From NCBI RefSeq assembly GCF_024666615.1, contig NZ_CP088297.1, positions 2,666,001 to 2,730,000 of the forward strand: DNA of 64,000 bases, read 5' to 3'. The notes under the pieces were generated by a model that worked only from the letters and a program-made list of their open reading frames with translations, was not told the DNA's origin and ran no database searches. Below are positions 1-64,000 of this stretch, piece after piece (within the stretch, counting starts at the first letter, position 1; the number at the start of each line of letters is the position of its first letter). The position numbers and the translations under genes are program-made. Origin of the DNA: Aquabacterium sp. J223 (GTDB taxonomy: Bacteria > Pseudomonadota > Gammaproteobacteria > Burkholderiales > Burkholderiaceae_C).

Positions 1-1
1 G

Positions 2-463
2 CTGGCCTGGGGCCTGAACCGCACGCCGCTGGGCCTGGCCCTGACCGCGGTGGGCGAGAACCCGCAGGCGGTGGACGGGCAGGGCCTGTCGGTGCGCGGC
101 CTGCGCTGCGGCGCGGTGGCGGCCGGCTCGGCGCTGATGGCGGTGGGCGGCGCCTTCCTCACGCTGTCGGCCTTCAACGCCTTCTACTTCAACATGGTCA
201 ACGGCCGCGGCTGGGTGTGCGTGGCGCTGGTGGTGTTCGCCGCCTGGCGGCCGGGCCGGGCGCTGCTGGGCGCGCTGCTGTTCGCCGGCTTCGACGCGCT
301 GCAGCTGCGCCTGCAGCAGACGCCGGTGTTCGGGCTCACGCTGCCCTACCAGCTCTACCTGATGCTGCCCTACGCGCTGTCCATCCTCGCCCTGGTGGTG
401 ATGGCGCGCCGGGCGGCGGTGCCGCGGGCGCTGATGAAGCCCTGGCGGCGTGGTGAACGATGA
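2..463 (+). CDS. ABC transporter permease, nucleoside/simple-sugar type (3' part only)
   Basis: The frame is already open at base 2, so the gene begins before the window and only its last ~153 residues are seen. The protein is very hydrophobic with several membrane segments and carries the stretch RTPLGLALTAVGENPQAV. That stretch is typical of the permease subunits of BmpA/YufPQ-type nucleoside and RbsC-like sugar importers, where it lies in a cytoplasmic loop near the ATPase contact. The short region near NGRGWVCVALVVFAAWRPG also matches that family. The deaminase gene begins 15 bases downstream, so the pair probably imports and then deaminates a nucleobase or nucleoside. The exact substrate cannot be read from this fragment. 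Confidence 0.8.
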   Translation: MAWGLNRTPLGLALTAVGENPQAVDGQGLSVRGLRCGAVAAGSALMAVGGAFLTLSAFNAFYFNMVNGRGWVCVALVVFAAWRPGRALLGALLFAGFDALQLRLQQTPVFGLTLPYQLYLMLPYALSILALVVMARRAAVPRALMKPWRRGER

Positions 464-477
464 GGATGAACTGACCG

Positions 478-1767
478 ATGCCACAAGTCGACTTGCTCCT
501 TCGCCGCTGCACGCTGCCCCAGGGCGGCGCTCCGCAGGACATCGCCATCGCCGACGGCCGCATCGTCGAGGTCGGCCCGGCCTTGACAGCGCAGGCCGCC
601 GAGGCAATCGACGGCCAGGGCTTCCTGGTCACGCCCCCCTTCGTCGACGCCCACTTCCACATGGACTCGACGCTGAGCTTCGGCCTGCCGCGCATCAACC
701 AGAGCGGCACGCTGCTCGAGGGCATCGCGCTGTGGGGCGAGCTGAAGCCGCTGCTGCTGCAGGAGGCGATCGTCGAGCGTGCGCTGGCCTACTGCGACTG
801 GGCGGCCGCGCGCGGGCTGCTGGCCATCCGCAGCCATGTCGACGTCTGCGACCCGCGGCTGCTGGCCACCGAGGCGCTGCTGCACGTCCGGCAGCGGGTG
901 AAGCCGTACCTGGACCTGCAGCTGGTGGCCTTCCCGCAGGACGGCGTGCTGCGCTCAGCCGGCGCGATGGACACCCTGAAGCGCGCGCTCGACCTCGGCG
1001 TGGACGTGGTCGGCGGCATTCCGCACTTCGAGCGCACCATGGCCGACGGCGCGGCCTCGGTGCGCTGGCTGTGCGAGCTCGCGGCCGAGCGCGGCCTGCG
1101 GGTCGACATGCACTGCGACGAGACCGACGACCCGATGAGCCGGCACATCGAGACGCTGGCCGCCGAGACGCAGCGCCTGGGGCTGCAGGGGCGGGTGGCC
1201 GGCTCGCACCTGACCTCCATGCACAGCATGGACAACTACTACGTCTCCAAGCTCATCCCGCTGATCAAGGAGGCCGGTGTCGCCGCCATCGCCAACCCGC
1301 TGATCAACATCACCCTGCAGGGCCGGCACGACACCTACCCCAAGCGCCGGGGCATGACCCGGGTGCCCGAGCTGCTTGCCGCGGGCGTGCCGGTGGCCTT
1401 CGGCCACGACTGTGTGCTCGATCCCTGGTACGGCATGGGCTCGGGCGACATGCTGGAAGTCGCGCACATGGGCCTGCACGTGGCGCAGATGACCGGCCAG
1501 GCGGCGATGCGACAGTGCTTCGACGCGGTGACGACGACGCCGGCGCAGATCCTGGGCCTCGAGGGCTACGGCCTGCAACCCGGCTGCCGCGCGGACCTGG
1601 TGCTGCTGCAGGCGCGCGACCCGGTCGAAGCCATCCGCCTGCGCGCCACCCGGCTGCTGGTGATGAAGGCCGGCCGGGTGATCAGCCGCACGCCGGCGCA
1701 GGTGGCCACGCTGAGCCTGCCGGGGCAGGCGGAGAAGGCGGTGGACTGGCTGCGGCCGGCGGCCTGA
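478..1767 (+). CDS. codA: Cytosine-deaminase-like amidohydrolase
   Basis: 429 aa, the usual length for CodA. Metal-dependent hydrolase of the amidohydrolase superfamily, which deaminates cytosine (or a related base) to uracil in the cytoplasm. The metal HxH pair is H59/H61 in DAHFHMD. The second-shell motif HCDETDD, the HLTSMHSMDN stretch and the C-terminal GHDCVLDPWYGMGSGDML all follow the CodA pattern. The ATG lies 14 bases after the permease stop, with a GAGGA stretch about 12 bases upstream, so the two are probably co-transcribed. E. coli CodA has GHDDV where this protein has GHDCV, with the metal Asp kept, so a different base such as isoguanine or a pterin-like substrate remains possible. 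Confidence 0.82.
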   Translation: MPQVDLLLRRCTLPQGGAPQDIAIADGRIVEVGPALTAQAAEAIDGQGFLVTPPFVDAHFHMDSTLSFGLPRINQSGTLLEGIALWGELKPLLLQEAIVERALAYCDWAAARGLLAIRSHVDVCDPRLLATEALLHVRQRVKPYLDLQLVAFPQDGVLRSAGAMDTLKRALDLGVDVVGGIPHFERTMADGAASVRWLCELAAERGLRVDMHCDETDDPMSRHIETLAAETQRLGLQGRVAGSHLTSMHSMDNYYVSKLIPLIKEAGVAAIANPLINITLQGRHDTYPKRRGMTRVPELLAAGVPVAFGHDCVLDPWYGMGSGDMLEVAHMGLHVAQMTGQAAMRQCFDAVTTTPAQILGLEGYGLQPGCRADLVLLQARDPVEAIRLRATRLLVMKAGRVISRTPAQVATLSLPGQAEKAVDWLRPAA

Positions 1768-1841
1768 GCGTCACCCTCGACAATCCCGGGTCCTGCGGCC
1801 ATGGGCCGGGCACCCGCCTGGCTCCAACGGCCGTAGCCACC

Positions 1842-3476
<1,635 letters not shown>

Positions 3477-5374
3477 GGGTGTCGGCGTCGGCGGCCTCGC
3501 GCCGCAGCGTCTCGGCGGCCGGGCTGCCCGGCGGTGCGCGCAGGGCCAGGCCGCCGGCTTGGCGCCCACCGGTCTGGCCGAGCGGGGGGCCATGGCGGAC
3601 GCGGCGTGGCGTTCGCGCAGGCCGTCGATGCGCGCGCCCAGGTCGTCGGCGTCCGCCACCTTGTCGCGGTGGCGCAGCAGCGCACCGCGCGCCATGTCGA
3701 CCAGCTTCAGGTTCAGCGTCTGCTCGCCATGGCGCAGCAGCTCGCGCACGCTGGTGGCGGGGTCGCCGGCCAGCGAATGGCTCATCGCCTGCTCGGCCAG
3801 GGCGGTGATGCGGTGGTGGGCCTCGCGCACCTGCTGCTCGAAGGGCGGGTGGGCGCTGGCCGTGCGGGCCAGCAGCTCCGACAGGCCGCGGGTGGTGCAG
3901 AAGCGCAGCGCCAGCGTGTCCACCCAGCGTTCGGCGTCGGGCAGCTGCAGTTCGGCGGCGGTGAGCTGGGCGATCAGCGACAGCAGGTTGCAGGCGGCCT
4001 CCACGTCCAGCGCCGGCGAGCGCAGGTCCTCGGCCAGGCTGCGCAGCTCGGCCACCACCGCGCCCACCTGCTTGGCCAGCATCAGCGACACCGCCCGCAC
4101 GATGCCGTGGAAGCGCTGCAGCCGCTGGCTCTGGGGGGCACGCTCCAGCGCGTGCGCCAGGTTGTCCAGGCAACGCTGCAGGCCCTTGGCGTCGCGTGCC
4201 TGGAAGCGGGTGAAGGCCAGCAGCACCAGCGACTGGAAGTCGAACATCTGCGAGCTGATGCCCAGCGTGGTGGCGCGCTCCAGCGAGCGTGCGGCCTCCT
4301 CCGACTCGCCGAGGTAGAAGGCCAGCATGCCCTGCTTCTGCAGCCGCACCACCGAGCCGGGGGTCAGGTCGCAGGCCTGGCGGTAGGTGGCCAGCGCCTG
4401 CCCCAGGTCTCCCTGGTCCACCTGCAGCCGGCCCATCACGTCGTAGGCGTCGGCGTAGCTCGGCGCCTCGACCAGCAGCGATTCGAGGGTGCGCCGGGCC
4501 GGGCCGGTCTGCGCGTTGTCGATCTGCGCGCGGGCCACGCCGAGCTTGGCCCAGGGCAGGGCCTGGGCCTCGATGACCGCTTCGTAGAGCTTCTGCGCGG
4601 CCTCGGGCTGGTTCAGCCGCAGCAGCAGCTCGGCGCCGATGCGCGCGGCGTACAGCCAGTAGGGCCCCCGGTCCTGGAAGCGCTGCAGCGCCAGCCGGGC
4701 GGCCTGGTCGTGGTCGCCCTCTTCCATGGCGTCGAAGATGGGCTTGAGCGACAGCTTGCGCCGGCGTGCCTGCTGCAGCCGCACGCCCAGGTCCTTGGCG
4801 GTGTGCGGCTTGAGCAGGTAGCTGTCCAGCGCAGACTCGGCGGCGTCGGCCACCCGGTCGTAGGCCGCCTCGCCGGTGATCATGACGAAGACGGTGGCCA
4901 GCGGCAGCAGTTGCGCCCGGCGCAGGTCCTCCAGCAGGTCCTGTCCGCTGGAGCGTTCGCCGGGAAAGTGTTGTTCACACAGGACGATGTCGAACTCGCG
5001 CGCTTCCAGTTGCCGGCGGCCGTCGTGCAGGCGGCTGCACTGGACCACCGTCTGCAGGCCGAAGTCGCGCAGCTGCGCGGCCAGGATGCTGCGCGAGGTG
5101 GGGTTGGGATCGATCACCAGCGCCCGGCATTCGTGCATGCCGGCCGACGGGGCGGCGCGTGTCATCGCCGGCCCGGCAGGGCAGGGGGTCGGTCGGCGGC
5201 GGGCGTCGGCGGCATGGGGCTCCCGTGAAATGGTCGTTCTGCCCGGCCTATCGTCGGCCACCGCCGTCGCCTTGATCCCGGTCAACCCGGCCGCGGCGCC
5301 GGATCCGGCCTCTTTGTGACGCTTTTGTGAAAGCCGCCGCGCGCACCCGCGTCGGCTGGCTCACTGAACGAGCC

Positions 5375-6551
5375 TCAGACGACGAAGGCCGCCAGCGGTC
5401 GGCGTGGCGTGGCCGGGGCCGGTGCGGTGGGATGACCGATGCGGCAGAACATCTGCAGGGTGGGGTCGCCCCTCGGCCTGCGGCGCGCCGCGGCCCAGGG
5501 TCAGCCGGTGCGCCTGCTCGCGGCAGGCCGCCATCTCGGGGAATTCCTGCAGGGCCTGGCTCATCGGGTGCACCGCCACGCCCAGCGCGGTGGCCTGGAG
5601 CTGCAGCCGAACGTAGGCCCGCCCGGCGGCGACGGCGTCGGCGTGGCGCTGTGCCCGGGTCGCCAGCCAGACGAAGCCCATCGCGCTGTCGCTGTGGCCG
5701 CGGAAGCGGGCCATCATCTGGTCGTAGGCCGGGCTGCCCGGCGGGGGCGGGGCGCTGCGGTCGAACTGCCCGAGGGCGGCGGCGATGCGCGGCACGGCGG
5801 TGTTGATCGAGATGCCGTCGCGGTGGCGCAGGATCTCCGACGGCCCGACGCGGGTGAGGTGCACGCTCTCCATCACCGTGGCCGGGGTGAGCAGCTCGAC
5901 CTTGGCCGATTCCCAGCACAGCCGGCGCAGGGCGGGCAGGCGATCGGCGTCCACCGTGCCGGCGCGGTCGACACTAGGACCGGCGGCGTCCAGCAGCGCG
6001 CGCAGCGTCGCCGGCGCCACGGGGCGGGCGGTGTCGTAGTCCGACTTCGGCGTGCGCCGGCGCAGCACCTGGGTGAACAGCGGGTCGGCCACACCGCCGG
6101 GCACCAGCCGCAGCCGGGCGACCGGCCGGCGGTCCCAGCCGTCCAGGCCGGCGGGCAGGGCGCCGTCAGGCCACAGCGCCACCTCGGCACCGAACCCCTG
6201 TTCGGCCAGCGCCATGACCAGCAGTTCGAGGAAGGCCCCGTGGCCGATGAGGATCTGGCGGCCGAACGGGTCGGTCTGCGGCAGCACCCGCTCGGGGTCG
6301 GTGTGAACGGTGATGACGCCCGGCTCGCGCAGGTCGGCCAGCCAGGGCTGCAGGTTGTGCGGGTTGGGCGCGGTGATGGCGTAGGCCAGCGCCCGGCGCC
6401 GCGGGTCGGCCTCGGCGGCCGAAGGCCCCTGCCAGGCTTCGACGGCCTGCGCCGGGTAGCCGCTGCGCAGCGCATACGCGCCGGCACCGGCCGCCGCGGC
6501 GGTGCACACGAGGCCGCCGCCGGCCAGGCGGATGAAGGTGCGACGTTGCAT
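5375..6551 (-). CDS. Acg-family FMN-binding oxidoreductase, Tat-exported (frame broken near 3' end)
   Basis: About 391 aa when repaired. The N-terminus RRTFIRLAGGG followed by a hydrophobic run is a twin-arginine signal, so the folded flavoprotein is probably exported. The body (PNPHNLQPW; FGRQILIGHGAFLELL; RRTPKSDYD; ALGVAVHPMSQALQEFPEM) matches the Acg branch of nitroreductase-like FMN proteins. Near the end the frame goes wrong at the C4 run 5469-5472. Removing one base gives EGDPTLQMFCRIGHP, the expected nitroreductase-type FCRIGH end, and a stop at 5375. As written the frame continues to 5361 with unrelated residues. It is divergent from the LysR gene, which is its likely regulator. Substrate unknown. 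Confidence 0.78.
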
Positions 6552-6593
6552 GGTGGTGTCCTTTCCTGGCGTCGAGGGGAGGCGATGGACAGG

Positions 6594-6622
6594 ATTGTGG
6601 AAACCGGTCGTCTCTTCGACAA
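6594..6622 (-). promoter_or_regulatory. Candidate sigma-70 promoter for the Acg gene
   Basis: On the minus strand TTGTCG (6617-6622) and CACAAT (6594-6599) are spaced by exactly 17 bases, 43 bases before the start codon. Each hexamer matches the consensus at four of six positions. The region is unusually A/T-rich for this genome. Confidence 0.4.
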
Positions 6623-6650
6623 TTGCATAACGGCGGCGAACAGCTATTTA
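6623..6650 (+). promoter_or_regulatory. Candidate promoter/operator for the LysR gene
   Basis: TTGCAT (6623-6628) and TATTTA (6645-6650) with 16 bases between them, followed by the short palindromic patch TTATCATTGAATAA (6649-6662). This is an A/T island of the kind LysR regulators bind between themselves and a divergent target. Inference only. Confidence 0.35.
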
Positions 6651-6664
6651 TCATTGAATAACCG

Positions 6665-7549
6665 ATGACGCAGGACTTCGACTGGCGCCTGGTGCGTTCC
6701 TTCCTGGCGGCGCTGGAGCACGGCAGCCTGCTCGGCGCGGCGCGCGCCCTCGGCGCCAGCCAGCCGACGCTGGGCCGCCACATCGCGGAGCTGGAGGCGC
6801 AGCTCGGCGTCGCGCTGTTCGAGCGCACCGGCCGCGGCCTGCGGCCCACCGACATGGCGCAGACGCTGGCCGACGGCGCGCGCGCGATGGAGGCGGGTGC
6901 GCTGCAGCTGGCGCGCCGCGCGGCGGGGGCCGACGCGGCGGCCGGCGGCACGGTGCGGCTGTCGGCCAGCCAGCCGGTGGCCTGCCACCTGCTGCCGCCG
7001 GTGCTGGCGCGCATGCGCACCGCGCTGCCCGACATCCAGGTCGAGCTGGTGGCCAGCAACGAGGTGAGCAACCTGCTGCGCCGCGAGGCCGACATCGCGC
7101 TGCGCATGGTGCAGCCGCAGCAGTCGACGCTGCTGGCGCGCCGCATCGGTCGGGTGACGCTGGGTGCCTACGCCCACCGCGACTACCTGCAACGCCGCGG
7201 GGTGCCGAAGTCGCTGGCCGACCTGCGCGGCCATGACCTGATCGGCGGCGACCAGGGCCAGGACATCGTCAAGGGCTTCGCCTCGGCCGGCCTGGCGTTG
7301 ACGCGCGAGGACTTCGTGCTGCGCACCGACGACCTGGTGGCCGGCTGGCAGGCGCTGCGCGCCGGCGTCGGCATCGGCTTCGTCGCCGATTACGTGGCGC
7401 GCGGCGATCCTGCGGTGGTGCCGCTGCTGCCGATGCTGAAGATCCCGCCGCTGCCGATGTGGCTGGTGTCGCACCGCGAGGTGCGCCACAGCCAGCGCAT
7501 CCGCGCGGTGTGGGACTTCCTCGCGCAGGCCGTTCCCACGGCCCTTTGA
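6665..7549 (+). CDS. LysR-family transcriptional regulator
   Basis: 294 aa, the standard LysR length. An N-terminal winged helix-turn-helix spans residues ~5-65 (SFLAALEHGSLLGAARALGAS, then QPTLGRHIAELEAQLGVALFERTGRGL). It is followed by a periplasmic-binding-protein-like effector domain ending in PMWLVSHREVRHSQRIRAVWDFL. It lies head to head with the Tat-exported Acg oxidoreductase, 113 bases apart, the normal arrangement for a LysR protein controlling its divergent neighbour and itself. The effector is unknown. Confidence 0.9.
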   Translation: MTQDFDWRLVRSFLAALEHGSLLGAARALGASQPTLGRHIAELEAQLGVALFERTGRGLRPTDMAQTLADGARAMEAGALQLARRAAGADAAAGGTVRLSASQPVACHLLPPVLARMRTALPDIQVELVASNEVSNLLRREADIALRMVQPQQSTLLARRIGRVTLGAYAHRDYLQRRGVPKSLADLRGHDLIGGDQGQDIVKGFASAGLALTREDFVLRTDDLVAGWQALRAGVGIGFVADYVARGDPAVVPLLPMLKIPPLPMWLVSHREVRHSQRIRAVWDFLAQAVPTAL

Positions 7550-7560
7550 TCACGGCGAAG

Positions 7561-7588
7561 GTGGCGGCGGCGCCCGAAGCGCCGCCAC
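7561..7588. terminator. GC hairpin between convergent genes
   Basis: A perfect 9-bp stem (GTGGCGGCG / CGCCGCCAC) with a 10-base loop fills the 43-base gap between the LysR and dnaJ stops. There is no T tract, so it is at best a weak bidirectional terminator. Confidence 0.3.
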
Positions 7589-7592
7589 GCCA

Positions 7593-8735
7593 TCACTTGA
7601 AGATGTCCTTCACCCGGTCGGTCCAGCTCTTGGCGTTGGGCGAGTGCTTGTCGCCGCCCTTGCGGAAGGACTCGTCGAGCTCCTTCAGCAGCTTGCGCTG
7701 GTGTTCGGTGAGCTTGATCGGCGTCTCCACCGCCACGTGCACGTAGAGGTCGCCCGGGTACGAGGAGCGCAGCCCCTTGATGCCCTTGCCGCGCAGGCGG
7801 AAGGTCTTGCCGTGCTGGGTGCCCTCGGGCAGTTCGATCTCAGCGCTGCCGCCCAGCGTCGGCACCTGGATCGGGCCGCCGAGCGCCACGGTGGTCAGCC
7901 CCACCGGCACGGTGCAGTGCAGGTCGTCGCCGTCGCGCTCGAAGACCTCGTGCGGCTTGATGCGGATCTCGATGAACAGGTCGCCCGGCGGGCCGCCGTT
8001 GCTGCCCGGCTCGCCGTTGCCGGCCGAGCGGATGCGCATGCCCTCGTTGATGCCGGCGGGGATCTTCACCTCCAGCGTCTTCTGCCGCTTCAGCCGGCCC
8101 TGGCCGTTGCAGGTGGTGCAGGGCTCGGGAATGATCTTGCCGCTGCCGTGGCAGTTGGGGCAGGTCTGCTGGATGCTGAAGAAGCCCTGACGCATGTGCA
8201 CCGCGCCGGCGCCGTTGCAGGTGCTGCAGGTCTTGGGCTGGGTGCCCGGCTTGGCGCCGGTGCCATGGCAGGTCTCGCAGGTGTCCCAGGTCGGGATGCG
8301 GATCTGGCTGTCCTTGCCGAGCGCCGCCTCCTCCAGCGTGATCTCCATCGTGTAGGACAGGTCCGAGCCGCGGTAGACCTGCTGGCCGCCGCGGCGCTGG
8401 CCGCCCGCACCGCCGAAGATGTCGCCGAAGATGTCGCCGAAGGCCTCGGCGAAGCCGCCGAAGTTCTCCGGCCCGCCGCGGAAGCCCGCGCCGCCCATGT
8501 TGGGGTCGACGCCGGCATGGCCGAACTGGTCGTAGGCCGCCCGCTTCTGCGGCTCGGACAGCATCTCGTAGGCCTCCTTGGCCTCCTTGAACTTGTCCTC
8601 CGCCTCCTTGGCCTTCTCACCCTGGTTCCGGTCCGGGTGGTACTTCATCGCCAGCTTGCGATAGGCCTTCTTGATGTCCTCGTCGCTGGCGTTTTTCGCC
8701 ACCCCGAGAACCTCGTAGTAATCCCGCTTTGCCAT
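7593..8735 (-). CDS. dnaJ: Chaperone DnaJ (Hsp40)
   Basis: 380 aa. J domain at residues 1-70 with the HPD motif at 33-35, a G/F-rich linker ([18 protein letters not shown]), four CxxCxGxG zinc motifs ([32 protein letters not shown]), then the C-terminal substrate-binding domains. It delivers unfolded clients to DnaK and stimulates its ATPase. Start set at ATG 8735 (MAKRDYYEV), as in all DnaJ proteins, rather than an in-frame codon five residues upstream. It is the last gene of the grpE-dnaK-dnaJ block. Confidence 0.97.
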
Positions 8736-8757
8736 GGTGTGCCCTGTCAAACGAAAG

Positions 8758-8786
8758 CCCCCGGGGGCTGCCGCAGCCCGCGGGGG
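8758..8786 (-). terminator. Strong hairpin between dnaK and dnaJ
   Basis: Nested G/C stem: CCCCC...GGGGG outside and GGGCTG/CAGCCC inside. On the transcribed strand it is followed by CTTTCGTTT. It sits in the dnaK-dnaJ gap and could attenuate transcription so that less dnaJ than dnaK is made, or mark an mRNA processing site. Confidence 0.45.
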
Positions 8787-8839
8787 TGGACCTTCTCACG
8801 CAACGGAACGCCGGGTCCGCCGCGGTGGCCGGTGGCCGG

Positions 8840-10827
<1,988 letters not shown>

Positions 10828-10864
10828 TGCTTGTTCTCCGGAAACTGGAATTCGGTTGTCGATG

Positions 10865-10893
10865 TAGTTGTGAATGTCGGCGGCATTTTCAAG
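10865..10893 (-). promoter_or_regulatory. dnaK: Possible second heat-shock promoter before dnaK
   Basis: On the minus strand, CTTGAAA (10887-10893) is a perfect sigma-32 -35 element. The -10 area 14 bases further on, CACAACTA (10865-10872), matches CCCCATNT only partly. Confidence 0.35.
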
Positions 10894-10900
10894 CGCCGAT

Positions 10901-10920
10901 GCCGGCGCGGGGGCGCCGGC
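10901..10920 (-). terminator. Hairpin between grpE and dnaK
   Basis: A perfect 8-bp stem GCCGGCGC/GCGCCGGC with a 4-base loop lies just after the grpE stop. No T tract follows, so it is more likely an mRNA-stability or processing hairpin than a full terminator. Confidence 0.4.
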
Positions 10921-10931
10921 GGCTCATGCGG

Positions 10932-11501
10932 CTACTTCGGCGCCGCCACGGTGACGAGGGCCGGCCGCAGCACGCGGTCGGCGATGAGGTAGCCCTTCTG
11001 CAGCACGGCGACCACGGTGTTGGGCTCCTGCTCGGCCGGGATGACGCTGATGGCCTGGTGCTGGTGCGGGTCGAACCGGGTGCCGGCGGGCGGGTTGATC
11101 TCCAGCACCTTGTGGCGCTCCAGCGCCTGTTGCAGCTGGCGCAGGGTGGCGTGCACGCCTTCCAGCACCTGCTCGGCGGTGGCCTGGGTGGTGGCCTGGG
11201 TGGCGATGGCGGCCTCCAGGCTGTCCTTGACGGGCAGCAGGCTCTCGGCGAACGCGTCGACGGCGAACTTGCGCGCCTTCGACACCTCCTCCTCGGACCG
11301 GCGGCGAACGTTCTCGGTCTCCGCCTTGGCGCGCAGGTAGGCGTCGGCCACCTCGGCGTGCTTGGCCTCCAGTTCCGCCAGGCGGGCCGCCAGGTTGGAC
11401 TCGGCCGGCGCGTCGGGGGTCACGTCGGGCGCGCTGCCCTCGGCGGGGCTGACGTCGAGGATGGGGTCGTGGGAGGGCGTCTGGGGATCGGGGGTGCTCA
11501 T
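10932..11501 (-). CDS. grpE: Nucleotide exchange factor GrpE
   Basis: 189 aa. An acidic, disordered N-terminus is followed by a long coiled-coil helix ([20 protein letters not shown], then [13 protein letters not shown]). The GrpE signature region includes [13 protein letters not shown] and ends [21 protein letters not shown]. It releases ADP from DnaK and acts as a thermosensor dimer. Start set at ATG 11501 (MSTPDPQTP), because the open frame upstream is antisense to hslR. It is first in the heat-shock unit, directly behind a sigma-32 promoter. Confidence 0.97.
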
Positions 11502-11566
11502 GCGCGGCTCTTCTGAACGGGCGCCGACCGCGACGGAAACCCCGCCGCGGCCGGCAACAGCCGCGC

Positions 11567-11594
11567 AACTGGGGCCGCTCGACCCTGCTTCAAG
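11567..11594 (-). promoter_or_regulatory. grpE: Sigma-32 heat-shock promoter of grpE-dnaK-dnaJ
   Basis: Minus strand CTTGAAG (11588-11594), a 13-base spacer, then CCCCAGTT (11567-11574). The sigma-32 consensus is CTTGAAA-N13/14-CCCCATNT, so this is near-perfect at both boxes. It lies about 66 bases before the grpE ATG and after the hslR stop, so heat shock can raise grpE-dnaK-dnaJ independently of hemH and hslR. Confidence 0.75.
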
Positions 11595-11614
11595 AGGGGT
11601 CGGCAGGAATTTTT

Positions 11615-12061
<447 letters not shown>

Positions 12062-12122
12062 CGGCCAGACCGACGCTGCAAGCGGTGCGCCCGGTGGGGC
12101 CGTGCGGCGGCGCGGCCGGCCG

Positions 12123-13226
12123 TCACGCCGCCGCGCCGAGGGCGATCGCCCGCTCCCGCTGGGCGGCGCGCACCGGCGCCGGTGCCGCCGGCTGCATCGG
12201 CCAGCCGGCCAGGTGGTCCACCGCCACCTGGGCCAGCGCGGTGATCCAGCGCGGGTCGTCGTTCAGGCAGGGCACGTAGCGGTACTCCTCGCCGCCGGCC
12301 TGCAGGAAGGCGTCGCGCACCTCCATGCCGATCTCCTCCAGCGTCTCCAGGCAGTCGCTGACGAAGCCGGGGCAGGCGATGTCGATGCGCTTGATGCCGC
12401 CGGCGGCGAGCTGGCGCACCGTCGGCTCGGTGTAGGGCTGCAGCCATTCGGCCTTGCCGAAGCGGCTCTGGAAGGTGACGTGCAGCCGGGCCAGGGGCCA
12501 CTGCAGCCGCTCCGCCAGCAGGCGGGCGGTCTTGTGGCATTCGCAGTGGTAGGGGTCGCCCAGCATCAGCGTGCGCTTGGGCACGCCGTGGAAGCTGAGC
12601 ACCAGCCGCTCGGGCTGGCCATGGTGCGCCCAGTGCGTGCGCAGCCGCTGGGCCAGCGCCTCGATGTACAGCGGCTCGTCGTGGTAGCGGTTGACGAAGC
12701 GCAGCTCGGGCAGGTGGCGGGTGCGCCGGGCCCAGGCGGCCACGGCGTCGAACACGCTGGCGGTGGTGGTGGCGGAGTACTGCGGGTACAGCGGCAGCAC
12801 CAGGATGCGGGTAGCACCTTCGGCCTTCAGCGCGTCGAGCTGGCTGGCGATCGACGGGTTGCCGTAGCGCATGGCATGGCGCACCACCACCGCATGGCCG
12901 CGCTCGCCGAGCCAGCCCTGCAGCAGCCTGGCCTGCACCGCGGTCCAGTGCGCCAGCGGCGAGCCGTCGGCGGTCCAGATGCTGGCGTACTTGGCGGCGC
13001 TCTTCTTCGGCCGCACGCGCAGGATGACGCCGTGCAGGATCGGTTTCCACAGCGCCGCGGGGATCTCGACCACCCGGGGGTCGGACAGGAACTCGGCGAG
13101 GTAGCGGCGCACCGCCTGCGGGGTGGGCGCGTCGGGCGTGCCGAGGTTGACCAGCAGCAGCCCGGTGCGCGCCGGTCGGCCGTGCTCGTACGTCGGGTCC
13201 AGCACGGGTTCGGCGGCGTATTTCAT
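12123..13226 (-). CDS. hemH: Ferrochelatase
   Basis: 367 aa. Inserts Fe2+ into protoporphyrin IX, the last step of protohaem synthesis, at the inner membrane surface. N-terminal TGLLLVNLGTPDAPTPQAVRR and the active-site histidine segment LVLSFHGVPKRTL are clear, as are the C-terminal CPGFVSDCLETLEEI and the acidic metal-path residues in it. Length is normal. It heads the hemH-hslR unit, upstream of the chaperone genes. Confidence 0.95.
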   Translation of the reverse strand: MKYAAEPVLDPTYEHGRPARTGLLLVNLGTPDAPTPQAVRRYLAEFLSDPRVVEIPAALWKPILHGVILRVRPKKSAAKYASIWTADGSPLAHWTAVQARLLQGWLGERGHAVVVRHAMRYGNPSIASQLDALKAEGATRILVLPLYPQYSATTTASVFDAVAAWARRTRHLPELRFVNRYHDEPLYIEALAQRLRTHWAHHGQPERLVLSFHGVPKRTLMLGDPYHCECHKTARLLAERLQWPLARLHVTFQSRFGKAEWLQPYTEPTVRQLAAGGIKRIDIACPGFVSDCLETLEEIGMEVRDAFLQAGGEEYRYVPCLNDDPRWITALAQVAVDHLAGWPMQPAAPAPVRAAQRERAIALGAAA

Positions 13227-13274
13227 CGGCGGCGATTGTGCCGAAGGGGGTGCCGCGGCGCTGCGCCGCGGGCT

Positions 13275-13637
13275 TCAGCCGCGCAGGGCGTGCAGGTCGG
13301 CCAGCAGCCGCTGAAGGTCCAGCGGCTTGGTCCAGTAGCCGTGGAAACCGGCGGCCAGCGCGCGGTCGATGTCCTCCTGCAGCGCGTCGGCCGAGCACAT
13401 GTAGGCCGGCAGCGCGGCGCAGGCGGGCAGGGCGCGCAGCCGCTGCAGCAGGGCGATGCCGTTGGTGTCGGGCAGGTGCGAGTCGAGCACCAGCACCTCG
13501 GGCTGCCAGTGCTCGACCAGGGCGAGCGCCTGGGCGCCGTCCTCGGCCACCTGCAGCTCGAAGCCGCCGGCCACCTTCAGCGCCTCCTCGAAGAGGATGG
13601 CGTTGATGCGGTTGTCCTCGACGTACAGCAGTTTCAT
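13275..13637 (-). CDS. Single-domain CheY-like response regulator
   Basis: 120 aa consisting of a receiver only. Acidic pair E7/D8, phospho-acceptor D52 (VLVLDSHLPDTNG), and the conserved Lys in YWTKPLDL. It has no output domain, so it must act through a protein partner. Its ATG overlaps the stop of the upstream cyclase-FHA gene (ATGA), so the two are translationally coupled and probably work together. Confidence 0.88.
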   Translation of the reverse strand: MKLLYVEDNRINAILFEEALKVAGGFELQVAEDGAQALALVEHWQPEVLVLDSHLPDTNGIALLQRLRALPACAALPAYMCSADALQEDIDRALAAGFHGYWTKPLDLQRLLADLHALRG

Positions 13638-14587
13638 CGCGGCGCGGCCGGCGGGCTGGGCAGGGTGTCCATGAAGATGAGGACCTCGAAGTCCAGGGTC
13701 GGGCCGCCGTCGCCCGGCGCGGCGCCCAGGCCGATGCTGCCGCGCCCGTGCAGGGTGCAGCTGCCGCGGCGCAGGCTGACGATCTCGCCGTCGCGGCCGA
13801 AGCGCACGTAGGTGCCGTTGTAGCTGAGGTCGGTGAGCTGGAAGCCGCCGCCGTGCCAGTCGATGCGGGCGTGCGAACGCGACACCCGGCTGTCGTCGAT
13901 GCACCAGCTGGCCTGCGGGCTGCGACCAAGCACGATGGGCAGGTGCGGGCCGGCGAAGATGCGCTGCTGCTCGCCCCAGCCGAGGCGGATGCCCTCGGGC
14001 TCGCTGGCCGGGCCCATGTCGCCGAACTGGGTCGCGGCCAGGTCGCTGCGGCGCCCGTGGCTCATCGCATGCACCTGCACCGGCTCGGCCCGGCCGCGCA
14101 GCTGCACCCGGTCCAGCGCCCGCGCGCGGGCCAGCACCGCGGCCGGCAGGGTGGCGGCCACCTCGGCGGTCAGCAGCGTCTCGTTGTCGCCGGCGTGGTC
14201 GATCAGGCGGGCGGCGACGTTGACGGCGTCGCCGAAGCAGTCGCCGCCCATCTCGACCACTTCGCCGCAGGCCAGGCCGATCTGCAGCTTGAGGCCGCGC
14301 AGCCCGGCGGAGGCGCCGCGTTCGTGGCCGCGGCTGACCAGCCGGTCCAGCACCTCGTGCATCTGGTCGGCGGCGCGCAGGGCGGAGGGTGGATCGGTGA
14401 ACACCGCCATCAGGCCGTCGCCCAGCGTCTTCACCAGCTTGCCCTGGCCGGGCGCGATGACGGCCGCGAGGGCGGCGATGGTGTGCGTGACCACCGAGGT
14501 CGCTTCGGCGTTGCCGAGCTGCTCGAACAGTGCGGTGCTGCCGCGCAGGTCGGCGAAGAGGATGGTGCGCTCGGCGATTTGCGTCAT
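13634..14587 (-). CDS. Class III nucleotidyl cyclase with C-terminal FHA domain
   Basis: 317 aa. Cyclase domain at residues ~5-165 with both metal aspartates, D13 (FADLRGST) and D57 (KTLGDGLMAVF), plus FGDAVNVAARL. FHA domain at ~215-305 with the phosphothreonine-binding residues in LGRS, SRVSRSHARI and YNGTY. No membrane segment, so cytoplasmic. It likely makes cAMP, or another cyclic nucleotide, under control of a phosphothreonine partner. Start ATG 14587 (MTQIAERT) was chosen because the frame further upstream is antisense to rpoD. Coupled to the receiver gene downstream by an ATGA overlap. Confidence 0.85.
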   Translation of the reverse strand: MTQIAERTILFADLRGSTALFEQLGNAEATSVVTHTIAALAAVIAPGQGKLVKTLGDGLMAVFTDPPSALRAADQMHEVLDRLVSRGHERGASAGLRGLKLQIGLACGEVVEMGGDCFGDAVNVAARLIDHAGDNETLLTAEVAATLPAAVLARARALDRVQLRGRAEPVQVHAMSHGRRSDLAATQFGDMGPASEPEGIRLGWGEQQRIFAGPHLPIVLGRSPQASWCIDDSRVSRSHARIDWHGGGFQLTDLSYNGTYVRFGRDGEIVSLRRGSCTLHGRGSIGLGAAPGDGGPTLDFEVLIFMDTLPSPPAAPR

Positions 14588-14624
14588 GGCCGCTGCGGTG
14601 GTTCGCGGCAGTTTAGCGGCGCCA

Positions 14625-14650
14625 CAAAGAAGAAGCCCGCCGAGGCGGGC
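14625..14650 (-). terminator. rpoD: Rho-independent terminator of rpoD
   Basis: On the minus strand a GCCCGCC/GGCGGGC stem (14635-14650) is followed by TTCTTCTTTG (14625-14634), 45 bases after the rpoD stop. It closes the rpoD transcript before the cyclase gene. Confidence 0.85.
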
Positions 14651-14660
14651 CCACCGGGAC

Positions 14661-14680
14661 GGGTTCGCGCCAGCGAACCC
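14661..14680 (-). other. Second perfect hairpin in the rpoD 3' UTR
   Basis: An 8-bp stem GGGTTCGC/GCGAACCC with a four-base loop lies between the rpoD stop and its terminator, with no T tract of its own. It may protect the mRNA 3' end or give a short stable RNA fragment. Confidence 0.6.
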
Positions 14681-14694
14681 GCTTCTCGGTCTGC

Positions 14695-16932
<2,238 letters not shown>

Positions 16933-17288
16933 GCGGGTCCTTCGCGTCGGATCTCTAGGGGAGGCGGGGCCATTGCGGTGCCCGGACGACGCCCGTCACG
17001 AACCGTCCCCTTCACCAGGGGCGGCACGCCGCGACGGCGCCGACCGGCGGCAACCGTCCTCGGCCGGGGACCGCGGGCGGGAGGCCGCGCGGCACCGGGA
17101 CACAAGGCGTCGGGCAGGCAAGATGGCGTGGACGTGTTGAGGAGCAGCCCTTGCGGGGGAGGTGGCCGACTTGACCCTTGTCCAGGGTGGCCGATGCCGG
17201 AGGTGCTGCCGTCACTCTTGCCGCTGCAACGAACCCGCGATTGTCTCCCATGTAGGGCTTGCCGTCAAAACCGCAAGGGTTTCGCGGC
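16933..17288. other. 356-base gap between rpoD and dnaG
   Basis: No gene is seen. The 5' leader of rpoD fills most of it, and the only clear element is the sigma-70 promoter close to the dnaG end. The leader is about 300 bases, long enough to hold regulatory structure, but no known riboswitch fold was recognised. Confidence 0.6.
17240..17268 (-). promoter_or_regulatory. rpoD: Sigma-70 promoter of rpoD
   Basis: Minus strand TTGACG (17263-17268), a 17-base spacer, then GACAAT (17240-17245). Five of six -35 bases and four of six -10 bases match the consensus, with ideal spacing. It begins about 20 bases after the dnaG stop. Confidence 0.7.
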
Positions 17289-19070
17289 TCACCGGCGGCC
17301 CAGCACCTTGTCGATGTCCGGCTGCTGTTGCGCCCGGCGCAACTGGTGCAGCGCCTGGTCGAGGTCCTCGCGCAGCGGCTCGATGGCAGGGTCGGCCTCG
17401 TCGGCCAATGGAGCGGCCTGCGCGGCCCAGGGTTCCGCCGGCAACGCCATGCGAAGCGCCGGCCAGGGCTGGTGGCCGTGTTCCAGCAGGTGGCGGTCGA
17501 GCCAGGCGAAGGCGGCGGCGTGCCAGCCGGGCAGGGCGCAGAGCTGCTCGTGCACCTCGGCGGTGAGCTCCTGCCACCAGTCGCTGCGCAGCAGCAGCAG
17601 CTGGGCCACGTTGTCGGCCGGCTGCCGGGTGCGCGCCCGCAACGGCGGGCCGGGTGGGCGGCGGTCGCCACGGTCGCGACCCTCGCGGCCGTCGCGGCCC
17701 CGCCAGCCGCGGCGCTCCGGGCCGCCACCGTGGCCCGCCGGTGCCGGCGCGGCGGCCGCCGGTGCCGCGCCCCACAGCCGCAGCAGCTCGTCGGTGGGCA
17801 GCCGGCCCAGTTCGGCCAGTTCGCCGAGCAACTGCGAGCGCAAGGCCCCCTCGGGCAGCGCCTGCCACAGCGGCCGCGCCTGCGCCAGGAAGCGCGCCCG
17901 GCCCTCGGCGGTGCCCAGGTCGGCGTTGTCGCGGGCGGTCTCGATCAGCTGGCGCGACAGCGGCACCGCCGCGGCGACCTGGCGCTCGAAAGCCTCGGCG
18001 CCGAGCGCCCGGATGAAGGAGTCCGGGTCGTGCTCGGGCGGCAGGAAGAGGAAGCGCACGGTGCGCAGGTCGGTGGCGTGCGGCAGCGCCGCCTCCAGCG
18101 CCCGGGTGGCGGCGCGGCGGCCGGCGGCGTCGCCGTCGAAGCTGAAGACCACCGAGTCGGTGAAGCGGAAGAGCTTGCGCACATGCTCCTCCGTGCAGGC
18201 GGTGCCCAGGGTCGCCACCGCGTTGGGAAATCCGAGCTGCGCCAGCGCCACCACGTCCATGTAGCCCTCGACCACCAGCGCATAGCCCTGGGTGCGCATG
18301 GCCTGCCGGGCCTCGAACAGCCCGTACAGCTCGCGGCCCTTGACGAAGACCGGCGTTTCCGGCGAGTTGAGGTACTTCGGTTCGCCGCCGTCGAGCACCC
18401 GGCCGCCGAAGCCGATCACCTCGCCGGTGACCGCGCGGATGGGGAACATCACCCGGTCGCGGAAGCGGTCGTAGCGCTTCTGCTCGGCGGGGTCCTGGTC
18501 CTCCCCCTGCACGATGACCAGGCCGGCCTCGACCAGCTGCGGGTCGTCGTAGCGCGGGAAGGCGCTGGCCAGGCTGCGCCACCCCTCAGGCGCGTAGCCC
18601 ATGGCGAAGCGACCGGCCACCTCGCCGGTGAGCCCGCGGCCCTTCAGGTAGCCGATCGCCTTCGGGCTGGCCTTGAGCTGCTTCCGGTAGTGCTCGGCCG
18701 CTTTGTGCAGCACCTCGGTGAGCGTGGCCTGCCGCTCCTTGCGCTGGGCCGCCTCGGCGCGTTCTTCCGGGCTGCGGCTGTCCTCGGGCACGGTCAGGCC
18801 CGCCATGCCGGCCAGCTCGTGCACCGCGTCGACGAAGCCGAGGCCGGCGTACTCGGTGAGGAAGCGCAGCGCGTCGCCGTGCACGCCGCAGCCGAAGCAG
18901 TGGTAGGTCTGCCGCGCCGGGCTGACGGTGAAGCTGGGCGACTTCTCGGCATGGAACGGGCAGAGCCCCTTGTGCAGCGCGCCGGCCTTGCGCAGCTCGA
19001 CATGGCGGCCGACCACCTCGACCACGTCGATGCGCGACAGCAGCTCCTGCAGGAAGGACGGTGGGATCAC
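17289..19070 (-). CDS. dnaG: DNA primase
   Basis: 593 aa. A CHC2 zinc finger near residues 37-65 (CPFHAEKSPSF...HCFGCG), the RNA polymerase core with TOPRIM motifs VVEGYMDVVAL and FDGDAAG, then a C-terminal DnaB-interacting region that is G/R-rich between ~435 and 480. Makes RNA primers at the replication fork. The start ATG gives the standard MIPPSFLQELLSRIDVVEVV. It lies 10 bases beyond the stop of the GGDEF-EAL gene and just ahead of rpoD, although rpoD has its own promoter. Confidence 0.96.
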   Translation of the reverse strand: MIPPSFLQELLSRIDVVEVVGRHVELRKAGALHKGLCPFHAEKSPSFTVSPARQTYHCFGCGVHGDALRFLTEYAGLGFVDAVHELAGMAGLTVPEDSRSPEERAEAAQRKERQATLTEVLHKAAEHYRKQLKASPKAIGYLKGRGLTGEVAGRFAMGYAPEGWRSLASAFPRYDDPQLVEAGLVIVQGEDQDPAEQKRYDRFRDRVMFPIRAVTGEVIGFGGRVLDGGEPKYLNSPETPVFVKGRELYGLFEARQAMRTQGYALVVEGYMDVVALAQLGFPNAVATLGTACTEEHVRKLFRFTDSVVFSFDGDAAGRRAATRALEAALPHATDLRTVRFLFLPPEHDPDSFIRALGAEAFERQVAAAVPLSRQLIETARDNADLGTAEGRARFLAQARPLWQALPEGALRSQLLGELAELGRLPTDELLRLWGAAPAAAAPAPAGHGGGPERRGWRGRDGREGRDRGDRRPPGPPLRARTRQPADNVAQLLLLRSDWWQELTAEVHEQLCALPGWHAAAFAWLDRHLLEHGHQPWPALRMALPAEPWAAQAAPLADEADPAIEPLREDLDQALHQLRRAQQQPDIDKVLGRR

Positions 19071-19080
19071 CGACCAAAGT

Positions 19081-22000
19081 CTAACGAGCGACCTGCGCGG
19101 CCTCGCCGGCGGCGAACGGCCCCTTGTAGTCGCGCACCCAGCGGAACACCTCGTGCGCCGGCATGGGGGCCGACAGGCCGCGGCCCTGGCCGATGTCGCA
19201 GCCCAGCTCGATGAGGGTGCGCGCCTGCGCCGGCAGCTCGACGCCCTCGGCCACCACCGAGCAGCCGAAGGTGCGCGCCAGGCCGATCACGCCCTGCACG
19301 ATGGCCAGGTCCTGGGTGTCGTCCAGCATGTTGTGGACGAAGCTGCGGTCGATCTTGAGCACGTCCACCGGCAGCTGCTTGAGGTAGGTGAGGGTGGAGT
19401 AGCCGGTGCCGAAGTCGTCCAGCGAGAAACGCACGCCCAGCCGGCGGCAGCGCTCCATCAGCGCCGAGGTGTAGGCCACGTCGGCCAGGGCGGCGGTCTC
19501 CAGCACCTCCAGCTCCAGCCGCGCGCCCAGCGGCCGCGGGTGGCGGGCGAGCAGTTCCGTCAGCCGCTGCACGAAGTCGGGCTCCTGCAGGTGGCGGGCG
19601 GAGACGTTGACGCTGATCGACAGGTCCAGCCCCATGCGCTGCCAGTGCGCCAGCTGCTCGAGCGCGTGCTCCAGCACCCAGTCGCCGATGCTGGCCGACA
19701 GGCCCGTGGGCTCGATCAGCGGCAGGAACTGCGCCGGCGGCAGCAGGCCGTGCTCGGGGTGGTTCCAGCGCAGCAGCGCCTCCATGCCCAGCACCAGCCC
19801 GCGCCGCATGTCGACCTTGGGCTGGTAGTGCAGCACCAGCTCCTGGTGGTCGAGCGCGTCCTGCACCCGGCCGATCGCCATCACGCGTTCCTCGGTGCGC
19901 CGGCTGTTCTCCGGGTCGAAGAAGACGTAGCCGTTGCGGCCGCTCTGCTTGGCCGAGTACATCGCGTGGTCGGCATGGCGCAGCAGGGTGTCGGCGTCGC
20001 TGCGGTCCAGCGGGTAGACGGTGGCGCCGACGCTGGCGGTGACCACCACCGGGTCGGCGTCGGGGTCCACCGAATAGGGCATGGTGATCACGCGCAGCAC
20101 CCGTTCGATGGCCAGCCGGGCCTCGTCCAGCGTGTTGGCGCGCAGCAGCAGCACGAACTCGTCGCCGCCCAGGCGGGCGGCGGCGTCCGACCACAGCGCG
20201 TTGCTGCGCAGCGCGCCGCGCAGGCGGCCGGCCAGCTCGACCAGCAGCCGGTCGCCGGCGGCGTGGCCGAAGCGGTCGTTGACCGGCTTGAAGTGGTCCA
20301 GGTCGAGGTAACACACCGCCAGCAGGAACCCCTCGCGCTCGCTGGCGGCCATCACCTCGCTGAGCATCTGCGACATGCGGGCGCGGTTCGGCAGGCGGGT
20401 CAGTTCGTCGAAGTGCGCCTGGCGCTCCAGCCGCTCGCGCTGCTGGCGCTGCTCGGTGATGTCCGAGATGACCAGCGCATGGAAGCGCACCCGCCCGTCG
20501 GCGCCCTGCACGGTGGAGATGGTGACCTGCAGCGCGCACAGCTGGGGCGGACCGCCGGGACCCGGCGGCCGGGGCACCAGCATCTCGCCCCGCCAGGTGC
20601 CCGAGGCGCGCAGGCTGGCCCACATCGCGGTGTGCTGGCGCCGCGTCGCCTCGTCGGCCCCCGCGGCGTCGAGCAGCGCGGGCACCCGGCCGATCAGCGC
20701 CTGGCGCGGCACGCCGGTGATCTGCGAGTAGGTCGGGTTGGCGTCCAGCACGCGCAGCTCGGCGTCGGTGATCAGCAGCCCCTCGTGCAGGTGCTGGAAC
20801 AGGCTGGCCGACAGGCGCTGGCGTGCCTCGGCCTCGCGGCGTTCGCTGATGTCGGCCAGGGTGGCAACCAGCCGCTGCAGCCGCCCGGCGGCATCGCGCT
20901 CGGCGGCCAGCAGGTGAAGTTCGACCCAGCGGTGGTCGCCTCCGGGGCCCAGCCGCAGTTCCAGGCGGGCGGTGTCGCGGCCGCCGGTGGACAGGCCTTC
21001 GATCGCCGCCCGCACCCGGCCTGCGTCGTCCTCGTGCACGGCGCGCAGCCAGGCGTCGGGGGTCGGGGCGTCGGCGCCCGACGCCATGCCGAGCAGGTCG
21101 CGCCAGCGCCGGGAGAGGTAGGCGCCGTGCTGCGCCAGGTTCCAGTCCGCCACGCCGAGGTCGCTGCCTTCGAGGGCGCGCTGCCAGCGGTCCTCGTTGC
21201 GGGCCATCTCCTCGGTCAGCGCGGCCGTCACCAGCGACGACACCGCCAGCAGGCCGAGGTAGGCGGCCAGCAGCGCCAGGCCCTGCGCCGGGCTCTGCGC
21301 CTGGGCGAACGGGCCGGCGCCGGCGGCGGTCAGCAGCAGCCCGCCGACGGCGAGCACCAGCACCATCAGCGCGGGCAGCGCCGCGCCGTGCCGCAACGCC
21401 AGCCAGCACAGCAGCACGTGCGGCACGAAGGCCAGCGGGGTGAGGTGGGCCGGGGTGTTCTGGCCCTCCACGACGAAGGCGGCCACCGCCATCGCCAGCA
21501 GCGCCAGCGAACCCAGCCAGGCCGAACGGGCCCGCGGGCCGGTGAGCGACTGCCGAAGGCCGGACCTGCTGCTCACCAGCAGCGGCACCGCCACCAGCAG
21601 CACCGCCAGCGCCTGGCCACCCCAGGCCACCAGCCAGGTCGCGGCCTGCGGCGCCGCGACCAGCCCGCGGAACCAGAGCCAGCCCACATGCCCCGCGGAC
21701 GCCGGCAGCGCCAGCACGACGCCGGCCGTGGCCACCCGCAGCAGCTGCCGCACGTCCAGGCTGCCGTGGCCGACGAACCGGCGAAGCCCTCGGGCCGCGA
21801 GCAGCGCGACCGCGAGCGGCCAGCCGACGACACCGAGCAGGTCGACGCCGTCCATGCCGAGCGCCAATGCCGGCAGGGCCAGCCCGGCGACGCAGGCCGG
21901 CAGCAGCCACCGGCCCCAGCGCAGCAGGGCGGCGAGCGCGATCGCGAACGGCGCGCCCAGCAGCAGCGGCTCCGGCCCGAGCGCGGCGAAGCGCTGGCCG

Positions 22001-22113
22001 AGCACGGCGCAGACGGCGTAGGCGACGAGCACGGCCGCGCTGCCCCACGCACGCCGTTGCCAGTGCAGGCGGGCGGCAGGGCGTGGGGCGGCGCGGCTGG
22101 CGCCGGCGGGCAT
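19081..22113 (-). CDS. Membrane GGDEF-EAL cyclic-di-GMP protein with MASE1-like and PAS domains
   Basis: ~1010 aa. About eight hydrophobic segments over residues ~1-300 (MASE1-like sensor) are followed by two PAS regions (~320-560; DWNLAQHGAYLSRRWRDLLGM and ITDAELRVLDANPTYSQITGVP), then GGDEF with an intact RLGGDEF motif, then EAL with MEALLRW, DDFGTGYS and EGVEL. Both enzyme signatures look catalytically complete, so it could make or destroy c-di-GMP depending on the signal. Start set at ATG 22113. An in-frame TTG at 22185 would add 24 residues and overlap a terminator stem, so it is less likely. Confidence 0.9.
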   Translation of the reverse strand: MPAGASRAAPRPAARLHWQRRAWGSAAVLVAYAVCAVLGQRFAALGPEPLLLGAPFAIALAALLRWGRWLLPACVAGLALPALALGMDGVDLLGVVGWPLAVALLAARGLRRFVGHGSLDVRQLLRVATAGVVLALPASAGHVGWLWFRGLVAAPQAATWLVAWGGQALAVLLVAVPLLVSSRSGLRQSLTGPRARSAWLGSLALLAMAVAAFVVEGQNTPAHLTPLAFVPHVLLCWLALRHGAALPALMVLVLAVGGLLLTAAGAGPFAQAQSPAQGLALLAAYLGLLAVSSLVTAALTEEMARNEDRWQRALEGSDLGVADWNLAQHGAYLSRRWRDLLGMASGADAPTPDAWLRAVHEDDAGRVRAAIEGLSTGGRDTARLELRLGPGGDHRWVELHLLAAERDAAGRLQRLVATLADISERREAEARQRLSASLFQHLHEGLLITDAELRVLDANPTYSQITGVPRQALIGRVPALLDAAGADEATRRQHTAMWASLRASGTWRGEMLVPRPPGPGGPPQLCALQVTISTVQGADGRVRFHALVISDITEQRQQRERLERQAHFDELTRLPNRARMSQMLSEVMAASEREGFLLAVCYLDLDHFKPVNDRFGHAAGDRLLVELAGRLRGALRSNALWSDAAARLGGDEFVLLLRANTLDEARLAIERVLRVITMPYSVDPDADPVVVTASVGATVYPLDRSDADTLLRHADHAMYSAKQSGRNGYVFFDPENSRRTEERVMAIGRVQDALDHQELVLHYQPKVDMRRGLVLGMEALLRWNHPEHGLLPPAQFLPLIEPTGLSASIGDWVLEHALEQLAHWQRMGLDLSISVNVSARHLQEPDFVQRLTELLARHPRPLGARLELEVLETAALADVAYTSALMERCRRLGVRFSLDDFGTGYSTLTYLKQLPVDVLKIDRSFVHNMLDDTQDLAIVQGVIGLARTFGCSVVAEGVELPAQARTLIELGCDIGQGRGLSAPMPAHEVFRWVRDYKGPFAAGEAAQVAR

Positions 22114-22180
22114 CACGTGCGGTACCGGGACGGACACGGGCAGTCGCGAAGCCCGGAGAACGCGCGGGCGATGGAGTGGG

Positions 22181-22208
22181 AACAAGAAGGCCGGTCCAAG
22201 GACCGGCC
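22181..22208 (-). terminator. Rho-independent terminator after the H-NS-like gene
   Basis: Perfect 9-bp stem GGCCGGTCC/GGACCGGCC (22189-22208), followed on the minus strand by TTCTTGTT. It lies about 100 bases after the H-NS-like stop. Confidence 0.75.
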
Positions 22209-22308
22209 GGTGCGAAGCCGGTGACGCCGGCGCTGCGATGCTAGCAGTGGGCGGGACGCTGGGGCACCCCGGGATGCGGGCGGCGACGCACGCCGCGGGG
22301 CGCCGCCA

Positions 22309-22617
22309 TCAGACCGAGAACTCCTCGATCTTGTGCCCGGCGGCCAGCGCGTTCTTCAGCCAGTTCGGCTGCAGGCCGCGGCCGGACCAGGTTTCGCCGG
22401 TCTGCGGGTTGCGGTACTTCGGCGCGACCTTGCGGCCGGCGGCGGCGCCGCGCGGCGCCGCCGCGGGTTTGCCGGCAATATCGGCGGCGGTCAAGCCATA
22501 TTCGGCCATGAGGGATTTGACCTTGGCGATCGCGTCCGTTCGCTCCTGCCGTTGCGTCTCGGCGATCTGCTTTTCGAGGCTGGCTTTTTGTGCCAGCAGT
22601 TCCTGCAGTGTGGGCAA
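22309..22617 (-). CDS. H-NS family nucleoid protein
   Basis: 102 aa. N-terminal coiled coil (LQELLAQKASLEKQIAETQR), a linker rich in A/P/G, and the C-terminal H-NS DNA-binding motif YRNPQTGETWSGRGLQPNWL. It binds and silences A/T-rich DNA and may act on the lower-GC patches in this window. The start is taken as TTG 22617 (PTLQELLAQK), because GAGGAG sits six bases upstream. An ATG 42 bases earlier would place coding sequence inside the terminator of the preceding gene. Confidence 0.88.
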   Translation of the reverse strand: MPTLQELLAQKASLEKQIAETQRQERTDAIAKVKSLMAEYGLTAADIAGKPAAAPRGAAAGRKVAPKYRNPQTGETWSGRGLQPNWLKNALAAGHKIEEFSV

Positions 22618-22633
22618 AGCGGTCTCCTCAATG

Positions 22634-22668
22634 AAAAACGGCACGGCGAATATTATCACCGTGCCGTT
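22634..22668 (-). terminator. Terminator of the iron-binding-protein gene
   Basis: Perfect 10-bp stem AACGGCACGG/CCGTGCCGTT with a 12-base A/T-rich loop, followed by TTTTTC on the minus strand. It lies 18 bases after the iron-protein stop and only a few bases before the H-NS Shine-Dalgarno. Confidence 0.85.
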
Positions 22669-22686
22669 CCGGTCGGAGACAAAAGG

Positions 22687-23733
22687 TCAGCGGAAACCCA
22701 CCCGGTCCAGCATCTGCTGCACCCGCACCTGGTTGGCGCCGATCGACGAAACCGGAATCGTCTCCGACTTGAAGCTGCCCAGCGCCTGCAGCGCCGGGTT
22801 GTCGGGTTTGAGTCCCGGCACCGCCGGCCATTCGTTGTTGCCGTTGGCGAAATAGGACTGCGCCGAATCGCTGGCCAGGTACTCCAGGAAGCGCACCGCC
22901 GCGGCCCGGTGCGGCGCGTGCCGCGCCACCGCCCCGCCGGCGATGTTGAGGTGCGTGCCCCAGCTCTGCTGGTTCGGGAACACGACGGCCACCTTCTCGA
23001 TGGCCGCCCGGTCGTCCGGGTTGCTGGAACGCATCATCCGCGCGACGTAGTAGCTGTTGCTCAGCGCCACGCCGCATTCGCCGCTGGCGACCGCCTTGAT
23101 CTGGTCGGTGTCGCCGCCCTTGGGCGCCCGGGCCATGTTGTCGTTGACGGCCTTCAGCCAGGCCTCGGTCTTCTCAGGGCCGAGGTGCTCCAGCACCGCG
23201 CCGAACAGCGACAGGTTGTACGGGTGGGAGCCGCTGCGCGTGCACACCTTGCCCTTGAGCTTGGGGTCGGCGAGTTTTTCATAGCTGTCCACGTCGCCGC
23301 GCGCCAGGGCCAGCTTGTTGTAGACGATCACCCGCGCCCGGGTGGAAAAGCCGAACCACTGCGAGCCGGTGCCCTCGTCCTTTCCGCGCAATTGGGCTGG
23401 AATGCGGGATTCCAGCGTCGGGCTCTTGACCGGCTGGAACAAACCGTCCACCTCGGCACGCCAAAGCCGCGCCGCGTCCACCAGCAGCACCACGTCGGCC
23501 GGACTGGAACTGCCTTCGCTCTTCAGCCGCGCGAGAATTCCCGCGTCATCGGCGTCGACCCGGTTGATGCGAATCCCGGTGGCCTTGGTGAAGTTGTCGT
23601 ACAGCGCCTCGTCGGTGGAATAGTGACGGGCGGAATACAGGTTCAGCACCTGCTCCTGGGCGGTGGCGGGCAGGGCCAGGGCAAAGCCGGCCACGGTGGC
23701 CGCGAAGGCGAAAGCGCGTCGAGCGAGGGTCAT
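22687..23733 (-). CDS. Fe(III) ABC transporter periplasmic binding protein
   Basis: 348 aa with a Sec signal peptide (cut near ALPATA|QEQ). FbpA/IdiA-type fold with LNLYSARHYSTDEALYDNFTKATGI, WFGFSTRARVIVYNK and, near residue 230, the SNSYYVARM tyrosine pair that usually binds ferric iron. It captures Fe3+ in the periplasm for an importer whose permease and ATPase are not nearby. A strong Fur box lies 38 bases upstream of the ATG, so it should be iron-repressed. Confidence 0.88.
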   Translation of the reverse strand: MTLARRAFAFAATVAGFALALPATAQEQVLNLYSARHYSTDEALYDNFTKATGIRINRVDADDAGILARLKSEGSSSPADVVLLVDAARLWRAEVDGLFQPVKSPTLESRIPAQLRGKDEGTGSQWFGFSTRARVIVYNKLALARGDVDSYEKLADPKLKGKVCTRSGSHPYNLSLFGAVLEHLGPEKTEAWLKAVNDNMARAPKGGDTDQIKAVASGECGVALSNSYYVARMMRSSNPDDRAAIEKVAVVFPNQQSWGTHLNIAGGAVARHAPHRAAAVRFLEYLASDSAQSYFANGNNEWPAVPGLKPDNPALQALGSFKSETIPVSSIGANQVRVQQMLDRVGFR

Positions 23734-23771
23734 GCCGGTCCATCGAACTGAAGGGACCGGCAGTGTAGTTG

Positions 23772-23790
23772 AACGAGAACGATTCTCGTT
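23772..23790. promoter_or_regulatory. Fur box
   Basis: AACGAGAA-CGA-TTCTCGTT is a perfect 8-bp inverted repeat with a 3-base centre, matching the GAGAATnnTTCTC type of Fur operator. It sits just upstream of the iron-binding-protein gene. Confidence 0.8.
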
Positions 23791-23804
23791 ATATGGCCCG
23801 TGGC

Positions 23805-24080
23805 TCAGGTGGGCGACGGTGGCACGTAGCCCGCCGGCTGCTCGACGGCGCCGCCGAAGAAGAACTGCTCCATCTGCCGCGCCAGGTACTGGCGGGCGCG
23901 GGCGTCGGCCAGGTTCAGCCGGTTCTCGTTGACCAGCATGGTCTGGTGGCGCTTCCACAGCTCGAAGGCCTCCTTCGAGATGTTGTCGTAGATGCGCTTG
24001 CCCAGCTCGCCGGGGTAGGGCAGGTACTCCAGGCCGTCGGCTTCCTTCTTCAGGTACTGGCACTGCACGGTACGGGGCAT
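23805..24080 (-). CDS. yggX: Fe(2+)-trafficking / oxidative damage protection protein YggX
   Basis: 91 aa. [17 protein letters not shown] with Cys7, then [18 protein letters not shown] and [15 protein letters not shown], are the family signature. YggX is linked to protection of Fe-S enzymes and iron handling. A GGAGAG sits six to seven bases before the ATG. It lies upstream of the Fur-box gene and 22 bases after argA, so it may be transcribed with argA. Confidence 0.95.
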
Positions 24081-24102
24081 CGGGTTCTCTCCGTTTGAGG
24101 GT

Positions 24103-25452
24103 TCAGAGTTTTTTCACGAGGACCTGCGATCGCCGGTCCCAGTTGTAGTGGCGCTTGCGGGCGTCGGGCAGCCAGTCGGCGTCGACCTGCTGGAAGCCGC
24201 GCTTCAAGAACCAGTGCATGGTGCGCGTCGTCAGCACGAACAGCGAATCCAGCCCCATCGACCGCGCCCGCTGCTCGATGCGCTTGAGGATGCGCTCGCC
24301 ATCGCCCTGGCCCTGCACCGCGTCGGAGACGGTGAGGGCCGCCATCTCGCCGGTGCGGGTCTCCGGGTAGGGGTGCAGCGCGGCGCAGCCGAAGATGACG
24401 CCGTCGTGCTCGATCACGGTGTAGTGGTCGATGTCGCGTTCGATCTCGGTGCGGTCGCGCTTGACCAGCGTGCCGTCCCGCTCGAAGGGCTCGATCAGCT
24501 GCAGGATGCCGCCGATGTCGTCGGCGGTGGCCTCGCGCAGGCTCTCCAGCTTCTCGTCGACGATCATGGTGCCCACCCCGTCGTGGGTGAACACCTCCAT
24601 CAGCAGCCCGCCGTCGACCTGGAAGGGCAGGATGTGCACCCGCTCCACGCCGTGCTCGGCGGCCTTCACCGCGTGCTGCAGGTAGAAGGCGGTGTCGGTG
24701 GGCTGCTTGGGGTCGGGCAGCGACTGCAGCAGGCGCCGCGCCTCGGCGAGCGCCAGCTCCTGGTCGATCTCGCGCTCGTCGTCGCTGGGGTCGGCGGTCG
24801 GGTCCAGCGGCACGCCGCGCACCTCGGTGATGAAGATCAGCTTGTCGGCCTGCAGGCTGATGGCGGCGCTGGTCGCCAGGTCCTCCATGCTGAGGTTGAA
24901 CGCCTCGCCGGTGGGCGAGAAGCCGAAGGGCGACAGCAGCACCAGGGCGCCCGCCTCCAGCGAACGGCGAACGCCCAGGCCGTCGATCTTGCGCACCAGG
25001 CCGGTGTGCTGGAAGTCGACGCCGTCGACGATGCCCACCGGCCGGGCGGTGACGAAGTTGCCGGAGATGACGCGGATCTGGCTGCCGGCCATCGGCGTGT
25101 TGGGCAGCCCTTGCGAGAACGCGGCCTCGATCTCGTAGCGCAGCTGGCCGGCGGCCTCCTGCGCCGCGTCCAGCGCCGCCGCGTCGGTGATGCGCATGCC
25201 GTGGCTGAAGCGCGAGACCACGCCCTTGGCGGCGAGCTGCTCCTCCACCTGCGGGCGGAAGCCGTGCACCAGCACCACCTTGATGCCCATGGCGTGGATC
25301 AGCGCCAGGTCCTGCACGAAGGTGTTCAGCTTGCCGGCGGCGATCAGCTCGCCGGCGATGCCGACGACGAAGGTCTTGCCGCGGTGCGCGTGGATGTAGG
25401 GCGCCACCGAACGGAACCACGGCACGAAGGTGTGGGGGAAGACCAGGCTCAT
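24103..25452 (-). CDS. argA: N-acetylglutamate synthase
   Basis: 449 aa. An N-terminal amino-acid-kinase-like regulatory domain ([21 protein letters not shown]) is followed by a C-terminal GNAT acetyltransferase domain ([18 protein letters not shown]...[13 protein letters not shown]). First step of arginine synthesis, acetyl-CoA + glutamate; the kinase-like domain normally binds arginine as inhibitor. Start set at ATG 25452 ([14 protein letters not shown]). Divergent from hrpA. Confidence 0.95.
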
Positions 25453-25559
25453 CGCGGCGACGGCTTCGTGGCGGTGGAGGGAGCCTCGGCTCCCGAAGGG
25501 CGGGCATTGTGCAGCATGCAAAACGGCCGCAGAGGCGGGGCCGATAATCCGCGCCCCTC

Positions 25560-28500
25560 ATGAAACCGGCGCTTCCCCCCATCGACCGCACCGTGCGTCC
25601 CGACCGCGAGCGCGCGGCACCCGTCCCCGGCGCGGAGCGGCAGCGGCGCGCCCCGCGCCCCGCCACGCCGGTGCCGCCGATCGCCTTCCCCGAGTCGCTG
25701 CCCGTCAGCGCCCGCCGCGACGAGATCGCGCGGGCGATGCAGGACCACCAGGTGGTGATCGTCAGCGGCGAGACCGGCTCGGGCAAGACCACGCAGCTGC
25801 CCAAGATCGCGCTGTCGCTGGGCCGCGGCCGCGGCGCCGGCGGCGCGGGGCTGATCGGCCACACCCAGCCGCGGCGCATCGCGGCGTCGTCGGTGGCCAA
25901 GCGCATCGCCGAGGAGTTGGACTCGCCGCTGGGCGAGGTGGTGGGCTACAAGGTGCGCTTCCAGGACCGGCTGCAGCCCGGCGCCTCGGTCAAGCTGATG
26001 ACCGACGGCATCCTGCTCGCCGAGACGCAGACCGACCCCGAGCTGCGCGCCTACGACACGCTCATCATCGACGAGGCGCACGAGCGCAGCCTCAACATCG
26101 ACTTCCTGCTCGGTTACCTGCGGCAGCTGCTGCCGCGGCGGCCGGACCTGAAGGTGGTGATCACCTCGGCGACCATCGACGCGGAGCGCTTCGCCAGGCA
26201 CTTCGCCGGCGCCGATGGCCCGGCGCCCGTCATCAGCGTCTCCGGCCGGCTGTTCCCGGTCGAGCAGCGCTGGCGGCCGTATGAGGAGAGCCGCAGCTTC
26301 GACCTCAACGACGCCATCGCCGACGCGGTCGACGAACTGTGGCGCGAAGGCTCCGGCGACATCCTCGTGTTCCTGCCCGGCGAACGCGAGATCCGCGAGG
26401 CCGCCGACCACCTTCGCCGCCACGCGGCGGCCGACGCGCGGCGCGGCCCGGTGGAGGTGCTGCCGCTGTTCTCCCGCCTGTCGCAGGCCGAGCAGGACCA
26501 GGTGTTCCGGCCCGGCAACGGCCGCCGCATCGTGCTGGCCACCAACGTGGCCGAGACCTCGCTCACCGTGCCCGGCATCCGCTACGTCGTCGACAGCGGG
26601 CTGGCGCGGGTCAAGCGCTACAGCTACCGCAACAAGGTCGAGCAGCTGCAGGTGGAGGCGGTCAGCCAGGCCGCCGCCAACCAGCGCGCCGGCCGCTGCG
26701 GCCGCGTGGCCGACGGCGTCTGCATCCGGCTCTACGACGAACAGGACTTCGCCGGCCGGCCGCGTTTCACCGACCCGGAGATCCTGCGCTCGTCGCTGGC
26801 CGGCGTGATCCTGCGCATGAAGGCGCTGCGCCTGGGCGAGATCGAGGACTTCCCCTTCGTCGAGCCGCCGCGGCCGAAGGCCATCGCCGACGGCCACGCG
26901 CTGCTGGCCGAGCTGGGCGCGGTGGACGGCGCCAACGCGCTGACCGCCATCGGCCGCGAACTGGCCCGCCTGCCGCTGGACCCGCGCATCGGCCGGATGA
27001 TCCTGGAGGCGCGCGAGCGCCAGGCGCTGGCCGAGGTGCTGGTCATCGCCGCCGCCCTGAGCGTGCAGGACGTGCGCGACCGCCCGCTCGATCAGCAGCA
27101 GGCCGCCGACCAGAAGCACAAGCCCTTCGACGACGAGAAGAGCGAGTTCGCCGGCACGCTGAAGCTGTGGCAGTGGATCGAGGCCGGCCGCGGGGTGCAC
27201 GGGCACGCGGACGCGTCGGCGCAGAAGGTGGACACCCACAAGCTGTCCAACCGCCAGCAGGAGCAGCGGCTGCGCGAGCACTTCATCAGCCCGCGTCGGG
27301 TGCGCGAATGGCGCGACATCCACAGCCAGCTGCACACCGTGGTGGCCGAGCAGGGCTGGCGCCTCAACGGCACGCCCGCCACCTACGAGCAGCTGCACCT
27401 GTCGCTGCTGGCCGGGCTGCTCGGCAACGTTGGGCTGAAGTCCGACGAGGACGACTGGTACCTCGGCGCCCGCGGCATCAAGTTCTGGAAGCACCCCGGC
27501 GCCAACCTGTCGAAGAAGCCGGCGCGCTGGATCATGGTGGCCGAGCTGGTGGAGACCACGCGGCTCTTCGGCCGCGGCATCGCCGCCATCGAGCCGCCGT
27601 GGCTGGAGCGCCTGGGCGGCCACCTGCTGCAGCGGCAGCTGTCCGACCCGCAATGGGACCGCAAGACCGCCGAGGTCATCGCCCACGAGCGCGGCACGCT
27701 GTACGGCCTGCCGGTGTACAGCGGCCGGCGGGTCAACTTCGCCCGCGTCGACCCCGCCGCGGCGCGCGAGGTCTTCATCCGCCAGGCGCTGGTCGAAGGG
27801 GAATGGGAGTCGCCGCTGCCCTTCCTCGCCCACAACCGCAAGCTGATGCGCCAGGTGCAGGAGCTGGAGCACAAGTCGCGCCGGCAGGACGTGCTGGTCG
27901 ACGACGCGCTGATCTTCGGCTTCTACGACGCCCAGCTGCCGGCCGACGTCGCCAGCGGCCGCGCGCTGGAGCGCTGGTGGCGCGAGGCCAGCCGCGACAA
28001 CCCCAAGCTGCTGCACCTCAGCCGCGAGGAGCTGATGCGGCACGAGGCGGCGGGCGTGACCACGGACGCCTTCCCGAAGCTGGTGCGGCTGGGCGGCGTG
28101 GACTGCGCCGCCACCTACCTGCACGAGCCGGGCGACGCCCGCGACGGCCTCACCGTCACCGTGCCGCTGTTCGCGCTCAACCAGGTCAGCGAGGAGCGCT
28201 GCGAATGGCTGGTGCCCGGCATGCTCAAGGACAAGGTGGCGGCGCTGGTGAAGAGCCTGCACCAGAAGCCGCGCGCCCGCGTGCAGCCGGTGGCCGACTT
28301 CGTCGCCGAGTTCTGCGAGCTGGCGCCCTTCGGCGAGGGCAGCCTGCTGCAGCGCCTGCTGGAGGCGGTGCGCGAGCGCACGCAGCTGGCGGTGCAGCGC
28401 AACGACTTCAAGCTGGAGACGCTGTCGCTGCACCACTTCATGAACGTCCGGGTGGTCGACGAACACGGGCGGCAGTTGGGCATGGGCCGCCAGCTGGCGG

Positions 28501-29501
28501 CGCTGAAGTCCGAACTGGGCGGGCAGGCGCGGTCGGCCTTCCAGGCGCTGGCCAGCCTGAAGGTGAAAACGGCGGTGGAGGCCGTACCAACGGGCAAGGG
28601 CGCCGCGCCCACGCCCGCCGCGCCGGCGAAGGCCGCCGGCCCTGCCGTGGCCGCCGGCGCCCGCCACACCGCTTGGGACTTCGGCGAACTGCCCGAGCTG
28701 ATGGAGCTGCAGCAGCGCGGCCAGACGCTGGTCGGCTTCCCGGCGCTGATCGACAAGGGCACGCACGTCGAGATCGGGGTCTTCGACGAACCCGAGGTCG
28801 CGGCCACCCGGCACCGCGCCGGCCTGCGCCGGCTGCTGTCACTGCAGCTGAAGGAGCCGATCAAGGCGCTGGAGAAGCAGCTGCCCGAGCTGCAGAAGAT
28901 GGCCGTGCTCTACATGCCGCTGGGCACGCCGGAGGAACTGCGCGGCCAGATCCTCGACGTGGCGCTGGACCGGGCCTTCCTGAACGCGCCGCTGCCCACC
29001 GACAAGGCCAGCTTCGACGCCCGGCTGGCCGAAGGCCGCGGCCGCTTCGTGCTGATCGCGCAGGAAGTGGCGCGGCTGGCGCTGACGGTGCTCACCGAGG
29101 GGGCGGCCGCCCAGCGCAAGCTCAAGGACAGCCGGCCGCCGAAGGAGGTCAGCGACGACATCGACGCGCAGCTCAAGCGCCTGGTGCCCAAGCGCTTCCT
29201 GCTCGACACGCCGTGGGAGGCGCTGGCGCACCTGCCGCGTTACCTCAAGGGCGTGGTGCTGCGGCTGGACAAGTCGCGCGCCGACCCGGCGCGCGACGCC
29301 CAGCGCCTGGCGGAGCTGAAGCCGCTGGAGCAGCGTTGGACACGCCGCCTGGCCGAACGCAAGGGCGTGCACGACCCGCGGCTGGAGGAATTCCGCTGGC
29401 TGCTGGAAGAGCTGCGCGTGAGCCTGTTCGCGCAGGAACTGCGCACGCCGCAGCCGGTGAGCGTGAAGCGGCTGGAGAAGGCCTGGGCGCAGATGGCCTG
29501 A
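25560..29501 (+). CDS. hrpA: ATP-dependent RNA helicase HrpA
   Basis: 1313 aa, the normal HrpA length. Walker A GETGSGKT at 70-77, the DEAH box in [10 protein letters not shown], then [21 protein letters not shown], the HA2/OB-fold region and the long C-terminal DUF3418-type domain of HrpA. It unwinds RNA; in other bacteria HrpA rescues collided ribosomes and processes fimbrial mRNA. The ATG is 107 bases from the argA start. Ends 62 bases before the convergent serB stop. Confidence 0.95.
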
Positions 29502-29563
29502 AGGGAGCCCCCTGGGAGTGCCCAGCCGGCTTGGGGCGGGCCGGCGCGGGCGGACCCGGCCGC

Positions 29564-30279
29564 TCAGGCGAACAGCTCGAGCAGCCGGTCCAGCCCGCCG
29601 GCCTCGATCGACACCATGGCCTGCTCGCGCACCTTGGGCTTGGCGTGGTAGGCCACCGACAGGCCGGCGACGCCCATCATCGGCAGGTCGTTGGCGCCGT
29701 CGCCCACCGCGATGGCCTGCGAGGGCTGCAGGTTGAGCCGCTCGCAGGTGGCCAGCAGCATGTGGCGCTTGGCCTCGCCGTCGCAGATGTCGCCCCAGAA
29801 CTGCGGCACCACCCGGCCGGTGAGCCGGCCCTCGCGGTCGAAGGCCAGCAGGTTGCTGCGCACGAAGTCGATGCCCAGCCGCTCGGCCACGCGGTCGGCG
29901 AAGAAGCTGAAGCCGCCGGAGACCAGCAGCACCTTCAGGCCGTGCTGCTTGGCGGTGGCGACCAGCGTCTCGGCGCCGGGGCTGATGCGCAGCCGCTCGT
30001 CGAGCACCTGCTGCAGCTGCGCGGTGGAGACCCCCTTCAGCAGCGCCAGCCGGCGGCGCAGGCTGTCCTTGAAGTCGGTGATCTCGCCGCGCATCGCCGC
30101 TTCGGTGATGGCGGCCACCTCGGCCTTGCGGCCGGCGGCGTCGGCGATCTCGTCGATGCACTCGATGGTGATCAGCGTCGAGTCCATGTCGAAAGCGATC
30201 AGGCCGTAGTCGGCCCAGCGCAGCGGCGGGGACACGTTGCGCAGGACGAGGCCGGGGGAGCTTGGAGGGCGTCGGTCAT
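29564..30279 (-). CDS. serB: Phosphoserine phosphatase (frame broken near the start)
   Basis: ~238 aa when repaired. HAD phosphatase motifs: [15 protein letters not shown] (nucleophile Asp), [13 protein letters not shown], and [11 protein letters not shown]. Final step of serine synthesis. The natural start MTDALQAPP (ATG 30279) is separated from [12 protein letters not shown] by the G5 run 30254-30258 (C5 on the coding strand). One more C joins them. As written, translation could start only at a later GTG with loss of about 14 residues. Divergent from the aromatic-acid operon. Confidence 0.93.
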
Positions 30280-30325
30280 GTCCGGCGATGTTAGTCCCTG
30301 CGACTGTGGGTCGCGCCGTAGATGC

Positions 30326-30354
30326 TTGACACCTAAACCATGCAGACCTAAAGT
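30326..30354 (+). promoter_or_regulatory. Sigma-70 promoter of the aromatic-CoA operon
   Basis: Perfect TTGACA at 30326-30331, a 17-base spacer and TAAAGT at 30349-30354 (four of six). It lies 31 bases before the ATG of the monooxygenase/reductase. Confidence 0.72.
30331..30352 (+). repeat. Direct repeat ACCTAAA across the promoter
   Basis: ACCTAAA occurs at 30331-30337 and 30346-30352, 15 bases apart start to start. One copy touches the -35 box and the other covers the -10 box. A regulator bound here would block RNA polymerase; the MarR protein encoded in the operon is the obvious candidate. Confidence 0.45.
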
Positions 30355-30385
30355 GCCTGCGTCGCGTCGTCGTGAAAGGGCTGGC

Positions 30386-32752
30386 ATGCGCATCACCTGC
30401 ATCGGCGGCGGTCCCGCCGGCCTGTACCTGGCCCTGCTGATGAAGCGCGCCGACCCGGCGCACCAGGTCACGGTGCTGGAACGCAACCGCGCCGGCGACA
30501 CCTTCGGCTGGGGCGTGGTGTTCTCCGACCAGACGCTGGCCGCGCTGCAGCAGGCCGACGCGACCACCGCGACGCAGATCCTCGACGCCTTCAACCACTG
30601 GGACGACATCGAGGTCCACTTCCAGGGCCGCCGCCTGCGGTCCTCCGGCCACGGCTTCTGCGGCATCGGCCGCAAGCGGCTGCTCAACATCCTGCAGGAC
30701 CGCTGCATTGAACTGGGCGTGGACCTGCGCTACGAGTGCGACGTCGCCGACGATTCGCAGGTCGAGGCCGACCTCATCGTCGCCTGCGACGGGCTGAACA
30801 GCCGCGTGCGCACCCGTCACGCCGCCGTCTTCCAGCCAGACATCGACCTGCGGCGCTGCCGTTTCGTCTGGCTGGGCACGCACAAGCTGTTCGACGCCTT
30901 CACCTTCGCCTTCGAGAAGACCGAGTGGGGCTGGTTCCAGGCCCACGCCTACCGCTTCGACGACAAGACCTCCACCTTCATCGTCGAGGCGCCGGAAGAC
31001 GTGTGGCGCGCCGCCGGCCTGGCCGACATGGGCAAGGAGGAGGGCATCAACTTCTGCGAGCGCCTGTTCGCCAAGTACCTCGACGGCCATGCGCTGATGT
31101 CCAACGCGGCGCACCTGCGCGGCTCCTCGCAGTGGATCCGCTTCCCGCGCGTGGTCTGCCGCACCTGGGTGCAGCCGGCCGGCGGCGCCGACGGCCGCAC
31201 GCCGGTGGTGCTGATGGGCGACGCGGCGCACACCGCGCACTTCTCGATCGGCTCCGGCACCAAGCTGGCGGTGGAGGACGCGATCGACCTCGCCGCCAGC
31301 CTGCAGGCGCACCCCGGCGACCTGCCCGGCGCGCTGCAGGCCTACGAGGCGCGGCGCAGCGTCGAGGTGCTGAAGATCCAGAACGCGGCGCGCAACTCCA
31401 CCGAGTGGTTCGAGAACGTCGAGCGCCACGCGCGGCTGGCGCCCGAGCAGTTCGCCTACTCGCTGCTCACCCGGTCGCAGCGCATCTCGCACGAGAACCT
31501 GCGCCAGCGCGACGCGGCCTACGTCGGCGGGGTCGAGCACTGGCTGGCCGAGCGCGCCGGGTTGCACGCCGAGGCGCCGGTGCCGCCGATGTTCACGCCC
31601 TTCACCCTGCGCGGGCTGACGTTGAAGAACCGCGTCGTCGTCTCGCCGATGGCGCAGTACAGCGCGGTCGACGGCCTGCCCACCGACCACCACCTGGTGC
31701 ACCTGGGCGCGCGGGCGCTGGGCGGCGCCGGGCTGGTGTTCGCCGAGATGACCTGCCCCTCGCCGGACGCGCGCATCACCCCCGGCTGCCCGGGGCTGTG
31801 GAACGACGCGCAGACGGCGGCCTGGCAGCGCATCGTCGACTACGTGCATGGCAGCACCAGCGCCAAGATCGCGATGCAGCTGGGGCATGCCGGCCCGAAA
31901 GGCTCCACCCGCGCGCCCTGGGACGGCGAGGACCTGCCGCTGGCCGAGGGCAACTGGCCGCTGGTCTCCGCCTCGCCCCAGCAGTACCTCGACGGGGTGA
32001 GCGATTGGGCGCCGGCCGCCACCCGCGAGGACATGGACCGCATCACCGCCGACTTCGTCGCCGCCACCCGCCGGGCGGCCGAGGCCGGCTTCGACTGGCT
32101 GGAGCTGCACTGCGCGCACGGCTACCTGCTGTCGGCCTTCCTGTCGCCGCTGACCAACCAGCGCACCGACGAGTACGGCGGCTCACTGGAGAACCGTCTG
32201 CGCTGGCCGCTGGCGGTGTTCAAGGCGATGCGCGCGGCCTGGCCCGCGGACAAGCCGATGTCGGTGCGCCTCTCGGCGCACGACTGGGTGCCCGGCGGCA
32301 ACACGCCGGCCGATGCGGTCGAGATCGCGCGCGCCTTCAAGGCCGCCGGCTGCGACCTGATCGACGTCTCGTCCGGCCAGGTGAGCAAGCGGCAGAAGCC
32401 GGTGTACGGCCGCATGTACCAGACGCCGTTCGCCGAAGCCGTGCGCAACGAGGTGGGCATCGCCACCATGGCGGTGGGCGCCATCTCCGAGGCCGACCAT
32501 GTGAACAGCATCGTCGCCGCCGGCCGTGCCGACCTCTGCGCCATCGCCCGGCCGCACCTGGCCAACCCGGCGTGGACGCTGCTGGAGGCGGCACGCATCG
32601 GCCACACCAACGGCATCGGCGCCGACTGGCCGAAGCAGTACCTGTCCGGCAAGTCCCAGCTCGAACGCAACCTGGAGCGCGAGCGCGCCCTGGCCGCGCA
32701 GACCGCCGGCCTGTCGGCGCAGGAACAGGCCAACCTGGCGCTGGGGGTGTGA
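30386..32752 (+). CDS. 2-Aminobenzoyl-CoA (or salicylyl-CoA) monooxygenase/reductase, bifunctional
   Basis: 788 aa. Residues ~1-390 form a class A flavin monooxygenase: N-terminal FAD motif [17 protein letters not shown] and [26 protein letters not shown]. Residues ~405-770 form an old-yellow-enzyme domain: [40 protein letters not shown] and [10 protein letters not shown]. This fusion is known from Azoarcus evansii, where it hydroxylates and then reduces 2-aminobenzoyl-CoA to a non-aromatic enamine ketone. Relatives are annotated as salicylyl-CoA 5-hydroxylase. First gene of the operon. Its stop overlaps the next ATG (TGATG). Confidence 0.88.
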
Positions 32753-33501
32753 TGCGCGACCTGCATGCGGTGGTCACCGGCGGCGGCAGCGGCATCGGCG
32801 CGGCGATCGCCCGCGCGCTGGCGGCCGAGGGCGTGCGGCTCACGCTGATGGGCCGCAGCCTGGAGCGCCTGCAGGCGCTGGGGCTGCCCGGTGCCGCCTG
32901 TGTCGCGGCCGATGTGGGCGACGAAGCCTCGGTGCAGCGCGCCTTCGCCGAGGCGGCGGCGGGCCATGGCCCGGTCGGCCTGCTGGTCAACAACGCCGGC
33001 CAGGCCGACAGCGCGCCCTTCAACCGCACCGACCTGGCCCTGTGGCGGCGCATGCTGGACGTCAACCTCACCGGCACCTTCCTGTGCACGCAGCAGGTGC
33101 TGCCGGGCATGGTCGAACGCGGCTTCGGCCGCATCGTCAACGTGGCCAGCACCGCCTCGCTCAAGGGCTATGCCTATGTGGCGGCCTACTGCGCGGCCAA
33201 GCACGGCGTGCTGGGCCTGACCCGCGCGCTGGCGCTGGAGGTGGCGAAGAAGGGCGTCACCGTCAACGCGGTGTGCCCCGGCTACACCGACACCGACATC
33301 GTCGAGCGGGCGGTGCACGAGATCACCGCCAAGACCGGCCGCAGCGCCGAGCAGGCGCGGGCCGAGCTGGCCGCCACCAACCCGCAGCGCCGACTGGTGC
33401 AGCCCGACGAGGTGGCGCAGGCGGTGCTGTGGCTGTGCCGGCGCGAGTCGGCCTCGGTCAACGGCCAGTCCATCGCCGTCGATGGGGGAGAGACCGCATG
33501 A
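32752..33501 (+). CDS. SDR-family dehydrogenase (3-hydroxyacyl-CoA type)
   Basis: 249 aa. NAD(P)-binding TGGGSGIG (residues ~9-16), NNAG, the catalytic Ser/Tyr/Lys in [21 protein letters not shown], and the tail [11 protein letters not shown]. Likely oxidises the hydroxyl formed by the hydratase during beta-oxidation-like ring degradation. Its start overlaps the stop of the monooxygenase gene by one base, so the two are coupled. Confidence 0.88.
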
Positions 33502-33559
33502 GCGCGCCGGGCCGCCCCCAAGCGCGAATCCCGGAGCGCTGTGCGCGGAGGGCTACCCA

Positions 33560-34108
33560 ATGAACGCCGTCGCCGAGGACATCACCGACCTCGAATCCAG
33601 GGTGGCCGACGACCACCACCAGGCCTTGAAGCTCTGGCTGCGCCTGCTGGCCTGCACCACGCGGGTGGAGACCATCATCCGCAACCGGCTGCGCGCCGAG
33701 TTCAACACCACGCTGCCGCGCTTCGACCTGCTGGCGCAGCTGGAGCGCGAGCCCGCCGGCCTGACCATGGGCGAGCTGTCGCAGCGGCTGATGGTCACCG
33801 GCGGCAACGTCACCGGCGTGACCGACCAGCTGGAGGCGGAAGGGCTGGTCAAGCGCGAGCCGCACCCCACCGACCGGCGCGCGTACGTGGTGCAGCTCAC
33901 GCCGCTGGGCCGCCGCCAGTTCCGCCGCATGGCGGCTGTGCACGAGCAGTGGGTGATCGAGCTCTTCGCCGGCCTGGACACGGCGCAGAAGGACCAGGCG
34001 TATGCGCTGCTCGCGCAGCTGAAGCAGCACCTGGCCGGCGTCGACGCCGCCGCACCGCCGACGCCCGCCCGGCGTGGCGCCAAGCACCTGAAGGGGAAGA
34101 CCGCATGA
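33560..34108 (+). CDS. MarR-family transcriptional regulator
   Basis: 182 aa. Winged helix-turn-helix with [32 protein letters not shown], the MarR wing signature. Start set at ATG 33560, nine bases after a GGAGG; an in-frame ATG 78 bases upstream has none. The regulator sits inside the operon, between the SDR and hydratase genes, and shares an ATGA overlap with the latter. It is probably an aryl-CoA-responsive repressor of the operon, by analogy with other CoA-ring pathways. Confidence 0.9.
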
Positions 34109-34965
34109 CAACCCGCCTCGATCCCGCCGCCGATCCGCTGGCCGCCGGCCACCGCCGCCGCGCCGCCGACCTGACGCCGCAGCACTTCGGCTGGCGGGTG
34201 ACCGACCGCGTGGGCGTGATCACCCTCAACCGGCCGGAGCGCAAGAACCCGCTGACCTTCGACTCGTACGCCGAGCTGCGCGACCTGTTCCGCCTATTGG
34301 CCTATGCCGACGACGTGAAGGCGATCGTGGTGCAGGGCGAGGGCGGCAACTTCTGCTCGGGCGGCGACGTGCACGAGATCATCGGCCCGCTGACCCGCAT
34401 GGCCATGCCCGAGCTGCTGGCCTTCACCCGCATGACGGGCGACCTGGTCAAGGCCATGCGGGCCTGCCCGCAGCCGGTGTTCTCGGCCATCGACGGCGTG
34501 TGCGCCGGGGCCGGCGCCATCGTCGCCATGGCGTCCGACCTGCGGCTGGGCACGGCGCGCAGCAAGGTGGCCTTCCTGTTCTCGCGCGTGGGGCTGGCCG
34601 GCTGCGACATGGGCGCCTGCGCGATGCTGCCGCGCCTCATCGGCCAAGGGCGGGCGTCGGAGCTGCTGTACACCGGCCGCGCGCTGCCGGGCGAGGAAGC
34701 GCTGGCCTGGGGCTTCTACAACCGGCTGGTCGCTCCGGAGGAGCTGCTAGGCGCCGCCACCGCCTGGGCCGCGGAGCTGGTCGCCGGCCCCACCTTCGCC
34801 CATGGCATGACCAAGCGCATGCTCCATCAGGAATGGGCCATGGGCGTGGACGAGGCCATCGAAGCCGAGGCGCAGGCGCAGGCCATCTGCATGATGACGC
34901 AGGACTTCCACCGCGCGTACGAGGCCTTCGCGGCGAAGTCGAAGCCGGTGTTCCAAGGCGATTGA
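34105..34965 (+). CDS. Enoyl-CoA hydratase/isomerase family protein
   Basis: 286 aa. Crotonase fold: [19 protein letters not shown], oxyanion-hole segments [15 protein letters not shown] and [19 protein letters not shown]. Hydrates a CoA-bound double bond, or possibly hydrolyses the ring ketone. About 25 residues precede the core domain. Coupled to marR (ATGA) and 11 bases before the acyl-CoA dehydrogenase. Confidence 0.9.
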
Positions 34966-34976
34966 GGGCAGGCCAC

Positions 34977-36133
<1,157 letters not shown>

Positions 36134-36137
<4 letters not shown>

Positions 36138-37795
36138 CCGCGCACGTCGACACCTTTGCGAAGGACCGCCTGCCGCCGCCGGAGCAGCAGCCGGACTTCC
36201 TCTTCGACCGGCCCGAGCTGCAGTTCCCGCCGCAGCTGAACTGCGCCGCCGAGCTGCTCGACCGCTGGGTCGACTGCGGCCAGGGCGACCGGCTGTGCCT
36301 GCAGGGCCCCGGCGTGCGCTGGACCTACGAGCAGCTGCAGGCCGAGGTGAACCGCATCGCCAACGTGCTGGTGCACGACTGCGGCCTGGTGCCCGGCCAG
36401 CGCGTGCTGCTGCGCGGCCCCAACGCGCCGCGGCTGGTGGCCTGCTGGTTCGCGGTGGTCAAGGCCGGCGGCATTGCGGTGGGCAGCATGCCGCTGCTGC
36501 GCGCCAAGGAGCTGTGCCAGATCGTGCAGAAGGCCGAGATCGGCCTGGCGCTGTGCGACGCCCGCCTGGCCGACGAACTGGCGCTGGCGCGGCCGCAGTG
36601 CCCCAGCCTGCAGCGGGTGCTGCACTACCACGGCGACGCACCCGACGGCGCGCCGACGCTGGAGGCGCTGGCCGCCGCCCAGCCGGCCACCTTCGACGCC
36701 GTGCCCACCGCGGCCGACGACACCTGCCTCATCGCCTTCACCTCGGGCACCACCGGCGCGCCGAAGGGCACCATGCACTTCCACCGCGACGTGATGGCCG
36801 CCTGCGCCTGCTGGCCGGTGCACACGCTGAAGGCCACGCCCGACGACGTGTTCATTGGCAGCCCGCCGCTGGCCTTCACCTTCGGGCTGGGCGGGCTGGT
36901 GCTGTTCCCGATGAGCATCGGCGCCTCCACCGTGCTGATCGAGAAGGCGACGCCGGAGGCACTGCCCGCCGCCATCGAGCGGTTCAAGGCGACGGTGTGC
37001 TTCACCGCGCCCACCGCCTACCGCGCGATGGCGGCCAAGGTGGCGCCGCACGACCTGCGTTCGCTGCGCAAGTGCGTCAGCGCCGGCGAGGCGCTGCCGG
37101 CGGCCACGCGCGCGCTGTGGAAGCAGGCCACCGGCATCGAGCTGATCGACGGCATCGGCGCCACCGAGCTGCTGCACATCTTCATCTCGCACACCGACGA
37201 CGAGGCCCGGCCCGGTGCCACCGGAAAGCTGGTGCCGGGTTACGTGGCCTGCGTGGTCGACGAGCAGTTGCAGCCGCTGCCGCCCAACACCGTCGGCCGG
37301 TTGGCGGTGAAGGGGCCGACCGGCTGCCGCTACCTGGCCGACGAGCGCCAACGGCGCTACGTGCAGGACGGCTGGAACATCACCGGCGACGCCTACTGGG
37401 TCGACGACGACGGCTGGTTCCACTACCAGTCGCGCGTCGACGACATGATCATCTCCGGCGGCTACAACATCGGCGGCCCGGAGGTGGAGGACTGCCTGCT
37501 GCAGCACCCGGCGGTGGCCGAATGCGCGGTCATCGGCTGGCCCGACGAGGAGCGCGGGCAGGTGGTCAAGGCCTTCGTCGTGCCGCGCCCCAGCCACACG
37601 CCGGGCGAGGCGCTGGTGCGCGCGCTGCAGGACCACGTCAAGGCGTCGATCGCGCCCTACAAGTACCCGCGCGCCATCGAGTTCCGCGATTCGCTGCCCC
37701 GCACCGAGACCGGCAAGCTGCAGCGCTTCAAGCTGCGCGAAGCTGCGGCAACGAGCGCCGCCGCCGCTTCGTCCACCGCACAGGCCCCCGCATGA
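36134..37795 (+). CDS. Aromatic acid-CoA ligase (benzoate / 2-aminobenzoate type)
   Basis: 553 aa. AMP-forming ligase: P-loop [29 protein letters not shown], the hinge [20 protein letters not shown] and the catalytic Lys in [11 protein letters not shown]. The N-terminal [12 protein letters not shown] and the [11 protein letters not shown] segment are typical of the benzoate-CoA ligase branch. It activates the aromatic acid to its CoA thioester with ATP, feeding the monooxygenase/reductase. The specificity (anthranilate, benzoate or salicylate) cannot be read by eye; the cluster favours anthranilate. Confidence 0.88.
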
Positions 37796-38210
37796 CGACG
37801 ACCGCCGCCTCCCCCCCAACACCGCCTTGCTGCCCGCCGGCTGGCCCCGGCCCAAGGGTTATGCCAACGGCGTGTCGGCCCAGGGCTGCATCTTCTCGGT
37901 CGCCGGCATGATCGGCTGGACGCCCGACGGCCGATTCGAGACGGACGACTTCGCCGGCCAGGCCATCCAGGCGCTGCACAACGTCGTCGCGGTGCTGGAG
38001 GCCGGCGGCGCCAAGCCCCAGCACATCGTGCGCATGACCTGGTACGTCACCGACAAGCGCGAGTACCTGGCCGCCGGCCGCGCCATCGGCACCGCCTTTC
38101 GCGAACTCATCGGCCACTACGACATCGCGATGACCGCCGTGCAGGTGGTGGCGCTGATGGAGGACCGGGCGAAGGTGGAGATTGAGGTGACGGCGGTGGT
38201 GCCTGGGTGA
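37792..38210 (+). CDS. RidA-family (YjgF/Rid) protein, frame broken near the start
   Basis: ~139 aa when repaired. The body KGYANGVSAQGCIFSVAGMIG...NVVAVLEAGGAKPQHIVRMTWYV...VVALMEDRAKVEIEVTAV fits the Rid family of enamine/imine deaminases. The natural start is ATG 37792, overlapping the ligase stop (ATGA), reading [18 protein letters not shown]. This needs one more C in the C7 run 37811-37817. As written only a TTG at 37827 could start the body. Its place in an aminoaryl-CoA operon suggests it hydrolyses the enamine/imine made by the first enzyme. Confidence 0.85.
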
Positions 38211-38315
38211 TCGACAGACCGTGAGCGTCAGGCCACGTGGTCACTTGCTGGGGACCTTCACGGATTGGGCCGACGCTCGAGACGAGCGTCAAAGGCCGGA
38301 CTCGGGTCCGACGAT

Positions 38316-38795
38316 TCAGTACGGCGTGCCGTCTTTGCGTGAGAAGAGCCAACCCCCATTGACGAGTTGGGCACAGATGTCGTCGTCGGGGTACGTAGCC
38401 TCGTCTCCGAGCGTGCGATCTCCGATTTCCAAGTAGATGACTTCCTCGGCGCTGTTGTTGATAAGGCGATGACCGTCGCCTGTGCCGGCCTTGAAGCCTG
38501 CGCACATGCCGGGATCGAGGAGCGTATACCCTTCATCGGTGTGCAGCGTTGGCTGCCCTTGAATAATGTAGACAAACTCATCTTGCTTGGTGTGCGCATG
38601 GCGAAGTGCGGACATCGCGCCGGGCGCGAGTCGGGTTAGATTGACGCCAAAGTTGGTGAGTCCGAAGAGATCGCCGAGTGGATGCTTCTGCCGACCCGCC
38701 ATGCGAGACGCAAAGGGTTCGGGGTAGTTCGAGCGTTTGGTTCTGACTGGCGCCTCGATGGCAACGATGGCAACTGGTGGTTTGGACGAAGGCAC
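38316..38795 (-). CDS. Cupin-domain protein
   Basis: 159 aa. Cupin motif 1 reads G-x6-H-A-H-x4-E-x6-G (around ALRHAHTKQDEFVYIIQG) and motif 2 contains PGMCAGFKAGTGDGHRLINN, so the metal-binding histidines and Glu are present. It may be a small metal-dependent enzyme or sugar/acid binding protein; substrate unknown. Start set at GTG 38795, because AAGGAG lies five bases before it; a TTG 21 bases upstream has no such site. Confidence 0.8.
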   Translation of the reverse strand: MPSSKPPVAIVAIEAPVRTKRSNYPEPFASRMAGRQKHPLGDLFGLTNFGVNLTRLAPGAMSALRHAHTKQDEFVYIIQGQPTLHTDEGYTLLDPGMCAGFKAGTGDGHRLINNSAEEVIYLEIGDRTLGDEATYPDDDICAQLVNGGWLFSRKDGTPY

Positions 38796-38917
38796 GAGCG
38801 CTCCTTGTGCAGTCAACGTTTTAGTTCAGTAAAAAACGTACCCCAGGCTACGCGTCGCCATACGTCCTCAATGCGAACGTCATATGCGGCCAACGACGAA
38901 GCCATGTTACGTGATGC

Positions 38918-39379
38918 TTAAGCGCGTCGATAGTGCGCCACTCGAATACCGAACTCTTCGCGGATATCCTGCAGTGGCACCTGAACATGCATCTCGAAGT
39001 CGTTCCATGGCCACCGACGACGCTGCCGAAAACATTGAAGGATTGTTAGCGGCACCAGGAAAACTGATTTTACGATGGAGCGTAGAACGTCTCGCGCGCC
39101 CAAATGCATATAAATCTCAAAGGACTCATGGAGGCGGTACCCGCCCAATACGCCGAATCCACCCGATGTTCCGAAGATGCTAGCAATCTTTACGACCGCC
39201 TCATCCTCCAGGGTGTTGCCGCAACCGAATATAACATGCGCCGCATCGTGGCATCGAAAAAACTCTTTAGCCTCTGGCGACATGGTCCGGTCACGCGCGA
39301 GTTTTGCGTTCGCTAGAGAGTATTCTGCAATTCCTTCTTCAAGGGTTTGACGAGAATTTTGATGCTCGAACAAGTACAT
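38918..39379 (-). CDS. Coq4-like protein (HDxxH-x11-E motif)
   Basis: 153 aa from ATG 39379, which has CGGAG five bases upstream; an ATG 30 bases earlier has none. Residues 44-60 give H-D-A-A-H, eleven residues, then E. This is exactly the metal motif of COQ4, the protein needed for ubiquinone ring modification (oxidative decarboxylation/hydroxylation) and complex assembly. A basic stretch (RQRRRWPWND) follows a hydrophobic helix near the C-terminus. The rest is not clearly recognisable, so membership is judged on motif and size only. Confidence 0.55.
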   Translation of the reverse strand: MYLFEHQNSRQTLEEGIAEYSLANAKLARDRTMSPEAKEFFRCHDAAHVIFGCGNTLEDEAVVKIASIFGTSGGFGVLGGYRLHESFEIYMHLGARDVLRSIVKSVFLVPLTILQCFRQRRRWPWNDFEMHVQVPLQDIREEFGIRVAHYRRA

Positions 39380-39444
39380 GTCAACTCCGAGCGTGTGCGG
39401 GCGACCCATGCTCGCCGTGAGGGCACGATCCGGGAACTGGAAAA

Positions 39445-40288
39445 TTATTGACTACGATGGAGATTGAGTGATGCGAGATATTCATCAACGATGCCGCTCC
39501 ATAAATTCGGATGGTCGGACAACCAATGCCCGTTGCCCGGAACACCGCGAATAAGCTCGAGGCGCACGGCACCGCCGCTCTCTCCAAATTCTCTTGCATA
39601 AATACGAATAGAACTAAGTGAATTAAACAGGTCGTCCTCGCCATAAAGCCATAGCATAGGCGTTTTCGTTTGCTTTCCCAGCTCAATAAAACTCACGCGG
39701 TTAAAATCGATTGGGCAGTTGTCTTGGGCCTGCGCCACCCAGCCCCCCGAAAAATTGATCACCCCCCACGATTCCGGCATTCTTCAGGCCTTTTGCGGCG
39801 TACGCCACCGACAGAAATCCGCCTCGAGATGCACCTGCCAACACGATTCGTGATGAGTCAGCGTAAGGGAGCCGTCTTGCGTAGTCAATAACGGCAGTTA
39901 CATCTTCAAGGGCTGCATTTAGACCAGGCAACCAAGACTGAGTATCACAATTCTTTTCTTCCGACTCAAGCGATAAGCCTTCAGATTTACCGCGTCCTCG
40001 ACGCATCGGAACAATAACCACGAAGCCACGCTCAGCGAAGTGCTTGGCTTGTACTCTTGAAGGGAAACTTCGTTTTGGATCCCCGCCGGACGAGCCGTGA
40101 TTGAAAATCACGACAGGAAAATTTCCGTCACCGGTGGGCTTATAAATGAATGCTTCGAGCTTGAGTTCTTTGAGTGAGCCTTGAACAGTGACTTGAACCG
40201 GAACAACTACTGCTTCTCCGGCTTTGCAAGCAACCTGGATAAACGCAACCAAAAAGCAACAACAAGCTAAAGCTGGTCGTTGAGCCAC
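39445..40288 (-). CDS. Exported alpha/beta hydrolase (frame broken mid-gene)
   Basis: ~280 aa when repaired, from GTG 40288. N-terminal signal-like hydrophobic stretch (ALACCCFLVAFIQVAC), with a possible but poor lipobox. Oxyanion region FNHGSSGG, nucleophile elbow GASRGG, acid in WLYGEDDLF and His in GNGHWL complete the triad; dienelactone-hydrolase/S9-like. The two halves (40288-39701 and 39780-39445) join if one base is removed from the C6 run 39762-39767, giving AGIVGVINFSGGW. If the frameshift is real, the protein loses its acid and His and would be dead. Confidence 0.75.
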
Positions 40289-40306
40289 AACGTCCGAACG
40301 AGCTGA

Positions 40307-40651
40307 TCAATCACCGTGCCGCTGAGCAGCGCGTCTCAGCTGGCGCCGGCGACCCAAGTAGAGCGGGAATGCGAACGCAAGGCCAACTGCGAAGCACAGT
40401 AAAACGTAGATCCACGGTCGCGGCGCGAAGGATTCCTTTTGGTCGGCTATCGCCCAAACTGAAAACACCAGTGCCGAGCAGTAGACGTCTAAGGTGATCG
40501 CCGTGGTGAGTGGGTTGGCAAACGCGCTAGAAAAGAAGGAGCTCGGTGCAACGTTACCACCACCGAGGAAAAATTGGATATTGAAGTACCAAGTGAACAG
40601 CAAACCGACGATTGCAAGGATAAAATATGCGCGTTCGAGTAATTTCGGCAT
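40307..40651 (-). CDS. DUF2834-family membrane protein
   Basis: 114 aa with three hydrophobic segments: AYFILAIVGLLFTWYFNIQFF, LDVYCSALVFSVWAIA, and WIYVLLCFAVGLAFAFPLYL. The layout LLERAYF...WYFNIQFF...FANP...D...W and FPLYLGRRR matches DUF2834 proteins, small inner-membrane proteins of unknown function. Its stop is 18 bases before the hydrolase start, so they may be co-transcribed. Confidence 0.75.
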   Translation of the reverse strand: MPKLLERAYFILAIVGLLFTWYFNIQFFLGGGNVAPSSFFSSAFANPLTTAITLDVYCSALVFSVWAIADQKESFAPRPWIYVLLCFAVGLAFAFPLYLGRRRQLRRAAQRHGD

Positions 40652-41083
40652 GGTGGTTGATTTGGCTTACGCCGCTTAAATACCAGTTAGCCAAGTGGTT
40701 GGAATGCACAACACAGAGCGCACCATACGGGCCTTGCTCTTCTTGGATAGCGCCTGCCTGTCATCCCGTGCACAACGACATTGGTTCGTGGACTGCGGAA
40801 GCGGTTTCGAGTTGCCCTGCACCTCGGTTATTTCGTCTCGCTTGACTAAGGGCAATCCCGTGCGGTGGAGCAGATGAGATCCAACAACCGCTGCCGGTTC
40901 GCGCAGGAAGTTCTGCTCACCGGGTGATGCTGCCGTCAACTTTGCTCTGTGGGAAGTCCCCCGGCCTCCGCCTTTGGGCGGATGGGTCGGTGCAATAGGC
41001 GGCCCAGATTTTCGCGAACCGTCCCAAGTCAGGTCGGCGCTCTCCGCCGGCCCACCAGCCGCTCCCGCGGCCGTCTCAAACTC
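40652..41083. other. 432-base stretch without a convincing gene
   Basis: Open frames here have no recognisable protein features, no Shine-Dalgarno and poor codon bias. A small hairpin CCGCC-TTT-GGGCGG near 40970 is the only structure seen. Composition rises from the low-GC patch back to the genome norm, so one boundary of the acquired segment probably lies here. Confidence 0.5.
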
Positions 41084-41416
41084 TCAATGCGTCCTCGGCT
41101 TCGCCTTCGGCGCCGCCCCCGGCACGTGCACCGCGATCTGCCCGGGCTCCAGGTCGCCGGCCTCGATGCCCAACAGTTCCTGGCGGACCAGGATCGCCAC
41201 GGTTGAGGGGTTGACCTTGGCCGAGGGGTGGGCGGTGGCTTCGACCATGGCGCGGTACAGCGGCGCGGGCAGCAGCATGGCCAGCTCCAGGCTCAGCTCG
41301 GTGGCGCGCTCGTGGTCTTCCAGCGGGGCGTTCTTGTCCAGCGCGCCGGCGGTCACCAGGTAGGTGGCGACCTTTTCGGCCAGGTCCAGCTTTTCGCGTG
41401 CGGGCAGGTTCTTCAT
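41084..41416 (-). CDS. Uncharacterised 110-aa protein downstream of mfd
   Basis: ATG 41416 is preceded by GAGGAGAG at good spacing. It reads MKNLPAREKLDLAEKVATYL, then ATELSLELAMLLPAPLYRAM and ends with a P/K-rich tail. Predicted helical and soluble with genome-typical codon bias, so it is a real gene, but no family was recognised. It starts 26 bases after the mfd stop on the same strand and is probably co-transcribed with it. Confidence 0.7.
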   Translation of the reverse strand: MKNLPAREKLDLAEKVATYLVTAGALDKNAPLEDHERATELSLELAMLLPAPLYRAMVEATAHPSAKVNPSTVAILVRQELLGIEAGDLEPGQIAVHVPGAAPKAKPRTH

Positions 41417-41442
41417 GGTGTTGTCTCTCCTCGTGATCGTCT

Positions 41443-44400
41443 TCAGGCCGCCGCCTTGACCACCGGCTGGCCCAGGCTGCGCAGCACGTCGCGCACCATC
41501 TGCGCCCGGTCCTTGGCCTCGGGCAGGGCGCGTTCGATGCGCAGCTTCTCGTTGCCGGCCAGCTTGATGTGGCGGTTCTTCTGCACCAGCTCGATGATGC
41601 GCATCGGGTCCACCGGCGGGTTGGGGCGGAAGGTGACGATGATGACCGACGGGCCCGCATCCACCTTCATCACACCGTAGGGCCGGGCCAGGATGCGCAG
41701 CCGGTGGCTGTCGAACAGCGTCTGGCCCTGCGCCGGCAGCTTGCCAAAGCGGTCGGTCACCTCTTCCAGGATGGCGTCCAGCTGGTTCGGCGTCTCGGCG
41801 GTGGCCAGGCGCTTGTACAGCGACAGCCGCACGTGCACGTCGCCGCAGTAGGCGTCGGGCAGCAGGGCGGGGGCGTGCAGGTTGATCTCGGTGCCGGCGC
41901 TGAACAGGCCCGTGGGGCTCAGCAGGTCGGGCTCCTCGCCGTTCTTCAGCGCCCGCACGGCCTCGCTCAGCATGTCGTTGTAGAGCTGGAAGCCCACCTC
42001 CTGCATGTTGCCGCTCTGGTGCTCGCCCAGCACCTCGCCGGCGCCGCGGATCTCCAGGTCGTGCATGGCGAGGTAGAAGCCGCTGCCCAGCTCCTCCATC
42101 TGCTGGATGGCCTCCAGCCGCTGGGCGGCCTGCTTGGACAGGCCCTCCGGGTCCGGCACCATCAGGTAGGCGTAGGCCTGGTGGTGGCTGCGGCCCACCC
42201 GGCCGCGCAGCTGGTGCAGCTGCGCCAGGCCGAACTTGTCGGCGCGGCTGATGACGATGGTGTTGGCGCTGGGCACGTCGATGCCGGTCTCGATGATGGT
42301 CGAGCACAGCAGCAGGTTGTGGCGCTGGGCGACGAAGTCGCGCATCACCTGCTCCAGCTCGCGCTCGGGCAGCTGGCCGTGGGCCACGGCGATGCGCGCC
42401 TCGGGCAGCAGCGCCTGCAGTGCCTCGCGCCGGTTCTGGATGGTCTCCACCTCGTTGTGCAGGAAGTAGACCTGGCCGCCGCGCTTCAGCTCGCGCAGCA
42501 CCGCCTCGCGGATGGTGCCGCTGGACTCGCGCCGCACAAAGGTCTTGATCGCCAGCCGCCGCTGCGGCGCGGTGGCGATCACGCTCAGGTCGCGCAGCCC
42601 CTCCAGCGCCATGCCCAGCGTGCGCGGGATGGGCGTGGCGGTGAGCGTCAGCACGTCCACCTCGGCGCGCAGCGACTTGATGGCCTCCTTGTGGCGCACG
42701 CCGAAGCGGTGCTCCTCGTCGACGATCAGCAGCCCCAGGCGCTTGAACTTCACCGTCGAGCTGAGCAGCTTGTGCGTGCCGACGACGATGTCCACCGTGC
42801 CGTTCTCGATGCCCTCCAGCGCCGCGGCCACTTCCTTGGCCGAGCGGAAGCGTGACAGCTCGGCCACCCGCACCGGCCACTTGCCGAAGCGGTCCGAGAT
42901 GTTCTGGAAGTGCTGCTCGGCCAGCAGCGTGGTGGGCGCCAGCAGCGCCACCTGCTTGCCGGAGTTCACCGCCACGAAGGCGGCGCGCAGCGCCACCTCG
43001 GTCTTGCCGAAGCCGACGTCGCCGCAGACCAGCCGGTCCATCGGCTTGGGGCTGATCAGGTCCTGGATGACAGCGTGGATGGCGGCGCGCTGGTCGGGCG
43101 TTTCCTCGAAGCCGAAGCTGGCGGCGAAGGCCTCGTAGTCGTGCGGCTGGAAGCGGTGGGCGAAGCCCTCGCGCGCGGCGCGGCGGGCGTACAGGTTCAG
43201 CAGCTCGGCGGCGGCGTCGCGCACCTGCTCGGCGGCCTTGCGCTTGGCCTTGTCCCACTGCTGCGAGCCCAGCTTGTGCAGCGGCGCCTCCTCGGCCGAC
43301 ACGCCGGTGTAGCGGCTGATCAGCTGCAGCTGCGCCACCGGCACGTACAGCGTGGCCTTGTCGGCGTATTCCAGGTGCAGGAACTCGCTGGGCCCGTCGC
43401 CCAGGTCGATGTTCAACAGGCCCTGGTAGCGGCCGATGCCGTGGTTGGCGTGCACCACCGGGTCGCCGACCTTCAGCTCGGACAGGTCCTTGATCAGCGC
43501 GTCGACGTTGCTGACCTGCTCCTGCTTGCGCCGGCGGCGGGCCGAGGGGCCGCTGGCGAAGAGTTCGGTCTCGGTGACGAACTCGACCGCCACGTTCGCG
43601 TCGGGCTCGTGCCAGAAGAAGCCGACGGCCAGCGGCGCGGCGGCGATGGCCACCCGTTCCTCGCCGCGGCAGAAGTCGTCCAGGCTGTCGGCCGCCGGCA
43701 CCGAGATGCCGTGGTCGCGCAGCAGCTCCAGCAGGCTCTCGCGCCGGCCCGAGCTTTCGGCCAGCAGCAGCACCCGGTGCGGCGTGGTGTCGAGGTGCCG
43801 CTCCAGGCGGGCCAGCGGCTCGGTGGCGCCGCGCTCGGCGCTCAGGTCGGGCAGGGGGCGGGCCCAGTCGACGTCCCCCTGGCCGCGCAGCGACTAGCGT
43901 CGCGTGCTCGCCGGTCTTGACGAAGAACTGCTCCGGCTTGAGGTACAGCGCCTCCGGCGGCAGGGTGGGGCGCTCGGGGTCGTGCTGCAGGAAGCGGTGG
44001 CGCTCGCGGGTGTCGGCCCAGAAGCGGTTCAGCGCCTCGTCCACCTCGCCGTGCAGCACCAGGCCGCTGGCCTCGTTGATGTAGTCGAACACCGTCGCCG
44101 TCTCGTCGAAGAACAGCGGCAGGTAGTACTCGATGCCCGCGGTGGCGATGCCCTGGGCGATGTCCTTGTAGGCGCGGGCCCGGGTGGGGTCGCCTTCCAG
44201 CGCCGAGCGCCAGCGGGCGCGGAAGGCGTTGCGCGCCGCCTCGTCCAGCGGGAACTCGCGGCCGGGCAGCAGGCGCACCTCCGGCACGGGGTACAGGCTG
44301 CGCTGGCTGTCGGGGTCGAAGACGCGGATGGAGTCCACCTCGTCGTCGAACAGGTCGACGCGGTAGGGCACCGTCGAGCCCATGGGGAAGAGGTCGATCA

Positions 44401-44927
44401 GGCCGCCGCGCACCGCGTACTCGCCCGGCGACACCACCTGGCTGACGTGGGTGTAGCCGCCGAGCGTGAGCTGGGCCTTCAGCGCCGCCTCGTCCAGCTT
44501 CTGCTTCTGCTTGAACTGGAAGGTGGTGGCGGCCAGGAAGCTGGGCGGCGCCAGCCGCTGCAGCGCGGTGGCCGCGGGCAGCAGCAGCACGTCGACGCGG
44601 TCGGCCTCGGCCGCGCGGCCGGTGCGCTGCAGGTGCAGACGCCACAGCGTGGCCAGCCGCTCGGAAATCAGGTCCTGGTGCGGCGAGAAGCTGTCGTAGG
44701 GCAGGGTCTCCCAGTCGGGGAAGACGGCCACCCGCAGGTCGGGCGCGAAGAAGGGCAGTTCGCCCTCCAGCCGCTGGGTGTCGGCCGGGTCGGCGGTGAC
44801 CAGCACCACCAGCCGGCCCTCGGCCTTCAGGGCCTGGGCGTGGCGGGCGAGCAGCAGCGCGTCGGCCGAGCCGACGGGACGGGGCAGGGTGAAGCGCTTG
44901 CCGGGGGGCGATCGAAGGCAATTGCAT
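41443..44927 (-). CDS. mfd: Transcription-repair coupling factor Mfd (two frame breaks)
   Basis: ~1160 aa when repaired, normal for Mfd. UvrB-like N-terminal module (FPDWETLPYDSFSPHQDLISERLATLW), the RNA-polymerase-interacting domain (VGDPVVHANHGIGRYQGL), translocase motifs VCGDVGFGKTEVALRAAF and VDEEHRFG, TATPIPRTL, GRVGRSHHQAYAYL, then the TRCF C-domain. It removes RNA polymerase stalled at DNA damage and recruits UvrAB. Break 1: G6 run 44903-44908 next to the start (MQLPSIAPGKRFTLPRP with one base removed). Break 2: at 43891-43897, where an extra base creates a TAG between EHATL and SLRGQGDVDWARPLP. Break 2 is not in a homopolymer. Confidence 0.92.
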
Positions 44928-45019
44928 GGAAGGGGGGCGCACCAAAGGGAAACGCCCCGCGTCGAAGGGCGAGCGGGGCGCAGCGCGAAGGATTGTAGGC
45001 AGGCCACAATCCCGCCCCG

Positions 45020-45739
45020 ATGCAGATCTCCTTCGACGCGCCCCGGTGCTACGCGTTGGTCCCGTGCGCTGGCAGCGGCCGCCGCGCCGGCCCGGGCGGG
45101 CCCAAGCAGTACCGGCCGCTGGCCGGCCGCCCGGTGGTGGCCCACACGCTGGACGCGCTGGCCGCCGTGCGGGGCCTCAGCGCCACCCTGGTGGTGCTGG
45201 CACCGGACGACGATCGCTTCGAGGCCGAGCTGCCCGGCTTCGAGGCCGGCGGCCGCGGCTGGGTGGCACGCTGCGGCGGCGACAGCCGGGCGGCGTCGGT
45301 GTCCGCCGGCCTGCAGGTGCTGCGCGAACGCGGCGTGCAGCCGCACGACTGGGTGCTGGTGCACGACGCGGCACGCTGCCTGCTGCGGCCGTCGGCCGTC
45401 GAGCGGTTGATCGCCGCCTGCGCGGACGACGAAGTCGGCGGCCTGCTGGCGCTGCCGGTGGCCGACACGCTGAAGCAGGCCGAGGGCGAGCACGTCGCCG
45501 CGACGGTGGACCGCCGCGCCAAGTGGGCGGCGCAGACGCCGCAGATGTTCCGGCTCGGGCTGCTGCAGGCCGCGCTGGCCGGGGCCGACGCCTCGGTCAC
45601 CGACGAGTCGTCGGCCGTCGAACGCCTGGGCCACCGGCCGCGGCTGGTGCCCGGCGACCTGGACAACCTCAAGCTCACCTGGCCGGCCGACTTCGAGCTG
45701 GCCGAGCGGCTGCTGGCCTCTTGCGAAAGACACCGATGA
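45020..45739 (+). CDS. ispD: 2-C-methyl-D-erythritol 4-phosphate cytidylyltransferase
   Basis: 239 aa. CTP-binding loop [30 protein letters not shown] and TDESSAVE motifs. Third step of the MEP isoprenoid pathway: makes CDP-methylerythritol. Divergent from mfd, 92 bases apart. Followed by ispF with only 97 bases between. Confidence 0.95.
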
Positions 45740-45840
45740 CGTTGATCTTCAGGCGGGCCGAGCGCCGGGCCGCTCCCAAGCCGGCCCGCATCCCCTCGGG
45801 GGATCGATCGACGTACCCGTCGGGCGAGGGGCAGTCATGA
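45736..45840 (+). CDS. Possible 34-aa linker ORF between ispD and ispF
   Basis: An ATG overlaps the ispD stop (ATGA at 45736-45739) and the frame ends in a TGA that overlaps the ispF ATG (ATGA at 45837-45840). The peptide is [19 protein letters not shown] followed by a S/G-rich tail. It may exist to let ribosomes run from ispD to ispF rather than for its product. The DNA here also contains inverted GC-rich motifs (CCCCTCG...CGAGGGG) like dispersed repeats, so chance is possible. Confidence 0.35.
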
Positions 45841-46313
45841 TTCGCATCGGTGAAGGATGGGACACCCACGCGCTCGTGTCCGGCCGGCCCTTGGTGCTGG
45901 GCGGCGTGACCATCCCGCACAGCCATGGGCTGCTCGGCCATTCCGACGCCGACGCGCTGCTGCACGCCATCACCGACGCGCTGCTGGGCGCGGCCGGCCT
46001 GGGCGACATCGGCCGCCACTTCCCGGACACCGACCCGCAGTTCAAGGGCGCCGACTCGCACGCGCTGCTGGCCGAGGCGGCGCGCCGGGTCGGCGAGGCC
46101 GGCTGGGCGGTGGGCAACGTCGACGCCACCATCGTCGCCCAGGCGCCGAAGATGTCGCCGCACATCCCGGCCATGCGCGAGCGCATCGCCGCCGCGCTGG
46201 GCGTGACGGTGGAGCAGGTCAACGTCAAGGCGAAGACGGCCGAGAAGATGGGACCGGTGGGCGAGGGCCGATCGATCGAGGCGCGGGCGGTGGCGCTGCT
46301 GCTGGCGCGCTGA
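45837..46313 (+). CDS. ispF: 2-C-methyl-D-erythritol 2,4-cyclodiphosphate synthase
   Basis: 158 aa. Zinc ligands D9 and H11 (GEGWDTHAL) and H43 ([12 protein letters not shown]), [12 protein letters not shown], and FKGADS. The C-terminal [16 protein letters not shown] is standard. Cyclises CDP-ME 2-phosphate in the MEP pathway; works with IspD, whose gene is immediately upstream. Confidence 0.96.
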
Positions 46314-46335
46314 AGCCGGACCACCCCGCCCGGCG

Positions 46336-47985
46336 ATGCCGTTCGATCGACCGACCGCGGGCCTGATGCCGCCCGCCACCGCCGGATCGGCAGCCGCCTG
46401 GCGCGTGGACGCCGCCGTGTTCTCGGTGGTGGCGCTGGGCCACCTGCTGGTGGCGCTGTTCATCCGCACCTACGGCTGGGACGACGGCACCATCACGCTG
46501 GCCTTCGCCCGCACGCTGGCCACCAGCGGCCGCATCGCGCTGACGCCCGAGTCAGTGACGGTGGAGGGCAGTTCGTCGCCGCTGTGGATGGCGCTGATGG
46601 CGGTGGTGCACTGGCTGGGGCGGCCGGGCTTCGACGCCTTCATCGCCGCCTCGCAGGTGGCGGCGGGCCTGTGCTCCGCCGTGGCGGCGGTGCTTCTGGC
46701 GCGGCTGCTGCGGCCGCTGGCGGGCTTCTGGGTGGCGGCGCTGCTGCCGCCGGCGCTGTTCCTCGGCGGGCCGTTCCTCAACGAGACGATGAACGGCATG
46801 GAGATGGCGCTGCTGGCGGCCGTCGTGCTCGGCGTGATGACGGCGCTGCAGCGGCCGCGGCCGTCGGCGCCGCTGCTGTTCGCGCTGGGTGCGGCGATGG
46901 CGCTGCTGCGGCTGGAGGGCGTGGCCTATGCGGTCGGGTCGGCGCTGGTGCTGTTCGTGCTGCAGCCGGCCTCGCGGCGCGCGGCGCTGGCGTTGGCGCT
47001 GGGCGCGCTGGCCGGGGCGGCGGCGATGGAGGCGGTGCGCCTGTGGGTCTTCGGCGACTGGCTGCCCAACACGGTGTGGGCCAAGCGCTGGTGGCCTTAT
47101 CGGCCGGGCACGCTCGGGGGCCGGGCGCTGGTGCGCGGGCAGGCGCTGATCGAACCCTGGCTGCCGTATGCGGTGGCGCTGGTGGCGGTGCTGAGCCTCG
47201 GTGGGCATCAGCGCGTCGGTGGCGCGGTGGCCCGGGTGCGCAACGAGCCGGCGCTGCTCTTCGCCGTCGCCTACGTCGCCTGCGTTTGGGGGGCCAACAC
47301 GGTGATGGGCCGCAACTGGGGCTATGTGTCGCGCATGCAGCTGTCGGCGCTGGTGCTGCCGGTGCTGCTCGCCCTGGCCTGGAGGGCGCCGGCCTGGCAG
47401 GCGCCGCGGCGGGTGGCGCTGCTCGCCGTGCTGACGCTGCTGGGCTCGATGACGGTGCTGCAGTGGAAGCATGTCGGCATCGCCTTCCAGGCGCAGGCGG
47501 GTCAGCCGCCGCGCTGGGGCATCACGCCGGACAGCTACCGCCTCACCGGCCTGGCGGTGGACCGGCTGCGCCAGCGGCTCGGCCTCGAACGGCTGAGCCT
47601 GATGGTGCCCGACGTCGGCGGCACGGCGCTGTGCTGCGAGCGGCTGGACATCATCGACTCGGCGCTGCTCACCGATCCCTTCCTGGCCCGCCACGGCTAT
47701 GCACGTTTCGGCGAGTACCTGCAGCAGCGGCGGCCGGACGTGATCGAGACCCATGCGATGTGGTCCTGGGTGACGCAGATCTACGAGCAGCCCTGGTTCG
47801 TCGCCCACTACCAGCCGGTGGTGGTCGACGGCAGCTGGTTCTGGCTGCGCTCGGACCTCGCCGCCGCGCTGCCCGCCCCCGGGCCGGCGCCGGCCGACGC
47901 GCACCGCCTGCGCTACCGCGGGCGCGGCCTGAACGACGAGGCCTTCATCGCCGCGCACCCGCAGCCGGTGATCGTGCTCGACTGA
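46336..47985 (+). CDS. GT-C-type polytopic membrane protein, putative glycosyltransferase
   Basis: 549 aa. About ten hydrophobic segments over residues 20-390, then a soluble C-terminal domain. The first loop after TM1 has WDDGTITLAFARTLATSGRIAL and VEGSSSPLWMALMA, the acidic-loop layout of GT-C enzymes that use polyprenyl-linked sugars. No specific family is certain. It follows ispF by 22 bases, which is suggestive since polyprenyl carriers derive from the MEP pathway, but this may be coincidence. Confidence 0.65.
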   Translation: MPFDRPTAGLMPPATAGSAAAWRVDAAVFSVVALGHLLVALFIRTYGWDDGTITLAFARTLATSGRIALTPESVTVEGSSSPLWMALMAVVHWLGRPGFDAFIAASQVAAGLCSAVAAVLLARLLRPLAGFWVAALLPPALFLGGPFLNETMNGMEMALLAAVVLGVMTALQRPRPSAPLLFALGAAMALLRLEGVAYAVGSALVLFVLQPASRRAALALALGALAGAAAMEAVRLWVFGDWLPNTVWAKRWWPYRPGTLGGRALVRGQALIEPWLPYAVALVAVLSLGGHQRVGGAVARVRNEPALLFAVAYVACVWGANTVMGRNWGYVSRMQLSALVLPVLLALAWRAPAWQAPRRVALLAVLTLLGSMTVLQWKHVGIAFQAQAGQPPRWGITPDSYRLTGLAVDRLRQRLGLERLSLMVPDVGGTALCCERLDIIDSALLTDPFLARHGYARFGEYLQQRRPDVIETHAMWSWVTQIYEQPWFVAHYQPVVVDGSWFWLRSDLAAALPAPGPAPADAHRLRYRGRGLNDEAFIAAHPQPVIVLD

Positions 47986-48143
47986 CGCCGGCGCGGACGG
48001 TGCGCCGGAAGTCGCACCAGCGCGCTGCGTCGCCGCGCCGCCGGCGGCCGCCTTCGTTTACGCTTCGATACCTTGATCGCACACGCCCGGCACCCTCCCC
48101 GAGGAGGCGCCGCCAAGGGTGATGGCGCTCCCGGAGGGGGAAG

Positions 48144-48239
48144 ATGCTCGAAGCGCTGAAGTTCGTGGTGACGCTGCCGTGGCTGGTGGTCGACGTGGTG
48201 CGGCTGATCCCGCGGCTGTGGCGCTGGACGCCGGAATGA
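48144..48239 (+). CDS. 31-aa putative small membrane protein
   Basis: MLEALKFVVTLPWLVVDVVR then LIPRLWRWTPE. A strong Shine-Dalgarno (CGGAGGGGG) ends four bases before the ATG, and every codon but one or two uses G or C at the third position, like the genes around it. The peptide is one hydrophobic helix with a basic, Trp-rich end, as in many small inner-membrane proteins. It sits between the GT-C gene and the convergent sensor kinase and is too short for routine gene calling. Confidence 0.55.
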   Translation: MLEALKFVVTLPWLVVDVVRLIPRLWRWTPE

Positions 48240-48244
48240 GGCCT

Positions 48245-48264
48245 GGCCGCGCGGTGGCGCGGCC
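48245..48264. terminator. GC hairpin between convergent genes
   Basis: Perfect 8-bp stem GGCCGCGC/GCGCGGCC with loop GGTG, six bases after the small ORF stop and just beyond the sensor-kinase stop on the other strand. No T tract. Confidence 0.4.
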
Positions 48265-48269
48265 CCCCG

Positions 48270-49601
48270 CTACGCCGCCCGCCGCAGCCGCAGCCGCGCC
48301 ACCAGGCCGCCGCTGTCGGCGTTCTGCAGCTCGAAGCTGCCGCCCATGCGCTGCAGCGCCTTCTCCACGATGGCCAGACCCAGCCCCGCGCCGGTGGCCG
48401 CGGTGCGCGCGGCGTCGCCGCGGTAGAACGGGGTGGTGAGTTGGGCCAGCTTCTCCGGCGGCACGCCGGGGCCGTGGTCGCGCACGTTGACGATCACCCA
48501 GGGGCCGGTGCGCGCGTAGCTCACCTCGACCACCGCCACGCCGGTCTCGGTGGTGCGGCCGTAGCGGCGGGCGTTCTCGAACAGGTTGCCGAACACCCGG
48601 CCGAGCTCGACGTCGTCGGCCATCACCATCAGGTCGATCGCCACCCGCGAGGTGATGCGGATGACCGACGGGTCGCGGATGGCGGCCGCCTCGCGGTCGA
48701 TCAGCTTGGCCAGCAGCACCGGCACCAGCTCGACCTCGCCGGGGCGGGCGTAGTCCATGAACTTGTCGATGATGGCGTCGAGCTGGTCGATGTCCATCGC
48801 CATCGCCCGCCGCGCCTCCTCGTCGTGCACGCTCATCTCGGCTTCCAGCCGCAGCCGGGCGAGCGGGGTGCGCAGGTCGTGGCTGATGCCGGCCAGCATG
48901 ACGGCGCGGTCCTCCTCGACCTTGGCCAGCTCGCGCGCCATGCGGTTGAAGCCGCGGTTGACCTCGCGGATCTCGCTGGTCAGCGTGTTCTCGTCCAGGC
49001 GCGAATCGAACTCGCCCTCGCGGATGCGGCTGGCGGCGAACGACAGCTCGCGCAGCGGCCGGTTGATCAGCCGCGCGATGGCCACCGAGCCGAAGCCGGT
49101 GGCGATGATGGCGATGCTGACCCAGCTGAACCAGGTGCCGCCGCCGGCCGAGGTGAAGACGCGGGTGGCCTCGGCGCGCAGCCAGTAGGGGTCCCGTTCG
49201 ATCGACAGCCCGACCCACAGGCCCGGCACCCCGTTGACCGAGCTGGCCACCAGCGTGTCGGGGCCCAGCTTGGTGCGCAGTTCCTGGCCGATGCGCCGGG
49301 TGAAACGGTCGACCTCGAAGGGTTCGTAGCGGTCACCCGGCTCGCGCGGCAGCAGGCGCACCGACTCCTGGTCGGTCATCGCCTTCATCACCGTCACCCG
49401 GTTGATGTTGTCCGAGTAGCGCAGCGCGGCGCGCGACAGGTTGACCAGGCTGGCGATCTGCTGCGCCGCCTGCACCGCCCGCGGCTCCAGCTCCAGCGCC
49501 CGCAGCGTCTGCACCCAGGCGAAGACGCCGCCGGCCAGCAGCAGCGCGAGCAGGAAGAAGGTGCGCCAGAAAAGGCTCAGGGCGAAGGGCTTGCGCGGCA
49601 T
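48270..49601 (-). CDS. envZ: EnvZ-type sensor histidine kinase
   Basis: 443 aa. TM1 near residues 10-30, a periplasmic sensor region to ~155, TM2 ~155-180, HAMP (INRPLRELSFAASRIREGEF), the dimerisation box AGISHDLRTPLARLRLEAEMS with the phospho-His, then N, G1 and G2 boxes (FGNLFENARRYG, DHGPGVPP, GAGLGLAIVEKAL). The one-base overlap with the regulator upstream (stop/start) shows an operon. Likely senses osmotic or envelope conditions, as EnvZ/RisS proteins do; the signal is inferred. Confidence 0.9.
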   Translation of the reverse strand: MPRKPFALSLFWRTFFLLALLLAGGVFAWVQTLRALELEPRAVQAAQQIASLVNLSRAALRYSDNINRVTVMKAMTDQESVRLLPREPGDRYEPFEVDRFTRRIGQELRTKLGPDTLVASSVNGVPGLWVGLSIERDPYWLRAEATRVFTSAGGGTWFSWVSIAIIATGFGSVAIARLINRPLRELSFAASRIREGEFDSRLDENTLTSEIREVNRGFNRMARELAKVEEDRAVMLAGISHDLRTPLARLRLEAEMSVHDEEARRAMAMDIDQLDAIIDKFMDYARPGEVELVPVLLAKLIDREAAAIRDPSVIRITSRVAIDLMVMADDVELGRVFGNLFENARRYGRTTETGVAVVEVSYARTGPWVIVNVRDHGPGVPPEKLAQLTTPFYRGDAARTAATGAGLGLAIVEKALQRMGGSFELQNADSGGLVARLRLRRAA

Positions 49602-50335
49602 CAGTTCGTGCCGTCCGGCACGAAGACGTAGCCCACGCCCCAGACCGTCTGGATGTAGCGCGGCTGCGAGGGATCGGGCTCGATCATCTTGCGCAGGCGG
49701 CTGATCTGCACGTCCAGGCTGCGGTCGAAGGGCTCGAACTCACGGCCGCGGGCCAGCTGCGCCAGCTTGTCGCGCGACAGCGGCTGCCGCGGGTGGCGCA
49801 CCAGCGCCTTGAGCATGGAGAACTCGCCGGTGGTCAGGGCGATCTGCTCGCCTTCTTTGGTCAGCCGGCGCAGCGACAGGTCGAACTCGAACGGGCCGAA
49901 GCTGACGGTCTGCGGTTCCTTGGCCGGCGCGCCGGGCGCCTCCAGCGTCGGCCGGCGGCGCAGCACCGCGTGGATGCGCGCCAGCAGCTCGCGCGGGTTG
50001 AAGGGCTTGGGCAGGTAGTCGTCGGCGCCCACCTCCAGGCCGACGATGCGGTCCACGTCCTCCACCTTGGCCGTGAGCATGATGATGGGCGTCACGTCGT
50101 TGGCGGCGCGCAGGCGCCGGCAGATGGACAGGCCGTCCTCGCCGGGCAGCATCAGGTCGAGCACGATGAGGTCGATGGTCTCGCGGGTGAGCACGCGGTT
50201 CAGCGCCTTGGCGTCCTCGGCCAGCAGCACCTCGAAGCCTTCCTGCGTCAGGTAGCGGCGCAGCAGGTCCCGGATGCGGGCGTCGTCGTCGACGACGACG
50301 ACGCGGTCGGCCCGGGCGTTGGCGGGTGCGTTCAT
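49601..50335 (-). CDS. ompR: OmpR-type response regulator
   Basis: 244 aa. Receiver with the acidic cluster D16-D18, phospho-acceptor D60 (DLIVLDLMLPGEDG) and Lys in YLPKPFNP. C-terminal winged helix with LSRDKLAQLARGREFEPFDRSLDVQI and IQTVWGVGYVF, characteristic of OmpR itself. Start set at ATG 50335 (MNAPANARADRVVVVDDD), behind a GGGAGAG; an in-frame start 42 bases upstream lacks one. Pairs with the kinase that follows. Confidence 0.93.
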   Translation of the reverse strand: MNAPANARADRVVVVDDDARIRDLLRRYLTQEGFEVLLAEDAKALNRVLTRETIDLIVLDLMLPGEDGLSICRRLRAANDVTPIIMLTAKVEDVDRIVGLEVGADDYLPKPFNPRELLARIHAVLRRRPTLEAPGAPAKEPQTVSFGPFEFDLSLRRLTKEGEQIALTTGEFSMLKALVRHPRQPLSRDKLAQLARGREFEPFDRSLDVQISRLRKMIEPDPSQPRYIQTVWGVGYVFVPDGTN

Positions 50336-50350
50336 CGATGGTCTCTCCCG

Positions 50351-50416
50351 AATATGTAACAGCGGCATTGTGCGCACGATTTCCCGTGGTTTCGGACCCC
50401 CTCACCCACGGTTACA
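50351..50416. promoter_or_regulatory. Two OmpR-like half sites in inverted orientation
   Basis: GTTACATATT on the minus strand (50351-50360) and GTTACAACGT on the plus strand (50411-50420). Both carry the GTTACA core of E. coli OmpR boxes. They lie 16-85 bases upstream of the ompR start and 64-133 bases before the SIMPL gene, so either autoregulation or control of the divergent gene is possible. Confidence 0.4.
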
Positions 50417-50483
50417 ACGTCGGTGCCCACCGCGTGACGCGTGCCGCGTTGAACCCCGGGTGGCGACTTGCCAGGCTGACCGG

Positions 50484-51251
50484 ATGCTGATGCAACCCCT
50501 TCCTTCGTCCCGTTCGATGACTCGTTCGGTGGCCCATGCGGCCCGTGCCGCGCTGTGTGCCGCCGCCCTCATGGGCAGCCTGCCGGTCGCCCTGGCGCAG
50601 CCGGCCGCGCCGTTGGACAACGTGGTGCAGCTGAGCGCGCAGGCCGCCGCCGAGGTGCCGCAGGACCTGCTGTCGATCACCCTGCGCGCCACCCGCGAGG
50701 GCGCCGAGGCCGCCGCGGTGCAGGCCCAGCTGCGCCAGGCGCTGGACGCCGCGCTGTCGGACGCGCGCCGGCAGGTCGTGCCGGGTCGGCTGGAGGTGAA
50801 GACCGGCGCCTTCAACGTGCTGCCGAGGGTTCAAAGCGGGCCCAACGGCAACGGCCAGATCGCCGGCTGGCAGGGCCAGGCGGAGCTGATCGTGGAAGGC
50901 CGTGACACCGCCGCGGTGGCGGCCCTGGCCGGACGGCTGTCGGGCCTGGCGGTGGTCCGGGTGCAGCCGGGCCTGTCGCGCGAGGCGCGCGAGAAGGCGG
51001 AAGACGAGCTCACCGCCCAGGCCGTGGGCCGCTTCAGGGCCCGCGCCGCCGAGCTGGCGCGGCTGTTCGGTCAGTCGACCTACGTGCTGCGCGAGGTCAG
51101 CGTCGGCGCCAGCGACCCCGGCGTGCCGCCGGTGCCGATGTACCGGATGCAGGCCGCCGGGGCTGCCGTTGCCGACGAGTCGCTGCCGGTGCAGGCCGGC
51201 AAGGCGACGGTGACGGTGACGGTCAACGGCTCGGTGCAGCTGAAACCGTAG
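50484..51251 (+). CDS. Periplasmic SIMPL-domain (DUF541) protein
   Basis: 255 aa. N-terminal signal peptide (SVAHAARAALCAAALMGSLP; cleavage near LAQ|PA). The SIMPL/DUF541 pattern follows: LSAQAAAEVPQDLLSITLRATREG, YKTGAF-like VKTGAFNVLPRV, and a C-terminal VTVTVNGSVQL strand. Family members form periplasmic or outer-membrane-associated oligomers linked to stress, but the biochemical role is unsettled. ATG 50484 chosen; a later ATG at 50517 is also possible. Divergent from ompR. Confidence 0.8.
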   Translation: MLMQPLPSSRSMTRSVAHAARAALCAAALMGSLPVALAQPAAPLDNVVQLSAQAAAEVPQDLLSITLRATREGAEAAAVQAQLRQALDAALSDARRQVVPGRLEVKTGAFNVLPRVQSGPNGNGQIAGWQGQAELIVEGRDTAAVAALAGRLSGLAVVRVQPGLSREAREKAEDELTAQAVGRFRARAAELARLFGQSTYVLREVSVGASDPGVPPVPMYRMQAAGAAVADESLPVQAGKATVTVTVNGSVQLKP

Positions 51252-51266
51252 CGGCCGGCGCCCGGC

Positions 51267-52037
51267 TCACTGGGCGACCCAGCCGCCATCCATGTTCCAC
51301 GCCACGCCGCGCACCTGGTCGGCGGCCGGCGAGCAGAGGAACACCGCCAGCCCGCCCAACTGCTCGGGCGTGACGAACTCGCCGGACGGCTGCTTCTCGC
51401 CCAGCAGTTCGGCGCGCGCCTTCTCCACCGCCAGGCCCTCGCGGGCGGCGCGGTCGTCGATCTGCTTCTGCACCAGCGGCGTCAGCACCCAGCCGGGGCA
51501 GATGGCGTTGCAGGTGACGCCGGTGGTGGCCGTCTCCAGCGCCACCGTCTTCGTCAGGCCGACGATGCCGTGCTTGGCGGCGACGTAGGCCACCTTCTGC
51601 GCCGAGGCCACCAGCCCGTGCGCCGAGGCGATGTTGAGGATGCGGCCCCAGTTCTTCCGCCGCATGCCGGGCACCGCCAGCCGGGTGGTGTGGAAGGCCG
51701 AGCTCAGGTTGATGGCGATGATCGAGTCCCACTTCTCCGGCGGGAAGTCCTCGATGTTGGCCACGTGCTGGATGCCGGCGTTGTTGACCAGGATGTCGAC
51801 GCCGCCGAACTCGCGCTCGGCGTAGGCCATCAGGTCGGCGATCTGCTCGGGCTTGGACATGTCCGCACCGTGGAAGCCCACCTTGCCGCCCAGCGCCGCC
51901 ACCTCCGCCTTGGCCGGCTCGGGGTCGCCGAAGCCGTTGAGCACCAGGGTGGCGCCCTCGCGGGCCAGCGCCAGGGCGATGCCCAGCCCGATGCCGCTGG
52001 TGGAGCCGGTGACGAGGGCGGTCTTTCCGCTGAGCAT
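51267..52037 (-). CDS. bdhA: D-3-hydroxybutyrate dehydrogenase
   Basis: 256 aa SDR. TGSTSGIGLGIA, NNAGIQHVA, NIASAHGLVASAQKVAYVAAKHG (Ser/Tyr/Lys) and NAICPGWVLTPLVQKQI are the hydroxybutyrate dehydrogenase signature. It oxidises 3-hydroxybutyrate from polyhydroxybutyrate breakdown to acetoacetate with NAD+. GGAGGA lies just before ATG 52037, so the longer in-frame start is rejected. Divergent from the hydrolase. Confidence 0.92.
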   Translation of the reverse strand: MLSGKTALVTGSTSGIGLGIALALAREGATLVLNGFGDPEPAKAEVAALGGKVGFHGADMSKPEQIADLMAYAEREFGGVDILVNNAGIQHVANIEDFPPEKWDSIIAINLSSAFHTTRLAVPGMRRKNWGRILNIASAHGLVASAQKVAYVAAKHGIVGLTKTVALETATTGVTCNAICPGWVLTPLVQKQIDDRAAREGLAVEKARAELLGEKQPSGEFVTPEQLGGLAVFLCSPAADQVRGVAWNMDGGWVAQ

Positions 52038-52098
52038 GGGCAGGTCCTCCGAAGGGGTTGGTAGCATCGACTGCGACCATCATAGAACCGCGGCCGAC

Positions 52099-52968
52099 AT
52101 GACCGACCCCCGCCTCGAACACGTGCAGTGCCTGGACAGCCGCGGCCTGCACCGCATGGCGTACTGGGCGTGGGGCGACCCGGCCAACGACAACGTCCTG
52201 GTCTGCGTGCACGGCCTGACCCGCCAGGGCCGCGACTTCGACACGCTGGCCCGGGCGCTGAGCGACCGCTACCGCGTCGTCTGCCCCGACGTGGTGGGTC
52301 GCGGGCGCTCCGACTGGCTGGCCGACCCCGCGGGCTACGCCATCCCGGCCTACGTGGCCGACATGGTCACGCTGCTGGCGCGGCTGAACGCGAAGACGCT
52401 GGACTGGGTCGGCACCTCGATGGGCGGCCTGATCGGGTTGGGCCTGGCCGCATTGAAGAACTCGCCGATCCGCCGGCTGGTGCTGAACGACGTCGGCCCG
52501 ACGATCGAATACGCGTCGCTGCAGCGCATCGGCCAGTACCTGGGCATGCCCGTGCGCTGGAAGACCGAGCAGGAAGCGGCCGACGCGCTGTGGGCCATCT
52601 CGCGCAGCTTCGGCCCGCACACGCCCGAGCAGTGGCTGGCGATGAGCCGGCCGCAGTTGAAGGCCGACGGCGACGGCTTCAAGCCGCACTACGACCCCGC
52701 CATCGCGGTGCCCTTCCGCCAGGTCACGCCCGAGGTGGCGGCGGCCGGCGAGCGCCACCTGTGGCAGGCCTGGGACAGCCTGACCTTGCCGGTGCTGCTG
52801 CTGCGCGGGGCGGAGTCCGACCTGCTGTCGGCCGCCACCGCCAGAGCGATGACCGAGCGCGGCCCGAAGGCCCGGCTCGTGGAGTTCGCCGGCGTCGGCC
52901 ATGCGCCCACGCTGCAGGCGGCCGACCAGGTGGCGGTGGTGGTCGACTTCCTCTGCAAGCAGGACTGA
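52099..52968 (+). CDS. Alpha/beta hydrolase
   Basis: 289 aa. VCVHGLTRQGRDFD (oxyanion), GTSMGGLIGLG (nucleophile Ser), an acid in LLRGAESDLL and VGHAPTL (His) complete a catalytic triad. The fold is that of small-molecule esterases or acyl hydrolases. Being divergent from bdhA, it could act on hydroxybutyrate oligomers, but this is only a guess. relA begins five bases after its stop. Confidence 0.88.
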   Translation: MTDPRLEHVQCLDSRGLHRMAYWAWGDPANDNVLVCVHGLTRQGRDFDTLARALSDRYRVVCPDVVGRGRSDWLADPAGYAIPAYVADMVTLLARLNAKTLDWVGTSMGGLIGLGLAALKNSPIRRLVLNDVGPTIEYASLQRIGQYLGMPVRWKTEQEAADALWAISRSFGPHTPEQWLAMSRPQLKADGDGFKPHYDPAIAVPFRQVTPEVAAAGERHLWQAWDSLTLPVLLLRGAESDLLSAATARAMTERGPKARLVEFAGVGHAPTLQAADQVAVVVDFLCKQD

Positions 52969-52972
52969 CCGC

Positions 52973-55282
52973 ATGAAGACCGGTTCGCTGACCGGCCTTC
53001 CCGCCGGCGGCGCACCGGCGGTGGCGGCCGCGCCCATCGTCCGCCTGCTCGACGCCGACACCGACGCCGGCGCCCCGCGCGACGACGTGGCGCGCGCCCG
53101 CGCCTTCGCCGAGCCGCTGCTCGCCGGCCAGCGCTTCGACAGCGGCGAGGACGCGCTGGCCCATGCCGACGGCGTGGCCGCCATCCTGGCCGGCATCGGC
53201 GCGGCGCCGCCGCTGCTCGCCGCCAGCTACCTGGTCTACGCCAGCGACTTCCTGCAGCGGCCGGAGGAGGTGGTGCGCAAGGCCTTCGGCGAGTCCTACG
53301 CCCGGCTGGTCGGCCACACCCGGCGCCTGGTGCAGGTGCAGCGGGCGGCGCGGGAAGCCTCGCTCGACGGCGCCCGGCGCGCCGAGCAGACCGAGCGCGT
53401 GCGCAAGATGCTGCTGGCCTTCTCGCGCGACCTGCGGGTGGTGCTGCTGCGCCTGGCCTCGCGGCTGCAGACGCTGCGCCATTACGCGGCCAGCAAGCAG
53501 GCCTGCCCCGAGGCGCTGGCGCGCGAGAGCCGCGAGGTCTTCGCGCCGCTGGCCAACCGGCTGGGCATCTGGCCGATCAAGTGGGAGCTGGAGGACCTGT
53601 CCTTCCGCTTCCTCGACCCCGCCGCCTACAAGGCCGTCGCCGCGCTGCTGGACGAGACCCGGCTGCAGCGGGAGCAGAGCACCGAGGCGGCCCGCCGGCG
53701 CATGGCCGACGCCCTGCAGGCCGCGGGCGTGCCGGCCGAGGTGCAGGGCCGGCCCAAGCACCTGTACTCCATCTTCAAGAAGATGCGCGGCAAGGGCCTG
53801 GACATCGGCCAGGTGATGGACCTGCGGGCGCTGCGGGTCATCGTCGACGACGTGCAGTGCTGCTACGCGGCCCTGAGCGCGGTGCACGAGCGCTTCGCGC
53901 CGGTGCCCGGCGAGTACGACGACTACATCGCCAGGCCCAAGCCCAACGGCTACCAGTCGCTGCACACGGTGGTGCTGGACGACGGCCGGCCGGTGGAGGT
54001 GCAGATCCGCACCCGCGAGATGCACGAGCACGCCGAGCACGGGGTCGCCGCGCACTGGGCCTACAAGGAGGCCGGCGCCAAGGGCTACGCCGGCGTTGCC
54101 GCGGCGGGCGACTTCGAGCAGCGGGTGGCCGACGCCCGCAAGGCCGTGCTGCGCCAGCTGCTGGCGTGGGAACGCGACCTGGCCGCGCCGCAGGGCGACG
54201 GCGAGGCCGCGGCCCGGCATGCCGACGACCCGCTGCCGGCCCCGGGCGGGGACGCCGTGGCCGGACGTTTCGACGACCGGCTGTACGTGTTCACGCCGCA
54301 GGCCGCGGTGATCGAACTCACCGCCGGCGCCACGCCCATCGACTTCGCCTACGCCCTGCACACCGACCTCGGCCACCGCTGCCGCGGCGCCCGGGTCGAC
54401 GGCGCCATGGTGCCGCTGAACACGCCGCTGCAGAACGGGCAGACGGTGGAGGTGGTGGCGGCCAAGGAGGGCGGGCCGTCGCTGGACTGGCTGAACCCCG
54501 AACTGGGCTACCTGAAGAGCGCCCGCGCCAAGGCCAAGGTGCGCGCCTGGTTCAACAACCTGCAGCAGGGCGAGACCATCGCCCGCGGCCGCGAGGCGGT
54601 CGAGAAGCTGCTGCAGCGCGAGGGCCGCACCGCGCTCAAGCTCGACGAACTCGCCGCACGGCTGGGCTTCCGCAGCGCCGACGCCTTGTTCGAGGTGGTG
54701 GGCAAGGACGAGTACTCGCTGCGCCACATCGAGCAATTGCTCCGGCCCGCCGAGCCGGCGCCCGAGGCCGACGAACTGCTCGCGCTGAAGAAGGCCAGGC
54801 CCACCACGCTGGCGCCGGCGGGCGGCGTGCTGGTGGTGGGCGTCGATTCGCTGCTCACCTCGCTGGCCCGCTGCTGCCGGCCGGCGCCGCCGGACGCCAT
54901 CGCCGGCTTCGTCACCCGCGGCAGAGGCGTGGCCGTGCACCGCGCCGACTGCCCCAACTTCCGCCACATGGCGGCGCGGTCGCCGGAACGGCGCATCGCC
55001 GTCACCTGGGGGAGGGGCAGGGCGGTGCGGGGGGCCCCGCTGTACCCGGTGGGCGTGATGGTCGAGGGCAGCGACCGCCCGGGCCTGCTGCGCGACATCT
55101 CCGAGGTCTTCGCCAAGGAGAAGCTGCACCTCACCGGCGTGCAGATGCAGACCCTGCGCGACGGCGGCCTTGGCACCACCCGCATGAACTGCACGGTGGA
55201 GGTCAGCGACGCGCAACGGCTGCAGCGGGTGCTGGGCCAGGTGCTGCGCATCGACGGCGTGCGCCAGGCCCGCCGGCGCTGA
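52973..55282 (+). CDS. relA: RelA-type (p)ppGpp synthetase
   Basis: 769 aa. The N-terminal hydrolase region lacks the catalytic HD pair (SYLVYASDFLQRPEEV where SpoT has HD), so it is synthetase only. Synthetase domain at ~240-400 (RPKHLYSIFKKMRGKG, VMDLRALRVIV, EYDDYIARPKPNGYQSLHT), then TGS (RLYVFTPQAAVIELTAGATP), a helical/zinc-finger region (LTSLARCCRPAP), and ACT. Produces the stringent alarmone on ribosomes with uncharged tRNA. Possibly co-transcribed with the hydrolase upstream. Confidence 0.94.
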   Translation: MKTGSLTGLPAGGAPAVAAAPIVRLLDADTDAGAPRDDVARARAFAEPLLAGQRFDSGEDALAHADGVAAILAGIGAAPPLLAASYLVYASDFLQRPEEVVRKAFGESYARLVGHTRRLVQVQRAAREASLDGARRAEQTERVRKMLLAFSRDLRVVLLRLASRLQTLRHYAASKQACPEALARESREVFAPLANRLGIWPIKWELEDLSFRFLDPAAYKAVAALLDETRLQREQSTEAARRRMADALQAAGVPAEVQGRPKHLYSIFKKMRGKGLDIGQVMDLRALRVIVDDVQCCYAALSAVHERFAPVPGEYDDYIARPKPNGYQSLHTVVLDDGRPVEVQIRTREMHEHAEHGVAAHWAYKEAGAKGYAGVAAAGDFEQRVADARKAVLRQLLAWERDLAAPQGDGEAAARHADDPLPAPGGDAVAGRFDDRLYVFTPQAAVIELTAGATPIDFAYALHTDLGHRCRGARVDGAMVPLNTPLQNGQTVEVVAAKEGGPSLDWLNPELGYLKSARAKAKVRAWFNNLQQGETIARGREAVEKLLQREGRTALKLDELAARLGFRSADALFEVVGKDEYSLRHIEQLLRPAEPAPEADELLALKKARPTTLAPAGGVLVVGVDSLLTSLARCCRPAPPDAIAGFVTRGRGVAVHRADCPNFRHMAARSPERRIAVTWGRGRAVRGAPLYPVGVMVEGSDRPGLLRDISEVFAKEKLHLTGVQMQTLRDGGLGTTRMNCTVEVSDAQRLQRVLGQVLRIDGVRQARRR

Positions 55283-55331
55283 GCCGACCTCGGTCACGCT
55301 CGGCTTTTGCCATCCGCATGGAGGATACGCA

Positions 55332-55361
55332 TTGACCTTTCAATTCGCTAACATCCATAGC
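55332..55361 (+). promoter_or_regulatory. Weak candidate promoter before the glycosyltransferase
   Basis: TTGACC at 55332-55337 and CATAGC at 55356-55361 with an 18-base spacer, in a small A/T-rich island after relA. The -10 match is poor. Confidence 0.3.
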
Positions 55362-55423
55362 GAAAATGGGTGAAACCTGCGCCGGGGTTCACCTCGCGGT
55401 TCTGCCAGTGCCATGGAGTTCGG

Positions 55424-56611
55424 GTGAAGTCAGATTTTCAAGAACTGCGCTTGAACGTTGAATGGCGACTCAAGCGGCGCGCTCGAAGGGTCAGCGCCAT
55501 CGCGGATGTTCCGTCCGATTGCAATGCGGTCTTCTTCACCGTCGACGATCCGATCGCACGCAACCAGGTCTTCCCTTTCTATCTCTACTCGAGCAAGTTG
55601 CGGCAAGCCTATGGCATCCGGTTTTGCGAACTGGACTGGCGTTGTCTGCAAGCCGAGGAAAAGCCGGCGGCCGTCTTTCCTAGAGTGCAATGGGTTTGCC
55701 TGCAAACTTGGTTCGACCTTTCGGGTCAACAGATCGAATTTCTGTTGGAGCGCATCAACCAGATTTTTCCCAACGCCAGGATCAATTACTTTGACTGGTT
55801 CGCGCCGCTCGACTTGCGCTACGCCGGTCGCCTCCAGGGGTGGATCCACAGGTACTACAAGAAGCAGGTGCTGCGCGACGTGGAGGACTATCGGCGCCCG
55901 CACCAAGGCGACACCAACCTCACGGACTACTACTCTCGCAGGTTCGGGCTCGACATGCCCGTCACCATGCAGGAGCCGGTCGACGACCGGTTCTTCTCCG
56001 ACAAGTTGTTGCTGGGTCCCAGCTTCTACCTCGCACCGTACCTGATCAGTCGCTTCTCACGACCGATGCCGGTGCACACCCGAAAGTTCGACGTCCACGC
56101 GCGCATCGCGATCGCTGGAGAGCCGTGGTATTCACGCATGCGCCAGGAGGCGAAGACCGCGCTCGGCGCGCTGCAGCACCGTCGCGTGATCCAGGACGGC
56201 CGGGTGTCGCGGTCCCAGTTCATGCGCGAGGTGGAGGCCAGCACCCTGTGCTTCAGTCCGTTCGGCTACGGCGAGATCTGTTGGCGCGATTTCGAAGCGA
56301 TCGCCTGCGGCGCCGTGCTGGTGAAGCCCGACGTCGGCCACATCCGCATGGACCCCGACCTCCTTCTGGCCGAGGAGACATACGCTGCGGTGCGCTGGGA
56401 CCTTGCCGACTTCCGCGACACGGTTGAACAATTGCTTGGCGACGAGTCGCGGCGGTCCATCATGGCGGCGCGGGCCTTCGAGGCGGTGTATCAGTACCTG
56501 TCGTCCCAGCGCTTCGTCGACCAGGTTCAATGGCTGTTCACCGCCGACCCTCTTTACGAGGCAGTGGACAAGGACGCTGCCCCACACCGCGCGACGCCGG
56601 TGCGTCTGTGA
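55424..56611 (+). CDS. Putative glycosyltransferase (GT-B fold, CgeB-like C-terminus)
   Basis: 395 aa from GTG 55424, which has GGAG five bases upstream. A GTG 54 bases earlier is the alternative. The C-terminal half contains MREVEASTLCFSPFGYGEICWRDFEAIACGAVLVKPD, the nucleotide-sugar-binding E/G pattern of GT-B enzymes of the glycosyltransferase group 1/CgeB type. No signal or membrane segment. Base composition is clearly lower than in relA and the cytochrome genes, suggesting acquisition. It stands alone between them, so its acceptor is unknown. Confidence 0.68.
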   Translation: MKSDFQELRLNVEWRLKRRARRVSAIADVPSDCNAVFFTVDDPIARNQVFPFYLYSSKLRQAYGIRFCELDWRCLQAEEKPAAVFPRVQWVCLQTWFDLSGQQIEFLLERINQIFPNARINYFDWFAPLDLRYAGRLQGWIHRYYKKQVLRDVEDYRRPHQGDTNLTDYYSRRFGLDMPVTMQEPVDDRFFSDKLLLGPSFYLAPYLISRFSRPMPVHTRKFDVHARIAIAGEPWYSRMRQEAKTALGALQHRRVIQDGRVSRSQFMREVEASTLCFSPFGYGEICWRDFEAIACGAVLVKPDVGHIRMDPDLLLAEETYAAVRWDLADFRDTVEQLLGDESRRSIMAARAFEAVYQYLSSQRFVDQVQWLFTADPLYEAVDKDAAPHRATPVRL

Positions 56612-56621
56612 AAACCGGGGT

Positions 56622-57881
56622 TCAACGCGCCTTCTGCACCGCCAGCGCATCCACCGCGGGGGCGTCGTTGCCCCAGGCCTGGCGGATGAAGCTGAGCAGC
56701 GCGGCGATGTCCGCGTCCTCCAGGGCCTGGCCGAAGGGCGGCATGCCGTAAGGCCGTGGGTTGCCGGCGGTGGCCGGCGGGAAGCCGCCGTGCAGCACCG
56801 CCTGCAGCGCGTTGGCCGGCGAGGCCAGGGTGACGGACCGGTTGCCGGCCAGCGGCGGGTAGGCCGGCGCGGCGCCCTCGCCGCGTTCGCCGTGGCAGTC
56901 CTTGCAATGCTGACCGTAGAGCCGTTCGCCGCGCGCCAGCACGGCGCCGTCGGCCGGCTTGCCCTTGGGACGCGGCGGGTCGTGCGGCGGCAGGCCCTGC
57001 AGGAACGCCGCCATCGCGCGCAGGTCGGCATCGCTCAGGTGCTGGGTGCTGCCCAGCACCACCTCCGCCATGGGGCCCATGACGGAGGCGCGAGGCGAGA
57101 GGCCGGTCTTGAGCAGCGCGACCACGTCCTCAAGGGGCCAGCGGGCGACGCCCGCTTCCCGGTCGGAGGCCAGCGAGGGTGCGTACCAGCCCTGCATCGG
57201 GATCAGGCCGCCGCCCAGTTCGTTGTCGTCGATGGTCGCGCCGAGGCGGTTGCGGGCCGCGTGGCAGGCCGCGCAGTGGCCCGGCCCGCGCACCAGGTAG
57301 GCGCCCCGGTTCCATTCGGCAGTGCGCTCGGGCGACGGCTCGAAGCGGCCCGGCTCGAAGTACAGCGCCCGCCAGACCGCCAGCGCCCACTGGGTGCCAT
57401 AGGGGTAGCGCAGGTCGTGCGGGGCGTTGGGCCGGTGCACGGCCGGCTGGCGCATGAGGAAGGCGTGCAGCGCGTCGCTGTCCTCGGCGCTCATCAGGGT
57501 GTAGTGCGGGTAGGGGAAGGCGGGGTAGAGCCGCCGGCCGTCCTTCGACCGCCCCTGGTGCAGCGCGCGGCGCATGTCGGCGGCGGTCCAGGTGCCGATG
57601 CCGGTCTCGGCGTCCGGCGTCAGGTTGCTTGCCACCAGCGTGCCGAAGGGCGTGGCGATGGCCAGCCCGCCGGCATAGGCCGGCTGCCCCGGCAGGCTGT
57701 GGCAGCCGGCGCAGTTCCCGGCGCGCGCCAGGTAGGCGCCGCGTTCGACGAGCGCGTCGGTCATGGGCGGGGGTGGGCGGCCGTCCTCCGGCCGCAGCCG
57801 GTCCTGCCACAGCACCCAGGCGGCGAACAGCGCCGCCGCCAGCGCCAGCGCGACGACGAGGCCGATCAGGCGCCGCGTCAT
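56622..57881 (-). CDS. Tri-haem cytochrome c, membrane-anchored
   Basis: 419 aa. An N-terminal hydrophobic helix (LIGLVVALALAAALFAAWVLW) anchors it in the inner membrane, facing the periplasm. Three CxxCH haem sites at C57 (NCAGCHS), C203 (HCAACHA) and C326 (HCKDCHG), with spacing as in the cytochrome subunits of alcohol/gluconate/sorbosone dehydrogenases. It passes electrons from a periplasmic dehydrogenase towards the oxidases. No dehydrogenase gene is next to it. Coupled to the di-haem gene upstream by an ATGA overlap. Confidence 0.88.
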   Translation of the reverse strand: MTRRLIGLVVALALAAALFAAWVLWQDRLRPEDGRPPPPMTDALVERGAYLARAGNCAGCHSLPGQPAYAGGLAIATPFGTLVASNLTPDAETGIGTWTAADMRRALHQGRSKDGRRLYPAFPYPHYTLMSAEDSDALHAFLMRQPAVHRPNAPHDLRYPYGTQWALAVWRALYFEPGRFEPSPERTAEWNRGAYLVRGPGHCAACHAARNRLGATIDDNELGGGLIPMQGWYAPSLASDREAGVARWPLEDVVALLKTGLSPRASVMGPMAEVVLGSTQHLSDADLRAMAAFLQGLPPHDPPRPKGKPADGAVLARGERLYGQHCKDCHGERGEGAAPAYPPLAGNRSVTLASPANALQAVLHGGFPPATAGNPRPYGMPPFGQALEDADIAALLSFIRQAWGNDAPAVDALAVQKAR

Positions 57882-58625
57882 GGCCGCGCCCTGAGCCCGC
57901 TGCCGCAGTCCAGCGGCAACGGCTGCGCGACGGTGGCGGCCGGTTTGGCATCCGCCGGCAACGGTTGCGACGACAGCCACAGCGCCATGGCGGCCACGTC
58001 CTCCTCGGACAACGCCCGGGCGACCCTGGCCATGCAGTCCGGCGCACGGGCCTGACGCAGCCCGTTGCGCCAGGCGCCCATCTGCGCCACCAGGTAGTCG
58101 CGCGACAGCCCCAGCAGCCCCGGCATGCCGGGCTGCACGCCGGTCATCGCCGCGCCGTGGCAGGCGCTGCAGGCCGGCACGCCCCGGGCGGGGTCGCCCT
58201 GGCGCACCAGGGACTCTCCCCGGGCCATCGCCGCCGCCGCGCGCCCCGCGGGTCTGCGGCGCCGGATAGGGCAGGTCGAGACCGGCGAAGTGCTCCGCGA
58301 TCTCGCGCAGGTAGGCGTCCGACAGCGGTGCCAACAGGCGCTCCATCGCCTCGTTGCGGCGCCGGCCCTCGCGGAAGTTGAGCAGCTGCTCGTACAGGTA
58401 GCCGGCCGGCTTGCCGGCGATGCGCGGGTAGTAGCCGTCGTTGGTGGCGCGGCCCTCCCGGCCATGGCAGGCGGTGCAGGCCAGCGTGCGCTGGGCCATG
58501 GTGTCGGGCACCGGGGCGGCCGTCGCCGGAACCGCTGCGGCGCAGGCGGCGAGGACGACCGCGGCGAGGGACCGCGCACAGCGCCGGGCGCCGCGGCTTC
58601 TGGGTTCGTTCAGGTTGCCGCTCAT
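57878..58625 (-). CDS. Di-haem cytochrome c (frame broken mid-gene)
   Basis: ~248 aa when repaired, from ATG 58625. Signal peptide (SLAAVVLAACAAAVPATA), haem 1 at C50 (CTACHG), then YYPRIAGKPAGYLYEQLLNFREGRR, typical of cytochrome c4-like proteins, and haem 2 (CSACHG) in the second half. The frame breaks at the C4 run 58244-58247. Removing one base joins LPYPAPQTRG to RAAAAMARGESLVRQGDP, and the gene then ends in an ATGA overlap with the tri-haem cytochrome. They probably form one electron-transfer unit. Confidence 0.82.
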
Positions 58626-58760
58626 CGCGTCAATTGTGCGGGGGCCGTGGCGTGGGTCACGGCAATCGGTGGCCCACCATGGTTTCCCCACATCAGTCCG
58701 CAGTCCGCGTACCGAAAGCCCAGCATGGAGCCGCATCGTCATGCGGACGAAGGACGCCTC

Positions 58761-59252
58761 ATGAACCGCCGCACCCTCTTCTGCATCGCCACCCTGGCCC
58801 TTGGCGCCGCCACGACGGCCAGCGCCTACGACCCGAAGGCCACCATCGCCGACCTGGACGCCCGCCTGGCCAAGGCCGGCGCGCCGCGCGTGCAGGGCAC
58901 CGAGGCGGTGGCCGGCAAGGACGTGCCGGCGCTGTTCTTCGGCGAACGTAAGATCAACAACAACTACGACGTGGTCGATGCGGTGCGCAAGTCGCACCAG
59001 GCCACCGCGACGGTGTTCGTCAAGGCCGGCGACGAGTTCGTGCGCGTCAGCACCAATGTGTTGACGCCCGAGGGCAAGCGCGGCATCGGCACCCAGCTGG
59101 CCCGCAACCCGGCCTACGAGGCGGTGAGCAAGGGCCAGTCGTTCTGCGGCGCGATCGACGTGCTCGGCACCGCCTACGACGCCTGCTACAACCCCATCAA
59201 GGACGGCAGCGGCCAGGTCATCGGCGCCAGCTACATCGGCCACAAGAAATAA
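58761..59252 (+). CDS. Periplasmic single Cache-type sensor protein
   Basis: 163 aa. Signal peptide [22 protein letters not shown], then the Cache3/Cache2-fusion pattern seen in chemoreceptor sensor regions: [53 protein letters not shown] and [12 protein letters not shown]. Here it is a free periplasmic protein without membrane or signalling domains. Two Cys (FCGAI, DACYN) could form a disulfide. The chemoreceptor begins 11 bases downstream, so it probably acts as that receptor's ligand-binding partner. Confidence 0.8.
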
Positions 59253-59263
59253 GGGCCCGGGCC

Positions 59264-60838
59264 ATGACGCGCTGGATGCGACCCCTTTCGCTGCTGGAGC
59301 GGCTGCCGGTCGGCCGCCAGCTCGTGTTGGCCTTTGCCTGCGTTCTGCTGTTGGCCGCCGCCCTGGGTGCGGAGGCGCTGGTCGGGTTGCGGACGGTCAA
59401 CGAGCGGGCCGCCCTGCTGTCGGACAAGTGGCTCAAGGGCGTCGGCGCGCTGTCCGATGCGCGCGCCCATCTGCTGGAGACGCGCGACCTCGAGGTGCGC
59501 CACAGCCGCACCGCCGACAGCAGCTACCACGCCGAGTACGAAGACAAGATGGCCGAGGTGGAGAAGACCGTCGCGGCCCTGCTCAAGGACCAGGCGGCCC
59601 AGGCCGGCAGCGCCGAGGAGGGCGAGATCGTCGCCACGCTGTCGAAACAGTGGGCCGGCTACCGGCAGGCCCAGCTGCGCGTGGTCAAGCTGGGCCGCGA
59701 CAAGCAGCAGCAGGACGCGGCCGACATCGCGGACGGTGCTTCCGGCATGGCCTTCGAGGAGGTGCAGGGCGCCCTCGGCAAGCTGCTGCAGTTCAACTAC
59801 GACGGCGGCGCCGCGGCGGCCGAAGCGGTCCGTGGTGTGTACCAGAAGGTCCAGCTGGTCGTCGCCGCCACGCTGCTGTGCGCGCTGGGGCTGGGCGGCG
59901 GGCTGGCGTGGACCATCACAAGAAGCCTGCTGCGCCAACTCGGCGGCGAGCCGCGACGTGCGACGGCGGTCGCCCGTGCGGTGGCCGAAGGCCGGCTGGA
60001 CACGCCGGTGGCCCTGCGCGCCGGTGACGAGAGCAGCCTGCTCGCCCACCTGCAGGGCATGCAGGCCCGCCTGGCCACCGCGGTGGGCGAGGTGCGCCGG
60101 GGTGCCGAGCAGGTCGCCCTCGCAAGCGGCGAGATCGCCCGCGGCAACGACGACCTGTCGGGCCGCACCGAGCACCAGGCCCAAGAGCTGCGCCAGACCA
60201 GCGCCACCATGGAGCAACTGGGCGAGGCGGTGCGCACCAGCGCGGGCAACGCCGACCAGGCACGTCAGCTGGCCGAGCAGGCCACCGGCGTCGCCGAGGA
60301 GGGCGGCGAGGTCGTGGGCCGCGTGGTGCAGACCATGAAGGGCATCGACGAGAGCAGCCGTCGCATCGCCGAGATCATCGGCGTCATCGACGGCATCGCC
60401 TTCCAGACCAACATCCTGGCGCTGAACGCCGCGGTCGAAGCCGCCCGCGCTGGCGAGCAGGGCCGCGGCTTCGCGGTGGTCGCGTCGGAGGTGCGCAGCC
60501 TGGCGCAGCGCAGCGCGGACGCCGCCAAGGAGATCAAGAGCCTGATCCAGGCCAGCGTCGAGCGGGTGGGCGAGGGCTCGCAGTTGGTGACGCGGGCCGG
60601 CGAGACCATGCAGAAGGTGGTCACCTCGATCCAGGACGTCAGCCGCATCGTGGCGCAGATCAGCCAGGCCAGCGCCGAACAGCGCGACGGCATGGCCGAA
60701 CTGGCGCAGGCGGTGTCGCGCATCGACACCATGACGCAGCAGAACGCGGCGCTGGTGGAGCAGAGCTCGGCGGCCGCCGGCAGCCTGAGCGAGCAGTCGC
60801 GCCAGCTGGTGTCCGCGGTGGCGGTGTTCCGCACCTAG
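59264..60838 (+). CDS. Methyl-accepting chemotaxis protein
   Basis: 524 aa. TM1 ~20-40, a four-helix-bundle type periplasmic domain to ~190, TM2 ([21 protein letters not shown]), HAMP, methylation helices and the signalling hairpin [27 protein letters not shown], then [19 protein letters not shown]. The C-terminus ends AVFRT with no CheR/CheB pentapeptide. It couples to CheA/CheW, which are not in the window. Encoded directly after the free Cache protein and closed by a strong terminator. Confidence 0.93.
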
Positions 60839-60868
60839 CGATCCACGGCGGCGCGCTGCCACCATGGA

Positions 60869-60900
60869 AAAAGGGCTTGGCCACACGGCCAAGCCCTTTT
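60869..60900 (+). terminator. Strong rho-independent terminator after the chemoreceptor
   Basis: Perfect 14-bp stem AAAAGGGCTTGGCC/GGCCAAGCCCTTTT with loop ACAC, T-rich on the plus side and A-rich before it, so it can stop transcription from both directions. Confidence 0.92.
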
Positions 60901-60967
60901 CACTTTTCATCCACCGGTCGTGACCGGCTTCCGCTACCAGGCCCGGGGGGGACGGGCTTTGCAGTCG

Positions 60968-61045
60968 TGGTAGGCGCGATTGGACTCGAACCAACGACCC
61001 CCCACCATGTCAAGGTGGTGCTCTAACCAGCTGAGCTACGCGCCT
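60968..61045 (-). tRNA. tRNA-Val (anticodon GAC)
   Basis: Cloverleaf on the minus strand: acceptor AGGCGCG/CGCGCCT, D arm with AGCTCAGCTGGTTAGAGC, anticodon loop TTGACAT in a CCACC/GGTGG stem, T arm GTTGG-TTCGAGT-CCAAT, and a genome-encoded CCA. It is 78 bases with one more G in the variable region than E. coli tRNA-Val(GAC). The G6 run (C6 at 60998-61003) may be a sequence error. Confidence 0.95.
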
Positions 61046-61058
61046 GCGAAGCCTCGCA

Positions 61059-62456
61059 CTATAGCATGGTGCCTTGCGCCTCGATGGCGGGCGGCGCTGC
61101 CTCCAGCGCGGCCTCGACCAGCCCCGCCGGCAGCGACTTGCTCGGCTTGATGCCGAGTTCCTTCAGCATCTCGGCCTGTCGGATCACGTTGCCGCGCCCG
61201 GCCGTGAGCTTCTTGTGGGCCGCGTCGTACTGGTCCTGCGCTTGGCGAAGGCCCTTGCCCACCGCCTCCAGGTCGCCGACGAAGCCGGCCAGCTTGTCGT
61301 ACAGCTCGGCACCCCGGCGGGCGATGTCCTGCGCGTTGCGGTTCTGCGCCTCCTGCCGCCACAGGTGCGCCACGGTGCGCACGACGAAGAGCAGCGTCGA
61401 CGGGCTGACCAGCAGCACGTTCCTCGCCCAGGCGTCCATGAACAGCTCGCGGTCGTGGCTCACCGCCAGCATGAAGGCCGGCTCGATGGGCACGAACATG
61501 AGCACGAAGTCGAGCGACTTGAGGCCGTACAGGCTCTGGTAGTTGCGCTCGGACAGGCCCTTCATGTGCCCGCGGATGGACTCCAGGTGGCGGCGCGTGG
61601 CGATCAGCAGCGCGGCCTCGTCCTCCAGGCTGCAGCAGTCCTCGTAGGCGTTGAGCGAGACCTTGGCGTCGACCACCAGGTGGCGGCCTTCGGGCAGGCG
61701 GATGACCACGTCGGGCTGCGCCCGCGTCCCGTCCTCCCGGGTGTGGCTGACCTGCACCTCGTACTCCTCGCCCTTGCGCAGGCCGGAGGCTTCGAGCACG
61801 CGTTCGAGCACCAGCTCGCCCCAGTTGCCCTGGGTCTTGCTCGACCCCTTGAGCGCGCGGGTCAGGCCCTTGGCGTCCTCGCTCAGCGACTGGTTCAGCG
61901 CCATCAGCTGTCGCACCTGCTCAGCCAGCGCGCTGCGGTCCTTGCCCTCCTGGACGTAGACGTGCTCGACCTTGGCCTGGAACTCGTTGAGCTTGAGCCG
62001 CAACGGGTCCAGCAGCTGGCCGAGGTGGGCCTGGTTCTGCTCGGTGAAGCGCTTGCTCTTCTCGTCGAGGATGTCGGCGGCGAGCTGGCGGAACTGGTCG
62101 GTCAGCGCCGCCTTGGCCTCGGTCAGCAGCGCGAGCTTCTCCTCGGACTGGCGGCGCTCGGCGTCGAGCCGGGTGATCAGTGCGGCGCGTTCGTCGCGCG
62201 CGGTGTCCAGTTCGTCGCGCCAGCGGCCGGCCTGCGCCTGCAGGGCCTCGTGCTGGGCGGCCATGGCGTGGCGCTCGGCCTCCAGCCCGCGCACGCGCTC
62301 GCGCAGCGTGGCCAGCTCGGCCTGGGCGTTGCCATGCGCTTCGGCCAGCGCGGCGGCGCTGCGGCCGCGCCACCACAGCGCCGCGGCCACGGCGCCGACC
62401 AAGGTGCCGATCAGCAACGCCAGCAGCGGGAACATCAGGGGAAGGGTCTCGGTCAT
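61059..62456 (-). CDS. rmuC: DNA recombination protein RmuC
   Basis: 465 aa. An N-terminal membrane helix (LMFPLLALLIGTLVGAVAAALWW) and a long coiled coil to ~residue 170 precede the RmuC nuclease-like domain (GNWGELVLERVLEASGLRKG, LVVDAKVSLNAY, LLVSPSTLLFVVRTVAHLWR). It limits inversions at short inverted repeats in E. coli. Its ATG overlaps the recD stop (ATGA), so it is co-translated with the RecBCD subunit gene. Confidence 0.93.
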   Translation of the reverse strand: MTETLPLMFPLLALLIGTLVGAVAAALWWRGRSAAALAEAHGNAQAELATLRERVRGLEAERHAMAAQHEALQAQAGRWRDELDTARDERAALITRLDAERRQSEEKLALLTEAKAALTDQFRQLAADILDEKSKRFTEQNQAHLGQLLDPLRLKLNEFQAKVEHVYVQEGKDRSALAEQVRQLMALNQSLSEDAKGLTRALKGSSKTQGNWGELVLERVLEASGLRKGEEYEVQVSHTREDGTRAQPDVVIRLPEGRHLVVDAKVSLNAYEDCCSLEDEAALLIATRRHLESIRGHMKGLSERNYQSLYGLKSLDFVLMFVPIEPAFMLAVSHDRELFMDAWARNVLLVSPSTLLFVVRTVAHLWRQEAQNRNAQDIARRGAELYDKLAGFVGDLEAVGKGLRQAQDQYDAAHKKLTAGRGNVIRQAEMLKELGIKPSKSLPAGLVEAALEAAPPAIEAQGTML

Positions 62457-64000
62457 GCGGAAGGGTTCGGGGCACCGGCGGCGGCTTCGGCCAGCCGGTC
62501 GCGCAGGCCGCTGTCGCGGCGGGTGGGGGAGCGTACCGCGGCCTGCACCACGTCGGCCGGCGCCGCCAGCGACAGGCCCCGGCGGGCGCGGGTGACGGCG
62601 GTGTAGAGCAGTTCGCGGCTGGCCACGCGGTGCGGCCGGTGCGGCAGCAGCACCAGCACGCGGTCGAATTCGGAGCCCTGCGACTTGTGCACCGTCATCG
62701 CGAAGGCGGTGTCGTGCTCGGGCAGCCGCTGCGGCGGCAGCGCGCGGAAGCCGCCGTCGGGCAGCGGGACGTGCACCATCAGCCGCCCGTCGGCATCGGG
62801 CAGGGTGATGCCGATGTCGCCGTTGAACAGCCGCAGCACCGGGTCGTTGCGCAGCACCATCACCGGCCGGCCGGTGAACCAGGGCGAGCGAGGATCACCG
62901 GCCCCATCGGGCCGTTCGCGCTGCAGCCGCTCGCGCAGCCAGCGGGTGAGCGAGGCGTTGACCGCCGCCGTGCCCCGCGGCCCTTCGCGCAGCGCGCACA
63001 GCACCCGGAAGGACGCGAAGGCGGCGCTGGCGCCGGCCACGTCGCCGGGGTCGCGCCGCAGCGCCTCGGCGAAGGCCGCGAAGCCGTCGGCCATGTCGCG
63101 CCGCACGGCGGGCGACGGCGCCTCGCCGCGGTCGTCGTGCCAGCGCAGGTCGCCGCCGTCGGCGCTGCGCAGCGCCTGCAGCAGGCCGTCGGCCTCACCG
63201 GCCTTGAGGTGGCCGGCCAGGCGGCCGATGGCCGAGCCGGCGCTGAAGCGGAAGTTGCGCTGGAACCAGACGGTGCTGTCGACCAACGGTCCCGCGACCG
63301 TGGCAGCAGGGGGCAGGGCGTCGGCTGGCAGGCCGCAGGCGTCGGCGAGGTCGCGCCGGGCGGCCACGCTCAGGTGGGCGTCGGCGCTCAGTTCGGCGAA
63401 CACGGCGCCGGCCTCCACCGCTGCCAGCTGGTCCTTGTCGCCGAGCAGCACCAGCCGCGCCGTCGGCGGCACCGCGTCCAGCAGCCGCGCGGCCAGCGAC
63501 AGGTCGAGCATGGACGCCTCGTCGACCACCAGTGCCTCCACCGGCAGCGGGTTCGCGGCGTGGTGGGTGAACCCGTCGGGCCGCGCGCCGAGCAGCCGGT
63601 GCAGCGTGGTCGCCTCGGCCGGCAGCCGCTCGCGCAGCGCGGGCGGCAGCGCCGCGCCGCGCTCGCGCAGCGCCTCGCCCAACCGCGCGGCCGCCTTGCC
63701 GGTGGGCGCCGCCAGCGCGATGCGGCAATCGGGGTCGTCGGCCAGCAGGCAGCCGAGCAGCGCGACCACGGTGGTGGTCTTGCCGGTGCCGGGGCCGCCG
63801 CTGATGACGGTCAGCCGCTGGCGCAGCGCCAGCGCGGTGGCCAGCTGCTGCCAGTCCACCGCCTCGTGGCCGCGCGGGAACAGCTCGCGCAGCAGCGCAC
63901 GGGCGGCCGGCGACGGCGGCGACGGCGGCGCGTTGGCGGCGGCGACCAGCCGCCGCGCCAGGCGCCGTTCCTGGTCGAAGTGGCGGTGCAGGTAGAGACG
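62453..64000 (-). CDS. recD: RecBCD enzyme subunit RecD (5' end outside window)
   Basis: The frame is open to the window edge, where LYLHRHFDQERRLARRLV is already RecD sequence; about 515 residues are seen. Walker A GGPGTGKTTT, VVDEASMLDLS, and the C-terminal MTVHKSQGSEFDRVLVLLP and YTAVTRAR motifs of SF1B helicases. It is the fast 5'-3' helicase of RecBCD in break repair. recB and recC are expected beyond the right edge. Confidence 0.95.
   Translation of the reverse strand, partial: RLYLHRHFDQERRLARRLVAAANAPPSPPSPAARALLRELFPRGHEAVDWQQLATALALRQRLTVISGGPGTGKTTTVVALLGCLLADDPDCRIALAAPTGKAAARLGEALRERGAALPPALRERLPAEATTLHRLLGARPDGFTHHAANPLPVEALVVDEASMLDLSLAARLLDAVPPTARLVLLGDKDQLAAVEAGAVFAELSADAHLSVAARRDLADACGLPADALPPAATVAGPLVDSTVWFQRNFRFSAGSAIGRLAGHLKAGEADGLLQALRSADGGDLRWHDDRGEAPSPAVRRDMADGFAAFAEALRRDPGDVAGASAAFASFRVLCALREGPRGTAAVNASLTRWLRERLQRERPDGAGDPRSPWFTGRPVMVLRNDPVLRLFNGDIGITLPDADGRLMVHVPLPDGGFRALPPQRLPEHDTAFAMTVHKSQGSEFDRVLVLLPHRPHRVASRELLYTAVTRARRGLSLAAPADVVQAAVRSPTRRDSGLRDRLAEAAAGAPNPSA

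Follow-up and report, generated by a model that had tools for sequence, protein, structure and literature searches.

The 64,000-nucleotide stretch of Aquabacterium sp. J223 DNA analysed here (the window) encodes a free Cache protein just ahead of a chemoreceptor with a four-helix-bundle (4HB) sensor domain, and we propose, with a probability of roughly 0.7, that the two form one chemotaxis sensor split in two proteins. An exported Cache protein, stabilised by a disulfide between C129 and C142, would capture a small carboxylate, most likely formate, via R95, T98 and T111, and the loaded protein would dock on the receptor encoded by the adjoining gene, at the membrane-distal tip of its four-helix bundle. 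Via TM2 and HAMP, the receptor would then relay the signal to its MCP domain, like Tar with maltose-binding protein (MBP). This reading builds on features recognised in the sequence, namely the signal-peptide-like start of the Cache, the 4HB domain, the pairing, the ligand residues, the tip and the Cys pair; from these we infer export, ligand, disulfide, docking and response direction.

The free Cache gene and its receptor neighbour

The initial annotation had described a separate Cache protein encoded 11 nt ahead of a 4HB receptor, and this arrangement was confirmed by open reading frames, Pfam matches and a signal-peptide-like start recognised by eye. The locus is composed as follows.

58761..59252, + strand: free single-Cache protein (Cache_3-Cache_2 / sCache_3_3), 163 aa (ORF, Pfam, AlphaFold2)
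58761..58826, + strand: predicted signal peptide, residues 1-22 (by eye: MNRR, a hydrophobic stretch, ASA before YDP)
59253..59263, + strand: 11-nt spacer, Cache stop to MCP start (sequence)
59264..60838, + strand: chemoreceptor (4HB_MCP_1, MCPsignal), 524 aa (ORF, Pfam)
59378..59854, + strand: periplasmic four-helix bundle of the receptor, residues 39-197 (Pfam 4HB_MCP_1; AlphaFold2)

The Cache frame is intact from the ATG at 58761 to the stop codon at 59250-59252, and by eye an AAGGA lies 6 nt 5′ of the ATG. Its product matched Cache_3-Cache_2 at 112.3 bits (cut-off 27.7), sCache_3_3 at 95.5 (28.8) and sCache_3_2 at 38.8 bits (Pfam cut-off 28.4), and the AlphaFold2 model had a pLDDT of 91.1. 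By both Pfam and the model, the C-terminus of the 163-aa protein is the last strand of the Cache domain. A Cache usually forms the extracytoplasmic part of a transmembrane receptor, a context missing here, as the 163 aa hold only an N-terminal signal-peptide-like stretch; this is an odd feature of the window's Cache and no bar to its membership of the Cache superfamily. No TM-like 19-mer was found in the protein by hydropathy scan, the signal peptide itself also falling below that threshold. A loose AxA-type signal-peptide test was passed by 69/69 paired Cache homologues, and the window's protein is apparently secreted, judging from its signal-peptide-like start. Two other roles were considered and rejected: lipoprotein anchoring, with a lipobox-like sequence in 0/69 paired homologues, and haem binding via the Cys pair, the protein having no CxxCH.

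The receptor matched 4HB_MCP_1 at 70.9 bits (cut-off 27) and MCPsignal at 175.3 bits (34.6). A hydropathy scan placed TM-like segments at residues 20-38 and 198-216, and AlphaFold2 modelled residues 10-225 as four helices (pLDDT 93.2). By eye, an AAGGG overlaps the Cache stop 8 nt 5′ of the MCP ATG, which makes translational coupling of the two genes plausible. Since the genome contains 11 4HB family matches (10 above the cut-off) and 22 MCPsignal matches (21 above the cut-off, two of them pieces of one gene), the window's receptor is one of many. Elsewhere in the genome, outside the window, two adjacent matches in separate open frames make up one MCP signalling domain (G000:C1:1339347-1339809), pointing to a frameshift in that receptor gene.

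The long ORFs that flank the pair on either side lie on the opposite strand, and no transporter gene was found beside the pair in the window. Upstream of the Cache gene, at 57878-58600 on the − strand, is a divergent cytochrome c gene whose haem motifs CTACHG and CSACHG fall in different frames (ORFs 56622-59243 and 57878-58579), suggesting a frameshift or a sequencing error.

Conservation of the pairing and of the receptor tip

The initial annotation had proposed a search for the same pair in other genomes. From a GTDB genome search we kept the best 80 of 140 Cache relatives, 64 of which constitute the window's clade (L035-L097 and L099, at least 50% identity); two clade members are fused to a receptor and 62 are unfused. 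Among these best 80 of 140 relatives the pairing proved near-absolute within the clade: 61 of the 62 unfused members are followed on the same strand by a chemoreceptor, counting L050, in which the receptor's 4HB and signalling stretches are in separate frames or have a late start. The sole exception was L080, whose contig ends 238 nt after the Cache. The pairs are mostly from Burkholderiales, and the same arrangement was found outside the window's class in a Bacteriovorax MAG (L097; receptor 4HB 32.8 bits, cut-off 27). Sphaerotilus natans ATCC 13338 and Inhella crocodyli are among the carriers of the pair. Rows with identical last 120 residues of the frame were dropped before counting, and L098 and L099, which have disrupted frames, were left out of the residue counts, the Cys pair of L099 included. 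Over 70 non-redundant pairs, the spacer between Cache and receptor had a median of 50 nt (−1 to 273, 66/70 at most 120 nt), some of the long values resting on unsure start codons, as in L097, where an upstream ATG gives 40 nt. Spacer hairpins, which could raise Cache over receptor expression, are suggestive in some homologue loci, as 8/45 homologue spacers beat shuffles at p<0.05 (mean z −0.64); the window's 11-nt spacer is too short for this test, and the hairpins carry no weight in our interpretation.

For a reciprocal test, profiles of the free Cache and of the paired 4HB were searched separately over the same 399 family genomes, and per genome only the best 9 (Cache) or best 7 (4HB) candidates were scored, so that a missed copy is possible. 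The Cache profile gave 26 genomes at 244 bits or more and one orphan-type match at 205, the remaining matches, almost all within long open frames of the kind that receptors have, reaching at most 123 bits. The 4HB profile gave 25 genomes at 246 bits or more, the next best match scoring 166. All 25 are also Cache genomes; in each, the two matches share contig and strand, and their ends are 41-147 nt apart. The extra Cache genome without the 4HB, G030, carries a fused form and was the only one of the 399 in which either type was found alone among the candidates scored. A class-wide search of 369 genomes recovered the free paired type in 2, both of the window's family, and two further matches that were receptor-embedded. 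Because the pairing is kept in 61/62 unfused relatives and in the same 25 of 399 genomes, it is not due to chance, and chance adjacency or a spurious ORF was rejected on these counts and on the Pfam scores.

Sixteen of the 80 loci (best 80 of 140 relatives), mostly alphaproteobacterial, had a free Cache and no receptor in the flanking DNA examined, which in three of them extends less than 2.1 kb downstream. Receptor-less free Caches (L030, L031, L032, L098, L100-L114, L140) came from alphaproteobacteria, Cupriavidus, an NC10 bacterium and others, and some lie on plasmids. Their existence shows that a free Cache can serve other ends; the 18 orphans checked all lacked the Cys pair. In a Cache tree thinned to 100 of 116 rows, three receptor-embedded Caches fell among the orphans, so a single origin of free Caches is not supported by the tree. 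Of the 87 free Caches listed, 71 entered the structure alignment together with 2 fused and embedded rows, 72 in all. In another family of the order, a free Cache-like domain in shortened form occupies an open frame of 138 aa, L024 (G058). Beside Cache and MCP, no third ORF family occurred in more than 6/80 loci within 5 kb (ORFs of at least 100 aa, a subset of them scanned with Pfam, antisense artefact excluded); an apparent third family in 30 loci was rejected as an antisense artefact, consisting of minus-strand ORFs overlying the pair. An ORF that resembles glycerate kinase, named by eye, was seen in the flanks of 6/80 loci, four paired and two fused (e.g., L045 2598-3911), and may reflect local synteny or hint at glyoxylate-related metabolism.

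The receptors of the pairs are themselves distinct. A tree was built from 62 paired 4HB rows and from 71 unpaired ones of these and related genomes, and in it 61/62 paired rows formed one clade (support 100/100), the exception being the distant Bacteriovorax row, whose placement is unsure. Among loci numbered 35 and up, receptors longer than 560 or shorter than 470 aa (start unsure, or cut) were left out of this tree, and seven receptors occur twice among the 62 paired rows and likewise in the counts of tip conservation. The AlphaFold2 model of the 4HB has two membrane-distal loops, near residues 83-85 and 146-148; in Tar, maltose-binding protein docks on the equivalent loops. Two conserved segments surround them, identified by row conservation with the tip position taken from the model.

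59483..59548, + strand: conserved distal tip of helix 1-helix 2, residues 74-95
59690..59737, + strand: conserved distal tip of helix 3-helix 4, residues 143-158

In the first segment, R74, E77, H80, D85, Y88, E91, Y92, E93 and K95 were each present in 97-100% of 61 paired rows; in the 71 unpaired rows six of these nine residues were below 10%, the others being R74 (30%), E77 (23%) and D85 (44%). In the second, L143, R145, D151, A152, D154 and G158 reached 89-100% in the paired rows versus 44, 13, 8, 69, 11 and 17% in the unpaired. D85, Y88, Y92 and G158 were invariant in the 61 paired rows, and Y88 and Y92 occurred in only 3-4% of the 71 unpaired rows. Conservation of the paired 4HB climbed toward the distal tip (Spearman rho 0.36, nominal p 1.4e-5, 61 rows, kinship ignored), a trend absent in the 71 unpaired rows (rho 0.06, p 0.51). 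Across 64 pairs (L097, L050, L099 and receptors below 460 aa left out), 4HB distances correlated with Cache distances at r 0.71 and with those of the receptor's own signalling domain at r 0.49; the partial correlation of 4HB and Cache was 0.54, and 0/2000 permutations were as high. Both the distance correlation and the tip conservation partly reflect shared ancestry, close relatives being equally weighted. Mean distances were 0.25 for the Cache, 0.26 for the signalling domain and 0.58 for the 4HB; the Cache is thus about as conserved as the signalling domain, and most of the 4HB varies fast, a contrast that weighs against the two-part reading.

A conserved tip of this kind could also be a small-molecule site. 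The aspartate site of Tar is also distal, and the 4HB might sense a ligand of its own directly, sharing only an operon with a Cache that serves another receptor or buffers a metabolite, a role for which the free Caches without a nearby receptor offer some precedent. We consider this improbable: the two types coincide in 25 genomes, the paired 4HB type was not found alone among the candidates scored, tip conservation is absent in unpaired receptors, and the Cache has been fused to receptors without a 4HB, as described below. Taken together, the conserved pairing, the fusions, the dedicated 4HB clade with its tip and the tracking distances support the two-part receptor of the initial annotation, in which the soluble Cache protein was suggested to bring the ligand.

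Putative ligand residues, cysteine pair and fused receptors

The solved structures nearest to the Cache model were the formate-bound chemoreceptor domains 8py0 (Z 21.3, 140 residues) and 8py1 (Z 18.8, 124), followed by matches at Z 12.7 or below. The candidate ligand residues were located by their spacing.

59043..59093, + strand: putative formate-binding residues R95 (59043-59045), T98 (59052-59054) and T111 (59091-59093)

This spacing is the same as that of R142, T145 and T158 in PacF and in formate-bound 8py0, and changes to the three PacF residues affect formate binding, according to the available part of the report (PMC12501870). All three residues were unchanged in 69/69 paired, 3/3 fused and 18/18 orphan Caches, and in receptor-embedded Caches R95 was kept in 24/25, T98 in 22/25 and T111 in 23/25. 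A gut-bacterial sCache_3_3 domain with the reported residues has been assigned formate, as stated in the accessible text of PMC12415202. The Cache probably captures formate via its conserved R/T/T residues. In Piscinibacter sakaiensis 201-F6 (L081 602-4460), fdhA (902.5 bits, cut-off 666.25) and fdhD (175.3, cut-off 140.9) lie upstream of the pair on the same strand, an adjacency seen in 1 of the best 80 of 140 relatives. Formate dehydrogenase was rejected as a genome-level marker; it is non-discriminating because it is widespread in the family (352/399 genomes at E 1e-100, 247 above the curated cut-off).

The same two-part receptor could serve another ligand, for instance glyoxylate, acetate or a further small acid, or else a different anion. 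Organic acids predominate among known sCache ligands, as far as the consulted portion of PMC8698456 goes, the glycerate-kinase-like ORF recurs in the flanks of 6/80 loci, and the R/T/T residues alone neither fix specificity nor prove formate. We regard a different ligand as possible but rather unlikely, given that the two best structural matches are formate-bound and far outscore all others, that R95, T98 and T111 are unchanged in 90/90 free or fused Caches, and that formate is the ligand assigned to the gut-bacterial domain. The same invariance bears on whether the Cache carries a ligand at all. The distances, the tip and the coincidence imply a functional link whatever the ligand, and this would also suit a Cache that acts as an inhibitor or adaptor, shaping the receptor with nothing bound; the invariant ligand residues would then be needless, and we hold this to be very improbable.

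The paired Caches are further marked by two cysteines.

59145..59147, + strand: C129, first Cys of the pair (row counts)
59184..59186, + strand: C142, second Cys, expected opposite C129 (row counts; putative pairing from predicted strands)

AlphaFold2 predicts a hairpin (128-134/137-147) with C129 on its first strand and C142 on its second. C129 was present in 70/70 paired Caches (one cut by a contig end) and in 0/3 fused, 0/18 orphan and 0/25 embedded Caches, and C142 in 70/70, 3/3, 0/18 and 0/25, respectively. We read the two as a putative periplasmic disulfide.

In 3/20 genomes of one genus, Pelomonas, representing three species, the Cache is fused to a receptor (L089, L091 (= L145) and L146). 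The fused Cache has no signal peptide and is joined to the receptor C-terminus. Hydropathy places the two TM-like segments of these receptors 7-9 residues apart; hence the 4HB is gone. All three fused Caches keep the R/T/T residues and C142, and C129 is replaced by Ser, Ser and Arg. Such receptors have their C-terminal end in the cytoplasm, where disulfides do not normally form, and the fused Cache, predicted to be cytoplasmic in all three, could not act on a periplasmic tip. Retention of the ligand residues with loss of C129 agrees with C129-C142 being a structural disulfide of no use in the cytoplasm. In the Cache tree, the three fused Caches formed one clade (100/95) beside an ordinary pair of the same genus (87/91), and this nesting makes the fusion look derived. 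The fused Caches had a dN/dS of 0.07 between two close copies and 0.50 versus the third, so that constraint may be partly relaxed. The fusion strongly hints that it is the Cache that does the sensing in the paired receptor type and that, with the Cache attached, the receptor can do without a 4HB.

With its restriction to the paired Caches (70/70, versus 0/18 orphan and 0/25 embedded), the Cys pair could itself be the sensor. Cross-strand disulfides can be redox-labile, and the Cache might report redox or folding stress to the receptor through C129-C142 instead of a bound metabolite. This seems improbable, since the ligand residues are equally invariant and the fused copies retain them and give up C129, as would suit a structural bond. 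Returning to a ligand-binding Cache, a broader and more tentative reading is that of a portable sensor: a formate-type Cache would act in trans from the periplasm via a dedicated 4HB tip and, in one genus, would have been transferred, without its signal peptide, to the cytoplasmic C-terminus of a receptor whose own sensor domain was lost, so that the same metabolite could be read outside or inside the cell. The fused forms amount to a natural relocation experiment.

Comparison with known systems

Free Caches are already annotated in databases. A partial literature search yielded no account of a Cache serving a chemoreceptor as its dedicated carrier, and wording on a free or cytoplasmic Cache was found only in PMC549065. 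The part of that 2004 report available to us describes, in Rhodopseudomonas, a stand-alone Cache whose gene is predicted to form an operon with that of a prokaryotic ligand-gated channel, and proposes that the two cooperate (PMC549065). As in the window, a free Cache and a receptor share one predicted operon; however, the case concerns one bacterium and a channel rather than a chemoreceptor, and the same part describes no ligand or conserved pairing (PMC549065). In TorT-TorS, LuxP-LuxQ and XylFII-LytS, a ligand-binding protein outside the cytoplasm likewise talks to a receptor, but, on the accessible text of PMC6321045, those receptors are sensor kinases and the carriers are ligand (periplasmic) binding proteins, whereas the window has a chemoreceptor and a Cache.

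The formate chemoreceptors PacF, McpF and Atu0526 (PDB 8py0, 8py1) have a built-in Cache, as given in the consulted portions of PMC12501870 and PMC8698456, and share the Cache family, the fold and the R/T/T residues with the window's protein. Their Cache is the receptor's own extracellular domain, whereas the window's is a separate protein without TM helices; because it lies outside the membrane protein, the pair differs from an ordinary Cache receptor. Should a free Cache be able to carry a ligand, some of the numerous 4HB receptors that lack a known ligand may be read by small neighbours annotated only as 'Cache domain-containing protein'.

The closest parallels in operation are the binding-protein-dependent 4HB receptors of enterobacteria, MBP-Tar, ribose/galactose-binding protein-Trg, DppA-Tap and LsrB-Tsr, together with PstS-CtpL of Pseudomonas aeruginosa, as covered in the available part of PMC4926252. 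In these systems a soluble periplasmic protein brings the ligand to the receptor, the role we infer for the window's Cache, and the 4HB receptor domain is common to the window's receptor and the enterobacterial cases. The carriers differ: that of the MBP-Tar type is a solute-binding protein encoded with a transporter and serving both, whereas the window's is encoded beside the receptor by a separate gene, has no TM-like segment and, by Pfam and fold, is a Cache without the solute-binding-protein fold. Because its carrier is a Cache and no transporter gene adjoins, the pair falls outside the MBP-Tar class as usually described and would represent a compact carrier-receptor system, with no adjoining transporter, a predicted ligand and a predicted docking tip.
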